A stretch of 64,000 nucleotides of DNA, taken from contig NZ_AP018920.1 of the NCBI RefSeq assembly GCF_003945385.1, forward strand, positions 6,386,001-6,450,000, given 5' to 3'. The first letter of the stretch is position 1; each line of letters opens with the position of its first letter. This DNA comes from Pseudonocardia autotrophica. GTDB lineage: Bacteria > Actinomycetota > Actinomycetes > Mycobacteriales > Pseudonocardiaceae. Of this stretch, positions 1 to 64,000 are shown piece by piece. Below the pieces are notes generated by a model. It searched no databases, was not told where the DNA came from, and worked only from the letters and a program-made list of their open reading frames with translations. The translations under genes were made by a program, and so were the position numbers.

Positions 1-224
1 GTCCCGTCGTCGGCCACCGTGATCCCCTCCGGATGTCCCGGTGCCGGGATCTCGGCGAACACCTCGATGTCGAGCCAGTCCCGCTCGGCCGCCTGGCCGG
101 GCGCGGCCTGCGCCGTCGCGACCACCGTCGCCACCCCGAGTGCCGCCACCGCCGCCACGGTCATCGCCCGGCGCGTGTTCCCACGCCGGCTCACCTGCCA
201 CCTCATTGTGCCCCGAATCCTCAT
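1..224 (-). CDS. Secreted SMP-30/NHL-like protein, N-terminal fragment
   Basis: The gene starts at 224 and runs off the left edge, so only about 74 residues are visible. They are a basic N-terminus, a hydrophobic stretch rich in Ala and Val ending in AQAA (a Sec-type signal peptide), then a mature start reading DWLDIEVFAEIPAPGHPEG. The EG(I/V)TVADDG segment resembles the first blade of SMP-30/gluconolactonase-like or NHL beta-propellers; that family call is an inference from a short piece. The ATG at 224 is preceded by AAGGAAAC; an in-frame ATG at 206 is the alternative. A perfect palindrome covers the ribosome binding site, so expression is probably repressor-controlled. It lies downstream of menD on the same strand. 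Confidence 0.6.
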   Translation of the reverse strand, partial: MRIRGTMRWQVSRRGNTRRAMTVAAVAALGVATVVATAQAAPGQAAERDWLDIEVFAEIPAPGHPEGITVADDG

Positions 225-227
225 TGT

Positions 228-245
228 TTCCTTACCGGTAAGGAA
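228..245. promoter_or_regulatory. 18-bp perfect palindrome (operator-like)
   Basis: TTCCTTACCGGTAAGGAA reads the same on both strands. It lies immediately upstream of the start at 224 and includes its AAGGAA Shine-Dalgarno, the place expected for a repressor (TetR-type) binding site. No regulator gene for it is visible in the window. Confidence 0.6.
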
Positions 246-324
246 TGATTAGCAGGCACACCGGAGAGGGGTCAAGTCACGACTGTGCATCGACCCGGGT
301 GCCGCGCCGCCGCGGGCACGGGAG

Positions 325-2025
325 TCAGGCCATCGCCTCGCCCACGGCCACGGCCAGCGCGGCGTGCGCGTCCCGCAGCCCGCTCCGGGTCGCCGCGACC
401 CGGACCAGCCGCCGACCGGCCCCGGCCCGGGCCGCCAGCTCCGCCCGGTCACCGGACCAGTCCACCGCCACCCAGCCCAGCGCGCGGGCCAGCCCGATCA
501 GGTCCGCGCCGGTCGGCGTGCCGAACACCCGCTCGAACGCGGTCGCGTGCTCCGGGCCGCCCTGCTCCAGCAGGTGGAAGATGCCGCCGCCGTCGTCGTC
601 GAGCACCACCACGGTCAGGTCCGGGACCGGCTCGGAGCGGCCCACCACCAGACCGGTGGTGTCGTGCAGCAGCGTCAGGTCGCCGAGCAGCAGCGTCGTC
701 GGGCCGTCGTGCGCCAGTGCGGCACCGATCGCCGTCGAGACGGTGCCGTCGATCCCGGCCACCCCGCGGTTGGACCGGACGACCAGGCCGTCCCGGGGCG
801 CCGCGGCGAGCGCGACGTCGCGTACCGGGTTCGACGAGCCGAGCACCAGCTGCGCGCCGTCCGGCTGAGCGGCGACCAGGTCCCTGGCCAGCCGCAGCCC
901 GGGTGCGCCCGCGGCGAGATCACCGTCGAGGGCGGCGTCGAGCGCCTTCGCCGCTGCCCGGTCGGCGGCGCTCCAGGCGTAGGCGAAGGCGTCCGGCGGG
1001 TCCAGCGCGGGCAGCGCGCCCACCGCGCGCACGGTGCCGGGCACGTCGGTCCAGGAGGCGCCGTCCGGCCCGGGATCGGCGTACACGGCGACGTCCGGAT
1101 CCGCGAGCAGCTGGGCGACCGCGCGGTGCAGGGTCGGCCGGCCGAGCACCACCACCTGGGACGGCCGCAGCTCGGGCCGGTCGAGCAGCCACGGTGCGGC
1201 GCGCAGCGCGTGCGGCCACCACGGCGACGACGGCTCCGCGGCGAGCGGGGCCCCGCCGAGCAGGGCGGGATCGGCGCGCGGGCCACCGGAGCCGCCGATC
1301 ACCAGGGTCCGGGCGGCCGGGTCCAGCGGGAGCGGCGGCAGCGCGCGGGCCGGTCGGGGCACCACCGTCCAGGCTGCGCCGCCGGGACGCCCGGCCGGGA
1401 TCCACGGACCGAGCAGGCCCGCCCCGTCCGGTTGCGGGTCGTCGCCGTCGGGATCGGGGACGAGCGGCTCGGCGTAGGGCAGGTCCAGCTGGACCGGGCC
1501 GGGCGGACCCGAACCGCCGCCGGTGGCCGCGGCCAGTGCCCGGGCCACCCCGGATCGCCAGCGGCGCACCTCCGCCTCCGATACGCCCGCCGCCCCGGTC
1601 CCGCCGGCGGGCACCGCGAGCGAGCCGGACCAGCGCACGGCGGCTCCGAATATCCCGGACTGGGCGATCGTCTGGCTGGCCCCGGTGCCGACCAGCTCCG
1701 GCGGGCGGTCCGCGGTCAGCGCGAGCAGCGGCACTCCGGCGTGCGATGCCTCGAGCATCGCCGGGTGCAGGTTCGCCACCGCCGTCCCGGAGGTCACGAC
1801 CACCGGGACCGGCCGGCCGGACGCCGTCGCCAGCCCGAGCGCGAGGAAGCCCGCGGTGCGCTCGTCGATCCGCACGTGCAGCCGGAGCAGCCCGAGCTCG
1901 TCCGCCCGGGCCAGCGCGAACGCCGGTGGCGCGTTGCGGGAACCGGGGCAGAGGACCGCGTCGGTGACGCCGGAGCGCACCAGCTCGTCGACGATCACCC
2001 TGGCCTGGGCGGTGGAACCGTTCAC
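325..2025 (-). CDS. menD: MenD, SEPHCHC synthase (menaquinone)
   Basis: 2-Succinyl-5-enolpyruvyl-6-hydroxy-3-cyclohexene-1-carboxylate synthase, the thiamine-diphosphate enzyme that joins 2-oxoglutarate to isochorismate in classical menaquinone synthesis. The 566-residue length is normal for the family. Visible signatures are the N-terminal CPGSRNAPPA stretch, DERTAGF with the likely cofactor-activating Glu55, and the C-terminal ThDP/Mg region around DDDGGGIFHLLEQ, where the family often has Asn in place of the first Asp residues. The GTG start at 2025 is supported by a -10 box seven bases upstream and the absence of a Shine-Dalgarno, so the mRNA is probably leaderless. menB, menE and menA lie 22-27 kb away. 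Confidence 0.95.
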   Translation of the reverse strand: MNGSTAQARVIVDELVRSGVTDAVLCPGSRNAPPAFALARADELGLLRLHVRIDERTAGFLALGLATASGRPVPVVVTSGTAVANLHPAMLEASHAGVPLLALTADRPPELVGTGASQTIAQSGIFGAAVRWSGSLAVPAGGTGAAGVSEAEVRRWRSGVARALAAATGGGSGPPGPVQLDLPYAEPLVPDPDGDDPQPDGAGLLGPWIPAGRPGGAAWTVVPRPARALPPLPLDPAARTLVIGGSGGPRADPALLGGAPLAAEPSSPWWPHALRAAPWLLDRPELRPSQVVVLGRPTLHRAVAQLLADPDVAVYADPGPDGASWTDVPGTVRAVGALPALDPPDAFAYAWSAADRAAAKALDAALDGDLAAGAPGLRLARDLVAAQPDGAQLVLGSSNPVRDVALAAAPRDGLVVRSNRGVAGIDGTVSTAIGAALAHDGPTTLLLGDLTLLHDTTGLVVGRSEPVPDLTVVVLDDDGGGIFHLLEQGGPEHATAFERVFGTPTGADLIGLARALGWVAVDWSGDRAELAARAGAGRRLVRVAATRSGLRDAHAALAVAVGEAMA

Positions 2026-2032
2026 GGCCCCG

Positions 2033-2038
2033 ACCCTA
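2033..2038 (-). promoter_or_regulatory. -10 box of leaderless menD
   Basis: On the minus strand TAGGGT is followed by seven bases and then the GTG start, with no Shine-Dalgarno between. This is the spacing of a leaderless actinobacterial transcript. Confidence 0.5.
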
Positions 2039-2071
2039 TGGCGGCCGTCGCGGTCGCCGCCGCGACGGCGG

Positions 2072-2797
2072 TCACGGGCCGAGCCACTCGAAGATCGCGG
2101 CCGCCGAGGCGCCGGGCAGCCGGGTGGCGGCCTCCTCCGCCGACCGGCGCAGGAAGGTGTCCGCGTCGGCCATCTCGCCGGACAGCGCCGCCAGGTACCG
2201 CTCGTGCGCCTTCAACGAGTCGACGGCGGCGTCGAGGTGGCCGGAGATGTCCACCGCGTGCCGGGACCGTGGCGATCCGGCGAGCGCGATCCCCTGCACT
2301 CCGTCCCACTTCTCGCCGACGTCGCGGAAGATCCACCGGTTGGCCGCGTCCCGGACGGCGTCGATCACCGCCCGCCCGACGGCGATGTGATCGGCCTGGT
2401 TCAGGTGGATGCCCTCGGCGTCCCAGAACTCCCGGTGGTTGCTGGTGACGACGAGCTGCGGCCGGTGCCGGCGGATCGCGGCGGCGATGTCGCGGCGCAG
2501 CGCGACCGAGTACTCGACGATCCCGTCCGGGTGGTCGAGGAACTCGCAGTCCCGCACCCCGACGGCGGCGCAGGCGGCCCGCTGCTCGGCCTCGCGGACC
2601 ACGGCGCACTCGTCGGGCGACATCGTGTCGATGCCGGCCTCCCCCCGGGTGACCAGCAGGTAGGCGACCTGGGTGCCCTCCGACGTCCAGCGCGCGACCG
2701 CCCCGGCCCCGCCGAACTCCATGTCGTCGGGGTGCGCGACCACCACCAGCACGCGGTCGAACCCGCCGGGCAGTGGGAGGTACTCGTCGTCGGCCAT
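2072..2797 (-). CDS. PIG-L (LmbE-like) deacetylase
   Basis: A 241-residue zinc-dependent N-acetyl hydrolase of the PIG-L/LmbE family, which includes MshB, Mca and GlcNAc-PI deacetylases. The AHPDDMEFGG motif at residues 21-30 gives the metal ligands (His22, Asp25) and the likely catalytic Asp24. A second conserved His lies near TSNHREFWD in the middle of the protein. The substrate cannot be read from the sequence; small-molecule N-acetyl sugars or N-acyl conjugates are usual. The start at 2797 is chosen because MADDEYLPLPGGFDRVL begins the conserved fold and a CAGACT -10-like box lies six bases upstream. Longer upstream frames overlap the divergent transporter promoter. Confidence 0.85.
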   Translation of the reverse strand: MADDEYLPLPGGFDRVLVVVAHPDDMEFGGAGAVARWTSEGTQVAYLLVTRGEAGIDTMSPDECAVVREAEQRAACAAVGVRDCEFLDHPDGIVEYSVALRRDIAAAIRRHRPQLVVTSNHREFWDAEGIHLNQADHIAVGRAVIDAVRDAANRWIFRDVGEKWDGVQGIALAGSPRSRHAVDISGHLDAAVDSLKAHERYLAALSGEMADADTFLRRSAEEAATRLPGASAAAIFEWLGP

Positions 2798-2803
2798 GGG
2801 TCC

Positions 2804-2809
2804 AGTCTG
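2804..2809 (-). promoter_or_regulatory. -10 box of the PIG-L gene, probably leaderless
   Basis: CAGACT on the minus strand, six bases before the ATG at 2797, with no Shine-Dalgarno. Confidence 0.35.
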
Positions 2810-2824
2810 ACGGCCACCGGCCTC

Positions 2825-2870
2825 CGGGTGTGGCCGGGCCACGTCACACCCGGACGACGGGTGTGGCCGC
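2825..2870. promoter_or_regulatory. Divergent intergenic region with repeated CGGGTGTGGCCG
   Basis: The 151-bp gap between the deacetylase and the transporter holds CGGGTGTGGCCG twice (2825 and 2858). The first copy also forms an imperfect inverted repeat with the ACACCCG ending at 2852. This looks like a two-site operator for one or both divergent genes; the binding protein is unknown. Confidence 0.35.
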
Positions 2871-2948
2871 AACCGGTGAAAACGTGACCCTCTCGCCCTA
2901 TCGTGGCGCAACCGACCGAGGTAGCCAGTCTCACGATGGGGAGAGACC

Positions 2949-4331
2949 GTGTCCGACACACAGTCCGGCGCCACCGCGCCGGGACCCGATGACAACGGAC
3001 CCGGCACCGCATCCGATCGGTCGCACACGCCGATCGTGCGGGTCGTCGCCGCGAGCATGCTGGGCACGACGGTGGAGTGGTACGACTACTTCCTCTACGG
3101 TGTCGCGGCCGCGCTGGTGTTCCCGATGGTGTTCTTCCCGGACAGCGAGGGTGCCGTCGGGATCCTGCTGTCGATGGGCACGTTCGCGGTCGGGTTCGTC
3201 GCCCGCCCGCTCGGCGGCCTGGTCTTCGGCCACTACGGCGACAAGATCGGCCGCAAGAAGCTGCTGGTGCTGTCCCTGCTGATGATGGGCTTCGCGACCT
3301 TCGCGATCGGCCTGCTGCCCGGCTACGCCACGATCGGGGTGCTCGCGCCGATCCTGCTGGTGCTGCTCCGGATCATCCAGGGCTTCGCGCTCGGCGGCGA
3401 GTGGGGCGGCGCGGTGCTCATCGTCTCCGAGCACGGCAGACCGGAGCACCGCGGATTCTGGGCGAGCTGGCCGCAGGCCGGGGCCCCCGCCGGGCAGCTG
3501 CTCGCCCAGGCGATGCTCGGCGTGATGGCACTGGTGCAGTCCGAGGAGGCGTTCCTGTCCTGGGGCTGGCGGATCCCGTTCCTGCTCTCCGCCGTGCTGG
3601 TGCTGATCGGCCTCTACGTCCGGCTCGCCGTCGAGGAGTCCCCGGTGTTCCGGGAGGCCCAGGCCAGGTCGGCCGAGCGCACCGCGGCAGGTGAGAAGGA
3701 GACGATGCCGATCCTGGACGTCCTGCGCGAGTACCCGCGCGAGGTGCTCACCGCGATGGGCGCCCGCTTCGCGGAGAACGTCTCCTACTACATCTTCACC
3801 ATCGTCATCGCGACCTACCTGCAGGAACGGTTCGACCTGCCGTCGTCGTTCGTGCTGGGGGCGGTGCTCATCGGCGCCGCGGTGCACCTGGTGACCATCC
3901 CGCTCTGGGGTGCGATCTCCGACCGGGTCGGCCGCAAGCCGGTGTACCTGTTCGGTGCGGTGGGCGTCGGGCTCTGGGCGTTCGCGTTCTTCTTCCTGAT
4001 CGACACCCGGAACTTCGCGCTCACCGCGATCGCGGTCACCGTCGGCCTGGTGCTGCACGGCGCCATGTACGGCCCGCAGGCCGCGTTCCTGTCCGAGCTG
4101 TTCGGCACGAAGGTGCGCTACTCCGGCATCTCGATCGGCTACCAGCTGGCCTCGGTGTTCGCCGGTGGCCTGGCCCCGCTGATCGCCGCGTCGCTGCTGG
4201 TCGCGACGGGCAGCGGGTACGCGATCGCGGCCTACATCGCGGCCAGCACGGTCGTCACGATCATCGCGGTCGCCGGCTACTCCGAGACCCGCACCCGGCG
4301 CCTCGACGACGACGTGCTGCAGCGCGGGTGA
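2949..4331 (+). CDS. MHS-family MFS transporter (metabolite:H+ symporter)
   Basis: A 460-residue major facilitator with about 12 predicted membrane spans, belonging to the metabolite:H+ symporter (ShiA/KgtP/ProP-like) group. Family marks are the first-helix GTTVEWYDYFLYG, GHYGDKIGRKK in loop 2-3, the RIIQGFALGGEWGG segment after helix 4, and a second DRVGRKP loop in the C-terminal half. These carriers import organic acids or osmolytes; the substrate is not readable. The GTG start at 2949 follows a GGGGAGAG Shine-Dalgarno at good distance. The acidic, disordered first 30 residues are normal for actinobacterial members. The adjacent deacetylase and dienelactone hydrolase suggest catabolic use. 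Confidence 0.9.
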   Translation: MSDTQSGATAPGPDDNGPGTASDRSHTPIVRVVAASMLGTTVEWYDYFLYGVAAALVFPMVFFPDSEGAVGILLSMGTFAVGFVARPLGGLVFGHYGDKIGRKKLLVLSLLMMGFATFAIGLLPGYATIGVLAPILLVLLRIIQGFALGGEWGGAVLIVSEHGRPEHRGFWASWPQAGAPAGQLLAQAMLGVMALVQSEEAFLSWGWRIPFLLSAVLVLIGLYVRLAVEESPVFREAQARSAERTAAGEKETMPILDVLREYPREVLTAMGARFAENVSYYIFTIVIATYLQERFDLPSSFVLGAVLIGAAVHLVTIPLWGAISDRVGRKPVYLFGAVGVGLWAFAFFFLIDTRNFALTAIAVTVGLVLHGAMYGPQAAFLSELFGTKVRYSGISIGYQLASVFAGGLAPLIAASLLVATGSGYAIAAYIAASTVVTIIAVAGYSETRTRRLDDDVLQRG

Positions 4332-4338
4332 GCGATCC

Positions 4339-4390
4339 GGCTCCCGGCGGCGTAGAACGGGGACGACCCGATCTTCGTCCCCCGGGAGCC
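4339..4390 (+). promoter_or_regulatory. Two-part stem-loop that buries the next gene's Shine-Dalgarno
   Basis: GGCTCCCG (4339) pairs with CGGGAGCC (to 4390), and inside it GGGGACGA pairs with TCGTCCCC around an 8-nt loop. The 3' outer arm contains the GGGAG Shine-Dalgarno of the gene at 4396. It may terminate the transporter message or gate translation of the hydrolase. Confidence 0.45.
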
Positions 4391-4395
4391 ATCCG

Positions 4396-5130
4396 ATGCC
4401 ACGCACCGACCTGACGATCGCCACGCCGGACGGCGCCGCCCCGGCCTTTCTGCACACGCCCGACGGCACCGGCCCGTGGCCCGGCGTGATCCTCTACGTC
4501 GACGCCGGTGGGGTGCGCGAGGCCATGCACGACATGGCCGCCCATCTCGCGACGCTGGGCTTCGCCGTGCTGCTGCCCGACGTCTACCACCGGCACGGCG
4601 ACTGGGCGCCGTTCGACATGTCCACCGTGTTCTCGAACGACGCCGAGCGCGAGCGGCTGATGAGTATGATCGCCTCGCTGGAGCCGCGCCTGGTCGCCGT
4701 CGACGCCGAGGCGTGGGTGACCGCGCTGCTCGACCGGCCCGAGGTGAGCGGCACCCGGATCGGGGTCACCGGCTACTGCATGGGCGGCGTCATGAGCCTG
4801 CGCACCGCGGCGACGCAGCCGGAGCGGGTGGCGGCCGCGGCCTCGTTCCACGCCGGGAACGTCGCGACCGACGACCCCGCCAGCGTGCACCGGCTGGCCG
4901 ACCGGATCCGGGCCACCGTCTACGTCGCGGGCGCCGAGAACGACCGGTCGTTCCCCGACGAGCAGCGCAGGCTCCTCGAGACGGCGCTGTCCGACGCCGG
5001 TGTCGAGCACACCGTGGAGACCTATCCGGCCGCGCACGGTTTCGCCGTCCCCGACGTGCCGTCGTACGACGAGCGGGCCGAGCAGCGGCACTGGGAGGCC
5101 CTGCACCGGCTGCTCGGCGCCCACCTCTGA
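4396..5130 (+). CDS. Dienelactone hydrolase family protein
   Basis: A 244-residue alpha/beta hydrolase of the dienelactone hydrolase (DLH) family. The nucleophile is Cys128 in GYCMGG, as in true DLHs, with Asp183 (AENDRSF) and His214 (AAHGF) completing a Cys-Asp-His triad. Family members open lactone rings such as dienelactone in chlorocatechol breakdown or act as general carboxylesterases; the exact substrate is unknown. No signal peptide is seen, so it is cytosolic. It follows the MFS transporter by 64 bp, and its Shine-Dalgarno lies inside a strong stem-loop. Confidence 0.88.
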   Translation: MPRTDLTIATPDGAAPAFLHTPDGTGPWPGVILYVDAGGVREAMHDMAAHLATLGFAVLLPDVYHRHGDWAPFDMSTVFSNDAERERLMSMIASLEPRLVAVDAEAWVTALLDRPEVSGTRIGVTGYCMGGVMSLRTAATQPERVAAAASFHAGNVATDDPASVHRLADRIRATVYVAGAENDRSFPDEQRRLLETALSDAGVEHTVETYPAAHGFAVPDVPSYDERAEQRHWEALHRLLGAHL

Positions 5131-5156
5131 CCGGCCCCGGTAACCTTCCGCGGGAC

Positions 5157-6806
5157 ATGACCGCGACCCTGCACGCCTCCGGCCTCGCCGCCGGGCACGG
5201 CGATCGTTCCCTGTTCTCCGGCCTGGACCTGGTCGTCGCCCCCGGCGACGTGATCGGCCTGGTCGGCGCCAACGGCGCCGGCAAGTCCACGCTGCTCTCG
5301 ATCCTCGCGGGCACCCGCGCGCCGGACGCGGGGGCACTGACGCTCGCCCCGCCGGACGCGACCGTCGGCCTGCTCTCCCAGGAGCCGGACCGGCGGACCG
5401 GCGAGACGGTGGCCGGGTTCCTCGCCCGCCGGACCGGCGTCGCCACCGCGCAGTCCACGATGGACTCCGCCGCCGAGGCGCTCGGCGAGGGTGCACCCGG
5501 TGCCGACGACCGGTACGCGACGGCGCTGGACCGCTGGCTCGCGCTCGGCGGAGCCGACATGGAGGAGCGCTCCGGCGACGTGCTGCGCGAGGTCGGCCTC
5601 GCCGTCGACCCGCAGGCCGCGATGACCGGACTCTCCGGTGGGCAGGCCGCCCGGGCGAACCTGGCCGCGCTGCTGCTGTCCCGCTACGACCTGCTGCTGC
5701 TCGACGAGCCGACCAACGATCTCGACCTGGACGGTCTGGCCCGGCTGGAGGCGTTCGTCGGCGGACTGGGCCGCCGCGGCGGGACCCCGACGGTGCTGGT
5801 CAGCCACGATCGGGAGTTCTTGTCCCGCACGGTGAACCGGATCGTCGAGCTGGACCGGGCGCAACATCGGATCGGGATCTACGACGGCGGCTACGAGGCC
5901 TATCTGGCGGAGCGGGAGACCGCCCGCCGGCACGCCCGCGAGGAGTACGACGAGTACTCCGACAAGCTCTCGTCGCTCAAGGACCGCGCGGTGATGCAGC
6001 GGAACTGGATGGCCCAGGGCGTCCGCAACGCCCGGCGCAAGACGAAGGACCCGGACAAGAACGTGCGCGCGCTGCGCGCCGAGTCCAGCGAGAAGCAGGC
6101 GTCGAAGGCCCGGCAGACCGAGCGGGCGATCGAGCGGCTCGACGTCGTCGAGGAGCCCCGCAAGGAGTGGGAGCTGCGGATGACGATCGCGTCCGCGCCC
6201 CGCTCGGGTTCGGTCGTCGCGCGGCTGGACGGCGCCGTTCTGCGCCGCGGCGGGTTCGTGCTCGGCCCGGTGACCGCGCAGGTCGAGTGGGCCGACCGGG
6301 TCGTCGTCACCGGGGCGAACGGGGCCGGGAAGTCGACCTTGCTGGCCGCGCTGCTCGGGCGGCTGGAGCCGGAGTCCGGTGCGGCCGGGCTCGGCTCGGG
6401 TGTGCTGGTCGGGGAGATCGACCAGGCCCGCGGGGCGTTCCTCGGCGAGGACGCGCTGCTGCGCGCGTTCGGTGAGCAGGTGCCGGACTGGCCGGAGTCC
6501 GAGGTGCGGACGCTGCTCGCGAAGTTCGCGCTGGGCTCGGAGGCGGTGCTGCGGCCCGCGGCGTCGCTCTCGCCCGGTGAGCGGACCCGCGCCGGGCTGG
6601 CCCTGTTGCAGGCCCGCGGGGTGAACCTGCTGGTGCTCGACGAGCCGACCAACCATCTCGATCTGCCCGCCATCGAGCAGCTGGAGGAGGCGGTGGAGGG
6701 GTTCGCCGGAACGGTCCTGCTGGTCACCCACGACCGGCGGATGCTCGACACGGTCCGCGCCACCCGCCGCTGGGAGGTCCGCGACGGGACCCTGCTGGAG
6801 TCCTGA
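5157..6806 (+). CDS. ABC-F family ATPase
   Basis: A 549-residue soluble protein with two ABC ATPase domains and no membrane segments, the architecture of the ABC-F family (ribosome-associated translation factors, some giving antibiotic resistance). Each half has a Walker A GANGAGKST. The first signature is LSGGQAARANL and the second LSPGERTRAGL; Walker B sequences LLLLDEPTNDLD and LLVLDEPTNHLD follow. Between the halves lies the charged linker (residues about 250-330, rich in Arg, Lys and Glu) that contacts the ribosome in studied members. The start at 5157 gives the conserved beginning MTATLHASGLAAGHGDR. Whether it confers resistance or acts in housekeeping cannot be told. Confidence 0.9.
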   Translation: MTATLHASGLAAGHGDRSLFSGLDLVVAPGDVIGLVGANGAGKSTLLSILAGTRAPDAGALTLAPPDATVGLLSQEPDRRTGETVAGFLARRTGVATAQSTMDSAAEALGEGAPGADDRYATALDRWLALGGADMEERSGDVLREVGLAVDPQAAMTGLSGGQAARANLAALLLSRYDLLLLDEPTNDLDLDGLARLEAFVGGLGRRGGTPTVLVSHDREFLSRTVNRIVELDRAQHRIGIYDGGYEAYLAERETARRHAREEYDEYSDKLSSLKDRAVMQRNWMAQGVRNARRKTKDPDKNVRALRAESSEKQASKARQTERAIERLDVVEEPRKEWELRMTIASAPRSGSVVARLDGAVLRRGGFVLGPVTAQVEWADRVVVTGANGAGKSTLLAALLGRLEPESGAAGLGSGVLVGEIDQARGAFLGEDALLRAFGEQVPDWPESEVRTLLAKFALGSEAVLRPAASLSPGERTRAGLALLQARGVNLLVLDEPTNHLDLPAIEQLEEAVEGFAGTVLLVTHDRRMLDTVRATRRWEVRDGTLLES

Positions 6807-6828
6807 CCCCGGCAGGGCCCCGGGCGGG

Positions 6829-7146
6829 TCAGCCCTGGGCGGGCTCCTCGGCGTCGTCCTGCGCGACGATCGCGAAGCGCAGCTCCTGCTCGCCCGCGTC
6901 GGTCTGGACGGGCTGCACGTCGAGGACCTTGTCGTCGAGCATCTGGGCCGCGGTGGGCTCCAGGAAGACGGTGATGCCCTCGCCGCGGAGCACGGTGTCC
7001 TGTGCATCGGCAGTCCGGGCCAGCGCCAGCTCCAGGCCCTGCTCCGGGTCCGGAGCGGTGATCCGCAGGCCGCCGTCCTCGGGCAGCTCCGCGTCGGTGC
7101 TCAGGGTCTTGATGGCCTCGGCAGCGTTCTCGGTGATCGCCAACAT
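6829..7146 (-). CDS. HesB/IscA-like protein lacking the Fe-S cysteines
   Basis: A 105-residue protein whose start (MLAITENAAEAIKTL) and fold pattern match the HesB/IscA/A-type Fe-S carrier family, with GGLRITAP and GITVFLEPTAAQML standing where carriers have GCxG and substrate-loop motifs. All three cluster-binding cysteines of true carriers are absent; there is no cysteine in the protein. Such cysteine-less relatives are common in actinobacteria and often carry the label 'adhesin' or 'HesB', without a shown function. Fe-S delivery is therefore unlikely by the known mechanism. The ATG at 7146 lies seven bases after a TACGGT -10 box, so the message is probably leaderless. Confidence 0.75.
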   Translation of the reverse strand: MLAITENAAEAIKTLSTDAELPEDGGLRITAPDPEQGLELALARTADAQDTVLRGEGITVFLEPTAAQMLDDKVLDVQPVQTDAGEQELRFAIVAQDDAEEPAQG

Positions 7147-7153
7147 CGTCCCC

Positions 7154-7159
7154 ACCGTA
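7154..7159 (-). promoter_or_regulatory. -10 box of the HesB-like gene (leaderless)
   Basis: TACGGT on the minus strand, seven bases before the ATG at 7146, with no Shine-Dalgarno. Confidence 0.5.
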
Positions 7160-7251
7160 CGGATCCGGCGGGGCGCGTCCACCGCGGCTCCCGGGAGCCG
7201 GGCCGTTCGGCGGGCAGATCGGCCCGTGCGCTCCGGGAACACCGGAGGTGA

Positions 7252-7286
7252 CCTGCATCACCTGCCGCTACGGCACGGCATGCAGG
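7252..7286. repeat. 35-bp interrupted palindrome
   Basis: CCTGCA and TGCAGG form the outer arms and GCCG and CGGC the inner arms. All are exactly symmetric about position 7269, with a CTA centre. It sits upstream of the HesB-like gene and downstream of the aldo/keto reductase; it may be a regulator site or an RNA hairpin. Confidence 0.35.
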
Positions 7287-7316
7287 CCCCGCTCGCGAAC
7301 CACGTCCTCGCGTGGT

Positions 7317-7352
7317 GGGCGGCCGCGCCGGCACGGGCCCGCGCGGCCGCCC
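7317..7352 (-). terminator. Strong stem-loop after the aldo/keto reductase
   Basis: GGGCGGCCGCGC and GCGCGGCCGCCC form a perfect 12-bp stem around a 12-nt loop, 22 bp beyond the aldo/keto reductase stop. There is no U-tract, as is usual in high-GC actinobacteria. Confidence 0.6.
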
Positions 7353-7373
7353 CCTACCCGGGCGTATGAGACC

Positions 7374-8198
7374 TCAGCCGAAGGTGTCCGGGTCCGGGCC
7401 GAGCCGGGCGCCGGTGTGCAGCTTCTCGATCGCGGCGATGTCGGCGTCGGACAGGGTGAAGTCGAAGATCTCGTAGTTCTCCCGGATCCGGTCCGGGTTG
7501 CCCGACTTCGGGAACACGATGTTGCCCAGCTGGATGTGCCAGCGCAGGACGACCTGGGCGGCCGAGCGACCGTGCCGCTGCGCCAGCTCGGCCAGCTCCG
7601 GGGCGTCGAGCAGGCCCTTGCCCTGGCCGATCGGGCTCCACGCCTCGGTCGCGATGCCGTGCTCCCGGTGGTATTCGCTCAGCTCGCGCTGCACCAGCTG
7701 CGGATGGAACTCGATCTGGTTCACGGCCGGCACGGTCGAGGTCTGCGCCGCGAGCTGCTCCAGGTGCGGGATCTGGAAGTTCGAGACGCCGATCGACCGG
7801 GCCTTGCCGGCGTCACGGGCATCCTCGAATCCCTGCCAGGTCTCGACGTAGCGGTCCTCGCCCGGCCGCGGCCAGTGGATCAGGTAGAGATCGACATGAT
7901 CGAGACCGAGCCGGGTCAGGCTCTGATCGAGGCGGCGGACGGCCTCGGAGCGGCCGTGCCCGTCGTTGTTCAGCTTCGTGGTGACGAACAGCTCGTCGCG
8001 CGGGATCCCGGAGTCGGCGATCGCCTGCCCGACGCCCTCCTCGTTGCCGTACATCTGCGCGGTGTCGATGTGCCGGTAGCCCACGTCCAGGGCCGCCTTC
8101 ACGGTCTCCGCGGTGCGCCCGGCCTCGATCTGGAAGACGCCGAAGCCCAGCTGCGGGATCTCGCGGCCGTCGTTCAGCTTGATCGTGGGAACAGTCAT
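7374..8198 (-). CDS. Aldo/keto reductase (2,5-diketo-D-gluconate reductase type)
   Basis: A 274-residue NADPH-dependent aldo/keto reductase of the AKR5-like bacterial group. The catalytic tetrad is visible as Asp45, Tyr50 (HIDTAQMYGNE), Lys75 (TTKL) and His108 (LIHWP). Near the C-terminus, the KSGNPDRIRENYEIFDF segment is the usual NADPH 2'-phosphate binding loop. Length is normal. The start at 8198 gives the conserved MTVPTIKLNDGREIPQLGFG and has a GAGGG Shine-Dalgarno. It lies 28 bp downstream of the efflux pump gene on the same strand and may share its message. Substrate range is typically small aldehydes and ketones. Confidence 0.92.
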   Translation of the reverse strand: MTVPTIKLNDGREIPQLGFGVFQIEAGRTAETVKAALDVGYRHIDTAQMYGNEEGVGQAIADSGIPRDELFVTTKLNNDGHGRSEAVRRLDQSLTRLGLDHVDLYLIHWPRPGEDRYVETWQGFEDARDAGKARSIGVSNFQIPHLEQLAAQTSTVPAVNQIEFHPQLVQRELSEYHREHGIATEAWSPIGQGKGLLDAPELAELAQRHGRSAAQVVLRWHIQLGNIVFPKSGNPDRIRENYEIFDFTLSDADIAAIEKLHTGARLGPDPDTFG

Positions 8199-8226
8199 GC
8201 CCTCGGCTACCCGGGTCGTTGCGCGC

Positions 8227-9435
8227 TCATGCAGCCCCGTGGGATCGGTCTCCGGCGGGAATACGTGCCCGGGGCAACGCGAGCGTGAGCAGCGCCGCGA
8301 CGACCGCGATGCCGAGCAGCAGACCGGTCCAGACGACGGGCCCGGCGGCGGCCGCCGCACCCGCGGCGGCCGTGCCCACCGCGCCCAGCACGAACTGGCA
8401 CGCCCCGAGCACCGCGCTCGCCGATCCGAGCCCGTCCGAGCGGGCGTTCATGGCCGCCCCCATCAGGACCGGCTCGGTGATCCCGAGCCCGGCGAGTGCG
8501 ACCGCGAAGCAGACGGCGAGCACCCAGATCGGTAGCCCGGCGACGGCGGCGACGGTGGCACCGATCGCCCCGGCGACGATCAGCGCCGCCCCGAGCACCG
8601 CGTTCGTCCGTGCGGCGAGCCGGTCGGCCAGCACGTGCGCGGCACCGGCCCCGACGGCAACGGCGACCGCGGTCGCCCCGAACAGCAGCCCGAACTCGCT
8701 GGCACCCAGGCCGTAGGTGCCGCGGTAGACGTACGACGCGCCACCGATGTAGGCGAACAGGAAGCCGAAGACGGTGCAGATCGCGGCGGCCGGCACCACG
8801 AACGCGCGGTCGCGCATCAGCGAGCCGTAGCCGCGCAGCGTCGCCCCCGGGCGGAACGGGGTGCGCGCGGCGACCGGCAGCGACTCGGGCAGGAACCGGA
8901 CCGCCGCGAACAGGGTGAGCGCTCCGAGCACGGCCAGCGCCACGAACACCGCGCGCCAGCCCGCGACGCCGTCGAGCGCACCACCGGCCGCGGGCGCGAT
9001 GATCGGCGCGACGGCGACCACCACCATCAGCGCCGCGTACAGCCTCGTGGCGGCGTCGCCCTCGGCGCGGTCGCGCACGGAGCTGTTGACGACGACCACG
9101 GTGACCGCACCGCCCGCGGCCTGCAGCAGCCGGGCGGCCACCAGGACCGCCATGGACGGGGCGAGCGCGGCGGCGACCGAGCCCGCGGTGAACAGCGCGA
9201 GCCCGGCCAGCAGCGGGGTGCGGCGGCCGACGGCGTCGGTCAGCGGGCCGGCGAACAGCTGCCCGAGGCCGAGCACCAGCAGGTAGCCGGTCAGCGTCAG
9301 CTGGGTGACCCACACCGGGGCGCGGAACTCGGCCGCGATGTCGGGCAGCGACGCGAGGTACATGTCGATCGCGAACGGGCCCAGCCCGACGACGACGGCG
9401 AGGGTGAGCGTGAAGGAGCGCGGAGGCGCGGTCAT
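8227..9435 (-). CDS. Bcr/CflA-family multidrug efflux MFS transporter
   Basis: A 402-residue, 12-span drug:H+ antiporter of the DHA1 Bcr/CflA type. The family-typical beginning is GLGPFAIDMYLASLPDIAAEF, followed by the loop GPLTDAVGRRTP and the helix-4/5 motif RLLQAAGGAVTVVVV. The role is export of a toxic compound across the plasma membrane; the substrate is unknown. A TetR-type gene lies directly upstream on the same strand, separated by 117 bp that include an inverted repeat, so autogenous repressor control of the pump is likely. The start is not backed by a strong Shine-Dalgarno (GGTACC just upstream). Confidence 0.9.
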   Translation of the reverse strand: MTAPPRSFTLTLAVVVGLGPFAIDMYLASLPDIAAEFRAPVWVTQLTLTGYLLVLGLGQLFAGPLTDAVGRRTPLLAGLALFTAGSVAAALAPSMAVLVAARLLQAAGGAVTVVVVNSSVRDRAEGDAATRLYAALMVVVAVAPIIAPAAGGALDGVAGWRAVFVALAVLGALTLFAAVRFLPESLPVAARTPFRPGATLRGYGSLMRDRAFVVPAAAICTVFGFLFAYIGGASYVYRGTYGLGASEFGLLFGATAVAVAVGAGAAHVLADRLAARTNAVLGAALIVAGAIGATVAAVAGLPIWVLAVCFAVALAGLGITEPVLMGAAMNARSDGLGSASAVLGACQFVLGAVGTAAAGAAAAAGPVVWTGLLLGIAVVAALLTLALPRARIPAGDRSHGAA

Positions 9436-9509
9436 GGGGGTACCAGGTCCTGGTCGGAGCGCCCGCTCGGCGGGAGACGGTCCCAGAGTAAGGAGAATTG
9501 ATGCACCTG

Positions 9510-9531
9510 CACCACTTTTTGGAGTGTGGTG
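9510..9531. promoter_or_regulatory. Inverted repeat in front of the efflux pump
   Basis: CACCAC and GTGGTG arms of 6 bp flank a 10-nt loop that is T-rich on the plus strand. It lies in the 117-bp gap between the TetR gene and the pump and could be an operator or an attenuator. Confidence 0.35.
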
Positions 9532-9552
9532 TGCTCCGCGACACGGCCGGGG

Positions 9553-10137
9553 CTACTCCCCGTCGAGGGCGGCGGCCAGCTCGTCGGCGACGAACCCGGC
9601 CAGGCAGGTGCGGCCCTGCACGGCGGCGGCGAGCAGCGCGCCGTCCATGAGCAGCAGGTAGCGGCGGGCGTGGCGCTCCGGGCGCCCGCAGGCCCGCAGC
9701 GTCGCCGCCACGTCGCGTTCGATCCCGGCCCACTGCTCGGCGAGTTCACGGGCCAGCCGGGGGCTCTCCCGGGCGGCGTCGGCGAGCGAGCCGACGACAC
9801 CGCGCAGGGTGTCGTCGTCGAGCGGGGCGCCGAGGCCGCTGCGGACCAGCCGGTCGACGAGCTCGGCGGTGCCGGGGACCGCCCCCGGGGGCACCGTGGA
9901 CGCGTCCTGCGCGGCGTCGCGCCGGGCCCGGTCGAGATCGGCCAGTACCGCCGAGAGCAGGTCCTCGCGGGTGGAGAAGTAGTAGCGGATCGCCCCGCCC
10001 GGGACACCGGCCCTGGCGGCGACGCTGCGGTGGGTCACCGCGCTCATCCGCTCCCCGACCAGGATCTCGGTGGCCGCGGTGAGGATCGCGCGCTGGCGCT
10101 CGTCGCTGCGCTCCTGGCGGGTCCGGCGCGGGGGCAC
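9553..10137 (-). CDS. TetR-family regulator, probably of the efflux pump
   Basis: A 194-residue TetR-type protein. Residues about 10-55 form the DNA-binding domain (RAILTAATEILVGERMSAV, then HRSVAARAGVPGGAIRYYF with the recognition helix). The C-terminal two thirds are the variable ligand-binding and dimer domain. The AIRYYF signature and C-terminal layout resemble the TetR_C_6-like group. The GTG start at 10137 lies 7 bp after the patatin stop, so the two genes are in one operon. The next gene down is the Bcr/CflA pump, its likely target; the ligand is unknown. Confidence 0.88.
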   Translation of the reverse strand: MPPRRTRQERSDERQRAILTAATEILVGERMSAVTHRSVAARAGVPGGAIRYYFSTREDLLSAVLADLDRARRDAAQDASTVPPGAVPGTAELVDRLVRSGLGAPLDDDTLRGVVGSLADAARESPRLARELAEQWAGIERDVAATLRACGRPERHARRYLLLMDGALLAAAVQGRTCLAGFVADELAAALDGE

Positions 10138-10144
10138 CGCCGGC

Positions 10145-10990
10145 TCAGCCCCAGACCCGCGCGACCTCGGCGGCGACGTCCGCCGCCTGCGCCCGGCCGG
10201 CCCGCGCCGAGGCCGGACGGTGGGCCGGATCGAGCGGGTTGCGCCCGAACGCGCGGCGCGAACGCCGGTCCGGCTCGACGACCGCGACCCGGGCCAGCGC
10301 GCCGAGCGCCTCGGCCTGGACCCGCGGCGAGGCCGCCCCGCCGAGCCCGCCGGACAGCGGTGCCAGCACGATGACGCGCCCGTACCCGGCGGCGAGATCG
10401 GCGTTGGCCATGGAACGGACCCCGCCGTCGATCCAGCGGGTACCGGCGGCCGTGACCGGCGGCCAGACGCCGGGCACCGCGCAGCTGGCGGCGACCGCGG
10501 TGGCGAGCTCGACGCCGTCGTCGCGGCCGAAGACCCGGAACGCGCCGGTGTACGCGTCGACGGCGGTGACCCGCAGATCGCGATCGGCGGGCCAGTCCGC
10601 GCCGTCGAGCCGGGACCGGATCACCGCGATCCGCTCGGCCTCGTCGACCGTGTCGGTGTCGCGCGCGAGCCGGCCGATCCGGGCCCGCACCCGGGTCGCG
10701 TCCCGCGGGCCGGCGAGCGCGGCGACGCCGTACCGGATCCCGAGCCGCAGCCCGAGGCTCGCGGCGATCTCGCCGGAGGGCGGGGCCAGTTGGGTCGCGG
10801 CGAGCGCGGCCGGATCGCGGCCGACGGCCAGGTTGGTGCCCACCACCGACCCGGCCGACGTCCCGACGACGAGATCGGCGCCGCGCAGGTCGACGCCGTC
10901 GGTGAGCAGGCCCGCCAGCAGCCCGTACATCCAGGCGATGCCGGTCAGCCCGCCGCCGCCCAGCACCAGCGCCCGTCGGTCGTCGGCCAT
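10145..10990 (-). CDS. Patatin-like phospholipase
   Basis: A 281-residue patatin-family serine hydrolase. The oxyanion-hole glycines are in GGGGLTGIAW (residues 11-20), the nucleophile Ser45 is in GTSAG, and the catalytic Asp is in DGGVRSMANADLA near residue 188, giving the Ser-Asp dyad of the family. It probably cleaves acyl esters of phospholipids or glycerolipids at the membrane. There is no signal peptide. The start at 10990 has GGAGGAG eight bases upstream. It heads a small operon with the TetR and efflux genes. Confidence 0.88.
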   Translation of the reverse strand: MADDRRALVLGGGGLTGIAWMYGLLAGLLTDGVDLRGADLVVGTSAGSVVGTNLAVGRDPAALAATQLAPPSGEIAASLGLRLGIRYGVAALAGPRDATRVRARIGRLARDTDTVDEAERIAVIRSRLDGADWPADRDLRVTAVDAYTGAFRVFGRDDGVELATAVAASCAVPGVWPPVTAAGTRWIDGGVRSMANADLAAGYGRVIVLAPLSGGLGGAASPRVQAEALGALARVAVVEPDRRSRRAFGRNPLDPAHRPASARAGRAQAADVAAEVARVWG

Positions 10991-11041
10991 CGGTCTCCTC
11001 CGTCGTCGTTGCTCGTGATCACCGCGGGTGCGGGATCGCGA

Positions 11042-13933
11042 TCAGCCGCGCAGTGCGCGGTGCGCGATCTGGGCCAGGTGCACCGGCTCCCGCTCGCCTG
11101 CCTGACGGACCTGGGTCCGGCAGGAGTACCCGTCGGCGAGCAGGTCCACGGACTCGTCGGCGGCCCGGACCGCGGGCAGCAGGGCGCGCTCCGCACAGGC
11201 CATCGACACGTCGTAGTGGCCGTCCTCGAAGCCGAAGTTCCCGGCCAGCCCGCAGCAGCCCGAGTCGAGCACGGTGGCGTCGACGCCGAGCGCGGCCAGC
11301 ACCGCGCGGTCCGGTTCGCTGCCCAGCTCGGCGTGCTGGTGGCAGTGGATCTGCACCAGCGCCGCCCCGTTCCCGGTGCCGGCCACCGCGGACAGCTCGT
11401 CGGCGTGCCGGGCGAGCAGCTCGGCCAGCGTCGACACCTGGTTCTCCAGGACCTTCACCCGGGGCTCGTCGGGCAGCAGCTCGGCGGCGTCGCTGCGCAG
11501 CGCGGCGGTGCAGGACGGCTCCAGCCCGACGACCGGGACACCCGCGTCGAGCGCCGGGCCGATCGCCCGCAGGCTGCGCGCCAGCACCCGCCGGGCCGCG
11601 GTGATCTGGCCGGTGGAGGTCCAGGTCAGGCCGCAGCAGACGTTGCGCGGGGGCAGCTCCACCCGGTAGCCGAGCGCCGTGAGCACGGCGACCGCGTCGG
11701 CCGCGACGTCCGGGTCGAAGTGGTCGGTGAAGGTGTCGGTCCACAGCAGCAGCGGGCCACGCGAGCCCGGCTCGACACCGAGATCGGGCACCGCCGACAT
11801 CGGCGCGCCGCGGGCGGCCCGGGAGGTGTAGGTCTCGCGGGCGATGGGCGGGATCGCCCGGCGGGCGTCGATACCGCCGGCCCTCTTCGCGATCTTCGCC
11901 AGGAACCCCACCCGGGCCAGCCGGTTCAGCCCGTCGACGGCCGCGGCGGGCAGCGTGCCGACCAGCCGCATCCAGCGCGGCAGCGCGCCCATCGAGTAGT
12001 GCGAGCGCGGCCGGATCCGGCGGTGGTAGCGGTTCGCCAGGAACTCGGTCTTGTACGAGGCCATGTCGACCCCGACCGGGCAGTCGGACTTGCAGCCCTT
12101 GCAGGACAGGCACAGATCGAGGGACTCGGCGACCTCGTCGGAACGCCAGCCGTCGGTGATCACCTCGCCGTTCGCCATCTCGAACAGCAGCCGGGCCCGG
12201 CCGCGGGTGGAGTGCTTCTCCTCCTTGGTCACGTTCCAGCTCGGGCACATGACCCCGGAGCCGGTGTCGACGGCGCACTTGCCGACGCCGAGACAGCGCC
12301 GGGTGGCCCGGTGGAAGCTGCCGCGGTCGTGGCCGAACGCGAGCTTCGGCTCGTCCGGCATGGTCGGCATGCCGACCCAGGTACGCAGGTTCTCGTCCAT
12401 CGTCGCCGGCCGGACGACCCGGCCCGGGTTCATCCGGTCGTCCGGGTCCCAGATCTCCTTGAACCGCTCGAACCCGGCGATGATCTGCGGCGGGTACATC
12501 CGGGGCAGCAGCTCGGCGCGTGCCTGGCCGTCGCCGTGCTCCCCGGACAGCGAGCCGCCGTGCGCGACGACGACGTCAGCGGCGTCGGTCATGAACTCCC
12601 GGAAGTTCGCGATCCCCGGCTTCGTGAGCAGGTCGAAGTCGATCCGGACGTGCAGGCAGCCGTCGCCGAAGTGGCCGTAGTAGATCCCCTTGCGGCCGTG
12701 CCGCTCCAGGACCTTGTCGAACTCCCGCAGGTAGGCACCGAACTTCTCGGGCGGGACGGCGGCGTCCTCCCAGCCGGGCCAGGCCTCGCCGCCCTCCGGC
12801 GAGCGGGTGACGAGCCCGGCGCCCTCCTCCCGGACCCGCCACAGCGCCGCCATCTGCGCCGGCTCGGAGACGATCACGGCGCCGGTGGTGTAGGGCTTCA
12901 TCGCGGCCGCCACCGCCTGCGCCGCGGCCTCCGCGGCGGGCCGGTTCTCGCCGCCGGTCTCGACGTAGAGCCAGCCCTTGCCCTCGGGCAGCATCCGGCT
13001 GGTCGTCTCGTTCGGCCGCAGCGCGCGCAGCGACGCGATCAGCCCGGCGTCCATCCCCTCGATGGTGAGCGGCTGCTGCTCGCGGACGATCATGACGTTG
13101 TCGGCGGCGTGATAGGCGTCCGGGAAGCCGAGCACGGCCAGCGCCCGCGCCGGCGGCGACTCGACGAGATCGACGGTCGCGGCCAGGATCGTCGCGCAGG
13201 TGCCCTCGGTGCCGACCAGCGCCTTCGCCAGGTTGACGTTGCCGGGGACCAGCTGGTCGAGGTTGTAGCCGGAGACCCGGCGGGTCAGCTCGGGGACGTG
13301 CGCGTCGATCTCCGGGGCGAGCTCGGTGCCCAGCGCCCGCAGCGCGTCCGGGATCGCGCCCCGCTCGGTGCCGGTACCGCCGAGGGTGATCCGCTCGCCG
13401 CGGTAGGTGAGGACGTCGAGCGAGTGCACGTTGTCGACGGTCTTGCCCCAGGCCACCGAGTGCGATCCGCAGGCGTTGTTGCCGATCATCCCGCCGATCG
13501 AGCAGCGGTTGTGCGTCGACGGGTCCGGGCCGAAGGTCAGCCCGTGCGGCTTCCCGGCGTCCCGCACGGCGTCACAAACCGCCCCCGGCTGCACGGTCGC
13601 GGTCCGCGCGTCCGGGTCGACGGACAGGATCGCGTCCATGTGCGTGCGGAAGTCCAGCGCGACCGCGGTGTTCACCGCCTGCCCGGCGATCGAGGTGCGC
13701 GACCCGACGGGGAGCACGGGGACGCCGTGCTCCCGGCAGAGGGCCATCGCCGCCTCGACGTCGGCCGCGTCGCGGGGCGAGACCACCCCGATCGGGATGC
13801 CGCGGTAGTTCGACGCGTCGGCCGACCACATGGCGCGGCTGGCGGCGTCGAACCGGATCTCGCCGCCGACGGCGGCACGCAGGTCGTTCTCGAGGGTGCG
13901 GTACGCGGTGGTGGGGCGCGCAGCGGTGCTCAC
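11042..13933 (-). CDS. FAD and Fe-S oxidoreductase, D-2-hydroxyglutarate dehydrogenase-like (YdiJ type)
   Basis: A 963-residue fusion of a GlcD-like flavoprotein and a GlpC-like Fe-S protein. Residues about 35-260 are the FAD-binding PCMH domain (PVGSRTSIAGQAV, GNNACGSHSVAWG). Up to about 500 is the FAD-oxidase C-terminal domain with [14 protein letters not shown] and DPDDRMNPGRVV. Cysteines at about 546-560 (CLGVGKCAVDTGSGVMC) and 606-616 (CLSCKGCKSDCPVG) bind Fe-S clusters, and two CCG motifs lie near 763 and 893. The closest known function is E. coli YdiJ, a D-2-hydroxyglutarate dehydrogenase; other D-2-hydroxyacids are possible. It lies 73 bp downstream of a transhydrogenase that makes D-2-hydroxyglutarate, which supports that substrate. 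The GTG start follows GGGAGGAG. Confidence 0.88.
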   Translation of the reverse strand: MSTAARPTTAYRTLENDLRAAVGGEIRFDAASRAMWSADASNYRGIPIGVVSPRDAADVEAAMALCREHGVPVLPVGSRTSIAGQAVNTAVALDFRTHMDAILSVDPDARTATVQPGAVCDAVRDAGKPHGLTFGPDPSTHNRCSIGGMIGNNACGSHSVAWGKTVDNVHSLDVLTYRGERITLGGTGTERGAIPDALRALGTELAPEIDAHVPELTRRVSGYNLDQLVPGNVNLAKALVGTEGTCATILAATVDLVESPPARALAVLGFPDAYHAADNVMIVREQQPLTIEGMDAGLIASLRALRPNETTSRMLPEGKGWLYVETGGENRPAAEAAAQAVAAAMKPYTTGAVIVSEPAQMAALWRVREEGAGLVTRSPEGGEAWPGWEDAAVPPEKFGAYLREFDKVLERHGRKGIYYGHFGDGCLHVRIDFDLLTKPGIANFREFMTDAADVVVAHGGSLSGEHGDGQARAELLPRMYPPQIIAGFERFKEIWDPDDRMNPGRVVRPATMDENLRTWVGMPTMPDEPKLAFGHDRGSFHRATRRCLGVGKCAVDTGSGVMCPSWNVTKEEKHSTRGRARLLFEMANGEVITDGWRSDEVAESLDLCLSCKGCKSDCPVGVDMASYKTEFLANRYHRRIRPRSHYSMGALPRWMRLVGTLPAAAVDGLNRLARVGFLAKIAKRAGGIDARRAIPPIARETYTSRAARGAPMSAVPDLGVEPGSRGPLLLWTDTFTDHFDPDVAADAVAVLTALGYRVELPPRNVCCGLTWTSTGQITAARRVLARSLRAIGPALDAGVPVVGLEPSCTAALRSDAAELLPDEPRVKVLENQVSTLAELLARHADELSAVAGTGNGAALVQIHCHQHAELGSEPDRAVLAALGVDATVLDSGCCGLAGNFGFEDGHYDVSMACAERALLPAVRAADESVDLLADGYSCRTQVRQAGEREPVHLAQIAHRALRG

Positions 13934-14006
13934 GGAGCTCCTCCCAGCAGGTCGGGACGCCCGCGACGCTACAGCGCCGATCCCCCCGTCCCCCGGCTCG
14001 CCGGTC

Positions 14007-15302
14007 TCACCAGTTCTCGACCGAGCGGGTGAGGATGGCGGCGATGTCGTCCTCGGTGGGGGTGCGCGGGCAGGTGGCGAGCAGTCGCTGCTGCTTCATC
14101 GTGCCGGGCACCAGGTCGGGCACGTCCGCCTCGGTGTAGCCGACGCCGCCGATCCCGTTCGGGATTCCGATGTCGCGCATCAGGTCGATCAGCACCCCGG
14201 GCAGCTGCTCGCGCTCGTCGTTGCGCCGCTCGGCCCGCGGGTCCATCAGCTCGGCCGCCTTCAGGTGCCGCTCCGGGGCCGAGGAGAAGGAGAACCGGAA
14301 GGCCTCCGGCGCCGTCAGCGAGACCGACATGCCGTGCGGCACCATCGGCTCGTCCTGCGGGAAGCCGGACGGCCGGAAGTCGCGCACCATCCCGGCGATC
14401 GGATAGGCGTTCGCGTGCGGGATGTGCACCCCGGAGTTGCCGAAGCCCATCCCGGCGAAGGTCGCGGCCATCATCATGTCCGAGCGCGCCTCGACGTCCT
14501 GCGCGCCGTGGTGCACGGCCGTGCGGAACGAGCGCGCCAGCAGCGTCATGGCCTTCTCGCACCACAGGTCCGACACCGGGTTCGAGCCGCAGTAGGTGAC
14601 CCGCTCCTCCGGCTTCTTGCGGTCGAACGTGCTGTACCAGCGGGCGGTGTAGGACTCCACCGCGTGGCACACGATGTCCATCCCGGACGCCGCGGTCACC
14701 TCCGGCGGCAGCGACATCGTGAGCAGCGGGTCGATCACGGCCAGCGTCGGGCGCAGCCGCCAGTGGCTGATCCCGGTCTTCACCTTCATCGACAGGATGT
14801 CCAGCACGCACATCGCGGTCGACTCCGAGCCGGTGCCGGCCGTGGTCGGGACGGCGATCAGCGGCTTGAGCGGCCCTTCGGGCACCTTCGCGTTGCCGAT
14901 CGGCTTGTTGATGTAGTCCATCAGCTCGCCGGGGCCGCTGGTCAGCAGGTTGATCGCCTTCGCGGTGTCGATCGCGGAGCCACCGCCGACCGCGACGAAG
15001 CCGTCCCACGGGCCCTGGGCCCGCGCGTACTCGGTGGCCTTGATCATCGAGTCGTCGGTCGGCTCGACGTGCACGCCGTCGAAGATCTCGCTGGAGATCC
15101 GGTAGCGCTGCAGCGACTCGGCGATCCGCTCCGGGATCCCCAGCGCGCGCACCCCGGGGTCGGTGACGATCAGGACCCGGCTCGCGTCGTACCCGGTCAT
15201 CTCGAAGCCGATCTCGTCGATCGCTCCGGCGCCGAACTTCAGGGGCGGCGCGCCCCAGGTGAAGATCGTCTCCTCGGTCAGGTCGACGGACGGGATCGTC
15301 AT
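14007..15302 (-). CDS. Hydroxyacid-oxoacid transhydrogenase (ADHFE1-like iron-type ADH)
   Basis: A 431-residue iron-containing alcohol dehydrogenase. Segments match human ADHFE1 (HOT) more closely than ordinary type III ADHs: AVGGGSAIDTAKA, LKPLIAVPTTAGTGSEST, HAVESYTARW, GSNPVSDLW and FAGMGFGNSGVHIPHANAYP. HOT oxidises 4-hydroxybutyrate to succinic semialdehyde while reducing 2-oxoglutarate to D-2-hydroxyglutarate, with tightly held NAD(H). Substrates here are inferred from the family. The gene sits between a TetR gene and a D-2-hydroxyglutarate-dehydrogenase-like gene on the same strand, so the pair could form a closed cycle. The ATG at 15302 follows AGGAGGCGTCC. Confidence 0.85.
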   Translation of the reverse strand: MTIPSVDLTEETIFTWGAPPLKFGAGAIDEIGFEMTGYDASRVLIVTDPGVRALGIPERIAESLQRYRISSEIFDGVHVEPTDDSMIKATEYARAQGPWDGFVAVGGGSAIDTAKAINLLTSGPGELMDYINKPIGNAKVPEGPLKPLIAVPTTAGTGSESTAMCVLDILSMKVKTGISHWRLRPTLAVIDPLLTMSLPPEVTAASGMDIVCHAVESYTARWYSTFDRKKPEERVTYCGSNPVSDLWCEKAMTLLARSFRTAVHHGAQDVEARSDMMMAATFAGMGFGNSGVHIPHANAYPIAGMVRDFRPSGFPQDEPMVPHGMSVSLTAPEAFRFSFSSAPERHLKAAELMDPRAERRNDEREQLPGVLIDLMRDIGIPNGIGGVGYTEADVPDLVPGTMKQQRLLATCPRTPTEDDIAAILTRSVENW

Positions 15303-15385
15303 GGACGCCTCCTGGGTCGCACGGCATCGGGCACTGGAGGCCCGAGTCTGCCCCGCCCATCGGGATGTGCGCATCCGGACCGCGC

Positions 15386-16063
15386 TCAGCGCGCGACGAG
15401 CTTCATCAGCGTCTCGACGAGGTCGTCGAGCACCCGCTCCTGCTCCGCGCGCCGCAGCCCGCCCACCCACTCCGGCGCCTGGCTCATCGACGCGTGCAGG
15501 CACTGCAGGGTCGCGTCCACCGAGACGACCGAGAACTCCCCGCCTGCGACGCCCTCGTTCAGGACCGCGCGGAAGACCGCGTCGTGTCTGCGGCGCAACT
15601 CTTTGATCCGGGTGCGCTGGTCGGCGGGCCAGGTGCTGGGCACCAGGAAGAGCCTCAGGGCGGCCGGGTACTCGCGGACCGCGATCCGCACGTGCTCACC
15701 CAGCAGCGCCCGCAGCCGCCGCTCCGCCGTCCCCTCCCGGCCGGCGGGTAGCCCCTCCAGCCGGGCCGTCCAGTCGTCACCGAGGGTCTCGATGGCCGCG
15801 GTGACCAGGGCGTCCTTCCCGGAGAAGTAGTGGTAGAGCGAGCCCTTGGTGACGTCGAGCCGCTCGGCGACCTCCTCCAGGCTGACGGCCTCGTACCCGC
15901 GTTCCCCGACGAGCTCCGCCGCGGCGGTGAGGATCTGCCGGATCCGCCTGTCCCGCTTGCGTTGCACCCGCCCGACCGGCGCGGCGTCCGCTGCTGCCGG
16001 CTCGGCGACCGACGAGGCCCCCGAGCCCGGGGACACCACACCCGGAACGGTCGCGTCCGTCAT
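15386..16063 (-). CDS. TetR-family regulator of acyl-CoA genes
   Basis: A 225-residue TetR protein with an Ala-rich 35-residue N-terminal extension. The DNA-binding domain is at about 40-90 (RIRQILTAAAELVGERGY, EEVAERLDVTKGSLYHYFSGKDAL), then a ligand domain. The GSLYHYF recognition helix is common in regulators of fatty-acid or CoA-ester metabolism. The gene is divergent from a six-gene acyl-CoA operon, with a 16-bp near-palindrome between them, and lies 83 bp upstream of the transhydrogenase. It may control both sides. An acyl-CoA ligand is plausible but unproven. ATG 16063 follows GGAGGTGCAGGG. Confidence 0.88.
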   Translation of the reverse strand: MTDATVPGVVSPGSGASSVAEPAAADAAPVGRVQRKRDRRIRQILTAAAELVGERGYEAVSLEEVAERLDVTKGSLYHYFSGKDALVTAAIETLGDDWTARLEGLPAGREGTAERRLRALLGEHVRIAVREYPAALRLFLVPSTWPADQRTRIKELRRRHDAVFRAVLNEGVAGGEFSVVSVDATLQCLHASMSQAPEWVGGLRRAEQERVLDDLVETLMKLVAR

Positions 16064-16124
16064 CCCTGCACCTCCGTCGTCCAGTCTCGCACCGGTCCCG
16101 CGCCGCCCGAGCACGGGTCGAACA

Positions 16125-16140
16125 TTGACTCATGATTCAA
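16125..16140. promoter_or_regulatory. TetR-type operator candidate
   Basis: TTGACTCATGATTCAA is symmetric at 14 of 16 positions. Its TTGACT could also be the -35 box of the rightward promoter, with a CACTCT -10-like box 17 bp on. It is the only clear dyad in the divergent gap. Confidence 0.55.
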
Positions 16141-16198
16141 ATTTTGTCACTCTGGTCAGCATTCGACGCCGCAGTCGACAGACCAGGAGGACGACAGC

Positions 16199-17347
16199 GT
16201 GGACCTCGCCCCCACCGACACCCAGCAGGCGTACCGCGAGCGCGCCCGCAGGTTCGCCGAGACGGAGCTGCTGCCCGGCTACGCCGGCCGCGAGCGCGCC
16301 GGGCGCATCGGGCCGGAGCTGCGCCGCGAGATGGGCCACCGCGGCCTCATCGGGCCCCAGCTGCCGGAATCCCTCGGTGGCGGTGGTACCGACCGGCTCA
16401 CCACCGGCCTCGTCCTGGAGGAGATCGGGCGCGGCGACATCAACGTCGGCTATCTGCCGGTCGTCGGGGCGCTGGCGGGACAGATCCTGGCCCGCGCCGG
16501 CGACCCCGAGCTGGCCAGGCACTGGGTTCCCCGGATCTGCTCCGGCGAGGACGTCGTCGGGATCGGGCTGACCGAGCCGCACGCCGGGTCCGACGCCGGA
16601 GCCCCCCGGCTGACCGCCACCCGCACCGGTTCCGACTGGGTGCTCGACGGGGTCAAGTCCCTCTCCTTCGCCGCCGATGCCGCGGCGGTGGTGGTGTTCG
16701 CCCGCACCAGCGCGGACGCCGGGCGCGGGCGTGGGATCAGCGCGTTCCTCGTCCCGCTCGACGCGCCGGGCGTCACGATCGAGACCTATCCCGACTCCGG
16801 GACCCGCGCGGTCGGGCGCGGCGCCGCGCATCTCGACGGTGTCCGGGTCCCCGCCGACCACCTCATCGGCCAGGAGGGCGAGGGGTTCGGCCAGGTCATG
16901 GCCGGGTTCGACTTCTCCCGCGCGCTGATCGGGCTGCAGTGCGTCGGCTGCGCCCAGCAGACCGTCGACGAGACCTGGGAGTACGTGTCCTCCCGCTCGG
17001 CCTTCGACCGCCCGCTCTCGGTCAACCAGGGCGTCGCGTTCCCCCTGGCCGAGGCCGACACGCTGCTCGCCGCTGCCCGCGCGCTGTGCCACCGCACGCT
17101 GTGGCTGGCCGACTCCGGCGCACCGCACACCGCCGAGGCCGCGATGTGCAAGTGGTGGGCCCCGAAGACCGCGCACGACGCGGTGACGCAGTGCCTGTTG
17201 CTGCACGGCCAGTACGGCTACCGCACCGAACTGCCGATCGAGCAGCGCATGCGCGACGTGCTCGGCCTGCAGATCGGCGACGGCACCGCCCAGATCATGA
17301 AGCTCGTCATCGCCCGCCGCCGGCTGGGCCGCGAGCTCGCCCCCTGA
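16199..17347 (+). CDS. Acyl-CoA dehydrogenase, cyclohexanecarboxyl-CoA dehydrogenase (AliB)-like
   Basis: A 382-residue FAD acyl-CoA dehydrogenase. GLTEPHAGSDAGAP is the FAD/substrate motif and FDFSRALIGLQCVGCAQ begins the C-terminal helical domain. The usual YEGT catalytic-base motif near the end reads GDGTAQIMK, with Asp361 where most family members have Glu. I recall this GDGT form from AliB-type cyclohexanecarboxyl-CoA dehydrogenases of Rhodopseudomonas and relatives, which supports an alicyclic substrate. The GTG start at 16199 is eight bases after a perfect AGGAGG. It is first gene of the operon, divergent from the TetR gene. Its partners (BadH-like SDR, ligase, hydratase) fit the same pathway. 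Confidence 0.82.
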   Translation: MDLAPTDTQQAYRERARRFAETELLPGYAGRERAGRIGPELRREMGHRGLIGPQLPESLGGGGTDRLTTGLVLEEIGRGDINVGYLPVVGALAGQILARAGDPELARHWVPRICSGEDVVGIGLTEPHAGSDAGAPRLTATRTGSDWVLDGVKSLSFAADAAAVVVFARTSADAGRGRGISAFLVPLDAPGVTIETYPDSGTRAVGRGAAHLDGVRVPADHLIGQEGEGFGQVMAGFDFSRALIGLQCVGCAQQTVDETWEYVSSRSAFDRPLSVNQGVAFPLAEADTLLAAARALCHRTLWLADSGAPHTAEAAMCKWWAPKTAHDAVTQCLLLHGQYGYRTELPIEQRMRDVLGLQIGDGTAQIMKLVIARRRLGRELAP

Positions 17348-17370
17348 GACGACCTGAGGAGAAGAACACC

Positions 17371-18117
17371 ATGGGCAGGATGGACGACAGGACCGTCGTA
17401 GTGACCGGCGCCGGCCGCGGAATCGGCCGGGCGATCGCCGAGCGGCTGGCGGACGAGGGTGCGTCGGTCGCCGTGACCGACGTCGACGCGGACACGGCCG
17501 CCGGCACCGCAGCGGAGATCGGTGGCACGGCCGTGGGGATCGCCGCGGACGTCACCGACCCGGCATCGGTCCGGGCGATGGTCGAGCAGGTCCGCGCCGT
17601 CTACGGCCGCATCGACGTGCTCGTGAACAACGCCGGATGGGACAAGGTCGGCCCGTTCGTCGAGTCCGACCCGGCCGACTGGGACCGGATCGTGCAGATC
17701 AACCTCTACGGCGTGCTGCACACCGCGCACGCCGTCGTCCCGACGATGATCGCCCAGGGCAGCGGGACGGTGGTCAATCTCGCCTCGGACGCCGCCCGGG
17801 TCGGTTCCACCGGCGAGGCCGTCTACTCCGCGGCCAAGGGCGGGGTCGTCGCCTTCACCAAGACCCTCGCCCGCGAGGTCGCCCGGCACGGCATCAACGC
17901 CAACTGCGTCTGTCCCGGCCCGACCGACACCGCGCTGTTCGCCTCGGTCGTCGAGGGCAACGACACGCTGCGCGACGCCCTGGTCAGGGCCATCCCGTTC
18001 CGCCGGCTCGCGCAGCCCGAGGACCTCGCCGCGACGGTCGCCTTCTTCGCATCCCCCGACGCCGCCTACCTCACCGGCCAGACCGTCAGCGTCAGCGGCG
18101 GCCTGTCGATGGTCTGA
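17371..18117 (+). CDS. SDR, 2-hydroxycyclohexanecarboxyl-CoA dehydrogenase (BadH)-like
   Basis: A 248-residue short-chain dehydrogenase with TGAGRGIG for NAD binding (residues 12-19), NNAG at 86-89, and catalytic Ser139, Tyr152 and Lys156 (VYSAAKGG). Internal segments NNAGWD, NLASDAARVGSTGEAVY, LAREVARHGINANCVCPGPTDTALF and LTGQTVSVSGGL resemble, from memory, the BadH family of the anaerobic benzoate / cyclohexanecarboxylate pathway. That enzyme oxidises 2-hydroxycyclohexane-1-carboxyl-CoA to the 2-keto compound. A general 3-hydroxyacyl-CoA dehydrogenase is the alternative. ATG 17371 follows GAGGAGAAG; the gap to the upstream gene is 23 bp. Confidence 0.82.
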   Translation: MGRMDDRTVVVTGAGRGIGRAIAERLADEGASVAVTDVDADTAAGTAAEIGGTAVGIAADVTDPASVRAMVEQVRAVYGRIDVLVNNAGWDKVGPFVESDPADWDRIVQINLYGVLHTAHAVVPTMIAQGSGTVVNLASDAARVGSTGEAVYSAAKGGVVAFTKTLAREVARHGINANCVCPGPTDTALFASVVEGNDTLRDALVRAIPFRRLAQPEDLAATVAFFASPDAAYLTGQTVSVSGGLSMV

Positions 18118-18133
18118 GCACCCGGGAGCCACG

Positions 18134-19306
18134 ATGCCCGACCCGCACGACCTGCTCGACCTCGACGGCCTGCTGTCCGGGCCGGAACGCGAATGGCGCG
18201 ACGAGGTCCGCCGGTTCACCACCGAACGGATCACCCCACACGTCGCGGACTGGTTCGAGCGCGCACACTTCCCCCGGGACCTGCTACCCGAGCTGGGTAG
18301 GCGCGGCCTGCTCGGCATGCACCTGCACGGCCCGGGGTGTCCCGGCCGCGGCGCCGTCGAGTACGGGCTGGCCGCGATGGAGCTGGAGGCCGCCGACTCC
18401 GGCATCCGCACCGTGGTCAGCGTGCAGGGCTCGCTCGCGATGACCGCGATCGACCGGTTCGGCTCTCCCGAGCAACGGGAACGCTGGCTGCCACCGATGG
18501 CCGCCGGAGAACTGATCGGCTGCTTCGGCCTCACCGAACCGGAGGCGGGCAGCGACCCGTCGGGAATGCGGACCCGCGCCGAGCCCGACGGGGACGGCTG
18601 GGTACTGCACGGTGCGAAACGCTGGATCGGCCTGGCCACCGTCGCCGACATCGCCATCATCTGGGCCCGCACACCGGACGGGATCCGCGGCTTCGTCGTT
18701 CCCACCGCGACGCCCGGGTTCTCCGCCACGCCGATCGAGCCGAAGCTGGGTCTGCGGACCTCGGTGCAGGCCGACGTCGTGCTCGACGGGGTGCGGCTCA
18801 CCGGGGACGCGCTGCTGCCCGGTGCGCTGGGTCTGCGAGGGCCCTTCACCTGCCTCGACGAAGCCCGCTACGGGATCATGTGGGGCGCGATGGGCGCGGC
18901 CCGCGACGCGTGGGAGACCGCGCTCGCCTACACCGGCGCCCGCAGGCAGTTCGGCACGCCGCTCGCGGCGTTCCAGCTCACCCAGCAGAAGCTCGTCGAC
19001 ATGATGCTGGAGATCCAGAAGGGCACCCTGGTCGCGCTGCGCACCGGGCGCCTGAAGGACGCCGGCCGACTGCGGCACGAGCAGATCTCGATCGGCAAGC
19101 TCAACAACGTCCGCGAGGCGATCGAGGTCTGCCGCACGGCACGTACGCTGCTCGGGGGCAACGGGATGACCGCGGAGTACCCGCCGCTGCGGCACGCCAC
19201 GAACCTGGAGGCCGTCCGCACCTACGAGGGCACCGACGAGATCCACACCCTGATCCTCGGCCGGGCATTGACCGGCATCCCCGCGTTCACGGCGGGCTCG
19301 TCATGA
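18134..19306 (+). CDS. Glutaryl-CoA dehydrogenase (GCDH)
   Basis: A 390-residue acyl-CoA dehydrogenase with the full pattern of glutaryl-CoA dehydrogenase. Features are SGIRTVVSVQGSLAM with Arg92 (the residue that binds the gamma-carboxylate), CFGLTEPEAGSDPSGM, GPFTCLDEARYGIMWGAMGA, LLGGNGMTAEY, and the C-terminal HATNLEAVRTYEGTDEIHT with the catalytic Glu. It should oxidise and decarboxylate glutaryl-CoA to crotonyl-CoA and CO2, passing electrons to ETF. This is the expected lower step of pimeloyl-CoA, lysine or tryptophan breakdown. It lies 16 bp after the SDR and overlaps the next gene by ATGA. Confidence 0.88.
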   Translation: MPDPHDLLDLDGLLSGPEREWRDEVRRFTTERITPHVADWFERAHFPRDLLPELGRRGLLGMHLHGPGCPGRGAVEYGLAAMELEAADSGIRTVVSVQGSLAMTAIDRFGSPEQRERWLPPMAAGELIGCFGLTEPEAGSDPSGMRTRAEPDGDGWVLHGAKRWIGLATVADIAIIWARTPDGIRGFVVPTATPGFSATPIEPKLGLRTSVQADVVLDGVRLTGDALLPGALGLRGPFTCLDEARYGIMWGAMGAARDAWETALAYTGARRQFGTPLAAFQLTQQKLVDMMLEIQKGTLVALRTGRLKDAGRLRHEQISIGKLNNVREAIEVCRTARTLLGGNGMTAEYPPLRHATNLEAVRTYEGTDEIHTLILGRALTGIPAFTAGSS

Positions 19307-20475
19307 TCGACTACTACCGGGTGGACGCCGACCTGCCGCCGCGCGTGCAGCAGCTGCGGGACCGGGTTCGCGCCGTCGTCGACGCCGAGGTCCTGCCGGT
19401 GATCAACGACTACTGGGATCGCGCCGAGTTCCCGTTCGCGCTGGTACCGCGGCTCGCGGAGCTCGGGGTGGCCGGCTACACCGCACGCGGCCCCGGCTGC
19501 CCCGAGCTGAGCCCGCTCGAAGCCGGGATCGTGATCCGCGAGCTCGCCCGCGGCGACGGCAGCATCACCACGTTCATGGGGGTGCAGTCCGGCCTGGCGA
19601 TGGGCACGATCGCGCTGCTCGGCGACGACGAGCAGCGGACCCGCTGGCTCCCCTCGATGGCCGCGCTGGACACGGTCGGCGCGTTCGCCCTCACCGAGCC
19701 CGGGCACGGCTCCGACTCCGTCCGGCTGGAGACCACCGCACGACGGGACGGGGAGCACTGGGTCCTCGACGGTGCCAAGCGGTGGATCGGCAACGCCGGC
19801 TTCGCCGACGTGGTCGTCGTCTGGGCCCGCGACGCCGACGACGGCCGGGTGGGTGCGTTCGTCGTCGAGTCCGACCCGCAGCACGGGTTCCCGCCCGGTT
19901 ACTCCACCGAGCTGATCACCGGCAAGATCGGCAAGCGCGCCGTGTGGCAGCCCGACGTCGTGCTCGACGGCGTGCGGGTCCCGGCAGCGAACCGGTTGCC
20001 GGGCGCCCGCTCGTTCCACGACGCGTCCCGGGTACTGGCCACCACCCGCGGCGGGGCGGCGTGGGAGTCGCTCGGGCATGCGATGGCCGCGTTCGAGATC
20101 GCGCTCGAGTACACCGCCGGGCGCGAACAGTTCGGCCGCCCGATCGCCGGGTTCCAGCTGGTCCAGAGCACGCTGGCCGGGATGCTCGCCGAGGTCGTCA
20201 CGATGCAGCTGTGGTGCGTGCGGATGGCGGAGCTGCAGGAGCGCGGCGAATGGACCGGACCGATGGCGTCGCTGGCGAAGCTGCACCACGCCCGTCGCGC
20301 CCGGCAGGTGTGCCTCGACGCCCGCGACCTGCTCGGCGGCAACGGCCTGCTGATCGAGAACCACGTCGCCCGCCACCTCACCGACATGGAGGTGGTGCAC
20401 ACCTACGAGGGCACCGACCACATCCAGTCCCTGATCGTCGGCCGGGATCTGACCGGCCTGTCCGCATTCAGCTGA
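19303..20475 (+). CDS. GCDH-like acyl-CoA dehydrogenase lacking the carboxylate-binding Arg
   Basis: A 390-residue paralogue of the preceding gene, joined to it by an ATGA overlap. The fold and motifs agree: FALTEPGHGSDSV, DGAKRWIGNAGFADVVVVWAR, LLGGNGLLIENHVARH, and YEGTDHIQS with the catalytic Glu. However, the Arg that binds the distal carboxylate in glutaryl-CoA dehydrogenase is Thr89 here (GSITTFMGVQ). It should therefore not decarboxylate a dicarboxylyl-CoA in the GCDH way. More likely it is a plain dehydrogenase for another intermediate of the same route, or a partner subunit. The tandem arrangement suggests duplication followed by change of specificity. Confidence 0.82.
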   Translation: MIDYYRVDADLPPRVQQLRDRVRAVVDAEVLPVINDYWDRAEFPFALVPRLAELGVAGYTARGPGCPELSPLEAGIVIRELARGDGSITTFMGVQSGLAMGTIALLGDDEQRTRWLPSMAALDTVGAFALTEPGHGSDSVRLETTARRDGEHWVLDGAKRWIGNAGFADVVVVWARDADDGRVGAFVVESDPQHGFPPGYSTELITGKIGKRAVWQPDVVLDGVRVPAANRLPGARSFHDASRVLATTRGGAAWESLGHAMAAFEIALEYTAGREQFGRPIAGFQLVQSTLAGMLAEVVTMQLWCVRMAELQERGEWTGPMASLAKLHHARRARQVCLDARDLLGGNGLLIENHVARHLTDMEVVHTYEGTDHIQSLIVGRDLTGLSAFS

Positions 20476-20506
20476 GCCGTTGCACGCCCTCGACGAGGAG
20501 GAGCCG

Positions 20507-22152
<1,646 letters not shown>

Positions 22153-22156
<4 letters not shown>

Positions 22157-22971
22157 CCACTCCCACCACCCTCGACCCCACCGCCTACGAGCAGCTGCTG
22201 TTCGAGCGCCGCGACGACGGCGTGCTACTCGTCACGATCAACAACCCGGACCGCTACAACGCCACCGACGAGGTACTGCACGGCGAGCTCGCCCGGGTCT
22301 GGCGGGAGATCTCCAAGGACCCGCTCACCCGCGTCGCGGTGATCACCGGAGCCGGGAAGGCGTTCTCCGCCGGCGGTGATCTGGGCATGGTCGAGCGCAT
22401 GGCAGGCGACCACGACCGGGTCTCGGCCATGCTCACCGAGATGTCCGACCTGGTCTACAACATGATCGACTGCGAGAAGCCGATCGTGTCGGCGATCAAC
22501 GGGGTCGCCGTCGGGGCCGGGGTGGTCGTCGGCCTGCTCGCCGACATCGCGATCTGCGCCGAGGACGCCACGATCGGCGACGGGCACGTCAAGCTCGGTG
22601 TCGCCGCCGGTGACCATGCGGCGATCATCTGGCCGCTGCTCGCCGGGCTCGCGAAGTCGCGCTACTACCTGCTGACCGGGGAGATGCTGACCGGTGCCGA
22701 GGCGGAGCGGATCGGGATGGTCGCCAAGGCGCTCCCCCGCGACCAGGTGCTCGACGAGGCGCTGCGCGTCGCACACGCGCTCGGCACCGGGTCCCAGCAG
22801 TCGATCCGGCTCACCAAGCGGGCACTCAACTCGTGGCTGCGGGCGGCCGCTCCGACGTTCGACCAGTCGGCGGCCTACGAGATGCTGACCTTCATGGGGC
22901 CCGACGTCGTCGAGGGCGCCGCGGCGCTGCGGGAGAAGCGGCCGCCGAGGTTCCCGTCCGCGCGGCCCTGA
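22153..22971 (+). CDS. Enoyl-CoA hydratase/isomerase
   Basis: A 272-residue crotonase-fold protein. [13 protein letters not shown] supplies the oxyanion-hole backbone, and [24 protein letters not shown] the second hole glycine. The usual catalytic Glu pair is not clearly preserved: the second segment reads [14 protein letters not shown]. In the operon it occupies the place of a BadK-like ring hydratase or a beta-oxidation hydratase. It is not a BadI/MenB-type ring hydrolase or synthase by motif. The GTG start overlaps the ligase stop by four bases, so translation is coupled. It is the last gene of the operon unless the kinase-like gene 22 bp on is included. Confidence 0.82.
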
Positions 22972-22980
22972 ACCGCGTGG

Positions 22981-22986
22981 CAGGCT
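22981..22986 (+). promoter_or_regulatory. -10-like box before the phosphotransferase (possible leaderless start)
   Basis: CAGGCT followed by seven bases and the GTG at 22994, with no Shine-Dalgarno. It imitates the TAGGCT-N7 arrangement of menB and would separate this gene from the operon. Confidence 0.3.
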
Positions 22987-22993
22987 GGCGGCC

Positions 22994-23929
22994 GTGTCCG
23001 GCTCCGGTCCCGTCGATCCCGGCGCCCGGCCGCCCGTCCCGGGTCCGGGCACGCTGTACCGCACCGTCACACGGACCTGGGGCGACGCCGGGCGGGTCTG
23101 GCTGAACGGCCTGGACGACCTGATCGCCGGCCTGACCGGCGAGCTCGGCCTGGTGCCGGGGCCGGTGCTGCCGCAGTCGTTCCACGCGGTCCGGGCGGTC
23201 ACCCTGCCCGACGGCAGCCCGGGCGTGCTCAAGGCCGGTGTGCCGGACGGTCATCTCGACGCCGAGATCGCCGCGCTGCGTGCCTACGACGGCCACGGCG
23301 CCGTCCGGCTGCTGTGGTCGGACGCCGCCCGCGGGGCGCTGCTGCTCGAACGCGCCGTGCCCGGCTCCGATCTCAGCGCGTTGCCGGACGCCGAGGCGAC
23401 CGCGGTGATCGCCGACCGGCTGCGGGAGCTGCACCGGGCACCGATCCCGGACGGGCCGGAGCACATCCGCTCCGAACAGGCCGCATTCACCGAGCACCTG
23501 CGCCGCTTCCCCGGCGACGATCCGCTGCCCCGCGAGCTCGTGGAACACGCCGCGGCGCTGTGGCGCGAGCTGTGCGACTCGACGCCCCGCGAGGTGCTGC
23601 TGCACGGCGACCTGCACCATGCCAACGTGCTCGCCGCGACCCGCGAACCCTGGCTGGCGATCGACCCGCACGGCCGGACCGGCGATCCGGGCTACGACTG
23701 CGGACAGATCCTGTACAACCCGCTCGACGCCGACCCGGCCGAGCTGGCCCGACGGGCACCCGCCCGGGTCGAACAACTCGCCGATGTGCTCGACCTCGAC
23801 CAGGACCGGACCCTGGCCTGGGGGTTCGCCGTCTGCGTGCTGTCCGAGGTGTGGTGTGCGCAGGACGGGCCGATCGACGGCACCGCGCTCGCCGTGGCCC
23901 GGGCACTGGCCTCGCGGGTCCGGGACTGA
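22994..23929 (+). CDS. APH(6)/hydroxyurea-type antibiotic phosphotransferase family protein
   Basis: A 311-residue protein of the kinase-like APH superfamily, nearest to the streptomycin 6-phosphotransferase / hydroxyurea phosphotransferase group by segment pattern. The catalytic loop is LLHGDLHHANVL, with the general-base Asp, and the metal-binding segment is AIDPHGRTGDPGYDCG. Upstream, VLKAG carries the probable ATP-anchoring Lys. It may phosphorylate an aminoglycoside-like or small hydroxylated compound. Chromosomal members often have no shown resistance role. It stands between the catabolic operon and menB and probably has its own leaderless start. Confidence 0.75.
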   Translation: MSGSGPVDPGARPPVPGPGTLYRTVTRTWGDAGRVWLNGLDDLIAGLTGELGLVPGPVLPQSFHAVRAVTLPDGSPGVLKAGVPDGHLDAEIAALRAYDGHGAVRLLWSDAARGALLLERAVPGSDLSALPDAEATAVIADRLRELHRAPIPDGPEHIRSEQAAFTEHLRRFPGDDPLPRELVEHAAALWRELCDSTPREVLLHGDLHHANVLAATREPWLAIDPHGRTGDPGYDCGQILYNPLDADPAELARRAPARVEQLADVLDLDQDRTLAWGFAVCVLSEVWCAQDGPIDGTALAVARALASRVRD

Positions 23930-23937
23930 GCGACACC

Positions 23938-23943
23938 TAGGCT
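23938..23943 (+). promoter_or_regulatory. -10 box of leaderless menB
   Basis: TAGGCT, seven bases before the ATG at 23951, with no Shine-Dalgarno. Confidence 0.55.
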
Positions 23944-23950
23944 CGGGCCC

Positions 23951-24853
23951 ATGCCCGTCTCCGAGACCTTCGATCCCGACGCCTGGAAGCCGGTGGAGGG
24001 GTTCGCCTTCCGCGACATCACCTACCACCGCGCGGTGTCCACCGGCGCGGTGCGGATCGCGTTCGACCGCCCCGAGGTGCTCAACGCTTTCCGTCCCGGC
24101 ACCGTCGACGAGCTGTTCACCGCGCTCGAGCACGCCCGCACCAGCGCCGACGTCGGCTGCGTCCTGCTGACCGGCAACGGACCGTCCCCCAAGGACGGCA
24201 AGCGGGCCTTCTGCTCCGGCGGCGACCAGCGGATCCGGGGCCGCACGGGTTACCAGTACGCCTCCGGCGACACCGCGGACACCGTCGAGCAGGGCCGCGC
24301 CGGGCGCCTGCACATCCTGGAGTGCCAGCGGCTGATCCGGTTCATGCCGAAGGTGGTCATCGCGGTCGTCAACGGGTGGGCCGCCGGCGGCGGGCACTCG
24401 CTGCACGCCGTCGCGGACCTGACCCTGGCCAGCGCCGAGCACGCCCGGTTCAAGCAGACAGACGCCGACGTCGGCTCGTTCGACGGCGGATACGGCTCGG
24501 CCTACCTGGCCAAACAGGTAGGGCAGAAGTTCGCCCGGGAGATCTTCTTCCTCGGCCGGACCTACTCCGCCGAGCAGATGCACCACATGGGCGCGGTCAA
24601 CGAGGTCGTGCCGCACGCCGAGCTGGAGAGCACGGCGTTGCAGTGGGCGACCGAGATCAACGGCAAGTCCCCGACCGCGCAGCGGATGCTGAAGTACGCG
24701 TTCAACCTGGCCGACGACGGGCTGGTGGGCCAGCAGCTGTTCGCCGGGGAGGCGACCCGGCTGGCCTACATGACCGACGAGGCGGTCGAGGGGCGGGACT
24801 CGTTCCTGCAGAAGCGGGAGCCGGACTGGTCGCCGTTCCCCTGGTACTACTAG
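23951..24853 (+). CDS. menB: MenB, 1,4-dihydroxy-2-naphthoyl-CoA synthase
   Basis: A 300-residue crotonase-superfamily enzyme that cyclises o-succinylbenzoyl-CoA to DHNA-CoA. It is nearly a textbook actinobacterial MenB: FRDITYHRA start, AFCSGGDQRIRGRTGYQYA, RFMPKVVIAVVNGWAAGGGH, FKQTDADVGSFDGGYGSAYL with the catalytic Asp, and the C-terminal EGRDSFLQKREPDWSPFPWYY that completes the neighbouring subunit's site. The length equals mycobacterial MenB. The -10 box TAGGCT seven bases before ATG indicates a leaderless transcript. menE follows after a 545-bp gap, and menD and menA are also in the window. Confidence 0.96.
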   Translation: MPVSETFDPDAWKPVEGFAFRDITYHRAVSTGAVRIAFDRPEVLNAFRPGTVDELFTALEHARTSADVGCVLLTGNGPSPKDGKRAFCSGGDQRIRGRTGYQYASGDTADTVEQGRAGRLHILECQRLIRFMPKVVIAVVNGWAAGGGHSLHAVADLTLASAEHARFKQTDADVGSFDGGYGSAYLAKQVGQKFAREIFFLGRTYSAEQMHHMGAVNEVVPHAELESTALQWATEINGKSPTAQRMLKYAFNLADDGLVGQQLFAGEATRLAYMTDEAVEGRDSFLQKREPDWSPFPWYY

Positions 24854-24873
24854 CGGCTGCCCAATCCTGGCCC

Positions 24874-24964
24874 ACTCACTCCCGGCCGGTCGCTCTGCTG
24901 CGACTCACTCCGGGCCCGTCACTCCGCGGCCGCTCGACTCCGGTGCCACTCACTCCGCGGCCGC
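24874..24964. repeat. Short degenerate repeats after menB
   Basis: ACTCACTCC occurs at 24874 and 24903, and CACTCCGCGGCCGC at 24920 and 24951, with related fragments between. They fill the start of the 545-bp gap (24854-25398) between menB and menE. The rest of the gap shows only the small minus-strand reading frame at 24950-25222 and a -10-like box for menE. Confidence 0.4.
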
Positions 24965-25222
24965 GCGCGGCCGGGGCAGCGCGACGGGCAGCGGCAGGAC
25001 GGCGGGCACGGGCTGCGGGGCGGGCGGCTGCACAGCGGTCGACTGTTCGGCGGGCGGCTGCACGGCGGGCGCGGGCTGCTCGGCCCGGACCGGCACCAGG
25101 AACGCCAGTGCCGCGAGCTCACCGGCGGCGGCCCGGTGCCCGTACGCGGCCGGGCGCCGGCAGCGCAGCGAGCGCGGGGCGCCGGTCGGGGACGTACCGG
25201 CGGTGGGTGCGGGGTGCGGCAT
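24950..25222 (-). CDS. Possible 90-aa Pro/Ala-rich protein, unrecognised
   Basis: A small reading frame on the strand opposite menB and menE. It is listed because AAGGAG lies seven bases before its ATG, a better start than many genes here. The product is basic and Pro/Ala-rich (RSLRCRRPAAYGHRAAAG, then a hydrophobic AALAFLVPVRAEQP stretch, then VQPPAEQSTAVQPP repeats). It has no known domain and might be a short secreted or membrane-tethered peptide. It could equally be a chance frame in GC-rich DNA; its 3' end overlaps the repeat patch. Confidence 0.3.
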   Translation of the reverse strand: MPHPAPTAGTSPTGAPRSLRCRRPAAYGHRAAAGELAALAFLVPVRAEQPAPAVQPPAEQSTAVQPPAPQPVPAVLPLPVALPRPRAAAE

Positions 25223-25384
25223 GGGGAGCTCCTTCGACTCCGGGGAGCGGGGCCGGGTGCGCCGCCGCTCTCACCCCGCCTGTCGTCTCCCGGGCGGCCG
25301 CCGTTGCGGATCCCGTGCCGTGTTCCCCGAATGTGATGACCGCGCTGCGCGGAGGCCACGCCGGGTGACCGTGCCCGCAGGTGG

Positions 25385-25390
25385 CAGGGT
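25385..25390 (+). promoter_or_regulatory. -10-like box of menE
   Basis: CAGGGT, eight bases before the GTG at 25399, with no Shine-Dalgarno; a probable leaderless start. Confidence 0.35.
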
Positions 25391-25398
25391 GATCACCC

Positions 25399-26637
25399 GT
25401 GGACGTGCGTGCGATCGGGGTGGACGGTTCCCCGGAGTCGGTGGACCGGCTGGCCGCCGCGCTGCGGGCCGCCCTCGACGGCACCGGCCCCGCGGTGTTC
25501 CCGGTCCGGGTCGCACCGGGTGCGGAGCCGGCGCTGCCCGGGCCGGTGGCCCGCGCCGCGGCGGACGGCACGTTGCCGGACGGGCTCGCCGTCGTCGTCG
25601 CCACCTCGGGTTCGACCGGGGAGCCCAAGCACGTCGCGCTGACCGCCGCCGCGCTGCGCGCCTCCGCGTCCGCGACCGAGGCCCGGCTCGGCGGAGCAGG
25701 TCGCTGGCTGCTCGCGCTGCCCGCCGAGCACGTCGCCGGGGTGCAGGTGGTGCTGCGGGCACTGCTGTCCGGCTCGGAGCCCGTCGTGCAGGACCTCCGG
25801 GACGGCTTCCGCCCCGAGGGCCTCGCCCGTGCGACCGCCCGGATCGGGCTCGGTGCGCGCCGCTACACCAGCCTCGTCCCCACCCAGCTCGCCCGGGTGC
25901 TCGATCACGGCTCGGCGCCGCTGTTCGCGCTGGCCGGATACGACGCGGTGCTCATCGGCGGTGCGGCGCTCGATCCCGGGCTGCGCGCCAGGGCCACCGA
26001 CGCCGGGATCCGGGTCGTGACCACCTACGGGATGAGCGAGACCTGCGGCGGCTGCGTCTACGACGGTGTCGCGCTCGACGGGGTCACCGTCACGATCGAG
26101 CCCGGCTCCGGACGAGTGGTGCTCGGCGGCCCGGTCGTCGCCGCCGGATATCTCGGGGCGCCGGACGCCACCGCGGAGGCGTTCGGCCCCGCCGGCTTCC
26201 GCACCACCGATCTCGGCTCGATCGGCCCGGACGGCGCGCTGGCCGTGCTGGGCCGGGCCGACGACGTCGTGAACACCGGCGGGGAGAAGGTCGCACCGGC
26301 CGCCGTCGAGCGGGCCCTGCTCGGTGTGCCCGGGGTCCGCGCGGCCTGCGTGGTCGGTCTCCCGGACGACGAGTGGGGGCAGGTCGTCGGCGCCCTGGTC
26401 GTGCTGGAGGGCTTCCCGCACGCCGGCCAGGGCGAGGGGCCCGACGGCGGTCTCGTCGATGGCCCGGACGGCGGTCTCACTGATGGCCCGGATGATGCGG
26501 CGCTGCGCGACGCCGTCCGTGCGGCCTGCGGCCGGGCCGCCGTACCACGGGTGCTGCGCCGGGCGGCGGCGCTGCCCGAGCGGGGCATCGGCAAGCCGGA
26601 CCGGGCCGCGGTCGCCGCGCTCCTGCGCACCCGGTGA
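25399..26637 (+). CDS. menE: MenE, o-succinylbenzoate-CoA ligase
   Basis: A 412-residue AMP-binding ligase, shorter than general acyl-CoA ligases as is usual for actinobacterial MenE. It activates o-succinylbenzoate for MenB. Motifs are VVVATSGSTGEPKHV (P-loop, about residues 70-84), LIGGAALDP, TYGMSETCGG (A5), GFRTTDLGSI and GRADDVVNTGGEKV (hinge), and the C-terminal Lys in ERGIGKPDRAAV. Residues 347-366 are a GPDGGLVD/GPDGGLTD/GPDD tandem repeat inserted in the C-terminal lid domain, which is unusual. The GTG start is set by the -10-like box and the conserved beginning. Confidence 0.9.
   Translation: MDVRAIGVDGSPESVDRLAAALRAALDGTGPAVFPVRVAPGAEPALPGPVARAAADGTLPDGLAVVVATSGSTGEPKHVALTAAALRASASATEARLGGAGRWLLALPAEHVAGVQVVLRALLSGSEPVVQDLRDGFRPEGLARATARIGLGARRYTSLVPTQLARVLDHGSAPLFALAGYDAVLIGGAALDPGLRARATDAGIRVVTTYGMSETCGGCVYDGVALDGVTVTIEPGSGRVVLGGPVVAAGYLGAPDATAEAFGPAGFRTTDLGSIGPDGALAVLGRADDVVNTGGEKVAPAAVERALLGVPGVRAACVVGLPDDEWGQVVGALVVLEGFPHAGQGEGPDGGLVDGPDGGLTDGPDDAALRDAVRAACGRAAVPRVLRRAAALPERGIGKPDRAAVAALLRTR
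26437..26499 (+). repeat. 24-bp tandem repeat inside menE
   Basis: Two complete 24-bp units and a partial third encode GPDGGLVD, GPDGGLTD and GPDD. Units differ at several third positions, so the copy is not recent. Confidence 0.7.
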
Positions 26638-26883
26638 ACGGACCGGCGACCCCCTCGTCGGTTGCTGAAGGTGAGATCGAACCCCCGAGTCGCCACCCGG
26701 AACGGTGATACGGACGTACACACCATGGGGTCGCTTCACACAGCGTGCGTTGCGCCCCGCCCGCACATCGAGTGTGCTGCAGCCACTGGCGACACAGGGT
26801 CCTCACACAACACCGGGCCCCCGGCCGTCACCTGAAGCACACGAGTAACACCAGAAACACCGATGCAGCGGGGGTTTGTCCAG

Positions 26884-28542
26884 ATGCGCAGGATCACGCG
26901 GACCGGGCTGCGGAGCGTCGGTCTGCTCGTCGCGGCCGGGGCGTTCTGTGCCGTCGCCGTGGTGCCGGCCGCCGCGACCGAGCCGGTCACCAGCTGGCAG
27001 CCGGAGCTGAGCGAAGGCACCGGGCCCGGCGTCGTCGTCGACGATGGCGGGGCCCGGTTCGACCCGGCGACCGCCGTCGGCGCCCCCGTCGAGGACGGCG
27101 ACGCCGAGGCGTCGGCCGATCCGGTGGAGGTCGTTCCGACCGGGCTCCTCACCCTGGAGCCGCACACCCTCGACGCACCGACCCGTGAGGTGCGCTCGGA
27201 GCTCGTCTCCGACACCCCGAGCGGGTCGAGCGCGACGATCGACGTCCGCGGCCGCAAGGCGAGCGGCGGCTGGACCGAGTGGATCCCCGCCGAGAACGAC
27301 CGGACCGAGCTGCCCGAGGCCGCCCGCGAGGTGCAGGGCAGGCTGGTGCTCACCGCCACCGAGGACGCACGGCCGACCGTGCGCGAGGTGACCCTGTCCG
27401 CCACCCCGACCACCGAGACCGAGACCGGGCCGCTCACCGAGGCCGCCGCACGCAGCTACTCGGTGTTCGCCACCCGGGAGGGCCTCGTCGGCGGCACCAC
27501 GGCGAACGGGCACAAGATCGTCCCACGGGACCGGTTCGTCGCGCTGCCGTCCCGGCGCGCGCTCTCCGGCAAGGGCAAGACCGACTACTCGGTGAAGGTC
27601 TGCGCGCCGAACGGCCGCTGCGCGATCGCGCCGGTCTGGGACATCGGGCCCTGGAACACCAAGGACGACTACTGGAACCCGTCGTCCCAGCGGGAGATGT
27701 GGAAGGACCTGCAGCAGGGCGTCCCGCAGGCCGCGGCCGCGCGCAACGGGCACAACGGCGGCAAGGACCAGTTCGGGCGGCGGGTGGCCAATCCGGCCGG
27801 GATCGACCTCGGCGACGGCATCTTCTGGGACGTCCTGGGCCTCAAGGACAACTCGCAGGTGCAGGTCGACTACCTGTGGACCGGCTCGCAGAAGCTGTCG
27901 GCCGTCCGGATCGGCGACGAGCCGGACACCGACATCCTCGCCCGGCCCGAGGCCGGCGCGGAGTCGGTCGGGATCGCGGTGAACACCACCGAGGTCCCGG
28001 TGCAGTGCACCCACGGCGACGGCGACGGCGGCTTCGTCCGGATCGGCGACGGGCAGTACCTGCCCACCTCGGTGCTCGGCGGGCTGCCCACCGACCTGCC
28101 GGGCTGTGACGCCGGCGACGCGCCGGCCGACCCCGCAGGGGATCCCGCCGACCCGGCCGGTGACCCCGCCGATCCGGCCGACGGGCCTGCCGTGCCCGGG
28201 GACGCCCCGGCCGGCGAGCCCGGCGAGCCGGCGGCCGGGGACGCCCCGGCCGGTGACAGCACCGGTCCGACGGCAGCGCCGGAGGACGCCACGGTCGCTC
28301 CCGCCGGCGGGACTCCGGCGGCAGGGACGGATGATGCTCCGGGGTCCGCCCCGGGCAGTGCTCCCGGGTCCGCCCCGGACGGTGCTCCGGGGTCCGCCCC
28401 GGACGGTGCTCCGGGGTCCGCCCCGGACGGTGCTCCGGGGTCCGTTCCGGACGGTGCTCCGGGGTCCGTTCCGGACGGTGCCCCGCAGGCCGGCGCTCCC
28501 ATCCCCGGCTCGGCCCAGCGCGCCCCCTCCGGCGTCCGCTGA
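26884..28542 (+). CDS. Secreted DPBB-like cell-wall protein with disordered Pro-rich tail
   Basis: A 552-residue exported protein. A signal peptide (residues 1-31, basic MRRITRTGLR then a hydrophobic core, AxA-type cleavage) precedes an acidic linker with a beta-rich stretch at about 100-180. Residues about 195-335 carry a conserved block (GGTTANGHKI, VKVCAPNGRCAIAPVWDIG, NGGKDQFGR, NPAGIDL), which I take to be a double-psi beta-barrel-like wall domain. A small SH3-like segment near 345-400 (IAVNTTEVPVQC) follows. Residues 400-552 are Pro/Ala/Gly/Asp repeats. It probably works in or on the cell wall; no catalytic activity can be assigned. The ATG at 26884 is preferred over 26863 because the signal peptide begins there and GGGGG precedes it. 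The 246-bp upstream gap shows no clear riboswitch. Confidence 0.7.
   Translation: MRRITRTGLRSVGLLVAAGAFCAVAVVPAAATEPVTSWQPELSEGTGPGVVVDDGGARFDPATAVGAPVEDGDAEASADPVEVVPTGLLTLEPHTLDAPTREVRSELVSDTPSGSSATIDVRGRKASGGWTEWIPAENDRTELPEAAREVQGRLVLTATEDARPTVREVTLSATPTTETETGPLTEAAARSYSVFATREGLVGGTTANGHKIVPRDRFVALPSRRALSGKGKTDYSVKVCAPNGRCAIAPVWDIGPWNTKDDYWNPSSQREMWKDLQQGVPQAAAARNGHNGGKDQFGRRVANPAGIDLGDGIFWDVLGLKDNSQVQVDYLWTGSQKLSAVRIGDEPDTDILARPEAGAESVGIAVNTTEVPVQCTHGDGDGGFVRIGDGQYLPTSVLGGLPTDLPGCDAGDAPADPAGDPADPAGDPADPADGPAVPGDAPAGEPGEPAAGDAPAGDSTGPTAAPEDATVAPAGGTPAAGTDDAPGSAPGSAPGSAPDGAPGSAPDGAPGSAPDGAPGSVPDGAPGSVPDGAPQAGAPIPGSAQRAPSGVR
28333..28484 (+). repeat. 24-bp minisatellite in the secreted protein's tail
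   Basis: About six 24-bp units encode the octapeptide GAPGSAPD and variants (GSVPD). Some adjacent units are identical, pointing to recent slippage or unequal exchange. Confidence 0.8.
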
Positions 28543-28556
28543 CCGCGAACCCGCAC

Positions 28557-28595
28557 GGTGGCCCCGCCCGGACCGACGATCCGGGTGGGGCCGCC
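28557..28595 (+). terminator. Stem-loop after the secreted protein gene
   Basis: A 15-bp GC-rich stem (two wobble or mismatched positions) with a 9-nt loop begins 15 bp after the stop. No U-tract. Confidence 0.6.
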
Positions 28596-28643
28596 GTCGT
28601 TCCCGGGCGGCACTCCCGGCACGCCGCCGGCGCCGTCGCGGGA

Positions 28644-28649
28644 TAGGTT
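28644..28649 (+). promoter_or_regulatory. -10 box of leaderless menA
   Basis: TAGGTT, seven bases before the GTG at 28657, with no Shine-Dalgarno. It decides the start over upstream in-frame codons. Confidence 0.55.
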
Positions 28650-28656
28650 CCTCGTC

Positions 28657-29529
28657 GTGGCCAGCACGGCAGAGTGGATAGAGGGTGCGCGTCCGCGCAC
28701 CCTGCCCACGGCGATCGCCCCCGTCCTCGTCGGTACCGGCTCGGCGCTCGGGGCCGGTGTCGTCGCCCCCGGTTCCGCCCTGCTCGCGCTCCTGGTCGCG
28801 ATCGCGCTGGTGATCGGGGTGAACTTCGCCAACGACTACTCCGACGGCATCCGCGGCACCGACGACGAGCGCGTCGGACCGCAGCGGCTGGTCGGTTCCC
28901 GGGCCGCCCGGCCCGCGACGGTGAAGGCGGCCGCGTTCAGCTGCTTCGGCGTCGCGGCGCTCGCCGGGATCGCGCTGACCGCGGTGTCCGGGCAGTGGTG
29001 GCTGATCGCCGTCGGTGCGCTGTGCATCGTCGGGGCGTGGTTCTACACCGGCGGGAGCCGCCCGTACGGCTACGCGGGCCTCGGCGAGGTCGCGGTGTTC
29101 GTGTTCTTCGGCCCGGTCGCTGTACTCGGCACCGCGCTCACCCAGGCCGGGGCGGTGGACTCGGCCACCGTCGGCGCGTCCGTCGGCGCCGGCCTGCTGA
29201 CCTGTGCCGTGCTGGTGGCCAACAATCTGCGGGACATCCCCGGCGACCGGATCGCGGGGAAGTCGACGCTCGCGGTGCGGCTGGGTGGGCGCTCCACCCG
29301 GGCGCTCTACGTGGCGCTCGCCCTGGTGCCGTTCGTGATCGCCGTCGCGGCCGCGTTCGACCGGCCGGGGCTGCTGATCGTGCTGGTGGCCCTGCCCGCC
29401 GCTGTGCGCCCGGTACGCGCGGTCCTCGGTGGAGCCGATGGCCCGGACCTGATCCCGGTGCTCCGCGACACCGGCCTGTTGCTGCTCGCCTGGGCACTGG
29501 CGGTGGCGGTCGGCCTCGCCGTCGGCTGA
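28657..29529 (+). CDS. menA: MenA, 1,4-dihydroxy-2-naphthoate polyprenyltransferase
   Basis: A 290-residue integral-membrane UbiA-family prenyltransferase that attaches the polyprenyl chain to DHNA, giving demethylmenaquinone. The two Asp-rich motifs are [19 protein letters not shown] and [14 protein letters not shown], with 8-9 hydrophobic spans between and around them. [11 protein letters not shown] is the usual beginning and the length equals mycobacterial MenA. The GTG start follows a TAGGTT box by seven bases. Its last codons are duplicated just beyond the stop (GGCGGTCGGCCTCGCCG repeated 30 bp on), and a palindrome array follows. DUF4229, its usual neighbour in mycobacteria, is convergent. 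Confidence 0.93.
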
Positions 29530-29561
29530 CGGTTGGCGGTCGGCCTCGCCGGTAGCCGGCG

Positions 29562-29591
29562 GCCGGACCGTCGCGCCGGGGACGGTCCGGC
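29562..29591 (+). terminator. Terminator of menA
   Basis: GCCGGACCGTC and GACGGTCCGGC form a perfect 11-bp stem with an 8-nt loop, 33 bp after the stop. Confidence 0.7.
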
Positions 29592-29641
29592 TGCTCGGCC
29601 CCTCCCGGCCGGGTGCCGGGGCCCGGTGCGGATCGGCGGCG

Positions 29642-29672
29642 GTCCCCTCCGGTGTGCGGCCGGGGAGGGGAC
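29642..29672. terminator. Second stem-loop between menA and the palindrome array
   Basis: GTCCCCTCC and GGAGGGGAC form a perfect 9-bp stem with a 13-nt loop. It may act as a back-up terminator for either strand. Confidence 0.5.
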
Positions 29673-29710
29673 GGACGGGACAGTCCCGGGGCGGCTCACG
29701 GGTTCGGGTC

Positions 29711-30316
29711 GCGTTCCGCGGAACGCGAACGCGCGGCCGCCCGGCACCGGGACCACGGCCGCGCTCCGCCGAACGGCCGGCCGACCAGCGCCGGAGACGG
29801 AGACGGAGCGCCGCGTTCCGCGGAACGCACAAGCGACCGGTATCGGGACCGCGGCCGCGTTCCGCGGAACGCCCAGCCGCCCCAACCGCGGGGCCGACCA
29901 GCGCCAGGACCAGAGCCGGGCCGGGGCCGGAGTCCGCGGAGCACCCAGCCAAACCAGCACCACCGCCGAGCCCGCGTTCCGCGGAACGCGCAACCGACCG
30001 GCACCGGGACCGCACTCCGCAGAACGCCCAGCCGCCCAGCCCTGGGACCGCAGCCACGTTCCGCGGAACGCGCAAGCGACCGACACCGGAACCGGGGCCG
30101 CGTTCCGCGGAACGCGCGGCCGACCGGTATCGAGACCGCGACCGCACTCCGCCGAGCCCCCGGCCGACCGGTCTCCGGAACCGCAGCCGCGTTCCGCGGA
30201 ACGCTCAGGCCGGCCGTCCCGGGGTCGTGCTGCACGGGCTCCCGGGTGCCTGCCGACCGCCGATGCCGAATCCGCCGCCACCGGGAAGCCTCGGGTGCGT
30301 GCGTTCCGCGGAACGC
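29711..30316. repeat. Array of 12 palindromes GCGTTCCGCGGAACGC, about 44-bp period
   Basis: This fills most of the 828-bp non-coding gap between convergent menA and the DUF4229 gene. Exact 16-bp perfect palindromes start at 29711, 29813, 29857, 29974, 30100, 30189 and 30301; 30056 differs at one base. Decayed copies start at 29761, 29929, 30012 and 30144. Spacers are mostly 28-29 bp (range 22-96) and are related to one another (consensus near CGACCGGTATCGGGACCG), so this is a tandem array in which the palindromes have stayed far more constant than the spacers. Each copy can form a 6-bp hairpin with a CGCG loop in RNA or DNA. Every frame on both strands across it reads as repetitive AFRGT / VPRNA / RSAER peptides, which I regard as non-coding. 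Confidence 0.85.
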
Positions 30317-30357
30317 ATCGTGCCGGTGCGTGGCGTCACCACGCCCGACGGACCGGG

Positions 30358-30672
30358 TCAGTCCCGGTCGTCACCGCGCAGCTGGGCCCGCAGCGACTCC
30401 CGCTCCGCCGAACGGCGGGCGTTGGCGACCGCGAGCGCACGATCCAGCCGGGACCGGAGCCCCCGGAACAGCAGCATCGACAGCGGCAGCGCGACGATCA
30501 GCGCCACCAGCAGCGCGACGATCAGCGGCACGCCCGCGAGTCCGAGCAGCAGGGCGATGACGGCGAGCAGACCGAGCCGGGCGAGCGTGTAGAGCGCCAC
30601 CGTGGCGGCCAGGCCGGGCTCGCCGGCGCGAGCCCTCGCCGCGGCCTGCGGCGGGGGTGTCGGGGACGTCAT
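30358..30672 (-). CDS. DUF4229 small membrane protein
   Basis: A 104-residue protein with two hydrophobic spans (about residues 22-42 and 44-65) and a basic, charged C-terminus (RGLRSRLDRALAVANARRSAERESL). It fits the DUF4229 family, found beside menA in many actinobacteria. No function is known; the two-helix hairpin with a charged tail suggests a small membrane adaptor. The start at 30672 is set by a TACCCT -10 box seven bases upstream. It is convergent with menA across the palindrome array and divergent from bldC. Confidence 0.8.
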   Translation of the reverse strand: MTSPTPPPQAAARARAGEPGLAATVALYTLARLGLLAVIALLLGLAGVPLIVALLVALIVALPLSMLLFRGLRSRLDRALAVANARRSAERESLRAQLRGDDRD

Positions 30673-30679
30673 GGCGTCC

Positions 30680-30685
30680 AGGGTA
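30680..30685 (-). promoter_or_regulatory. -10 box of the leaderless DUF4229 gene
   Basis: TACCCT on the minus strand, seven bases before the ATG at 30672. No Shine-Dalgarno. Confidence 0.5.
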
Positions 30686-30928
30686 CGGGCCCGCGCCCGG
30701 CGCCCGGAGCCGTGCACGTCCGTACCGGAACGACCCGCGATGTCCGCTTCAGGAATTTCATCAGCTTTGCCCTTTAAGAACCCTTTACCTCCGGACAACC
30801 GTTCGAGTACCTGGGGTCTGTGGTGTCACGATGGCCCGGAACAACAAGCGGTGACCGCTCCGAGGCGCTTCGGGAGATCCCTCCCGGCACCGCGACTCGG
30901 CGCCACGCTGCACTTCCGGGAGGATTTC

Positions 30929-31141
30929 ATGGCAGCTCCGACACAGGCCCCCGAGCGACTGCTGACCCCGGGCGAGGTCGCCACGCTCTTCCGTGTCGAC
31001 CCCAAGACCGTGACGCGCTGGGCGTCCGCCGGCCGGATCGGCTCGATCCGCACGCCCGGTGGCCACCGCCGATTCCGCGAGTCCGAGGTCCGCGGACTGC
31101 TGGCCGACCTCACCAGTGAGGCCAGCCCCGGCCTCCGCTGA
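30929..31141 (+). CDS. bldC: BldC-type MerR-like DNA-binding protein
   Basis: A 70-residue single-domain winged-helix protein of the BldC family: LLTPGEVATLFRVDPKTVTRWASAGRIGSIRTPGGHRRFRESEV covers helix-turn-helix and wing. The length matches Streptomyces BldC (68 aa), a developmental regulator that binds head-to-tail on AT-rich direct repeats. Outside streptomycetes it is widespread and its role is less clear. ATG 30929 follows GGGAGG with good spacing. The 256-bp divergent region upstream (30673-30928) includes an AT-richer patch, CCTTTAAGAACCCTTTACC, which could hold promoters or BldC sites. Confidence 0.88.
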   Translation: MAAPTQAPERLLTPGEVATLFRVDPKTVTRWASAGRIGSIRTPGGHRRFRESEVRGLLADLTSEASPGLR

Positions 31142-31202
31142 ACCCGGGACTTCACCCGCACGTCAGGCCACCTTCGCTACGCTGGACAGCGGAGGTGGCC
31201 TG

Positions 31203-31433
31203 ATGTTGTTCCTGATCCTTCTGCTCGGCGCGGCCGTCGTCGCGGTGCTGCTCGTCCGGACCCTTCGGTCCGAGCAGGTGGTCACCGACAGGCTCCCGCA
31301 GCCCGAGCTCCCCTGGATGACCGGTCAGAAGGCGCAGAAGCCCCGCGCGACCGGTCCCGACGACGACCCGGACTTCCTACGTGAACTCGACGAGAAGGTC
31401 CGCAACCAGGAGGACCCACCGGAACGGACCTGA
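31203..31433 (+). CDS. Small single-span membrane protein, unrecognised
   Basis: A 76-residue protein: an N-terminal membrane helix (MLFLILLLGAAVVAVLLVRTL), then a charged, Pro-rich cytosolic tail (LPQPELPWMTGQKAQKPR, DDDPDFLRELDEKVR). ATG 31203 follows GGAGG at seven bases, and TACGCT about 20 bases further up may be its -10 box. It lies 61 bp after bldC and ends before a bidirectional terminator. No family is recognised; similar genes sit at this place in other Pseudonocardiaceae as far as I recall. Confidence 0.65.
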   Translation: MLFLILLLGAAVVAVLLVRTLRSEQVVTDRLPQPELPWMTGQKAQKPRATGPDDDPDFLRELDEKVRNQEDPPERT

Positions 31434-31499
31434 CCCGGCCCGAGCGGTGCGCAGCCCCTCCGAACGACCCGACCAGAGTCCCAAGAAGTCTTGACCGAA

Positions 31500-31528
31500 G
31501 GGCGGCCCACCGGCTCCGGTGGCCGCCC
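31500..31528. terminator. Bidirectional terminator
   Basis: GGGCGGC..CACCGG pairs with CCGGTG..GCCGCCC around a CT loop, between convergent genes ending at 31433 and 31560. Confidence 0.65.
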
Positions 31529-31559
31529 TCCGGTGTTTCCGGTCACACCGGGGTGGCCG

Positions 31560-33977
31560 TCAGACCGGGAAACCGTCCGCCACGGCGGCGGCCAGCTCCA
31601 GCAGCGCGGTGCGGGTCGGCTCCTCCAGGCGGTCGAGATCGATCTCGGCGCCCTCCTCCAGGTGCGGATCGAACGGCACCCGGACGACCGCCCGGCAGCG
31701 GCCGGCGAAGTGCTCCGCGACCCGGTCCAGGTCGACGCCGCCGCCCGCCCGCCGGTACACCGAGTTGATCACGACGACGGCGTTCCGGACGAGGCTGCCG
31801 TAGCCGTGTGCGTCCAGCCAGTCCAGCGTCGCCGAGGCGCTGCGGGCCCCGTCGATCGATCCGGACGACACGATCACGAGCTGATCGGCCATGCCCAGCA
31901 CCCCGTACATCGCGGAGTGCATCAGGCCGGTACCGCAGTCGGTCAGGACCAGGTTGTAGAAGTGCTCGAGCAGGTCGACCGCGCGCCGGTAGTCGTCCTC
32001 GCTGAACGCCTCCGACACGGCAGGGTCCTGCTCGCTGGCCAGCACCTCCAGCCGCGACTGTCCCTGCGAGGTGTACGAGCGGACGTCGGTGTAGCGACGC
32101 ACCCGGTCGGAGTCGCGGAGCAGGTGCCGGACGGTCGCGGTCGTCTCCAGCGGAATCTTCTGGCTGAGCGTCCCGCGGTCCGGGTTCGCGTCCACCGCGA
32201 CGACCCGGTCCCCGCGGTGGGACGCGAACGTGGCGCCCAGGGTCGCGGTGACGGTCGTCTTCCCGACACCGCCCTTCAGGCTCAGCATCGCGATCTTGTG
32301 CGCGTTGAGCAGCGGCCGGTTCAGTCGGGAGACCAGATCCCGGCGGTGCAGCTCCGCCGGGCTCTCCCCCGGGTTCACCAGTCCCCCGGTGAGCAGGTAG
32401 ACGAGTTTGCGCCAGCCGCTCTCCGGCGGGCGCCGTGAGCTGCTCGCCCGGTGCGGGGTCAGGTCAAGGCCGCCGTGTGAGCCGTCGCCGCGCCGGTGCT
32501 GCCCGGATCGGGCCTCGACCGCCTCGGGCGCGGTCCAGCGTGGCCGGCGGGACGCGGCCTCCGGCGCCGGAGGGGCGCCGTCGGCGCGCGAGCCATCGGG
32601 GCGCGAACCGTCGACGCGCGAGCCGTTGTCCCGGCGGGTCCGGTCGGAGGCCTCCCGCTCGGCGGCGTCGCGGTCCCACGAGCTCCGCCACGGCCGGTCC
32701 GACACCGGACGACCGGTCGCCTGCCGGCCCGATCCGCGGGCCGCAGGGGCCCCGCGCGACCCCGCCGGACCGTCACTGCCACCAGCACCAGCACCGCCAC
32801 CAGCACCGGCCGCGGTTGTGCCGGCGGCGCCCGCGGTCATGCCGGCTGCGGCACCGGCGGCAGCGGTTGTGCCGGCGGCGGCACCGGCCGATCCACCGGT
32901 TGCCGGGGCGTCGCCACTCGCGTCTCCACCGCCCGCGGCTCCACCCGGGGAGCCGGCACCTGCCGTGTCGCCACCCGCCGCGCCATCATCGGCCGGGCCA
33001 CCACCCGTCGGGTCACCATCCGTCGGGTCACCACCGGCAGAGCCACCACCCACCGCGTCACCCCCCGGCGAGCCCCAGGCAGAGCCCCACGCCGAGGCGC
33101 CCGGGGATCCGCCGGCCGGGTAGCCGTCCGACGCACCGCCACCCGAAGAACCCGGGGGGCTGCCCGGCGCGTGCTGGTCCGGGGCCGGATCGGCCGGGTG
33201 CCCCGTCCGGTCTACGGCCCGGTCGTGCGCGACCGCAGTGCCTTGATCGGGGTCGTCCTGGTCCACTCGCCCGGCTGTGGGCTCGGCGTAGGCCGTTCCG
33301 GGGACCACCGCGTGCGCGTCGGTGGCCGTCACGTCGGCGTCGTCGTCGTGCGGGTGGACGTCCTCGGCCACCGGGTCCGGACGGCGCCAGATCAGCTCGC
33401 CGTCCCGGTCGTCGTCGTGACCGGCCCGGCTCGGCACCGTCCACCACGGCTCCGGATCGGTGGCACCACCGGAGCGGTAGAGACCGGTGTCGTCGGGACC
33501 GACGTCGGTACCGGTCGGGTAGACGTCCTCGGGTGCCCGGTGACGGCCGTCGTCCGAGTGCGCCTCCGCGGCGTACCCGGGTTCCGCGGGCCGCTCCGCC
33601 GGCTGCCCCGTGCCGGGGTTCGCGTGCAGCGCCGACAGGTCCAGCCCGTGCGGTGGTGTCGAGGGGTCGATCTCGTCGACCAGGTCGTCGTCGATCTCCG
33701 GCAGCTCGCTGCCCCACGCCGAACCGGCGGGCGGAGTCTGGGTGCCGACCGCGGCCCGGCCGGGCGCGGGGGCCGACGCCGCCCGCTCGGCCGCCGACGG
33801 CGACCGGGGCTGCGACGGGGCCTGCTGCGCACCGCTCGCCGGCTGCGCTGAGTCATCACCGGACGGGCGACGACGCCGTCCGAAGGACCGTCCGGACGTC
33901 TCCGCCGCGCCCCAGCGCTCCCGCACGTAGCGACCCACCGACCCGTCGGGCTGCTCGCCGGAACCGTTCTCGCTCAC
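31560..33977 (-). CDS. MinD/ParA-like ATPase with very long low-complexity N-terminus
   Basis: An 805-residue protein in two parts. Residues 1 to about 520 are low-complexity: an Arg-rich start, acidic/His-rich stretches (EPWWTVPSRAG, HPHDDDADV), then long Gly/Ala/Asp/Pro tracts with DPTDGDPTGG-like repeats. The last 240 residues are a deviant-Walker ParA/MinD ATPase: KGGVGKTT with Lys568 and Lys573, VVAVDANPDRGTL as the Mg switch, and NLVLTDCGTGLM. It is the positional match of M. tuberculosis Rv0530 (next to ccsB). The layout also recalls the EspI/ESX-associated ATPases. Its partner and cargo are unknown. A TACCGT box lies eight bases before the GTG start. Confidence 0.8.
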   Translation of the reverse strand: MSENGSGEQPDGSVGRYVRERWGAAETSGRSFGRRRRPSGDDSAQPASGAQQAPSQPRSPSAAERAASAPAPGRAAVGTQTPPAGSAWGSELPEIDDDLVDEIDPSTPPHGLDLSALHANPGTGQPAERPAEPGYAAEAHSDDGRHRAPEDVYPTGTDVGPDDTGLYRSGGATDPEPWWTVPSRAGHDDDRDGELIWRRPDPVAEDVHPHDDDADVTATDAHAVVPGTAYAEPTAGRVDQDDPDQGTAVAHDRAVDRTGHPADPAPDQHAPGSPPGSSGGGASDGYPAGGSPGASAWGSAWGSPGGDAVGGGSAGGDPTDGDPTGGGPADDGAAGGDTAGAGSPGGAAGGGDASGDAPATGGSAGAAAGTTAAAGAAAGMTAGAAGTTAAGAGGGAGAGGSDGPAGSRGAPAARGSGRQATGRPVSDRPWRSSWDRDAAEREASDRTRRDNGSRVDGSRPDGSRADGAPPAPEAASRRPRWTAPEAVEARSGQHRRGDGSHGGLDLTPHRASSSRRPPESGWRKLVYLLTGGLVNPGESPAELHRRDLVSRLNRPLLNAHKIAMLSLKGGVGKTTVTATLGATFASHRGDRVVAVDANPDRGTLSQKIPLETTATVRHLLRDSDRVRRYTDVRSYTSQGQSRLEVLASEQDPAVSEAFSEDDYRRAVDLLEHFYNLVLTDCGTGLMHSAMYGVLGMADQLVIVSSGSIDGARSASATLDWLDAHGYGSLVRNAVVVINSVYRRAGGGVDLDRVAEHFAGRCRAVVRVPFDPHLEEGAEIDLDRLEEPTRTALLELAAAVADGFPV

Positions 33978-33985
33978 GGGAGCCG

Positions 33986-33991
33986 ACGGTA
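33986..33991 (-). promoter_or_regulatory. -10 box of the leaderless ParA-like gene
   Basis: TACCGT on the minus strand, eight bases before GTG 33977. It fixes this start over longer upstream frames. Confidence 0.5.
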
Positions 33992-34020
33992 GCCGTGCTG
34001 AACCCGGTGGTCGAGGCGCC

Positions 34021-34989
34021 TCACACCCCCGCGTACGAGTGCAGCCCGGCAACCACCATGTTGATGAAGAACAGGTTGAACACGATCGTGGCGAAGCCGG
34101 CCGAGTTGATCCATGCCGCCCGGGAGGTCCGCCAGCCCGCCGTGGCGCGGGCGTGCAGGTAGGCGGCATAGAGCACCCACGCGACGAACGCGACCGTCTC
34201 CTTCGGGTCCCAGCCCCAGAACCGGCCCCAGGCCGCCTCGGCCCAGACCGCTCCGGTGATGATCCCGAACGTGTAGAGCGGGAAGGCCAGAACCGTCACC
34301 CGGTAGGCCAACCGGTCGAGTGCCTCGGCGCCCGGGAGCTTCGCGGCGAGCGTGGCCGGGCGCTCGTTGCGCTTCATCAGGAACAGCAGGCTCGCGACGC
34401 CCGGGACCAGCAGCATTCCCGAGGCCAGCGTGATGGTCGTGACGTGGATGATGATCCAGTACGACTGCAGGGCCGGGACCACCGGAGCGGCCTCGGCGTA
34501 CAGCACGGTGCCGGTGATGAACATCAGCAGCAGGGTCGGCGTCAGCACGAACACCCCGGCCGGACGCAGCGGTGGGTGCCTGTGCACCAGCACCAGCCAC
34601 GCACCGACCGCCATCAGGCACAGCGCCGAGGTGAACTCGTACATGTTGCCCAGCGGCCAGCGGTAGGTCGCCAGCCCACGCAGCACGATCGAGCCGGCGT
34701 GCAGCACCACGGCCAGGATCATCAGCGAGATCCCGATCCGGCCGTACCGGTCGGCCCGGGTGCGGCCGGACGCCGGTGCGTCGGCCTCGTCCTGCTCCTC
34801 GGGGGTGTCGGAGATCTCAGCGTCCGAGCCGCTGTCACCTGCCCCGACGGCCGCCGGCCTGCGCGGCGCCCGGGCGACCCGGGACGCCGCGTACTCCAGC
34901 GACGTGAAGATCATCGCGATCAGGAGCACGACGAGCGTGGCCTGGAACAGCCGGTCGCTCCACATCGAGGTGATCGGATCGACGAGCAT
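34021..34989 (-). CDS. ccsB: CcsB (ResC-type) cytochrome c maturation protein
   Basis: A 322-residue integral-membrane protein of the CcsA/CcsB/ResC family, which with ResB carries haem across the membrane and ligates it to apocytochrome c (system II). The haem-binding WWD-type segment is EAAWGRFWGWDPKETVAFVAW, and conserved His residues lie in HAGSIVLRG, IHVTTITLASG and HARATAGW. An acidic linker at about 65-90 is typical of actinobacteria. It starts at 34989 (ATG), with an upstream TTG at 34998 possible. It almost touches the resB stop, so the two are co-translated. Confidence 0.92.
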   Translation of the reverse strand: MLVDPITSMWSDRLFQATLVVLLIAMIFTSLEYAASRVARAPRRPAAVGAGDSGSDAEISDTPEEQDEADAPASGRTRADRYGRIGISLMILAVVLHAGSIVLRGLATYRWPLGNMYEFTSALCLMAVGAWLVLVHRHPPLRPAGVFVLTPTLLLMFITGTVLYAEAAPVVPALQSYWIIIHVTTITLASGMLLVPGVASLLFLMKRNERPATLAAKLPGAEALDRLAYRVTVLAFPLYTFGIITGAVWAEAAWGRFWGWDPKETVAFVAWVLYAAYLHARATAGWRTSRAAWINSAGFATIVFNLFFINMVVAGLHSYAGV

Positions 34990-34994
34990 CGGTG

Positions 34995-36632
34995 TCAACC
35001 GTCCTTCTTGTCCGTCGGGTCGAGCAGCTCGGAACCGAGCCGATCGAACTCCTCGCCGTAGCCCGCCCGGTCGGTCCGGGCCAGCCCGCCGAGCTGGATG
35101 CGGCTGCCGCCGTCGATCGCGTCCACCCGCACCCAGAGGCGGCGCCGCCGGATCCCCAGCGACAGGGCCAGTCCTGCCACCATCACGATCGAGAAGACCA
35201 GCACCCAGATCTGCCCCGGGTCGTGGCCCACCTGGAGGTTCACCCAGGGGGTGACGCCGTCGAACCGGACGACCGTGCCGTCGTCGAGCGTGACGCTGTC
35301 GCCGATCCCCAGCCGGTCATCGGCCACCGTCACGAGCTCGCCGTCGTCGATCTTCTGCTGGTCCACCGTGAAGATCGACTGGCCGCGGCCGTCGTCGATG
35401 CCGAGATCGCCGCGCATGATGGCGACGTCGGCGGTCGGTGCGCGCAGGTCCGGGTGCACCGACGCGAGGTTGCCGTCGGCGTCGACCGCCCCGGTCGGGG
35501 CGAACGTGCCGGTCACCGCGAGCTGGGTGGTGCGGCGCTGCTCCGCATCGGTGATGCCCGGCTGCTCGAACTTCGTCGCACCCTCGGAGAGCTGGCTGCC
35601 GCTCTGGTCGACCGGCCGCCACTGGATCCCGCCGGTGCGGCTCTGGCCGTCCGGCCAGGTCACGGTGAACTCCGGCGCGTAGCCGTAGCCCGTGAGGTAG
35701 GCCCGGTCGCCGTCGGTCCGCAGCGGGTTGTTGACCGTGATCTCGCTCTGCCGCCAGTCGGTGACGCCGTCGGCCAGGTCCTCACCGGTCTGGTAGCCGA
35801 TCTGCGCACCGAACGTCGCCGGCTGCCCGTTCGGCAGCCAGGTCCCGTCGAACTGTTCGACGCGCACGCAGAACTCGTTGAGGTCGGTGCCGTCCACCCG
35901 CAGCCCGGCCCGGAACGTGTCGTAGCCGAGGATCGAGCTGTTGCAGAACTCGGCGCCGTCCGCCCGGACGATCACGTCGCCCTCGTAGCCGTAGAGCTTG
36001 CCGCCCGCGAAGCCGAGCAGCAGCCCGATCAGGCTCAGGTGGAAGACCAGGTTGCCGGTCTCGCGCAGGTAGCCGCGCTCGGCGGACACCGTCGTCGCCC
36101 CGCCGGGCTCCGAACGCTCCACCCGGCGCCAGCCGCGCAGCAACCGCCGGGTGCGCTCCAGGACGGCGTCCGGCGGCTCCGTCGATTCGCCGTCGACGTG
36201 GTGCGGCAGCCGGGCCAGGTTCCGTGGGGTGCCGACCGGGGCCGCCCGCATGCTGTGCCAGTACTCCACCGAGCGCGGCAGCACGCAGCCCACCAGGGAG
36301 ATCATCAGCAGCAGGTAGATCGCCGCGAACCACGGGCTGGCGAACACCTCGAACCCGCCGAGCGCCTCGATGATCGGGGCGGCGGTCGGGTAGTCGGCGT
36401 AGAAGTCGTCGACCAGGAACTCGTTCAGCGAGCGCTGCGGGATCAGCGCGCCCGGCATCGCGGCCACCGCCAGCAGGAACAGCAGCACCAGCGCGGTGCG
36501 CATGCTGGTCAGCCCGCGCCAGGTGTTGCGCAGGAACGCCGTCACCGGGCCGAGCCGGCCGGAGCGCGCCGGCGGCTCGCCGTCCGGTGTGGTGACCGGC
36601 GGCTGCGGCGGGGCGGTGGGGGGCGAGGTCAT
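34995..36632 (-). CDS. resB: ResB cytochrome c maturation protein
   Basis: A 545-residue ResB-family protein. Three N-terminal membrane spans (from about residue 45, NTWRGLTSMRTALVLLFLLAV; near 100; near 190 LVFHLSLIGLLLGFAGG) precede a large extracytoplasmic domain, and a last span lies near 450-475. With CcsB it forms the system II haem lyase/synthetase. NLVFHLSLIGLL holds a conserved His likely to touch haem. Length is normal for actinobacteria. It starts two bases before the ccdA stop, so the operon is tightly coupled. Confidence 0.92.
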   Translation of the reverse strand: MTSPPTAPPQPPVTTPDGEPPARSGRLGPVTAFLRNTWRGLTSMRTALVLLFLLAVAAMPGALIPQRSLNEFLVDDFYADYPTAAPIIEALGGFEVFASPWFAAIYLLLMISLVGCVLPRSVEYWHSMRAAPVGTPRNLARLPHHVDGESTEPPDAVLERTRRLLRGWRRVERSEPGGATTVSAERGYLRETGNLVFHLSLIGLLLGFAGGKLYGYEGDVIVRADGAEFCNSSILGYDTFRAGLRVDGTDLNEFCVRVEQFDGTWLPNGQPATFGAQIGYQTGEDLADGVTDWRQSEITVNNPLRTDGDRAYLTGYGYAPEFTVTWPDGQSRTGGIQWRPVDQSGSQLSEGATKFEQPGITDAEQRRTTQLAVTGTFAPTGAVDADGNLASVHPDLRAPTADVAIMRGDLGIDDGRGQSIFTVDQQKIDDGELVTVADDRLGIGDSVTLDDGTVVRFDGVTPWVNLQVGHDPGQIWVLVFSIVMVAGLALSLGIRRRRLWVRVDAIDGGSRIQLGGLARTDRAGYGEEFDRLGSELLDPTDKKDG

Positions 36633-36633
36633 G

Positions 36634-37455
36634 TCAGATGGGCGGGGTGAACCCGGCGATCGACACCTGGAGCTGGATCAGCCAGCGCGCCCACACCCCG
36701 GACACCAGGAGCACGCCGACCAGCACGAGCAGCACTCCGCCCGCGACCTGGATCGTGCGGGTGTGCCGGCGCAACCGGCCCAGCATCCCGACCGCGCGGG
36801 ACGCGCCGAGCGCGATCACCACGAACGGGATCCCCAGGCCGGCGCAGTACGCGAGGATCAGCACGACGCCGCGGAACGAGCCGCCACCGGTGCCCGCGGC
36901 GACGGCGACCACACCGGCCAGCGTCGGGCCGATGCAGGGGACCCAGCCCAGCCCGAACACCGCGCCGAGCAGTGGCGCCCCGGCCAGCCCGGCGCGCGGC
37001 GTCCAGTGCGAGCGGTACTCGCGCTGCAGGGCCGGGATCAGGCCGGCGAACGCCAGACCCATCACGATCATGACGACGCCGCCGATCCGCTGCAGCACGG
37101 CCTCGTTCTCGATCAGCACGTCGGACAGCCACACGGCGCCGACCATGATCGCGCCGAACACGACGGTGAACCCGGCCACGAACAGCAGCGCGGCGCCGGC
37201 GACCCGCCAGCGTCCGTCCGGACGGGTCCGCTGCTCGACCGCGGTCCCGCTGCGCCGTGCGCTCTCCCGCTCACGGGCCTCCGCCTCGGTGACCGGCGGC
37301 GGCTGCGCACCGACCAAACCGGCCAGGTACGCGAGGTAACCGGGGACCAGCGGGACGACGCACGGCGAGGCGAAGCTGACCAGCCCGGCGAGCACCGAGA
37401 CCAGGGCCGCCAGCAGCAGCGGCCCCGATATCGCGAGGGCGGTCGTCGGGTCCAT
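36634..37455 (-). CDS. ccdA: CcdA thiol-disulfide transporter
   Basis: A 273-residue DsbD/CcdA-family protein with six membrane spans. It moves reducing power from cytosolic thioredoxin to the outside to keep apocytochrome c cysteines reduced. The two redox cysteines are in FASPCVVPLVPGY (first span) and GLGWVPCIGPTLAG (fourth span). A basic/acidic loop (RERESARRSGTAVEQRTRP) joins spans in the middle. It starts at 37455, where a TACCCT -10 box lies eight bases upstream, suggesting an internal leaderless promoter inside the cytochrome c cluster. Confidence 0.92.
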   Translation of the reverse strand: MDPTTALAISGPLLLAALVSVLAGLVSFASPCVVPLVPGYLAYLAGLVGAQPPPVTEAEARERESARRSGTAVEQRTRPDGRWRVAGAALLFVAGFTVVFGAIMVGAVWLSDVLIENEAVLQRIGGVVMIVMGLAFAGLIPALQREYRSHWTPRAGLAGAPLLGAVFGLGWVPCIGPTLAGVVAVAAGTGGGSFRGVVLILAYCAGLGIPFVVIALGASRAVGMLGRLRRHTRTIQVAGGVLLVLVGVLLVSGVWARWLIQLQVSIAGFTPPI

Positions 37456-37463
37456 CGCACCCC

Positions 37464-37469
37464 AGGGTA
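37464..37469 (-). promoter_or_regulatory. -10 box of leaderless ccdA
   Basis: TACCCT on the minus strand, eight bases before ATG 37455. Confidence 0.45.
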
Positions 37470-37501
37470 GAAGGGCCGCCGCGCACACCCGCCAGCGGGT
37501 T

Positions 37502-37514
37502 CTACAACGTGTAG
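37502..37514. promoter_or_regulatory. Small dyad upstream of ccdA
   Basis: CTACA-ACG-TGTAG, 5-bp arms, about 35 bp upstream of the ccdA -10 box in the only real gap of the cluster. It could be a regulator site. Confidence 0.3.
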
Positions 37515-37537
37515 TGCAACGGTCCGGTCGCGCTCCG

Positions 37538-38137
37538 TCAGCCCGCCCCCGGAGCCCCCGGGGCGGGTTCCTCGGCGAGCCGGGAGATCAGCGGCATCAG
37601 GTCCGAGCTCCCGACCGGGGTCAGGAACACCGCGGCGACCCGCTGCTCGCGGTCCAGCACGATCGTCGAGGGGACGACGTTGCGCGGGTAGCCGTCGAGC
37701 CGGGCCAGGGTCCGCCCGGCCGGGTCGAAGATCGAGTCGTAGCTCAGGCCGCGGTCGGTCTTGAAGTCCAGGGCGGCCTGCCGGTCGTCGCGGACGTCGA
37801 TGCCGAGCACCACGGCGTCGCCCTCGGCGGCGTCGGCGACGGCCTGCAGCTCCGGCGCCTCGGTCCGGCACGGGCCGCACCAGGAGCCCCAGATGTTGAT
37901 CACACGGACGGTTCCGGGGAAGTCGCCGATCCCGACCTCGGCGCCCGGGTTCATCAGGCTCTCGCCGCGCAGGTCGGTGATCGGCCCGCGGCTCTCCGGC
38001 GGGTCGTAGACGATCCGGGTCTCGCCGCCCGGCGCGACGAACGCGAACTCGCCGGATCCGGCGACGGCGTCCGTCCCGACGCCGCAGCCGGCGAGCAGCG
38101 CCAGCGCCGCCAGCAGCGGGACCGCGAGCCGTCTCAT
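37538..38137 (-). CDS. TlpA/ResA-like lipoprotein thioredoxin
   Basis: A 199-residue exported thioredoxin-fold protein. The lipobox LLAGC puts the lipidated cysteine at residue 18. The redox motif is WCGPC (Cys87, Cys90) inside VINIWGSWCGPCRTEAPEL, and the cis-Pro lies in the NVVPSTIVLD segment. It should reduce the CXXCH cysteines of apocytochrome c, re-reduced by CcdA encoded next. It starts at 38137, overlapping the phosphatase stop by four bases. The positional match in M. tuberculosis is Rv0526. Confidence 0.92.
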   Translation of the reverse strand: MRRLAVPLLAALALLAGCGVGTDAVAGSGEFAFVAPGGETRIVYDPPESRGPITDLRGESLMNPGAEVGIGDFPGTVRVINIWGSWCGPCRTEAPELQAVADAAEGDAVVLGIDVRDDRQAALDFKTDRGLSYDSIFDPAGRTLARLDGYPRNVVPSTIVLDREQRVAAVFLTPVGSSDLMPLISRLAEEPAPGAPGAG

Positions 38138-38793
38138 GCGCCGATCACCATCGCACCGCTGGATCCGGCGGGCTCGGCGTAGCGCAGGCCGGTCATCCGG
38201 GCCCCGGTGAACTCGACACTGGTCAGCGACGCCAGCGCGCACTGGCGGCGGCGCGGGTCGTGCCAGAGCCGCTGCCCGAGCAGGTACCGGCGCAGCGTCC
38301 AGACCGGCAGCTGATGGGACACGCAGACGACCTCCCGGCCGGGTGCGAGCAACCGCGCTCCGTGCAGCGCGCCGAGCATCCGGTGCGCGATGTCGAGGTA
38401 CGGCTCGCCCCAGGACGGCGTGAACGGGTCGCGCAGCAGCCGCCACGCCTGTGGCCGCCGCAGCGCGCCGTCGCCGACGGCGAACCGCTTGCCCTCGAAC
38501 AGGTTCCCGGCCTCGATCAGGTTCTCGTCGGTGCCGATCGGCAGGTCGTGCGCCTCGGCGATCGGGCCCGCGGTCTGCTGGGCGCGCTGCAGCGGGGAGG
38601 CGACGACGGCGGCGATGTCGTTGCCGCCGAGGTACAGCGCGACCGTCTTGGCCTGCGCCTCACCGTGGTCGGAGAGCCGGTAGCCGGGACGGCGGCCGTA
38701 GAGCACCCGCTCGGGATTGTGCACCTCGCCGTGCCGGAGCAGGTGCACCACGGTGACCGGGCCGGTCGGCGCGGGTGTGGTCCGGTCGCCCAC
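38134..38793 (-). CDS. Histidine phosphatase (phosphoglycerate-mutase-like)
   Basis: A 219-residue branch-1 histidine phosphatase. LLRHGEVHNPERVLYGR holds the phospho-accepting His21 with Arg20, and the second catalytic His is in EVVCVSHQLPVW. Such proteins act on sugar phosphates, nucleotides or folate intermediates; the substrate here is unknown. Its place between hemL and tlpA is the same as in mycobacteria (Rv0525), without known reason. The GTG start lies four bases before the hemL stop-proximal end, with coupling likely. Confidence 0.85.
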   Translation of the reverse strand: MGDRTTPAPTGPVTVVHLLRHGEVHNPERVLYGRRPGYRLSDHGEAQAKTVALYLGGNDIAAVVASPLQRAQQTAGPIAEAHDLPIGTDENLIEAGNLFEGKRFAVGDGALRRPQAWRLLRDPFTPSWGEPYLDIAHRMLGALHGARLLAPGREVVCVSHQLPVWTLRRYLLGQRLWHDPRRRQCALASLTSVEFTGARMTGLRYAEPAGSSGAMVIGA

Positions 38794-38796
38794 GGC

Positions 38797-40119
38797 TCAG
38801 GCCCCGTCCGGGCGGGTGGCCGCGGCCGCCGCCTTCGCCCCGGCCGCGAGCCCGACCTCGATCCGGGCGAACGCGTCGTCGTCCAGGGCGGTGCAGACGA
38901 ACCAGGCCTCGAACGCCGAGGGCGGCGGGTAGATCCCGTGCGCGAGCAGCGCGTGGAAGAACGCCGGGTAGCGCCAGGTCTCGGCCGACTTCGCGTCGGC
39001 GTAGCCGGTGACCGGGGCGTCGGTGAAGAACGGCGAGAGCATGGTGCCCGCGTACTGCACGGTGTGCCCGACGCCCTCCCGGTCCAGTGCGGCGGTGATC
39101 AGCGAACCGAGCCGGTCGGCGTTGGCCTGCAGGGTCGCGTAGGCGGCCTCGTCGGCGTTGCGCAGCGTGGTGAGACCGGCGGCGACCGCCACCGGGTTCC
39201 CGGCGAGGGTGCCCGCCTGGTAGACCGGCCCGGCCGGCGCCAGGAACGACATGTGCTCCACCGAGCCGCCGAACGCGGCCGCCGGAAGCCCACCGGACAT
39301 CACCTTGCCGAAGGTGTAGAGATCGCCCGCGACGCCGTCGCAGCCGAACCAGCCCTGGCGCGACGCCCGGAACCCGGTCATCACCTCGTCGATCACCAGC
39401 AGCGCGCCGTGCGCGTGGCAGAGATCGCGCAGCGCGGCGTTGAAGCCCTCCACCGGCGGGACGACGCCCATGTTCCCGGGCGCCCCCTCGGTGATCACGC
39501 AGGCGATGTCGGCGCCGCGCTCGGCGAAGACCGCCCGCACCGCCTCCAGATCGTTGTAGGGCACCACCACGGTGTCCGCGGCCTGTGCACCGGTGACGCC
39601 GGGGCTGGTCGGCAGGCCGAGCGTGGCGACGCCGGAGCCCGCCTCGGCGAGCAGTGCGTCGACGTGGCCGTGGTAGCAGCCGGCGAACTTCACGATCACG
39701 CTGCGCCCGGTGATGCCGCGGGCCAGCCGGATCGCGCTCATCGTCGCCTCGGTGCCGGAGTTGACCAGCCGGACCTGCTCGACCGGGGTGCGGTCGACGA
39801 TCTCGGCGGCCAGGTCGATCTCACCGGCGGTCGGGGTGCCGAACGACAGCCCGTTCGACGCCGCCGCCCGCACCGCCTCGACGACGGCCGGGTGCGCGTG
39901 CCCGAGGATCATCGGCCCCCAGGACGAGACGAGATCGACGTAGTTCGCGCCGTCGGCGTCGGTCAGCTCGTAGCCCTGTGCCGACACCATGAACCGCGGC
40001 GTACCGCCGACCGAGTTGAACGCCCTGACCGGGGAGTTCACCCCGCCCGGGATCAGTTCGGCCGCCCGCTCGAAGAGGCGGGCGGACTCCTTCGGCTCGA
40101 GGTTCTGCGCGCTGCTCAC
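38797..40119 (-). CDS. hemL: HemL, glutamate-1-semialdehyde 2,1-aminomutase
   Basis: A 440-residue class III PLP aminotransferase-fold enzyme that makes 5-aminolevulinate from glutamate-1-semialdehyde. [29 protein letters not shown] and [17 protein letters not shown] (PLP Lys) are all present. The start [19 protein letters not shown] is canonical. The GTG at 40119 begins [18 protein letters not shown]; a GAGACT -10-like box lies six bases upstream, so the message may be leaderless. With hemA, hemB, hemC and cobA/hemD in the same window, the route from glutamyl-tRNA to uroporphyrinogen III is complete. Confidence 0.95.
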
Positions 40120-40138
40120 CCGGCCAGTCTCCCAGCCG

Positions 40139-40891
40139 TCACCCGGCGCGCCGTGCGGCCCCGACCTTGCGCGACGCATACCACTCCCGCGCGGCCTGCC
40201 CGTAGAGCAGCACCACCCCGGCCGAGGAGATCGCCAGGATCGCGACCGCGAACACCGGGATGGTCGGCGCCATCAGCAGCAGCAGCGGCAGCCCGTAGAC
40301 CGCGGTGAGCACCGCCAGCGCGAGCCGCGCACCCGGCCGGCCGAGGAACGCGACCACCGCGAGCGCCGCGTAGACCAGCGCCAGGACCAGGAACACCCCG
40401 CCCATCACCCGGACCAGCTGGGTCAGCTGCTCCATCGTCACGCCGGCCTGCGCCATCACCGCATCGAGCTCGGCCCGCGGGACGCCCGCCTGGTCCAGGG
40501 TCGCCTGATCGACCTGGGCGACCATCGCGGCGGCGCCCATCAGCACGAACGGCAGCGCCGCCGCGATCAGCAGGATCAGCGCGGTGACCACCTGCCGCGG
40601 CCGGGCGACCGGTGTCGTCCCGCCCGGAGCGAGGCCCGCCGGCGGCTGACCCCAGCCCTGCGGCGCGCTCCCGGTGTTCCACTGCGGGCCGGGCTGCGCC
40701 TGTGCCTGTGGATGTGCCTGCGGATGTGGCTGTGGATGCGGCTGCGGCTGCGGATGCGCCTGTGGGGCGGGCGCGGCGGCCGGGGTCCAGCCGTTCGGGT
40801 ACGGGTTCTGCGGGTACTGCGGGTAGTGCCCGGTCGACGGGCCGGGCCGGTAGTACTGGGGCGCGCCCTGCTCGCCGGGGTTGTTGCTCAC
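40139..40891 (-). CDS. Four-span membrane protein with His/Pro/Gln-rich N-terminus, unrecognised
   Basis: A 250-residue protein. Residues 1-100 are disordered: Tyr/Pro/Asn at first, then a [14 protein letters not shown] tract built from 6-bp DNA repeats. Then come about four membrane spans (near 105-125, 155-180, 183-205, 208-225) and a short basic tail ([15 protein letters not shown]). It resembles the many Pro/Gln-tailed membrane proteins of actinobacteria, with no assigned role. The GTG at 40891 is chosen because TACCGT lies exactly seven bases upstream and no Shine-Dalgarno exists. It sits between hemB and hemL. Confidence 0.7.
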
Positions 40892-40898
40892 GCCCACC

Positions 40899-40904
40899 AC
40901 GGTA
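40899..40904 (-). promoter_or_regulatory. -10 box of the leaderless gene at 40891
   Basis: TACCGT on the minus strand, seven bases before the GTG. Confidence 0.45.
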
Positions 40905-40964
40905 GCCGGACGGGTGTCCGGTTTGCCACGTTCGGCGGTACCGCGGGCAGGTGGTGTCGCTCCA

Positions 40965-41942
40965 CTACCGGTCCAGCCAGCCCGCGACCTCGGTAGCCCA
41001 GTAGGTGAGGATCACGTCGGCGCCGGCCCGGCGGATCGAGGTGACCGTCTCCAGGATGGTGCGCTCCCGCTCCAGCCAGCCCCGCTCCACCGCGGCCTCG
41101 ATCATCGCGTACTCACCGGAGATCTGGTACGCCGCGACCGGTACGTCCGCGACGTCGGCCACCCTGGCCAGCACGTCCAGGTAGGCCAGCGCGGGCTTGA
41201 CCATCACCATGTCGGCGCCCTCGTCGAGGTCCAGCGCCAGCTCGCGCAGCGCCTCGCGGGCGTTGCCGCCGTCCTGCTGGTAGGTCTTGCGGTCACCGCG
41301 CAGCTGCGAGTTCACCGCCTCCCGGAACGGCCCGTAGAAGGCCGAGGCGTACTTCGCGGTGTAGGCGAGGATCCCGGTGTCGGCGAACCCGGCCTCGTCC
41401 AGCGCCTCCCGGATGACGCCGACCTGGCCGTCCATCATCCCGCTCGGCCCGACCAGGTGCGCCCCGGCGCGGGCCTGCTCGACGCCCATCCGGGCGTACA
41501 CGTCGAGGGTGGCGTCGTTGTCGACCCGGCCGTCGGCGTCCAGCACACCGCAGTGACCGTGGTCGGTGAACTCGTCCAGGCAGAGATCCGACATCACGAC
41601 GAGATCGTCGCCGACCTCGTCGCGGACATCGCGCAGCGCGACGTTCAGGATCCCCTCCGGGTCGACGGCGCCGGAGCCGGTCGCGTCGTGCACCTGCGGG
41701 ACGCCGAACAGCATCACCCCGCCGACGCCGGCCGACGCCGCCTGCGCGACCGCCTTGCGCAGGCTGTCCCGGGTGTGCTGGACGACGCCGGGCATCGACG
41801 AGATCGGCACCGGCTCGGTGGCGCCCTCGCGGACGAACATCGGCAGCACCAGCTGCCGGGGTCGCACCTCGGTCTCGGAGACCATCCGCCGCATCGCGGG
41901 GGTGGTCCGCAGGCGGCGGGGACGCTGCGCCGGGAAAGCCAT
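40965..41942 (-). CDS. hemB: HemB, porphobilinogen synthase
   Basis: A 325-residue 5-aminolevulinate dehydratase that condenses two 5-aminolevulinates to porphobilinogen. The two Schiff-base lysines are in [13 protein letters not shown] and [11 protein letters not shown]. The metal segment reads [16 protein letters not shown], without the Cys cluster of zinc enzymes, so this is probably a magnesium-type enzyme. [15 protein letters not shown] and [10 protein letters not shown] mark a complete N-terminus. ATG 41942 is six bases after TACCCT with no Shine-Dalgarno, so it is leaderless. It lies 46 bp beyond the ABC exporter stop. Confidence 0.95.
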
Positions 41943-41948
41943 TGACCC

Positions 41949-41954
41949 AGGGTA
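41949..41954 (-). promoter_or_regulatory. -10 box of leaderless hemB
   Basis: TACCCT on the minus strand, six bases before ATG 41942. Confidence 0.5.
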
Positions 41955-41988
41955 GAGCGCCCCCGGCCGGGCGCCGTCCCCGGCCGGG

Positions 41989-43737
41989 TCAGCCCACCGG
42001 GGCGGCGTCGGTCCGGATCCGCAGCGCCTCCACCAGGCCCCGGTAGAGATCGCTGGTCCCCAGCAGCTCGGCGTGCGTGCCCCGGGCCACGACCCGGGAC
42101 GCCTCCATCACGATGATCTCGTCGGCGTCGAGCACCGTGGAAAGCCGGTGCGCCACGGTCACCACCGCACCGCGCTGCGCCTGCGCCCGCACGACGGTCT
42201 GGATCGCCACCTCGGTGAGCCCGTCGACCTGGGCGGTCGCCTCGTCGAGCAGCAGTACCCGCGGCTCGGCGAGCAGTGCCCTGGCCAGCGCGATCCGCTG
42301 CCGCTGCCCACCGGAGACCGAGGTGTCCGACAGCGGCGTGTCCAGGCCGAGCTCCAGGTCCGCGACCACGGCATCGAGGTGGATGCTGCGCAGCACCTCG
42401 GCGATCCGCTCCTCGGAGACGTCCGGGACGGCCAGCGTGAGGTTCTCCCGGATCGTCCCGGGGACCACCGGCGTCTCCTGCTCGACGTAGGCGAAGTGCC
42501 TGCGCACCCGGTGCGCGTCCAGCTCGGCGTAGGGCACCCCGCCGAGCAGCAGCTCGCCGCGCTCCGGATCGACGAAGCGCAGCAGCAGCGACAGCAGCGT
42601 CGTCTTCCCGGCGCCGGACGGCCCGACCACCGCCACGTGCCCACGGTCCGGCACGACCAGATCCAGCCCGCGCACCGCAGGCTCGGCCGCACCCGGATAC
42701 CGGGCGTCGACACCCCGCAGCTCGACCCCGCCGGTGGCCGCCGGAGCGGGACCGGATCCGTCGGAGGCCGGCTCCGACTCCAGCGCCCGGACCTCCCGGA
42801 TCCGGCCGGCCGCCGCGATCCCGGACTGCAGCGTGCTCAGGTTCTGGCTGAGCTCCATGATCGGCCCCATCAGCCCGAACGCGTACAGCAGGAACGCGAC
42901 CAGCGTCGACACGCTCATCTCGCCGGCCGCGACCCGCCACGCCCCGACCCCGAGGATCAGCACGATCGCGGCCTGCAGGCCGGCCCAGGCGATCGTCCAG
43001 ACCAGCGCCTCCCGGCGCACCGCCCGCACGCCGAACCGGCGCGCGTCCGCGGCGTGTGCGACCAGCCGGTCCTGCGCCGTGTCCTCGACGCCGGCCGCCT
43101 TGACCGTCTTGACCGCGCGCAGCGTCCCGTCCAGCGAACCGCCCAGGTCACCCAGCGCGCCCTGGGCCCGCTCCTGCGCGGTCGCGATCGCGGGCAGCAG
43201 CACCGAGAACAGGACGACGACGACCGCGGTCGCCCCGAACGTCACCAGCGCCAGCATCGGGTCGAGGACGGTCATCAGCACCAGCGACCCGACCAGCATC
43301 ACCGCGCCGTTGAGCAGCCCGACCAGGCTGGACGACGCCGCCTCGCGCAGCAGCACGGTGTCCGAGGTGACCCGGGTGACCAGTTCCCCCGCCGGGCGGG
43401 CCAGCAGCGGGAGCACCTTGGCCCGCAGGTAGCGGACGATCATGTTCTCGCGGGCGTCGTAGACGATCCGCTCGGCGAGCGTCCCGAGCACGACCCACTG
43501 CCACCAGGTGATGCCGGCGCCGACCACGAGCAGCCCGATCAACAGCAGCACCGGCCCGGACAGGGACCCGCCGTCGGCGACCGTGTCGAGCACCCACTTG
43601 GTCACCAGCGGGCTCGCCAGCTCCATCGCCGATCCGGCGAGCGCCAGAACGAGACCGAACACCAGCGTCGGTAGGTGCGGGCGGGCGTGGTCCCACAGGA
43701 TCCCGATCCGGGAAGGAGGTTCGGTCACGACAGTCAT
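41989..43737 (-). CDS. ABC exporter (fused permease and ATPase)
   Basis: A 582-residue half-transporter. The N-terminal six-span exporter domain runs to about residue 310. The ATPase domain has GPSGAGKTT (Walker A), [16 protein letters not shown] (signature), [11 protein letters not shown] (Walker B) and the His switch in [15 protein letters not shown]. It probably works as a homodimer exporting a drug or lipid-like compound. A TetR gene is divergent 61 bp away, which suggests inducible efflux. The ATG at 43737 has AAGG only one base upstream, so the GTG at 43728 may be the true start. Confidence 0.88.
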
Positions 43738-43786
43738 GCCTTCAAGTAAGACACAACTGTCCCAATTTCGCACATGAGTTATTTGT

Positions 43787-43792
43787 TATGGT
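43787..43792 (+). promoter_or_regulatory. -10 box of the leaderless TetR gene
   Basis: TATGGT, six bases before GTG 43799, in an unusually AT-rich 61-bp divergent gap. GACA-CAAC-TGTC just to the left is a weak dyad that could be the operator. Confidence 0.5.
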
Positions 43793-43798
43793 CGCTAC

Positions 43799-44356
43799 GT
43801 GACGGTCGAGGAGCAGGAGAGCCCCACGAAGGAGCGGACCCGGCGGGCGATCCTCCGCGCCGCCATCGAGGTGCTGTCCGGCAATCCCGGCGCCGCACTC
43901 GGCGAGGTCGCCGAGGCCGCCGGCGTCGCGCGGAGCACGCTGCACCGCTACTACCCGGACCGGGCCACCCTCGCCGCCGCGGTCGACTCGTTCGTCGTCG
44001 GCGAGTACGCCGACGCGATCCGCCGCTCCCGCCCCGACGACGGCACCGGCCTCGAGGCCTACACCCGGCTCTGCGGCGAGATGATCGACGCGCGCGAGGT
44101 CTTCGCCTGGTGGATGCGCGGCGAGATCACCGAGGAGGACGCCGCCGACAACGAGGAGGACAGGCTCGTCGCCGGGATCGTGCACCGCGGCCACGCCGAC
44201 GGCACCATCGACCGCGAGCTCGACGCCGACTGGCTGGCCGGGCACATCTGGTGCGGCCTGTTCGCCGCCTTCTACCTCCCCGAACCGGCCGGGCGCAGCC
44301 CCCGGGAGACCCGCGAGATGTGCCTGCGGACCCTGGTGAAGGCCGCCGCCGCATGA
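43799..44356 (+). CDS. TetR-family regulator of the ABC exporter
   Basis: A 185-residue TetR protein with its DNA-binding domain at about 10-57 (RRAILRAAIEVLSG, GEVAEAAGVARSTLHRYYPDRATL). The RSTLHRYY recognition helix is typical. The ligand domain ends with WCGLFAAFYLPEPAGRS. It starts at GTG 43799 from a leaderless promoter and is divergent from the exporter gene, its likely target. It ends before a strong terminator and the 24-bp hairpin repeats next to hemD. Confidence 0.85.
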   Translation: MTVEEQESPTKERTRRAILRAAIEVLSGNPGAALGEVAEAAGVARSTLHRYYPDRATLAAAVDSFVVGEYADAIRRSRPDDGTGLEAYTRLCGEMIDAREVFAWWMRGEITEEDAADNEEDRLVAGIVHRGHADGTIDRELDADWLAGHIWCGLFAAFYLPEPAGRSPRETREMCLRTLVKAAAA

Positions 44357-44360
44357 GGCG

Positions 44361-44398
44361 ACGGCCCCGCCCCCCACCGAGGTGGGAGACGGGGCCGT
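44361..44398 (+). terminator. Terminator of the TetR gene
   Basis: ACGGCCCCG pairs with CGGGGCCGT, enclosing CCCACC/GGTGGG with a GA loop. It begins five bases after the stop. Confidence 0.75.
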
Positions 44399-44411
44399 GA
44401 CATCACACGCG

Positions 44412-44522
44412 AGCCGCTCAGCGGCTGTATCGACTCGCCGCTCAGCGGCTGTATCGACTCGCCGCTCAGCGGCTGTGCCGATGCGCCGCTCAGCGGCTGT
44501 GCCGATGCGCCGCTCAGCGGCG
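44412..44522. repeat. Five tandem 24-bp hairpin repeats ending in the hemD stop
   Basis: Each 24-bp unit has the dyad GCCGCTCAGCGGC. Dyad starts are 44412, 44436, 44460, 44484 and 44508, exactly 24 bp apart. Linkers are of two kinds (TGTATCGACTCG, then TGTGCCGATGCG). The last dyad contains the stop codon of the cobA/hemD gene, so its transcript ends in up to five consecutive hairpins. Confidence 0.8.
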
Positions 44523-46055
44523 GCGCGCCTTGACCTTCTTCGGCGGCGGCAGGTTGCCCTCGGCGCGCAGCTTGGCCGTGTGGCTCGCCAGCGCGTCGAC
44601 CAGGCTCGGGACCCGGGCCTCCTCGGGCTGCACGTCGACCCGCAGACCGAACTCGCGGGCCGTCTCGGCGGTGGCCGGGCCGATGCAGGCGACCAGCGTG
44701 CGGGCGTGCGGCTTGCCGGCGATGCCGACCAGGTTCCGCACCGTCGACGACGAGGTGAAGCACACCGCGTCGAACCCGCCGGTCTTGATCGCCTCACGGA
44801 TCGGCGCGGGCGGCGGGGCCGCACGGACGGTCCGGTAGGCCGTCACGTCGTCGACCTCCCAGCCGCGCTCCTGCAGCCCGGCGGACAGCGTCTCGGTGGC
44901 GATGTCGGCGCGCGGCAGCAGCACCCGGTCGACCGGGTCCAGCACGTCGTCGTACGGCGGGAAGATCTCCAGCAGCCCCTCGGAGGTGGACGACTGGGCC
45001 TCGTCGATGTCCGGGACCAGCTCCGGCTCGATGCCGAACTCGCGGACCTTCTCCGCGGTGGAGCGGCCCACGCAGGCGATCTTCACGCCGGAGAACGCGC
45101 GGGCGTCCAGGCCGAACTCGGCGAACTTCTCCCACACGGCCTTCACCGCGTTGGTGGAGGTGAACACGACCCACTGGTAGCGGCCGTCGACCAGGCCCTT
45201 CACCGAGCGCTCCATCTGCGCGGGCGACCGGGGCGGCTCGACGGCGATCGTCGGCACCTCCTCCGGGATCGCACCGTGCATGCGCAGCCGCTCGCTCATC
45301 ACGCCGGCCTGGTCCTTGGTCCGCGGCACCAGCACCCGCCAGCCGTACAGCGCGCGCGACTCCCACCAGGACAGCTCACCGCGGCGACCGGCGGCGTCGC
45401 CGACGGTCAGCACCAGCGCGCCCTCCAGGTCGCTGCCGTCGCCGGCCAGCTTGCCGATCGACGACGAGATCGTCCGCTGGGTGGACGTGGTGCCACCGGC
45501 GGTGATCGCGACCGCGGTCTCCGCGGGCACGCCCTGGGCGGACAACCCGGACGCGACGTCGGCCAGCAGCGCACTGGTGGCGTGCAGCACGACCGGTCCC
45601 GGGCTGGCGGCGAGCGCGGCCCAGTCGACGCCGGCCCGCACGTCGGCCTCGACGTGCGCGGAGCCCAGCGCGACACCGGCGTAGGCCGGCACCGCGGTGG
45701 AGGCGGGCACGCCCGGCACCACGTCGAACGCCGTCCCGGAGGCCGAGACGGCGAGCGCCTCGGCCACCACCGCGTCGTTGGTGAGCGGATCACCGGAGAC
45801 CAGCCGGGCCACCGAACGGCCCTGGCCGGCCTCCGCCAGCAGGTCACTCGCGATGTCGGCGGGCTGGCCGACCGCCGGGCGCACCTCGGCGCCGTCGGCG
45901 GCGAGCGCGAGGATGCCCTCCGGTACGTCCGGGTCCGTGATCACCAGCGGCGAGCCGGCGAGAACATCCCTGGCGCGCACGGTGAGCAGCGCCGGGTCCC
46001 CCGGTCCGCTGCCCACGAAGGCGATCCGCCCCGAGGTGTTGGCAGGTCCTGTCAT
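44514..46055 (-). CDS. hemD: CobA/HemD fusion: uroporphyrinogen-III methyltransferase and synthase
   Basis: A 513-residue bifunctional protein. Residues 1 to about 245 are a CobA-like SAM-dependent methylase domain (VGSGPGDPALLTVRARDVL, LVSGDPLTNDAVVAEAL, VPGVPAST). Residues about 250-500 are HemD uroporphyrinogen-III synthase (RVLVPRTKDQAGVMSERL, WVVFTSTNAVKAVWEKF, CIGPATAETAREFGL). The GSGPGDP loop is intact, but the methylase half is diverged: the usual GGRDGEE-type motifs are replaced (SGDPLTNDAV). Whether it still methylates is open. It ends in a Lys/Arg tail inside a hairpin repeat. It is the last gene of rex-hemA-hemC-hemD, 17 bp after hemC. ATG 46055 follows GGGAG. Confidence 0.9.
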   Translation of the reverse strand: MTGPANTSGRIAFVGSGPGDPALLTVRARDVLAGSPLVITDPDVPEGILALAADGAEVRPAVGQPADIASDLLAEAGQGRSVARLVSGDPLTNDAVVAEALAVSASGTAFDVVPGVPASTAVPAYAGVALGSAHVEADVRAGVDWAALAASPGPVVLHATSALLADVASGLSAQGVPAETAVAITAGGTTSTQRTISSSIGKLAGDGSDLEGALVLTVGDAAGRRGELSWWESRALYGWRVLVPRTKDQAGVMSERLRMHGAIPEEVPTIAVEPPRSPAQMERSVKGLVDGRYQWVVFTSTNAVKAVWEKFAEFGLDARAFSGVKIACVGRSTAEKVREFGIEPELVPDIDEAQSSTSEGLLEIFPPYDDVLDPVDRVLLPRADIATETLSAGLQERGWEVDDVTAYRTVRAAPPPAPIREAIKTGGFDAVCFTSSSTVRNLVGIAGKPHARTLVACIGPATAETAREFGLRVDVQPEEARVPSLVDALASHTAKLRAEGNLPPPKKVKARRR

Positions 46056-46072
46056 TTCAAGAAACTCCCGAA

Positions 46073-47029
46073 TCAGCGGTTTGCGGGACCACCGGCACCT
46101 GCGGGGGGCAGGTCCTCGGCTCCCAGGTCGAGAAGCTCGTGCGCGACCGCGGCCCCGAGCTTCTCTGCGTCGTCCATGTCTCCGGTGGCCGACGCGCGTA
46201 CCACGTCGCCCACCCCGATGTCCCCGATCCCCAGCGCTCCGCGCAGGGACAGCCGGTCCACCGCCCGGCCGTCGTCGTCGAGATCGGAGACGACCTCGGC
46301 CAGCGCCCCGACCGGGGTGTCGCAGCGCGCGTCCAGCCCGGCCAGCACCGCCCGCTCGGCAGTGACGGCGACCCGGACGGCCGCGTCGTCGAGCACCCCG
46401 GCCAGCACCGCGATCAGATCGGTGTCGCCGGAACGGCACTCGACGGAGAGCGCCCCCTGAGCGGGTGCCGGCAGAATCTGCAGCGGATCGATCAGCTCGT
46501 CCGCCTCGTCGATGCGGCCCAGCCTGCGCAGCCCGGCCGCGGCGATGACCACCGCGTCCAGCTCACCGGACCGGACCTTCCCGATCCGGGTGTCCACGTT
46601 CCCCCGGATCGGCACCACCTCGAGCCCCTGGCCGAGCGCGTTCAGCTGCGCGGTACGGCGCGGCGACCCGGTCCCGACCCTGGCCCCACGGCCCAGCTCC
46701 CCCAGCACCCGGCCGTTGCCGACCAGCGCATCCCGGACGTCCTCACGCACCGGGACGGCCGCGACCGTCAACCCGTCGGGCTGCGCGCTCGGCAGGTCCT
46801 TGTACGAGTGCACGGCCACGTCGATCTCGCCGGCGTACAGCGCGTCGCGCAGCTGGGACACGAACACCCCGACCCCGAGCTGCGGGATCGGCGCCGACGA
46901 GCGGTCACCACTGGTGGAGATCGTGACCAGCTCGCACGGGTGCCCGGCGGCGATCAGCCGGTCGGCGATCGTGGTGGACTGCGCGACCGCCAGCTTCGAC
47001 GGGCGCGTCCCGATCTTCAGAACGCTCAC
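46073..47029 (-). CDS. hemC: HemC, porphobilinogen deaminase
   Basis: A 318-residue hydroxymethylbilane synthase, polymerising four porphobilinogens. [14 protein letters not shown] opens the protein, [13 protein letters not shown] holds the catalytic Asp, [11 protein letters not shown] and [11 protein letters not shown] are the substrate-binding Arg segments, and Cys236 in [11 protein letters not shown] anchors the dipyrromethane cofactor. The usual cofactor context is GGC; ARC is a mild variant seen in actinobacteria. The GTG start overlaps the hemA stop (GTGA), so translation is coupled. Confidence 0.95.
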
Positions 47030-48450
47030 GAGATCTGCTCCGGGGGACGGGACCCGATCGACGGCGTGCGGTCGAGCGGGGCGTTCAGCGCGGCCGTGAC
47101 GTCGGTGCCGTCCACGGTCGCGTCGGTGCCGCGGACCGGGGCGGCGACCGCGGCGGCCGCCTGCGGGTCGAGTTCGAACAGGGTGCGCAGCGCGGCGGCG
47201 TAGCTGTCCCCGTCCGGCCCCTCGGCCAGGCGCTTGACCTGCACCGTCGGGGTGTGCAACAGCTTGTCGACGACCCGGCGGACGGTCCGCGAGAGCTCCT
47301 CACGGACCCGCCCGTCCAGGTCGGGCAGGCGCGAGTCCAGGCGCAGGAGCTCGGCGTCGACGACCTCGGAGGCGCGCCGGCGCAGCGCCGTCACGGTCGG
47401 GGTGACCTCGGCCGAGCGCTGCCCGGCCAGGTACTGCTGGGCCTCCGCCTCGACCATCCGGTGGGCCAGCGCGATCGAGCCACCGGCGGCGTCGTCGGAG
47501 ACGTCGAGCAGCCTGCGCTGCAGGGTCACCAGGTCGACCATCCGGACGCCGGGCAGCTCACCCACCGCCGGATCGACGTCGCGCGGGAGCCCCAGGTCAC
47601 AGACGACCAGCGGCCGCGACCGCCCGCCGGACAGCGCCTCGGCGACCGGGTCGGCGTGCACCACGTGCCCGATCGCCCCGGTGCAGGCCAGCAGCAGGTC
47701 CGCCGAGCGCAGCTCGTCGGTCAACGAGTCCAGCGGCGCCGTACGCGCCGCGGTGCCCTGCTCGCGCACCTTCTCCGCGAGCCGCTCGGCGCCCTCGGCC
47801 GACCGGTTCAGCACGACGATCTCGGACGCCCCGGCACGGCGCAGGTGCGCCGCCGCGAGCGCGCCCATCGCGCCGGCCCCGACGACGACGGCACGCGCCC
47901 CGTCCAGACCGGTGCCGCCGAGCTCGCGATCGGCGTCACGCAGCGCCTCGGAGACGATCGAGGCGCCCGCCTCGTCGATCCCGGTTCCGGCGTGCACCCG
48001 CTTCCCGACCCGCAGCGCCTGCTGCACCAGCTCGTGCAGCACCTTGCCGACCGAGCCGGACTCGTCCGCGGTGGCGTAGGCCCCGCGGAGCTGGCCGAGG
48101 ATCTGCGACTCCCCCACGACCATCGAGTCCAGGCCCGCCGCCAGCTGGAACATGTGCTGGACTGCCGAGCCGGCGTAGTGCACGAAGAGATGGTCCGACA
48201 GCTCACCGATCGGGAACCCGGCATAGCTGCCGAGCACGTCGGTGACGTCGCCGAGGCCGCCGTGGAACGCGTCCACGACCGCACAGACCTCGATCCGGTT
48301 GCAGGTCGAGAGCAGTACCGCCTCTTCGACGTGCGCTCGATCGAGCATCTCCTCGAGTAGTTTGGGCACGTCGCCCGGCGCCACCGCGAGGCGCTCCAGC
48401 ACCTCGACCGGCGCGCTGCGGTGCGACAGGCCGACCACGAGGACGCTCAT
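47026..48450 (-). CDS. hemA: HemA, glutamyl-tRNA reductase
   Basis: A 474-residue glutamyl-tRNA reductase, the first committed step of C5-pathway haem synthesis. The catalytic Cys50 is in [10 protein letters not shown], followed by the substrate-binding [15 protein letters not shown], the NADPH motif [15 protein letters not shown], and the C-terminal dimerisation helix with [16 protein letters not shown]. An extra 60-residue Ala/Asp-rich tail is present. The start at 48450 (ATG) overlaps the rex stop by ATGA. As second gene of the rex operon it is under redox control, and HemA is also the usual target of haem feedback. Confidence 0.95.
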
Positions 48451-49220
48451 CGCGGGGACACCACCGATCCGTTCGTCTCGCCCGTTGCGCCGGCGGCCCC
48501 GTCGGGGGTGTCCGCCGGGATCGCCACGTCGCCGGCGATGTGCCGCCGGGCCACGTGGAACGCGAGGACCTGGAGCTCGACCGACAGGTCGACCTTGCGG
48601 ACCTCGACGTCGTCCGGCACCTGAAGCAGTACCGGAGCGAAGTTGAGAATGGACTGCACGCCGCCCTCGACGAGCAGGTCGCAGACGTTCTGCGCGGCCG
48701 GTCCGGGGGTCGCGATCATCCCGATCGTGACGCCGTGGGCGGCACACACCTCGGGGATCTCGCGGACGTGCCGGACCCGGATGCCGTTGATCTCGATGCC
48801 GACCAGATCGGGCTCGACGTCGAACAGGGCGCTGACCGGGAACCCGCGGCCGGCGAACCCGGCGTACCCGGCGAGCGCCTGGCCGAGGTTGCCCACCCCG
48901 ACCAGGCCGACCGACTGCCGGTGGTCCATACCGAGCTCGCCCTGCAACCTGCCCTGCAGCGAGGTGACGTCGTAGCCGACCCCGCGGACGCCGTAGGAGC
49001 CCAGGTAGGAGAGGTCCTTGCGGAGCTTCGCCGAGTTGACCCCGGACGCACCCGCGAGCTCCTCGGAGGAGACCGTCTCGACGCCCTGCTCACGCAGCTC
49101 GCCGAGCACCCGCAGGTAGACGGCGAGCCGGGAGACGGTGGCCTCGGGAACCGGGCGCACCGGGCGTTCACCGTCGGCCTCGGCGCCGGACGGAGCACCG
49201 GTGTCGGGCCGCAGACTCAC
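48447..49220 (-). CDS. rex: Rex, NADH-sensing redox repressor
   Basis: A 257-residue Rex protein. The N-terminal winged helix ([41 protein letters not shown]) is followed by the Rossmann NADH domain ([46 protein letters not shown]) and the domain-swapped C-terminal helix. It represses respiratory and haem genes at low NADH/NAD+ and releases DNA when NADH rises. The GTG at 49220 is chosen for its GGAGGAGGAAGG Shine-Dalgarno and family length (S. coelicolor Rex 258 aa). ATG 49319 has none. It heads rex-hemA-hemC-hemD. Confidence 0.94.
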
Positions 49221-49482
49221 GGGCCTTCCTCCTCCGGCGTCGGTCTCGGGCGGGCGGGGCGCGGTGCCGTTCCGGCGCTCGTCCGGTACACGGGGGGTTG
49301 TCCGCGGACGGTCGGTCATCGAAACTGATCGTGCTCCGGTCGAGAATGTGCTGGCCGCACCCCTGCAACGCAGGAGCACGGTCGCCGAGCCCGGACCACG
49401 GCCCGGCCGGTACGACGACCGGACGGTGCGCGCTCGGGCAGGCCCGATGGCGCGAGGTCACCGGGCCGGGCGACGAAAATCC

Positions 49483-49511
49483 ACGGTAGCCGCTTGTGAA
49501 GGCCCGCACAA
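49483..49511 (-). promoter_or_regulatory. rex operon promoter with overlapping Rex operator
   Basis: On the minus strand, TTGTGC (49511-49506) and TACCGT (49488-49483) are 17 bp apart, a normal -35/-10 pair. The Rex box TTGTGAAGGCCCGCACAA (49494-49511, plus strand) fits the known TTGTG-N8-CACAA pattern and covers the -35 and half of the spacer, so bound Rex would block RNA polymerase. The 454-bp gap 49221-49674 holds this site, a leader of about 255 nt, and nothing else I recognise. Confidence 0.8.
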
Positions 49512-49674
49512 AGTTGCGATCTTGGTCCGGATCGTGCTCGATGCGGCCGCTCACCTGGAGCTACCGGTGATCGACCGGCACGAACCGCTCACCGTGCGAG
49601 GTCGGAGACGTCGGCGCCCGTGACACCCCGGGCCCGGGTGGTCCGCTCGGGGGTGACACAGCTCTCGGCACAGG

Positions 49675-51276
49675 TCAGGTCACGGTGATCGGCCGCGCGG
49701 GCAGGCCGGTCGCCGCCCCCGGGAGCGGCGAGCGCTGCTGCGCGGTCTGCACGATCCCCTCGCCATCGGTCGCCCGGCAGACGATCGTGTGCCCGCCCGC
49801 GGGCAGGTCCAGCTCGGCCCGCCACATCCGCCAGGTCGCCCCGCCCGCCGGGACCGGGCCGAGCTCGGCCTCCACCCATCCGGCGCCCTCGGGGGCCCCG
49901 ACGCCGACCTCCACCCGGGAGATCCCGCGCGGCACCGCCCAGGCCGCCCCGGTGACCACGACCCGGCCGGCCGGGAGGCTCGCGAAGGCCCCCGGCGAGT
50001 CGATCCGGGACGCCGTCTCGGTGGGCCCGGGCGGCGCCCAGCCGCGCACCCGCCAGTAGTCGGCGCGCGCGGCGAACGTCGTGAACTCGATGTCGGTGAC
50101 CCACTTGGTCGCCGAGACGTAGCCGTAGAGGCCGGGCACCACGATCCGCACCGGGAAGCCGTGCTCGACCGGCAGCGCCTCGCCGTCCATCGCCACCGCG
50201 AGCAGCGCACCGGCCGCCGGGTCCAGCACCAGCGACGCGGGGCTGCCCGCCGTCCAGCCGTCGACCGACGTCGACAGCAGCTGATCGGCGGCCGGATCCG
50301 GGGACGCCGCGGCGAGCAGCGGCGCCAGCTCGACGCCGGTGAAGCGGGTGGTCGACACCAGGTCACCGCCGACCTCGTTGGAGACGCAGGACAGCGTCAC
50401 CCAGCGTTCGACGAGCTGTCGTTCCAGCAGGTCGTCGAGGGTCAGCCGCAGCTCGCGGCCGACCATCCCGTGCACCCGCAGCGCCCACGTCGCCGGATCC
50501 ACCGCGGGCACCCGCAGGGCGGTGTCGATCCGGTAGAAGTCCGCGGCCGGCGTCGCGAACGCGGTCCCGCCGGGGAACTGCGCCCCGGCCGGCACCGCCG
50601 GGGCAGGCGGGATCCGGCCCGCCGCGGCGAGTGCCCGCAGCCGCGCGGTGAGCGCGTCCCGGGCCGGCCCGATCCGGCCGGACGGCAGCCGCGGGGCGAG
50701 CAGCCCGGCGCCCGCCACCGCGGCGGCCCCACCCGCACCGGCCAGGCCGGCCGCCCGCAGGAACCGGCGACGGGTCAGCGACTCGCGCAGCGGCCGCCCG
50801 TCGGGCAGCACCGGGCCGGCCGGGATCCGGGCGGCGAGGCGGTGCAGCCTGCGGAACACGCTCACCCCGGCGACCAGCGCGACGATCCCCGGCAGCACGT
50901 CCAGCGGTCCGGCACCGGCACCCGTCCCGGCCGCGAGCACCGCCAGCAGGCCGAGCACCACCAGCCCGCCGGTCCCCGGCCGGTCCGAGCGCCCGGACAG
51001 CGCCCCGGCCCCGGCGACCGCGACCAGCAGCACGATCAGCACCCCGGCGACGACGGTCGCCCGGCTGCCCAGGCCCATCCCGACCGTCGCGAACCCGGCG
51101 ATCGCGGGTGGGGTCAGCGCGACCACCCGCCCGGCGACCGCGTCCACCGGCCCGGTACCCGGCCCGGTCAGCAACGCGACGAGCTGCCCGGCACCGACGC
51201 CGAGCGCGGCCGCGGCGACGGCGGCCGACGTCGCGCGCAGCCGGCCGGGACGCGCCGCCGGGGCCGCCGCCGTCAT
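49675..51276 (-). CDS. Membrane-anchored sulfite-oxidase-family molybdoenzyme
   Basis: A 533-residue protein. About five hydrophobic spans fill residues 15-145. Then TRRRFLRAAGLAG (about 168-180), a twin-arginine-like motif, starts another hydrophobic helix, so the catalytic part probably faces outside. The C-terminal part is a sulfite-oxidase-type Mo-pterin domain with the Mo-ligating Cys297 in TLSCVSNEVGGDL, HGFPVRIVVPGLYGY and KWVTDIEFT, then a dimerisation domain (RVVVTGAAWAVPRGISRVEVG). The substrate is unknown; sulfite, methionine sulfoxide or nitro-compounds have been shown for relatives. It follows a glutaredoxin-like gene by 7 bp. Confidence 0.85.
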   Translation of the reverse strand: MTAAAPAARPGRLRATSAAVAAAALGVGAGQLVALLTGPGTGPVDAVAGRVVALTPPAIAGFATVGMGLGSRATVVAGVLIVLLVAVAGAGALSGRSDRPGTGGLVVLGLLAVLAAGTGAGAGPLDVLPGIVALVAGVSVFRRLHRLAARIPAGPVLPDGRPLRESLTRRRFLRAAGLAGAGGAAAVAGAGLLAPRLPSGRIGPARDALTARLRALAAAGRIPPAPAVPAGAQFPGGTAFATPAADFYRIDTALRVPAVDPATWALRVHGMVGRELRLTLDDLLERQLVERWVTLSCVSNEVGGDLVSTTRFTGVELAPLLAAASPDPAADQLLSTSVDGWTAGSPASLVLDPAAGALLAVAMDGEALPVEHGFPVRIVVPGLYGYVSATKWVTDIEFTTFAARADYWRVRGWAPPGPTETASRIDSPGAFASLPAGRVVVTGAAWAVPRGISRVEVGVGAPEGAGWVEAELGPVPAGGATWRMWRAELDLPAGGHTIVCRATDGEGIVQTAQQRSPLPGAATGLPARPITVT

Positions 51277-51283
51277 CCCCGGC

Positions 51284-51526
51284 TCATCCGGCGGCCAGGT
51301 CGGCCCGCAGTCTCGCCTCGTCGACCCGGAAGGAGTCGTGCTCCCGCCCGTCGAGCAGCACCACCGGGACCTGGTCGCCGTACTCGGCGCGCAGGTCGGG
51401 ATCGGAGTCGACGTCCAGCACGTCCCATCCGGTGCCGGTCTCGGCGCACACCCGGCGCAGCACCTCGGCGGCCTCCTCGCAGAGGTGGCAGCCGGCCCGG
51501 GTCAGCAGCCGCACGCGGGCGCTCAC
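51284..51526 (-). CDS. Glutaredoxin-like protein (DUF836 type)
   Basis: An 80-residue thioredoxin-fold protein with redox motif GCHLC (Cys13, Cys16), the cis-Pro in GDQVPVVLLDG, and a normal ending. It matches the small glutaredoxin-like proteins found beside hemA in actinobacteria (M. tuberculosis Rv0508). Mycothiol or thioredoxin reductase may reduce it; partners are unknown. GTG 51526 overlaps the AMP-ligase stop (GTGA), so the three genes 53103 to 49675 form an operon. Confidence 0.88.
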   Translation of the reverse strand: MSARVRLLTRAGCHLCEEAAEVLRRVCAETGTGWDVLDVDSDPDLRAEYGDQVPVVLLDGREHDSFRVDEARLRADLAAG

Positions 51527-53103
51527 ATCCGCGCCAGTGTCCGGCGGGCGATCTTGCCGGTCGGTGTCCGCGGCAGCTCGTCGGCGAAGGCCACGACCGT
51601 GGGCCGCTTGAACCGGGCCAGCCGGGCGGCGCAGTGCTCGTCGACCTGCTCGACGGTCAGCCCGGCCCCCGGGACCGCCACCACGACGGCCTTCACCGCC
51701 TCGCCGGTGCGGTCGTCGGGCACCCCGACGACCGCGACCTCGGCGACCGCGTCCAGCTCGGCGACGACCTGCTCGATCTCGCGCGGATAGACGTTGAACC
51801 CGTTCACGATGACCAGGTCCGACGAACGGTCCACCAGGAACAGGTCGCCGTCGGCGTCGAGGTAGCCGACGTCGGCGGTGGTGAACCAGCCGTCGGCGTC
51901 CGGCCCGCCGGAGCCGTCCGGCCAGTAGCCGGAGAAGAGGTTGGGGCCGCGCAGCGCGATCAGCCCGGTGTCGTCGTCGGGCTCGGAGCCGACCTCGAGT
52001 TCGAGCTCGTCGGGCTCGGGCTCCGGCTCGGGTTCGCTGAGCGGACGGCCGGCGGCGTCGACCAGCCGCAGCTCGATCCCGGGCAGCGGCCGCCCGACCG
52101 ATCCGGGCTTCGCCGGCCGGCCGAGGTCGTTGGTCGTGATCACCGGGCCACCCTCGGACAGGCCGTAGCCCTCGTGCAGCTCCAGACCGGTCGCGCCCCG
52201 GAAGTCCGCCAGCCAGGACGACGGCAGCGGCGCCCCGCCGGAGGTGCACAACCGCACCCCGCCCATCGCCGAGCGGAGCCGATCGGGGCCCTCGGCCGGG
52301 GCGTCACGCAGGTCCAGCAACGAACGGAACAGCGACGGCACCGCGGCGATCACGCTCACCCGTTCCTCGACCACCGTCGCCAGCAGCCGTTCCGGGTCGA
52401 ACGGGCCGGGCAGGACGACCGTCGCGCCCATCCAGCAGACCTGCAGCAATCCCGCCGCGAACCCGTAGACGTGGTAGAGCGGCAGCGCCAGCAGCACCCG
52501 GTCGACCCCGTTCACCGGGGCCGGCCGCAGCTCGGCCGCCTGCGCCCGGTTCGCCAGCAGCGCGCGGTGCGTCAGCTGTACCCCGCGGGGCCGCCCGGTG
52601 GTCCCGGAGGTGAAGACGATCAGCGCGACCCGCTCCGGATCGGCCGGCCCGCCCGTGGCCGGGGCGTCCGGCGCGGGTGCCGCCGGGTCCGGCGGCGGCA
52701 GCAGCCGGGCACCGCAGCCCTGCGCGCAGCCCGCGGCGACCCGGTCACCGGCCGCCGCGACGACGACCACCGGTGCGGCCTGCTCGAACACGATCTCCAG
52801 CTCGCGGGTCACCGATCCGGTGCCGAACGGCACCGCGATCGCATCCGCACGCAACGCGCCGAACACCGCGACGCAGTAGGCCGCGCCGTCCGGCAGGCCG
52901 ATCGCGACCCGGTCACCGGGGCGCACCCCGGCCGCCCGCAGCCGGGCGGCCTCCGCGCTGACCGCTGCGTCCAGGGCCGCCCAGCTCAGGGTCAGCGGGG
53001 CGGCACCGGAGAGATCACGGACGGCGTCGTGTCCGGGGCGCTCGGTTGCGTTGCGGGAGACCAGGTCCGCGAGATGGGCTGGTGCGGGACGGGAACTCGA
53101 CAC
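51523..53103 (-). CDS. AMP-binding acyl-CoA ligase
   Basis: A 526-residue ANL-superfamily ligase. VFTSGTTGRPRGVQLTHRAL is the P-loop, LHEGYGLSEGGPV the A5 motif, DGWFTTADVGYLD and DRSSDLVIVNGFNVYPREIE the hinge, and LPRTPTGKIARRTL ends with the catalytic Lys. It probably makes a fatty or aromatic acyl-CoA. An acidic insertion with an EPEPEPEPDELELE tract, about residues 390-415, lies on the large-domain surface and is odd for the family. The GTG at 53103 has AGGAGGAAG upstream. The promoter lies in the shared region with the sigma gene. Confidence 0.85.
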   Translation of the reverse strand: MSSSRPAPAHLADLVSRNATERPGHDAVRDLSGAAPLTLSWAALDAAVSAEAARLRAAGVRPGDRVAIGLPDGAAYCVAVFGALRADAIAVPFGTGSVTRELEIVFEQAAPVVVVAAAGDRVAAGCAQGCGARLLPPPDPAAPAPDAPATGGPADPERVALIVFTSGTTGRPRGVQLTHRALLANRAQAAELRPAPVNGVDRVLLALPLYHVYGFAAGLLQVCWMGATVVLPGPFDPERLLATVVEERVSVIAAVPSLFRSLLDLRDAPAEGPDRLRSAMGGVRLCTSGGAPLPSSWLADFRGATGLELHEGYGLSEGGPVITTNDLGRPAKPGSVGRPLPGIELRLVDAAGRPLSEPEPEPEPDELELEVGSEPDDDTGLIALRGPNLFSGYWPDGSGGPDADGWFTTADVGYLDADGDLFLVDRSSDLVIVNGFNVYPREIEQVVAELDAVAEVAVVGVPDDRTGEAVKAVVVAVPGAGLTVEQVDEHCAARLARFKRPTVVAFADELPRTPTGKIARRTLARM

Positions 53104-53200
53104 GGGACGTCTTCCTCCTCGGTGCGCGACGTCACCCAGTCTGGCAAACCCCGGGACCGGACACCGCCCGGCGGCGGCACCGCTCGTCGCGCATACGGAC

Positions 53201-53218
53201 CGTGTCGATTCGGACACG
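53201..53218. promoter_or_regulatory. Dyad CGTGTC-N6-GACACG in the 570-bp divergent gap
   Basis: The gap 53104-53673 between the AMP ligase and the sigma-factor gene is the longest regulatory region here. It holds this 6-bp-arm dyad (with GACAC half-sites, the core that WhiA is known to bind) and a possible -10 box TATGCT at 53315-53320. Its right half can be read in frame as an N-terminal extension of the sigma factor from an ATG at 53494. Nothing else is clear. Confidence 0.4.
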
Positions 53219-53673
53219 CTGAGCTAACAGTTCACTGACCGCGCCCAACAGGCCGCTCGACGGAACGGGGCGCGGTGAAAGGCGGCGAGTGCATTGCGCC
53301 ACCGCCTCAACGTTTATGCTCCGCCGCTACACGAGGTTCAACGCGTGAACCGCCGGTTCGTCGCGCGACTCACCCGAGGGAGTGGCATGCAGCTCGTCGC
53401 CAGCGCCCCGCTGCGCCTGCCGCGCCGCACGGCGCGGGGTACCCCGTGCCGCGCCGCCCGTCGGGCGGTCCCGCGACCGGATCACCGGGATCCATGACCC
53501 GGCCGATGCGACCGCAGCGGCTGTTCCGCCCCCGAGAACGCCCCGAGAACGTCCCCCCACGTTCCGCAGAGCACGTCCATTCGCCCGACCCAGCCGTCCG
53601 TCCCGACCGGGCCCCCGATCCCGCTCGAGACCGACCCGACGCCGTCCGCCCCCAGCCGGACGGGGAGGTGTCC

Positions 53674-54483
53674 GTGACTTCAGCGACCTCTGCACCGTCC
53701 GCGCCGACGGGGCCGATCGCGTCCGCTCCCCTCGACGCTCCCCCGCACGACTCCCGGTCCGCCGACTACCCGGCCGGACCGGCCGCCAATCACACGAGCG
53801 GCACCGCCACCCGTCCGGGCCACCCGGGCCGGACCGAGCAGGAGATGCCGTCACCGCGGCGGGCACCGCAGATCTCGCAGGGGCTGCCGCGGCCGGAGCA
53901 GGACCCGGCCGACGAGGCCGCCCGCGCCGTGGAGGACGCCAACAGCTCCTGGGCGCTGGTCGAGGCCTGCCAGGCGGGCGACGCGGCCGCGTTCGGCGAG
54001 CTGTACGAGCGCTACCACGACGTCGTCTTCCGGTACGTGCTGTTCCGGATGGGCGACCGCTCCTTCGCCGAGGACGTCACCCAGGAGACCTTCGTCCGTG
54101 CGCTCCGCCGGATCTCCTCGGTCAGCTACCAGGGCCGTGACATCGGCGCCTGGTTCGTCACCATCGCCCGGAACCTGATCTTCGACTACGTGAAGTCCAG
54201 CCGGTACCGGCTGGAGCAGACCACCTCGGAGATCGCCGACCACTCGCCGGCGACCAGCGGCCCCGAGCAGCAGGTCCTCGACATGGCGACCAACGACGAG
54301 CTGCTGGCCTCGATCGCCAAGCTGAACCCCGATCAGCGCGAGTGCATCCAGTACCGCTTCCTGCGCGGGCTCTCGGTCGCCGAGACCGCCGAGCTCATGG
54401 ACCGCAACGAGGGTGCGGTGAAGGCCCTGCAGCACCGGGCGGTGCGCCGCCTGGCCCAGCTGCTCCCGGACGGACTGCGATGA
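53674..54483 (+). CDS. ECF sigma factor, BldN type
   Basis: A 269-residue extracytoplasmic-function sigma factor. An N-terminal extension of about 85 Pro/Ala/Ser-rich residues precedes sigma-2 (SSWALVEACQAGDAAAFGELYERYHDVVFRYV, AEDVTQETFVRALRRI, GAWFVTIARNLIFDYVKS) and sigma-4 (NPDQRECIQYRFLRGLSVAETAELMDRNEGAVKALQHRAVRRL). The extension, QGRDIGAW and the sigma-4 sequence match Streptomyces BldN, which is made with a pro-sequence and drives the developmental gene bldM and the chaplin/rodlin genes. GTG 53674 follows GGGGAGG; an ATG at 53494 is possible. A membrane protein encoded just downstream is the likely anti-sigma factor. Confidence 0.88.
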   Translation: MTSATSAPSAPTGPIASAPLDAPPHDSRSADYPAGPAANHTSGTATRPGHPGRTEQEMPSPRRAPQISQGLPRPEQDPADEAARAVEDANSSWALVEACQAGDAAAFGELYERYHDVVFRYVLFRMGDRSFAEDVTQETFVRALRRISSVSYQGRDIGAWFVTIARNLIFDYVKSSRYRLEQTTSEIADHSPATSGPEQQVLDMATNDELLASIAKLNPDQRECIQYRFLRGLSVAETAELMDRNEGAVKALQHRAVRRLAQLLPDGLR

Positions 54484-54653
54484 GCGCCTATGCGGCCCGA
54501 ACAGCCGCAACGGGAGAGCAGACGCAGATCACTGCGGTGAACGCACTACTCGATGCGGTGAACGGTCTGGACCCCGTAACCTCCGCGCCGGTCGGTCGTT
54601 GTGCAGACCAGCGCGCTGTGAACGCGCCGACGAGCAGCGCGAGACTGCAGTGA
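54480..54653 (+). CDS. Doubtful 57-aa frame between sigma and anti-sigma genes
   Basis: It starts by an ATGA overlap with the sigma gene and ends by a GTGA overlap with a possible start of the next gene, which makes it look like a coupled small protein. The peptide (MSAYAARTAATGEQTQITAV...) has no recognisable fold. The same DNA holds direct repeats and an ECF-type promoter, so the frame is probably incidental. Confidence 0.25.
   Translation: MSAYAARTAATGEQTQITAVNALLDAVNGLDPVTSAPVGRCADQRAVNAPTSSARLQ
54533..54564 (+). repeat. Direct repeat TGCGGTGAACG, 21 bp apart
   Basis: Two exact 11-bp copies begin at 54533 and 54554, two helical turns apart, just upstream of the ECF-type promoter at 54575. 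They may be an activator site. Confidence 0.45.
54575..54602 (+). promoter_or_regulatory. ECF (BldN-type) promoter before the anti-sigma gene
   Basis: CGTAAC, a 16-bp spacer and CGTTGT. As I recall, this is the promoter form recognised by BldN in Streptomyces, where rsbN has its own BldN-dependent promoter. It would let the sigma factor raise its own inhibitor. Confidence 0.65.
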
Positions 54654-54664
54654 GGACGGGCGGC

Positions 54665-56134
54665 ATGCCGAGGGCATGGGACGACAGGCACCGGGGCGGG
54701 GACGACGTCGACCGGGCCCCGGCGGGCGCGCCCGCGTCGGAGGAGCTGGCGCACGAGATCGCGCTCTCCGCCGCGCTGGACCGCTCGCGTCGTGACCTCT
54801 CACCGGACCCGCACGCCTCGGCCCGGATGCGGCAGCGGCTGTTCGAGGTGCTGGCGCAGGAGGGTGTCGGCCAGCAGCCCGGCCCCGCGTCCCCGTTCGG
54901 CGGGCGCCCCGGGGACCGGGTGGACCACCTGGACCGGTCCGACCTGACCGCGCCGATCGGCCCGCCGATCGCCGACGACCTGGACCACGAGGCCGTCTCG
55001 ACCCGCCGCTCGGCGGGTGAGCACCAGCCGGAGTCCGACGACCCCGGCACCCGCCAGACGCGGCCGCGCCGCGGGCGGCACGTCCTTCCGACCCACCATC
55101 CCGATCACCCCGAGCAGGTCGCGGGCGCCGCGCCCGGCCCCGCCCGGGACACCGACGCGGGACCCGGCCGGGACGAGACCAGCCGGCCGCCGCGGATGCT
55201 GGACCGGCGCAGGCCGAGCGTGCGCAAGCGCTTCGGCGTGATCGTCGGCGGTTTCGCCGCGCTCGCGGTGATCGCCGGGGTCACCTCGACGGTCAGCCGG
55301 GACGCGCTGCCCGGTGACGCCATGTACGGCGTGAAGCGGGCCAGCGAAAGCGTCGGCGGGGTCTTCACCGTCGGCGAGCAGGCCGAGGCCGACCGGCAGC
55401 TCGATCTCGCCCGCTCCCGGGTGGACGAGCTGGAGAACCTGATCGCCCGGGCGACGCCGCCGTCGCCGAACGCGGTCGCCGCCGCCATGAAGGACTTCGA
55501 CCGGGCCACCAGCACCGGCAGCAGGCTGATGCTGACCGGTGCCGGCGCCGAGGGGTCCGACGCGGCCCGGCTCGCGGAGCTGCGCACCTGGGCCGCGGCC
55601 CAGTCCGGCCGGATCACCGGCCTGCAGGAGCAGCTGCCCGCCGAGAGCCGTCCCGAGACGGCCGAGGCGATCCAGCTGCTCGACCGGGTACTCGCCAGGG
55701 CCGAGGCACTGCGCGCGAACACCGGCTGCATCGCCGACAGCGGCGGCACGGTCGACGACCTGGGCCCGGTTCCCGGCGAGTGCCGCACCGGCAGCGGTAC
55801 CGCTCCGGGCGCATCCCGCCAGTCGGCGACCGCCACCCCGGACGGCGCCGGCGCATCCTCCGGCAGCGGCGCACCCAGCTCGGAGACGACCGAGCCGGAG
55901 ACGTCGAGCCCCGGGAGCGGAACCTCCGAGGCGCCGACCAGCACCGGCAGCGGTAGCAGTGAGCCGAACAGCGGCCTGCCGCTGCTCGGTGGTTCCGGCC
56001 CGTCGACGAGCAGCTCGCCGAGCAGCTCGTCGCCGTCGGAGAGCTCGTCGTCGACCCCGTCGGACGACCGGCTGCTGCCGCCGATCACGATCCCGCCGTT
56101 GCTGCCCGGCCTCGGCCCGGTGACGATCGGCTGA
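54665..56134 (+). CDS. DUF5667 membrane protein, likely anti-sigma factor (RsbN-like position)
   Basis: A 489-residue protein with one membrane span near residues 188-208 (VIVGGFAALAVIAGV). The N-terminal 187 residues are cytosolic: a helical start ASEELAHEIALSAALDRSRRDLSPDPHASARMRQRLFEVLA, then a charged linker. Outside follows the DUF5667 region (LPGDAMYGVKRASESV, QLDLARSRVDELENLI), helical and possibly coiled, then a Ser/Thr/Pro-rich tail of about 130 residues. Position directly after a BldN-type sigma gene and the one-span layout point to an RsbN-like anti-sigma factor; this is inference. ATG 54665 has AGGA upstream; GTG 54650 is the alternative. Confidence 0.75.
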   Translation: MPRAWDDRHRGGDDVDRAPAGAPASEELAHEIALSAALDRSRRDLSPDPHASARMRQRLFEVLAQEGVGQQPGPASPFGGRPGDRVDHLDRSDLTAPIGPPIADDLDHEAVSTRRSAGEHQPESDDPGTRQTRPRRGRHVLPTHHPDHPEQVAGAAPGPARDTDAGPGRDETSRPPRMLDRRRPSVRKRFGVIVGGFAALAVIAGVTSTVSRDALPGDAMYGVKRASESVGGVFTVGEQAEADRQLDLARSRVDELENLIARATPPSPNAVAAAMKDFDRATSTGSRLMLTGAGAEGSDAARLAELRTWAAAQSGRITGLQEQLPAESRPETAEAIQLLDRVLARAEALRANTGCIADSGGTVDDLGPVPGECRTGSGTAPGASRQSATATPDGAGASSGSGAPSSETTEPETSSPGSGTSEAPTSTGSGSSEPNSGLPLLGGSGPSTSSSPSSSSPSESSSSTPSDDRLLPPITIPPLLPGLGPVTIG

Positions 56135-56163
56135 GATCCGAGGCACCCCCGTGCGGGTCCGGT

Positions 56164-56183
56164 CCCGGCGTCTCACCGCCGGG
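56164..56183 (+). terminator. Stem-loop after the DUF5667 gene
   Basis: CCCGGCG / CGCCGGG with a TCTCAC loop, 30 bp after the stop. TAGGCT at 56210-56215 in the same gap may be the -10 box for the next gene. Confidence 0.5.
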
Positions 56184-56271
56184 CCGGGCCCGCTCCGCTG
56201 TTCCACCAGTAGGCTGGGACCGCGCCCGGGTACCGCGGGGCGCGTGATGCCGTCGTATCAGGAAGGCCGCC

Positions 56272-57246
56272 GTGGTGAGTGATCCCGGGTCCGTTCCCGA
56301 CGAGGTTCGGGTCGACGCCACCGGCACCGGTGGCGAGACCGGGCTGGCCGAGGAGCCCGGCGTACTCGAACGCGCGACCGCCCTCGATCCGGCCCAGCGT
56401 GCCGGCCAGGCCTCGGCCGCCGCGGCGATCGCGGCGGAGAGCGCGGATCAGCAACCGCCGGATGCCGATGCCCCGCCGCCGGACCTGACCGCGGCCGCGT
56501 TCTTCGACGTCGACAACACGATGATGGTCGGCGCGTCGATCTTCCACTTCGCCCGTGGACTCGCGGCCCGCAAGTTCTTCACCACCTCCGACCTGGCCGG
56601 GTTCGCCTGGCAGCAGCTCAAGTTCCGGATCGGGGGCCGCGAGGACAAGGGCGGTATCGCCGGGCACCGGGACACCGCGCTGTCGTTCGTCGCGGGGCGC
56701 CCGGTCGCCGAGGTGGTCGCGCTCGGCGAGGAGATCTACGACGAGCTGATGGCCGACCGGATCTGGGCCGGCACCCGGGCGCTGGCCCAGATGCACCTCG
56801 ACGCAGGCCAGCGGGTCTGGCTGGTCACCGCGACCCCGGTCGAGCTCGCCCGGATCATCGCCCGCAGGCTCGGCCTGACCGGTGCACTGGGGACCGTCGC
56901 CGAGTCCGAGGACGGGCTCTACACCGGTCGCCTGGTCGGCGAGATCCTGCACGGCCCGGCGAAGGCCCACGCGGTCCGCGCGCTGGCCGCCTCCGAGGGC
57001 CTGGATCTGCGCCGCTGCACCGCGTACTCGGACTCGGTGAACGACGTCCCGATGCTCTCGGCGGTCGGCACCGCGGTCGCGGTGAACCCGGACTCGGAGC
57101 TCCGGGACGTCGCGAAGGCCCGGAGCTGGCAGATCCGCGACTTCCGTACCGGGCGCAAGGCGGCCCGGATCGGCGTGCCGTCGGTACTGGGTGCCGGTGC
57201 GCTGGCCGGAGCGGTCGCCGCCGGGATGGCCTACCGCAAGCGCTGA
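56272..57246 (+). CDS. HAD-IB phosphatase (SerB1 type)
   Basis: A 324-residue HAD-superfamily subclass IB hydrolase, the positional match of M. tuberculosis SerB1 (Rv0505c). A disordered N-terminus of about 75 residues precedes [11 protein letters not shown], with nucleophile Asp80 and acid/base Asp82. Motif II Thr is in [14 protein letters not shown] and motif IV in [12 protein letters not shown]. The C-terminus ends in a glycine/alanine-rich hydrophobic stretch ([18 protein letters not shown]) that may touch the membrane. Phosphoserine is one option; phospholipid head groups or lysophosphatidate are others for this group. GTG 56272 or 56275 follows AGGAAGG. Confidence 0.85.
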
Positions 57247-57286
57247 CACCGCGCGGCCCACGAGACGCGCGTACCGGCCCGCCGGG

Positions 57287-57685
57287 TCAGCTGTCGCCGC
57301 GGTAGCGCTGCGCGTAGCGGCGGGCCGCCTCCGCGCGTTCCCCGGCCGTCGCCTCGGCGCGGGTGGCCCGGGCGGTCCCGGCCGGGTAGCCCGCCTTCAC
57401 CACCCGGTTCTCCACCGACTCCTCCATCACGAACAGCGCGTACTGCAGCGACACCAGCCAGCCGAGCAGGACCGCGGTCAGCCGCAGCCACAGCGGCCCG
57501 GGGACCAGCAGCATCAGCGGCACCGAGAGCACGCTCAGCATCACCACGGTCCGGCCGAAGTGGCGCAGGTGCCAGGTCCGGCAGGTGGTGTCGTGCAGCA
57601 CCCAGGTCCGGTACCGGGCCGGGAGCGACCCGCCCACCGCGTAGAACAGCCAGCGCAGCGGGCCGGGCCGATGCCGATCGGTCAC
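57287..57685 (-). CDS. DUF5313 small membrane protein
   Basis: A 132-residue protein with WLFYAVGGSLPARYRTWVLHDTTCRTWHLRH at the N-terminus, two membrane spans (about 45-62 and 66-85) and a basic/Ala-rich tail. This matches the DUF5313 family, found in Pseudonocardiaceae and relatives, with no known function. The GTG at 57685 lies four bases beyond the acyltransferase stop, so it is in the same operon. Confidence 0.78.
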   Translation of the reverse strand: MTDRHRPGPLRWLFYAVGGSLPARYRTWVLHDTTCRTWHLRHFGRTVVMLSVLSVPLMLLVPGPLWLRLTAVLLGWLVSLQYALFVMEESVENRVVKAGYPAGTARATRAEATAGERAEAARRYAQRYRGDS

Positions 57686-57689
57686 CCGG

Positions 57690-58658
57690 TCAGCCCAGGA
57701 ACACGTTCCGGCGCTGGGACAGCAGCCGGTACAGGGTGTGCTGGATGGTCTCCCGCACCTGGTCGGTCAGGTTGAAGACCAGCATCGGGTCGTCGGCGTC
57801 GGCCGGCGAGTGCCGATCGGTCGGGATCGGCTCGCCGAACTCGATGTACCACTTCGACGGCAGCGGGATCAGCCCCGCCGGGCCGAGCAGCGGGAAGGTC
57901 GGGGTGATCGGGAAGTAGGGGGCGCCGAACAGCCGGGCCAGCGGGGCCAGATCACCGATCTTCGGGTAGATCTCCTCGGCGCCGACGATCGAGCACGGGA
58001 TGATCGGGACGCCGGTCCGCAGCGCGGCCGACACGAACCCGCCGCGCCCGAAGCGCTGCAGCTTGTAGCGGTCGCGGAACGGCTTGCCGATGCCCTTGAA
58101 GCCCTCCGGGAACACCGCGACCACCTCGCCGGAGCTCATCAGGCGCTCGGCGTCCGGGTTGCAGGCCAGGGTCGCCCCGGACTTGCGGGCCAGCGAGCCG
58201 GAGACCGGCAGCCGGAACATCAGGTCGGCGCCGAGCAGGCGCAGGTGGCGGTGTGCGGGGTGGTCGTCGTGTACGGCGACGGTCGTCATCACCGCGTCCA
58301 GCGGCAGCGTCCCGGAGTGGTTGGCGACCAGCAGCGCCCCGCCGGTCTCCGGGATGTGGTGGGTGCCGATCGTCTCCACCCGGAACCAGCGCTTGTAGAG
58401 CGGGCGCAGCGCGGGCAGCACCATCGCGTCGGTCAGCTCGGCGTCGAAGCCGAAGTCGTCGACCTGGTAGTCCCCGGCGAGCCGGCGACGCAGGAAGTCC
58501 AGCGCCTGCTCGAGCGCGGCCTCCCAGGCGGGCTGGTCCTCGGCGTCGTCGGTCTCCGGTACCGGCGGGACGGCGGCCGGTCGCACCTGCTCCTCGCCGC
58601 GCGCCGCCCGGGCCGGGCCGCGCTCGCCCCTGATCGGGATCACCCGTGCCTCGGTCAT
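57690..58658 (-). CDS. Lysophospholipid acyltransferase (PlsC-like, Rv0502 type)
   Basis: A 322-residue glycerolipid acyltransferase. The acceptor/catalytic motif reads VANHSGTLPLDAV (the common PlsC form is NHxxxxD; here the Asp is two residues further on, as in the Rv0502 group). The second motif is VFPEGFKGIGKPF. A disordered N-terminus of about 50 residues is present. It probably adds a fatty acyl chain to a lysophospholipid or related acceptor at the membrane. ATG 58658 follows GGGAG. Neighbours (epimerase upstream, HAD phosphatase beyond) are the same as in mycobacteria. Confidence 0.88.
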   Translation of the reverse strand: MTEARVIPIRGERGPARAARGEEQVRPAAVPPVPETDDAEDQPAWEAALEQALDFLRRRLAGDYQVDDFGFDAELTDAMVLPALRPLYKRWFRVETIGTHHIPETGGALLVANHSGTLPLDAVMTTVAVHDDHPAHRHLRLLGADLMFRLPVSGSLARKSGATLACNPDAERLMSSGEVVAVFPEGFKGIGKPFRDRYKLQRFGRGGFVSAALRTGVPIIPCSIVGAEEIYPKIGDLAPLARLFGAPYFPITPTFPLLGPAGLIPLPSKWYIEFGEPIPTDRHSPADADDPMLVFNLTDQVRETIQHTLYRLLSQRRNVFLG

Positions 58659-58716
58659 GCCGTTGCTCCCTGTCCTGTCACGCCGCCCGCGCACGTCGTC
58701 CGCTCCGCCCACACGA

Positions 58717-59763
58717 TCAGCGCAACGCTCTGGCCAGGCCGAGCAGCCCGCGCTCGACGGTGGCGATCCGTTCCTGCCCGAGCACCGGCCGCAGGGCCTT
58801 GCCGCGCACGAAGTCGTCGAACGCCTGGGTCGTGGTCCAGCGCGGTTCGAAACCGAAGTCGTCGATCAGCCGGCGCAGCTCCACCACCCGGCCGAAGTTC
58901 AGGAACCGCATCTGCTCCGGTGAGAAGTCCACCACCCGGGCGCCGCGCAGCACCCGGCTGACCGGGCTGACCGCGGTGCTGGGCACCGGGACGGCGATCT
59001 TCCCGGCCCGCCGGATCGCCTGCGACAGCATCAGCACCCCGTGTGCGGCGACGTTGTAGACGCCGGGGAGCTCGTGGGTCGCCGCGCGCTCCAGCACGGC
59101 CAGCCCGTCCTCCTCGTGCAGCAGCTGCATCCGGGCGTCGTAGCCGAGCACGGTCGGCACCACGGGGAGCGCGAAGTAGCGGCTCAGGACGGTGTCGATC
59201 CGGGGCCCGATGAAGTTGGCGAACCGCAGCACGGTGGTCGTGACATCGGGCCGGCGCCGGCTGAAACCGCGCAGGTACCCCTCGATCTCGGCGGCGTCCT
59301 TCGCATAGCCGCCGGACGGCAGGTCCTTCGGCCCGGTCGCCTCGTCGAAGACGGCGGGATCGCGCGGGCTGGAGCCGTACACCGCGGTCGTCGACTTCAG
59401 CACGACCCGCCGCACCGTCGACGCCTTCTGGCACGCGGCGAGCAGCTGCATCGTGCCGATGACGTTCATCTCCTTCATCGTCGCCCGTCCGCCCGACGAC
59501 GCCGGGCTGGCGGAGAGCGACGCGTGCACGACGGTGTCGACGCCTGCGGTGGAGATGACCTTCGAGATCAACGGGTTGCGGATGTCCGCGCGGACGAACT
59601 CGGCCCGGCCCATCCGCCGCAGCAGGTCGCGTGGCGGCGGGACGGTGTCGACGCCGAGCACCCGGTCGATGTCCGGGTTCGCCGCCAGCCGGGCGGCGAG
59701 ATGTCCGCCGAGGAACCCGCTCACACCGGTGACCAGCACGACGTTCGGAGTCGGCTGGGACAT
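58717..59763 (-). CDS. NAD-dependent epimerase/dehydratase (Rv0501/GalE2 type)
   Basis: A 348-residue extended SDR. VTGVSGFLGGHLA binds NAD, ADIRNPLI and LKSTTAVYG follow, and PSGGYAKDAAEIEGY stands at the active site. Tyr is present but the Lys four residues on is Ala (YAKDA), so ordinary UDP-sugar epimerase chemistry is doubtful. Mycobacterial Rv0501, called galE2, has a similar sequence as I recall. FRGKALRP-like ends and the RPDVTTTVLRFANFIGPR substrate loop are conserved. ATG 59763 follows GGGAGG. The operon continues with the acyltransferase 58 bp on. Confidence 0.82.
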   Translation of the reverse strand: MSQPTPNVVLVTGVSGFLGGHLAARLAANPDIDRVLGVDTVPPPRDLLRRMGRAEFVRADIRNPLISKVISTAGVDTVVHASLSASPASSGGRATMKEMNVIGTMQLLAACQKASTVRRVVLKSTTAVYGSSPRDPAVFDEATGPKDLPSGGYAKDAAEIEGYLRGFSRRRPDVTTTVLRFANFIGPRIDTVLSRYFALPVVPTVLGYDARMQLLHEEDGLAVLERAATHELPGVYNVAAHGVLMLSQAIRRAGKIAVPVPSTAVSPVSRVLRGARVVDFSPEQMRFLNFGRVVELRRLIDDFGFEPRWTTTQAFDDFVRGKALRPVLGQERIATVERGLLGLARALR

Positions 59764-60023
59764 GGAGCGACCTCCCTGGACCTCACCGGGCGGTGCCGGC
59801 TGGGGCGTGCCGGCTCGGGCGGAGCCTGCTGCACACGACGACGACGGCGGCGGCGGACGGTGCAGGCAGGCGGGCGGACCCGGATCCCCGGGCCGGGCGA
59901 GCATCGTCGCTGCTCCGACCGATCTCCCGGGCCGGGGGCCGATGGTAGTCCGACTCGCCGTCCGGGGCACTCGCCGGCGCATGCGAAACGTGTGACGTGT
60001 GGGTGAATCAGACCGCACAACGA

Positions 60024-60063
60024 CACCGGCCGCGTACCCGCCGTAGCGGGCACGCGGCCGGTG
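60024..60063 (-). terminator. Terminator of the bS22 gene
   Basis: An 18-bp stem, CACCGGCCGCGTACCCGC against GCGGGCACGCGGCCGGTG (one mismatch), with a 4-nt loop. It begins seven bases beyond the stop. Confidence 0.8.
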
Positions 60064-60069
60064 CGCGAG

Positions 60070-60171
60070 TCACTTGCCGAGCTTGCGGCGCTGCACCCGG
60101 GTCTTGCGCAGCAGCTTGCGGTGCTTCTTCTTCGACATCCGCTTGCGGCGCTTCTTGATGACCGAGCCCAT
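60070..60171 (-). CDS. Small ribosomal protein bS22 (AURKAIP1/COX24 domain)
   Basis: A 33-residue, extremely basic protein: [18 protein letters not shown], then [15 protein letters not shown]. This is the actinobacterial AURKAIP1/COX24-domain peptide identified in mycobacterial ribosomes as bS22 (M. tuberculosis Rv0500B); it binds near the decoding region of the 30S subunit. AGGAGGAGC lies just upstream of the ATG at 60171. It is flanked by the BdtA-type gene and the epimerase gene as in M. tuberculosis, and a strong terminator follows. It is easily missed because of its size. Confidence 0.92.
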
Positions 60172-60334
60172 AGGTGCTCCTCCTGTATCGACGCAGATCG
60201 CCCGCGACCGCACCACCGGGTGGCCTCGAAGCGGGCCGCCCACGCATACGCACGCAGGACGGGCGACCGGTGGGAGTCGGCAGCCGGTTCGTCAGTCTAC
60301 CGGGGCCGGTACCGCCCTCCGGACGGGGGACTAC

Positions 60335-60547
60335 TCAGCCCGCGTCGAAGTACGCGTTGCGGAGGTAGTCCTCCACGGCTCGCTGCGGCACCCGGAACGA
60401 CCGGCCGACCCGGGCAGCGGGCAGCTCGCCCGAGTGCACGAGCCGGTACACGGTCATCTTGGACACCCGCATCATCGAGGCGACCTCGGCCACGGTCAGG
60501 AACTGGACCTGGGCCGGACGCAGAGGCTCGGATCGTTCCGCCACCAT
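60335..60547 (-). CDS. Excisionase-family HTH protein (Rv0500A / BdtA type)
   Basis: A 70-residue DNA-binding protein: FLTVAEVASMMRVSKMTVYRLVHSGELPAARVGRSFRVPQRAVEDYL is a MerR/excisionase winged helix. It is the positional match of M. tuberculosis Rv0500A, and its relative in Streptomyces has been named BdtA as I recall. Despite the Xis-like fold, no integrase is near, so it is a transcription or nucleoid factor, not a phage gene. In the 250-bp region upstream (60548-60797), TAGACT on the minus strand near 60611-60616 could be its -10 box. Confidence 0.9.
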   Translation of the reverse strand: MVAERSEPLRPAQVQFLTVAEVASMMRVSKMTVYRLVHSGELPAARVGRSFRVPQRAVEDYLRNAYFDAG

Positions 60548-60797
60548 CGAGCACCGCCTTCCTCCCCCGACAAGGGCCCCCGGACGCCCGGTGGTGGGGG
60601 ATGCGCATGCAGTCTACCGGGACGGCTGTGACGATCGGTCCGCCAGAGGGTGGCCCAATCGTGGCACATCTCGGCGCGCCAGGGTGTCATTGCGTCATCC
60701 GATGCGCTGATCGGGCGAATACGGAGGGCAATCGGCTTCCTCGGCCCGGACGGCCAGCCGGCCCTGCAGGTCGGCAGGTCGGCCCGGTCGGGGAGGG

Positions 60798-61601
60798 TCA
60801 GCTGCGGCCGAGCTCTACGGAACGGTCGTGCGCGGCGGTGACCGCGTCGGCGAAGGCGGACCGGATCCCGTGCCGCTCCAGCTCGCGCAGCGCGGCCGCG
60901 GTCGTCCCGGCCGGGGAGGTGACGTTCTCCCGGAGCACCGCGGGGTGCTCGCCGGTCTCGCGCAGCATCCGGGCCGCACCGAGCGCGGTCTGCACCGTCA
61001 GCTCGGTGGCCGCCGGCCGGGTCAGGCCGAGCGCGACCCCGGCCTCGATCATCGCCTCGGCGACCAGGAAGAAGTAGGCCGGACCGGAACCGGAGACCGC
61101 GGTGGCGATGTCCTGCTTCGACTCGTCGATCCGCAGCACCGCGCCGACCGTCCCGAGCAGGGCCTCGGTCTCGGCGAGATGCTCGTCGCCGGCGTGGGCG
61201 CCCGCGGAGATCGCGCACATCGCCGCACCGAGCAGCATCGGGGTGTTCGGCATGACCCGCACGACCGGGGTCCCGCCCGGCAGCGCCCCCTCGAACAGCG
61301 AGGTCGGCAGCCCGGCGCACAGCGACACCACCAGCGCGCCCGGTTCGAGCACCGGGGCGACCTCGCCGAGCAGCCCGACGACGTCCTGCGGCTTGACGGC
61401 GACGACCACCGTCGCGGCCCCGCGGACCGCGTCCGCCACCGGAGCGGCCGTGATCCCGAGCGCCCCGGACAGCTCCTCGGCGCGGGCCGGGAACTTCTCC
61501 GCGACGACCAGGTCGCCCGGTTCCCGCCCGGCCGCCAGCAACCCGCCGAGCAGCGCCTCGCCGATCCGCCCGCCACCCAGTACCGCGATCCTCGAACTCA
61601 T
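60798..61601 (-). CDS. proC: ProC, pyrroline-5-carboxylate reductase
   Basis: A 267-residue NAD(P)H-dependent reductase making proline. IAVLGGGRIGEALLGGLL is the dinucleotide motif, VVAVKPQDV and VRVMPNTPMLLGAAM are conserved, and SGSGPAYFFLVAEAMIEAGV plus TVQTALGAARML and VTSPAGTTAAAL form the dimer/substrate region. The ATG at 61601 is seven bases after TAGGGT with no Shine-Dalgarno, so it is leaderless; this rules out the longer start at 61610. Confidence 0.95.
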   Translation of the reverse strand: MSSRIAVLGGGRIGEALLGGLLAAGREPGDLVVAEKFPARAEELSGALGITAAPVADAVRGAATVVVAVKPQDVVGLLGEVAPVLEPGALVVSLCAGLPTSLFEGALPGGTPVVRVMPNTPMLLGAAMCAISAGAHAGDEHLAETEALLGTVGAVLRIDESKQDIATAVSGSGPAYFFLVAEAMIEAGVALGLTRPAATELTVQTALGAARMLRETGEHPAVLRENVTSPAGTTAAALRELERHGIRSAFADAVTAAHDRSVELGRS

Positions 61602-61608
61602 GGGCAGC

Positions 61609-61614
61609 ACCCTA
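61609..61614 (-). promoter_or_regulatory. -10 box of leaderless proC
   Basis: TAGGGT on the minus strand, seven bases before ATG 61601. Confidence 0.55.
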
Positions 61615-61624
61615 GGCGCCGCCG

Positions 61625-62461
61625 TCAGCGCCCCAGCGGCGCCAGTGCGAGCTGACGGGCCTGGCAGACGGTCCGTCCACGCGCGTCGACGACCGTGACG
61701 TCCTCGTCGAACTGGCTGCCCGCGACCGTCCGGGACCGGGAGACCACCCGCAGCCAGCCCGGCGCCGGGCGGCCCCGCAGCAGCGCGGTGAGCTGCACCG
61801 TCGGCGCCCAGCCGGGCCCCCCGCCGAGGTTGAACACGGTCGGCGGCAGGATGTCACCGGCGAGCAGCGCGAACAGTACGTCCGGCTCCTCGCCGCGCGG
61901 CCGCACCCAGCCCGCCATCTCCGGCGGTCCGGTCTCGCCCCGCAGGAACGGCAGCGCCGTCGCCGGGTACCGCAGGTCGCAGGCAGCGGCGAGCCCGCGG
62001 GCCTCGCCCTGTGCCTGTGCCGGGTCCAGCGCATCGGCGTCCGGCTCGGGGCCGAGCTCGGCGGCGGTCTCCCAGCTCGGCTCGCCGTCGGGCAGCACGC
62101 CCGCGGTGACGGTGGCGTGCAGCATCAGCCTGTCGTTCTGCTCCAGCCGCACCGCGACCGACGAGATCGTGCGCCCGATCTTGAGCGGGGTCGCCGTCAG
62201 CTCGACCGGCCCCAGGTCGGGAGCCCGCAGGAAGTCCACCGACACGGCGAGCGGATCGGGATCGGGGGCACCGGCCGGGAGATCGGCCCGGAGCCGGGCC
62301 AGTGCGGCCTGCGCCATCAGCACCATCAGCAGCCCGCCGAAGGCCTTGGTGCCGACCGCCCAGACCTCGTCGAGGCGTGCGCGGAACCGGCCGTCACCGA
62401 GATCGTCCAGCACCCGGGCCTCGGCGAAGGGGCGTCCGGTGCGGAGCGTGGAGCTGCTCAT
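61625..62461 (-). CDS. Acyl-CoA thioesterase-like double hot-dog protein
   Basis: A 278-residue protein of the thioesterase family common in actinobacteria (Rv0499 position). The first hot-dog domain has GTKAFGGLLMVLMAQAAL and VSVDFLRAPDLGPVEL; the second has WLRVVSRSRTVAGSQFDEDVTVVDARGRTVCQARQLAL, with the Asp and Gln typical of TesB-like members. It should cleave an acyl-CoA. ATG 62461 is seven bases after TAGCCT without a Shine-Dalgarno, giving a leaderless start. proC follows 23 bp further on. Confidence 0.82.
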   Translation of the reverse strand: MSSSTLRTGRPFAEARVLDDLGDGRFRARLDEVWAVGTKAFGGLLMVLMAQAALARLRADLPAGAPDPDPLAVSVDFLRAPDLGPVELTATPLKIGRTISSVAVRLEQNDRLMLHATVTAGVLPDGEPSWETAAELGPEPDADALDPAQAQGEARGLAAACDLRYPATALPFLRGETGPPEMAGWVRPRGEEPDVLFALLAGDILPPTVFNLGGGPGWAPTVQLTALLRGRPAPGWLRVVSRSRTVAGSQFDEDVTVVDARGRTVCQARQLALAPLGR

Positions 62462-62468
62462 GGCGACC

Positions 62469-62474
62469 AGGCTA
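62469..62474 (-). promoter_or_regulatory. -10 box of the leaderless thioesterase gene
   Basis: TAGCCT on the minus strand, seven bases before ATG 62461. Confidence 0.55.
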
Positions 62475-62504
62475 ACCCGCCGGTTACCGACGAGTAAGGA
62501 GATC

Positions 62505-63398
62505 TCAGCGACTACCGGCCGCGACCGGCGCCGGACGGCCGGTCTGCGCCAGGTGCAGGCGGGCGAACAGCAGCGACTCGGCGAGCAGCCCGACCCGATC
62601 CTGCCGGGTCCGGCAGCGCCGGGTCGACACCTCGAGCGCGACCGTGCCGCCGCGATCGGCGAATCCGTTGTCGGCGAGCCGCTGGCAGACCTCGGCGCAC
62701 GGCTGCGCGCCCCGCCCGGGGACCAGGTGCTCGTCCTTCGGGGCGCCCGAGCCGTCGGTCAGGTGCAGGTGGGTGAGGTCGTCGCCCATCCGGTCGAGCA
62801 GGGCGAGCGCGTCCACGCCTGCGGCGGCGGTGTGCGAGAGATCGAGGGTGTAGGCGCCGAACCCGATATCGGTCGGGTCGTGGCCGAGCGCGTAGGGGAC
62901 CGTGCTGATCCCGCCGCGGGTCACCGGGAACATGTTCTCCACCGGCAGCGTGACCCCGCGGAACTCCTTCGCCCGGGCGACTTCGTCGGCGAACACCCCC
63001 GCGTAACGGCGCTGCCAGCGGAACGGCGGGTGCACCACGACGGTCCGGGCGCCGAGCCGCGCCGCGACCTCGACGGTGCGGCGGAGCCGGTGCACCGGAT
63101 CGGCCCCCCACACCCGCTGGGTGACGGCCAGGCACGGCGCGTGCACCGCCGTGACCGGGACTCCGTGCCGCTGGACGAGGCGCTCGACGGCGCGCGGGTC
63201 CTGACTGACCGGGTCGGTCCAGATCATCAGCTCGACGCCGTCGTAGTGCAGATCGGCGGCGATCTCGAAGGCCGCTGCGACACCCTCCGGATAGACCGAC
63301 GCGGTGGACAGCAGGACCGGAGGGATGGAGGAGTCGGCGGGTGCGGGCAGACGGAAAGACGGTGCCACAATCCGTGGAGTCGCCTCTCCGTCGCTCAT
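62505..63398 (-). CDS. Sugar phosphate isomerase/epimerase-like TIM-barrel protein
   Basis: A 297-residue AP-endonuclease-2-like TIM barrel (xylose-isomerase-like family), positional match of M. tuberculosis Rv0498. Metal-ligand segments are HYDGVELMIWTDP, VVVHPPFRWQ, LPVENMFP (Glu), LDLSHTAAAG (Asp, His), LTHLHLTDGSG (His) and VALEVSTR (Glu). It may act on a sugar, sugar phosphate or nucleic-acid end; no substrate is known. ATG 63398 lies in the gap left by the neighbouring gene, whose stop is 3 bp away, so the genes are co-transcribed. Confidence 0.82.
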   Translation of the reverse strand: MSDGEATPRIVAPSFRLPAPADSSIPPVLLSTASVYPEGVAAAFEIAADLHYDGVELMIWTDPVSQDPRAVERLVQRHGVPVTAVHAPCLAVTQRVWGADPVHRLRRTVEVAARLGARTVVVHPPFRWQRRYAGVFADEVARAKEFRGVTLPVENMFPVTRGGISTVPYALGHDPTDIGFGAYTLDLSHTAAAGVDALALLDRMGDDLTHLHLTDGSGAPKDEHLVPGRGAQPCAEVCQRLADNGFADRGGTVALEVSTRRCRTRQDRVGLLAESLLFARLHLAQTGRPAPVAAGSR

Positions 63399-63400
63399 CG

Positions 63401-64000
63401 TTACCTGTCCAACAGCACCAGGAGCGCCGGGGACACCGTCAGCAGCAGGCCGACGAGGACCGCGAACAGGGTGGTCTTGAGGTCGTCGTTGCGCAGCAGG
63501 GCCCGCACGCCGAGCACCAGCCCGACGGTGAGCACCACGGCGGAGGCCAGCGCGACGATCGGGAACGAGAACCAGAGGAACCGGAACAGCACCCAGATCG
63601 CGGCGCCGGCGACCGCACCGCCGATCCACTGCGCGATGACGACCGCCCAGGCCTGGCCGGTGCCCGCCGCTCCCGCGGCGGCCGCGTCGTCCAGACCGGC
63701 CGGCGGCTGGGCGCCGTCGAGGTCGTCGTGCTCCTCGGGATCGCGGCGCCTGCCGCGGCGGCCGCGCGGGGCGCCGTCGTCCGGCTCGTCGCCCGGGTCG
63801 TCGTGCTCGGACGACTGCGGGTCGTGCTCCTCGGGGGCGTCGTCCCACAGGTCCCGGCGTTCCGGGGCGAGCACGCCGGTGCGGCCACCGTCGAAGGCGT
63901 CGTCCCGGTCGTCGACGAACGGGTCGTAGGCGCCGGTCGGCGGGCCGTCGTCGAGCGGGGGCGCGCCGAACTGGGTGGGCGGGCCGCCGTCGTCGTCGGT
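63401..64000 (-). CDS. Rv0497-like acidic membrane protein, C-terminal part
   Basis: The frame is open to the right edge, so the N-terminus lies outside. About 199 residues are visible. They are an acidic, Pro/Asp-rich cytosolic part with a DAFDGGRTGVLAPERRDLWDD motif, a basic RGRRGRRRDPEE patch, then three or four membrane spans (from about 100 residues before the stop) ending ALLVLLDR. The GVLAPERRDLWDD motif and location match the conserved actinobacterial membrane protein Rv0497. Function unknown; a short phospho-acceptor-like TGVLAP segment is suggestive only. Confidence 0.78.
   Translation of the reverse strand, partial: TDDDGGPPTQFGAPPLDDGPPTGAYDPFVDDRDDAFDGGRTGVLAPERRDLWDDAPEEHDPQSSEHDDPGDEPDDGAPRGRRGRRRDPEEHDDLDGAQPPAGLDDAAAAGAAGTGQAWAVVIAQWIGGAVAGAAIWVLFRFLWFSFPIVALASAVVLTVGLVLGVRALLRNDDLKTTLFAVLVGLLLTVSPALLVLLDR

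Follow-up and report, generated by a model that had tools for sequence, protein, structure and literature searches.

A 606-bp array of the 16-bp perfect palindrome GCGTTCCGCGGAACGC lies between a menA-like gene and a DUF4229 gene of Pseudonocardia autotrophica (Table 1). The window mentioned below is the whole stretch of 64,000 nucleotides that was analysed; G and L numbers designate genomes and stretches of DNA, respectively. A preliminary description of this DNA had counted seven exact copies, one with a single change and four decayed ones, and had placed them between convergent menA and DUF4229. Both statements hold, the decayed copies carrying three changes (two copies) or five (two copies) and the neighbours being, according to Pfam, a UbiA-family gene on the + strand and a DUF4229 gene on the − strand. 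With up to three mismatches allowed, GCGTTCCGCGGAACGC matches the window 11 times, 10 of them inside the array, against a mean of 2.40 and a maximum of 6 in 100 shuffled windows.

Table 1. Positions of the palindrome array, its neighbours and related loci (window positions unless a chromosome, C1, or an L number is given)
Feature	Position	Strand	Source
Array: 12 copies of the 16-bp perfect palindrome GCGTTCCGCGGAACGC in 606 bp, spacers related but diverged	29711..30316		
Exact palindrome; 20-bp perfect palindrome counting neighbouring bases	29711..29726		
Decayed copy, 3 changes	29761..29776		
Exact palindrome	29813..29828		
Exact palindrome	29857..29872		
Decayed copy, 5 changes	29929..29944		
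Exact palindrome	29974..29989		
Decayed copy, 3 changes	30012..30027		
One-change copy, change at the outermost base	30056..30071		
Exact palindrome	30100..30115		
Decayed copy, 5 changes	30144..30159		
Exact palindrome	30189..30204		
Exact palindrome, 112 bp from its neighbour	30301..30316		
menA-like UbiA-family prenyltransferase gene, left convergent neighbour, outside the system	28657..29529	+	Pfam
DUF4229 gene, right convergent neighbour, outside the system	30358..30669	-	Pfam
dnaX palindromes, host: 3 exact plus variants	L025:6899-7352		
dnaX palindromes, G027: 3 exact plus variants	L271:3922-4399		
dnaX palindromes, G002: 2 exact plus variants	L258:3909-4113		
Host DUF222-HNH gene	C1 6,666,979-6,668,703 = L032:8980-10704		Pfam DUF222 and HNH, over both cut-offs

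The gaps between successive copies are 50, 52, 44, 72, 45, 38, 44, 44, 44, 45 and 112 bp; the period of 44-45 bp proposed at the outset is indeed the commonest spacing, with 6 of the 11 gaps. Intact (I) and decayed (D) copies follow each other in the order I D I I D I D I I D I I, in which the decay of “every third unit” first described survives as an approximate rhythm only, the amplification of a block being possible and no firmer than that. The observation that spacers have drifted with most palindromes unchanged holds: 7 of the 12 palindromes are exact despite a spacer difference of 13-27%. In the six true 44-45 bp units, 27% of spacer positions differ from their consensus, a rate at which the chance of 7 exact palindromes out of 12 is 2e-13; when the calculation is restricted to the three units that begin with an exact or one-change palindrome, the spacer rate is 13% and the probability 7e-5, both rates coming from a gapless alignment that may overstate them. 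Spacer identity with gap columns dropped (0.779 versus 0.759 in shuffled sequences) is an uninformative measure. Since the local spacers are related, we consider that the array grew locally.

Related spacers of variable length, flanked by a UbiA-family gene and DUF4229, agree with the earlier rejection of a CRISPR array. The array is not simply a terminator either, as had been stated: no terminator-like site (a stem-loop followed by a T-run) was found in 29400-30500. Its RNA folds better than 20 shuffles (z -4.1), as expected of any array of perfect palindromes, and Rfam recognised no family, its single match lying far below the cut-off.

The palindrome in the host and in other genomes

The host chromosome (C1, 7,246,130 bp, dnaA at base 764) contains 29 exact copies of GCGTTCCGCGGAACGC, compared with none for the reversed pattern used as a control; with up to two changes, the numbers are 57 and 1. 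The genome-wide count suggested in the preliminary description thus reveals a dispersed family. The 29 exact copies fall into 12 spots, all within 1.5 Mb of dnaA; 24 of them are outside called genes, in fetched host DNA of which 84.6% was called coding by a simple codon-score method that misses some genes, and 14 are in convergent spacers. Other host arrays have periods of 48 (L025), about 45/89 (L030) and 34 (L033), and spacers unlike those of the window array; because the arrays differ in their spacers, it is the palindrome, and not the repeat unit, that is the common element.

The L025 array sits in a dnaX-like gene, between known domains. According to Pfam, the inter-domain region of dnaX (DNA polymerase III gamma/tau) has been invaded, and the palindromes multiplied, in three species (Table 1). 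In purB (adenylosuccinate lyase), an exact palindrome encoding RSAER is found at the same place in the host, G027 and G077 (L026:6626, L272:3814 and L249:3881), and an oxidoreductase gene has a within-gene palindrome common to the host and G027. We do not take such shared sites as proof of selection, as both members were found via the exact palindrome.

One could imagine that the copies act at the RNA level, as hairpins that terminate transcription or stabilise mRNA, and a chain of RNA hairpins was indeed among the three options initially offered. The copies in convergent spacers and the folding of the array RNA would fit this explanation; however, terminator-like sites and an Rfam family are both missing, and copies occur in coding DNA as well as on both sides of a nuclease gene (see below), so that we see no support for the hairpin chain as a cause and hold the explanation to be very improbable.

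Among the 62 genomes of the genus (host included), 27 contain at least one exact copy and 22 at least five, with a maximum of 97, and in a phylum-wide sample 4 of 396 genomes (host included) have any. A scan of named genomes returned at least 120 stretches; the matches listed come mainly from Pseudonocardia, while Gordonia, Williamsia and Jongsikchunia are each represented repeatedly and other taxa by isolated matches that might be due to chance. In 63 one-change copies, the change affects the outermost base in 32, the second base in 11 and the inner six in 20; this pool was fetched largely via exact sites and shows which changes are tolerated (those at the edge), not their rate. The base just outside the 16-mer is weakly biased towards G (57% of 674 flanks, from 337 unique exact sites), and REP-type tags within 8 nt of these 674 flanks (GTAG 1, CTAC 4, CGTC 22, GACG 44) are not enriched over the next 12 nt.

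The array around DUF4229 is absent from 29 of 29 relatives read. G066 has one exact copy and G062 a variant, GCGCTCCGCGGAGCGC, in both cases inside the DUF4229 reading frame and not in the menA-DUF4229 spacer. Among the eight closest relatives, the length of this spacer ranges between about 105 and more than 1,100 bp, and two of them hold other repeats in it; in G077 and G066 (L051, L054), other repeats are of the CCCCGAGGGGCACCCTC type and the CTCCGCGCGCC type. This convergent spacer may be a place where repeats generally accumulate.

These data bear on a neutral minisatellite, in which one inherited palindrome would have been amplified by slippage in a tolerant convergent spacer, everything else being due to drift, with no trans-acting factor at present. 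The presence of the array in the host only, among 30 genomes read, the variable spacers of the closest relatives and the local growth indicated by related spacers all speak for it, but it leaves unexplained that the exact 16-mer is common to different arrays and recurs in other genera, and that it co-occurs with, and flanks, one gene subfamily. We judge it unlikely, although it may describe the last step, amplification. The preliminary description had linked such a minisatellite to absence from close relatives combined with the lack of a bound factor: the absence is what the 29 relatives show, whereas a candidate protein does exist.

The DUF222-HNH subfamily and its palindromes

In two Gordonia, one Williamsia and three Pseudonocardia genomes, loci with sites about one gene apart turned out to have DUF222-HNH genes between these sites or inside them. 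Pfam detected DUF222 in six and HNH in all of seven such proteins and, at E up to 0.1, DUF222 in 37 and HNH in 38 of the 38 A2 members. On the fetched DNA, an eight-protein profile gives roughly 450-840 bits to complete genes of this subfamily and about 120 or less to other DUF222 genes, with three distant relatives at 438-449 bits; a low-scoring Rhodococcus hit (L081) also has a palindrome at a distance of 1.4 kb, within another gene.

A protein search placed the subfamily in 24 of the 62 genus genomes. Sorted by sites (at least five copies) and gene, 21 genomes have both, 1 sites only, 3 the gene only and 37 neither. The sites-only genome (G006) is 72% complete, the gene-only genomes are G069, G013 and G028 (48-51% identity), and five genomes without the gene hold one or two sites. 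The significance of this co-occurrence is inflated by kinship, the label requiring 3 changes on a tree of the menA genes from 30 of the genomes.

When loci were retrieved from the protein (30 loci, the query's own included), palindromes with up to two changes were found beside the gene in 27, and on both sides in 21. Over 44 different genes, three distant ones have no palindrome beside them and the other 41 have one within 700 bp, 33 of them on both sides; 27 out of 30 is the fairer figure, because some of the 41 were found through the palindrome. As a control, the top-scoring loci of other DUF222 genes were read and gave palindromes at 0 of 30, and 19 further DUF222 loci hold no exact copy. 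No alternative palindrome was evident beside multicopy DUF222 genes (10 copies in G016, 9 in G080). The overall DUF222 copy number was discarded as a correlate, since 57 of the 62 genomes have DUF222 and the 30 top-scoring loci are without palindromes.

The host DUF222-HNH gene, about 251 kb from the window array and beyond the stretch covered by the preliminary description, has sites upstream only. Just upstream of it, an Excalibur-domain ORF (L032:7415-8470, C1 about 6.6654-6.6665 Mb) lies between two palindrome groups whose surroundings, by eye, resemble a partial duplication (the 3' end of a response-regulator gene plus palindromes); this ORF is possibly cargo caught between sites. In many copies (for example L279 about 3645, L280, L363-L370), the DNA that links the upstream palindrome to the HNH gene contains a conserved stretch of the type GGAATTGTCGGACCC...GCCATCCT, possibly the promoter of the gene. 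The distant DUF222-HNH genes of G069 (L333:2191) and G013 (L335:1732) contain long perfect palindromes in their coding region, GGGCGGTTCCGCGGAACCGCCC and GGCGGTTCAGCTGAACCGCC, which have the same GTTC/GAAC arms, and palindromes GCGTTCAGCTGAACGC occur downstream of two G004 genes (L373, L374).

Two recent duplications have one end each at a palindrome, within one base. In G072, the DNA shared by copies L369 and L370 (94% identical) starts one base before the upstream palindrome, the leftward sequences being unrelated, and ends 265 bp past the downstream palindrome; in G034, the DNA shared by L281 and L371 (98%) ends at the last base of the downstream palindrome and starts 23 bp outside the upstream one. 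Between their outer and inner palindromes, the G034 copies have flanks that resemble inverted repeats; L276, from the same genome, looks like a derivative without the gene.

In six genomes (the host, G077, G002, G027, G067 and G066), the spacer that follows a LuxR-type response regulator gene (gene C) holds the cassette plus palindromes; gene E comes after the cassette in five of them and was not found in the G066 stretch. Eighteen further genomes with gene C were read over 1.5 kb (G063 over only 67 bases) and are all without a palindrome there; gene E follows after 12-134 bp in 12 of them, after 316-987 bp of other DNA in four, and was not found in two. Because all 12 short empty spacers are without a palindrome, we conclude that, in this spacer, the palindromes came with the gene. 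A solo copy that lies between two stop codons occurs in G002 and G027 but not in G077 or G067.

We did not retain a phage origin: viral contigs gave five exact hits to GCGTTCCGCGGAACGC, and none of 40 candidate stretches in such contigs encodes a relative of the DUF222-HNH protein. Compared with phages, the Gordonia DUF222-HNH protein found no match and a Rhodococcus plasmid protein one distant match; compared with plasmids, the Gordonia protein found one distant relative, and the L280 protein and the array DNA none.

A candidate mobile system and competing readings

The best alignments of the predicted N-terminal DNA-binding domain of the DUF222-HNH protein are with Noc, ParB and Spo0J, and a fold of the ParB/Noc type is tentatively predicted for it. 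C-terminal to it, the HNH motif is intact, in a part that aligns with McrA/TagI-type HNH domains among others. We propose, with a probability of about 0.7, that the window array is a locally, tandemly amplified outpost of a mobile system that resembles REP/RAYT and is driven by an HNH endonuclease of ParB/Noc type, on the basis of the array, the dispersed family, the co-occurrence, the flanking, the duplication boundaries, the arrival of palindromes with the gene and the predicted fold. Out of the three original options, a REP/BIME-like mobile palindrome family is the best supported. Multi-site protein binding is probably correct in the sense that a trans-acting protein would recognise the palindrome. 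A host function is not evident; the simplest answer is that the window array does nothing.

Such a system would have two parts: a DUF222-HNH endonuclease gene (predicted ParB/Noc-type domain, intact HNH), usually with a palindrome at both ends, and solo or tandem copies of GCGTTCCGCGGAACGC, mostly intergenic, which would be non-autonomous. The protein would bind the palindrome as a dimer and nick or cut it, and repair or strand transfer would copy palindrome-bounded DNA to new places in trans, the copied unit being either the gene cassette or a bare palindrome with some flank. After landing in a tolerant spacer, a copy and its local flank could be amplified into an array by unequal exchange or repair slippage; copies still recognised would stay exact, and spacers would drift.

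REP/BIME sequences with RAYT (TnpAREP), “REPtrons” and REPINs are among the known systems that come closest. According to PMC8266576 and PMC3116915, they are short dispersed palindromes, mostly intergenic, single or in tandem, among which is found one DNA-processing gene, with sites sometimes concentrated near it. GCGTTCCGCGGAACGC is likewise short, many-copied and mostly intergenic, and forms tandem BIME-like arrays in the window and in host L025, L030 and L033; it differs in being a 16-bp perfect palindrome without a GTAG-type tag, and the gene flanked by palindromes is DUF222-HNH instead of a Y1/HUH tyrosine transposase. With a different linked enzyme and a difference in the tag, the system would work like REP/RAYT but would not belong to it. 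A clustering of solo sites around the HNH gene is suggestive only, with uniform p values of 0.0003 in the host, 0.008 in G027, 0.07 in G002, 0.10 in G009 and 0.82 in G034, and rotation p values of 0.03, 0.12, 0.19, 0.19 and 0.91, respectively; in all clustering tests, the G002 list holds 17 of 19 sites and the origin is placed from dnaA or parB.

Could the sites serve the host, a ParB/Noc-like protein (perhaps a domesticated DUF222-HNH) marking or condensing the origin half of the chromosome, like Noc with NBS? The predicted domain, a site length and dyad symmetry that match parS/NBS and the location of all exact host copies within 1.5 Mb of dnaA would suit this idea, and in three of five genomes solo-site clusters are closer to the origin than a uniform distribution would place them (p 0.007 in the host, 0.006 in G027, 0.022 in G002). 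However, the HNH gene itself lies no more than about 0.6 Mb from the origin in these three genomes, the sites of G009 (p 0.91) and G034 (p 0.32) show no such tendency, and origin rotation tests are not significant (p 0.18 in the host, 0.09 in G027, 0.05 in G002, 0.82 in G009, 0.16 in G034); moreover, site positions change from one close species to the next, the protein has an intact HNH motif, and the host, G034, G066, G368 and G378, all with sites, have one PF17762 ParB/Noc protein only. We find this chromosome-organising role very unlikely. A Noc-like ParB paralogue was also rejected as the binder, on account of the single PF17762 protein in each of these five genomes.

The likeness to parS-ParB and NBS-Noc lies in a 16-bp dyad-symmetric site and in a linked protein whose predicted DNA-binding domain aligns best with theirs; in contrast, the sequence of GCGTTCCGCGGAACGC differs, the linked protein carries an HNH nuclease, and its gene is mobile, with several copies in some genomes. 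That the array is not a parS site, as noted early on, is confirmed by four parS-like sites (up to two changes from the parS consensus) within 16 kb of the chromosome end (L036), where parB is; the palindrome is absent from this region.

The McrA/TagI-type alignments also evoke a restriction-like or defence HNH nuclease (McrA-like), whose sites would be kept as regulatory or protected sites. In Gordonia G368, a type IV restriction-like PLD/helicase gene (L282:901-3654; padloc PDLC03659, E 3e-285) is found two genes downstream of a palindrome-flanked HNH gene, itself a borderline padloc match (E 9e-4). However, four other subfamily proteins, including that of the host, match no padloc model, and multiplying its own targets would be odd for a restriction system. 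We give defence hardly any weight as an explanation of the array; the helicase being near the HNH gene in one genome, a defence link is conceivable.

DUF222-HNH repeats as such are already known as REP13E12, which PMC13061034 and PMC10589994, in their accessible parts, present as a repeated, frequently recombining element of mycobacteria with DUF222 and HNH; the protein families are the same, whereas a dispersed partner palindrome is unmentioned for REP13E12 in these parts. Within the searchable text of the open-licence literature, we found no report of GCGTTCCGCGGAACGC or of its DUF222-HNH link, and the literature searched in this way gave no assigned DNA site for DUF222-HNH proteins.

An HNH nuclease gene unevenly spread among close relatives is also reminiscent of homing endonucleases. 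A homing gene usually interrupts its own site; here, in contrast, the site is present on both sides of the gene and in many solo copies, and the 12 short empty gene C-E spacers, which represent one site only, contain no palindrome.

Beyond the proposed REP/RAYT-like system, we would give even odds to a new “REPtron” class, in which dispersed palindromes of parS/NBS size would be recognised, and used for transfer, by a fusion of a ParB/Noc-type DNA-binding domain with an HNH nuclease. If this is true, DUF222-HNH (13E12-type) genes would be a mobile-element family with diverging palindromic sites; REP-like palindrome populations would have evolved a second time, with an unrelated nuclease, and mobile DNA would have used the ParB/Noc DNA-binding module. 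DUF222-HNH proteins are abundant (of 7,996 scored candidates, at least 3,931 are relatives with E up to 1e-30), and the flanking exact 16-bp palindrome together with the predicted ParB/Noc-type domain offers a concrete, testable target for them. The Rhodococcus erythropolis plasmid NZ_CP050126.1 carries another perfect 16-bp palindrome, CGTCCCCGCGGGGACG (L401:1308-1323), one of two perfect palindromes of at least 12 bp in the 4 kb read; it is located about 94 bp upstream of the annotated start of a DUF222-HNH-like gene whose product is 39.5% identical to the Gordonia protein, a hint of site divergence among DUF222-HNH genes.
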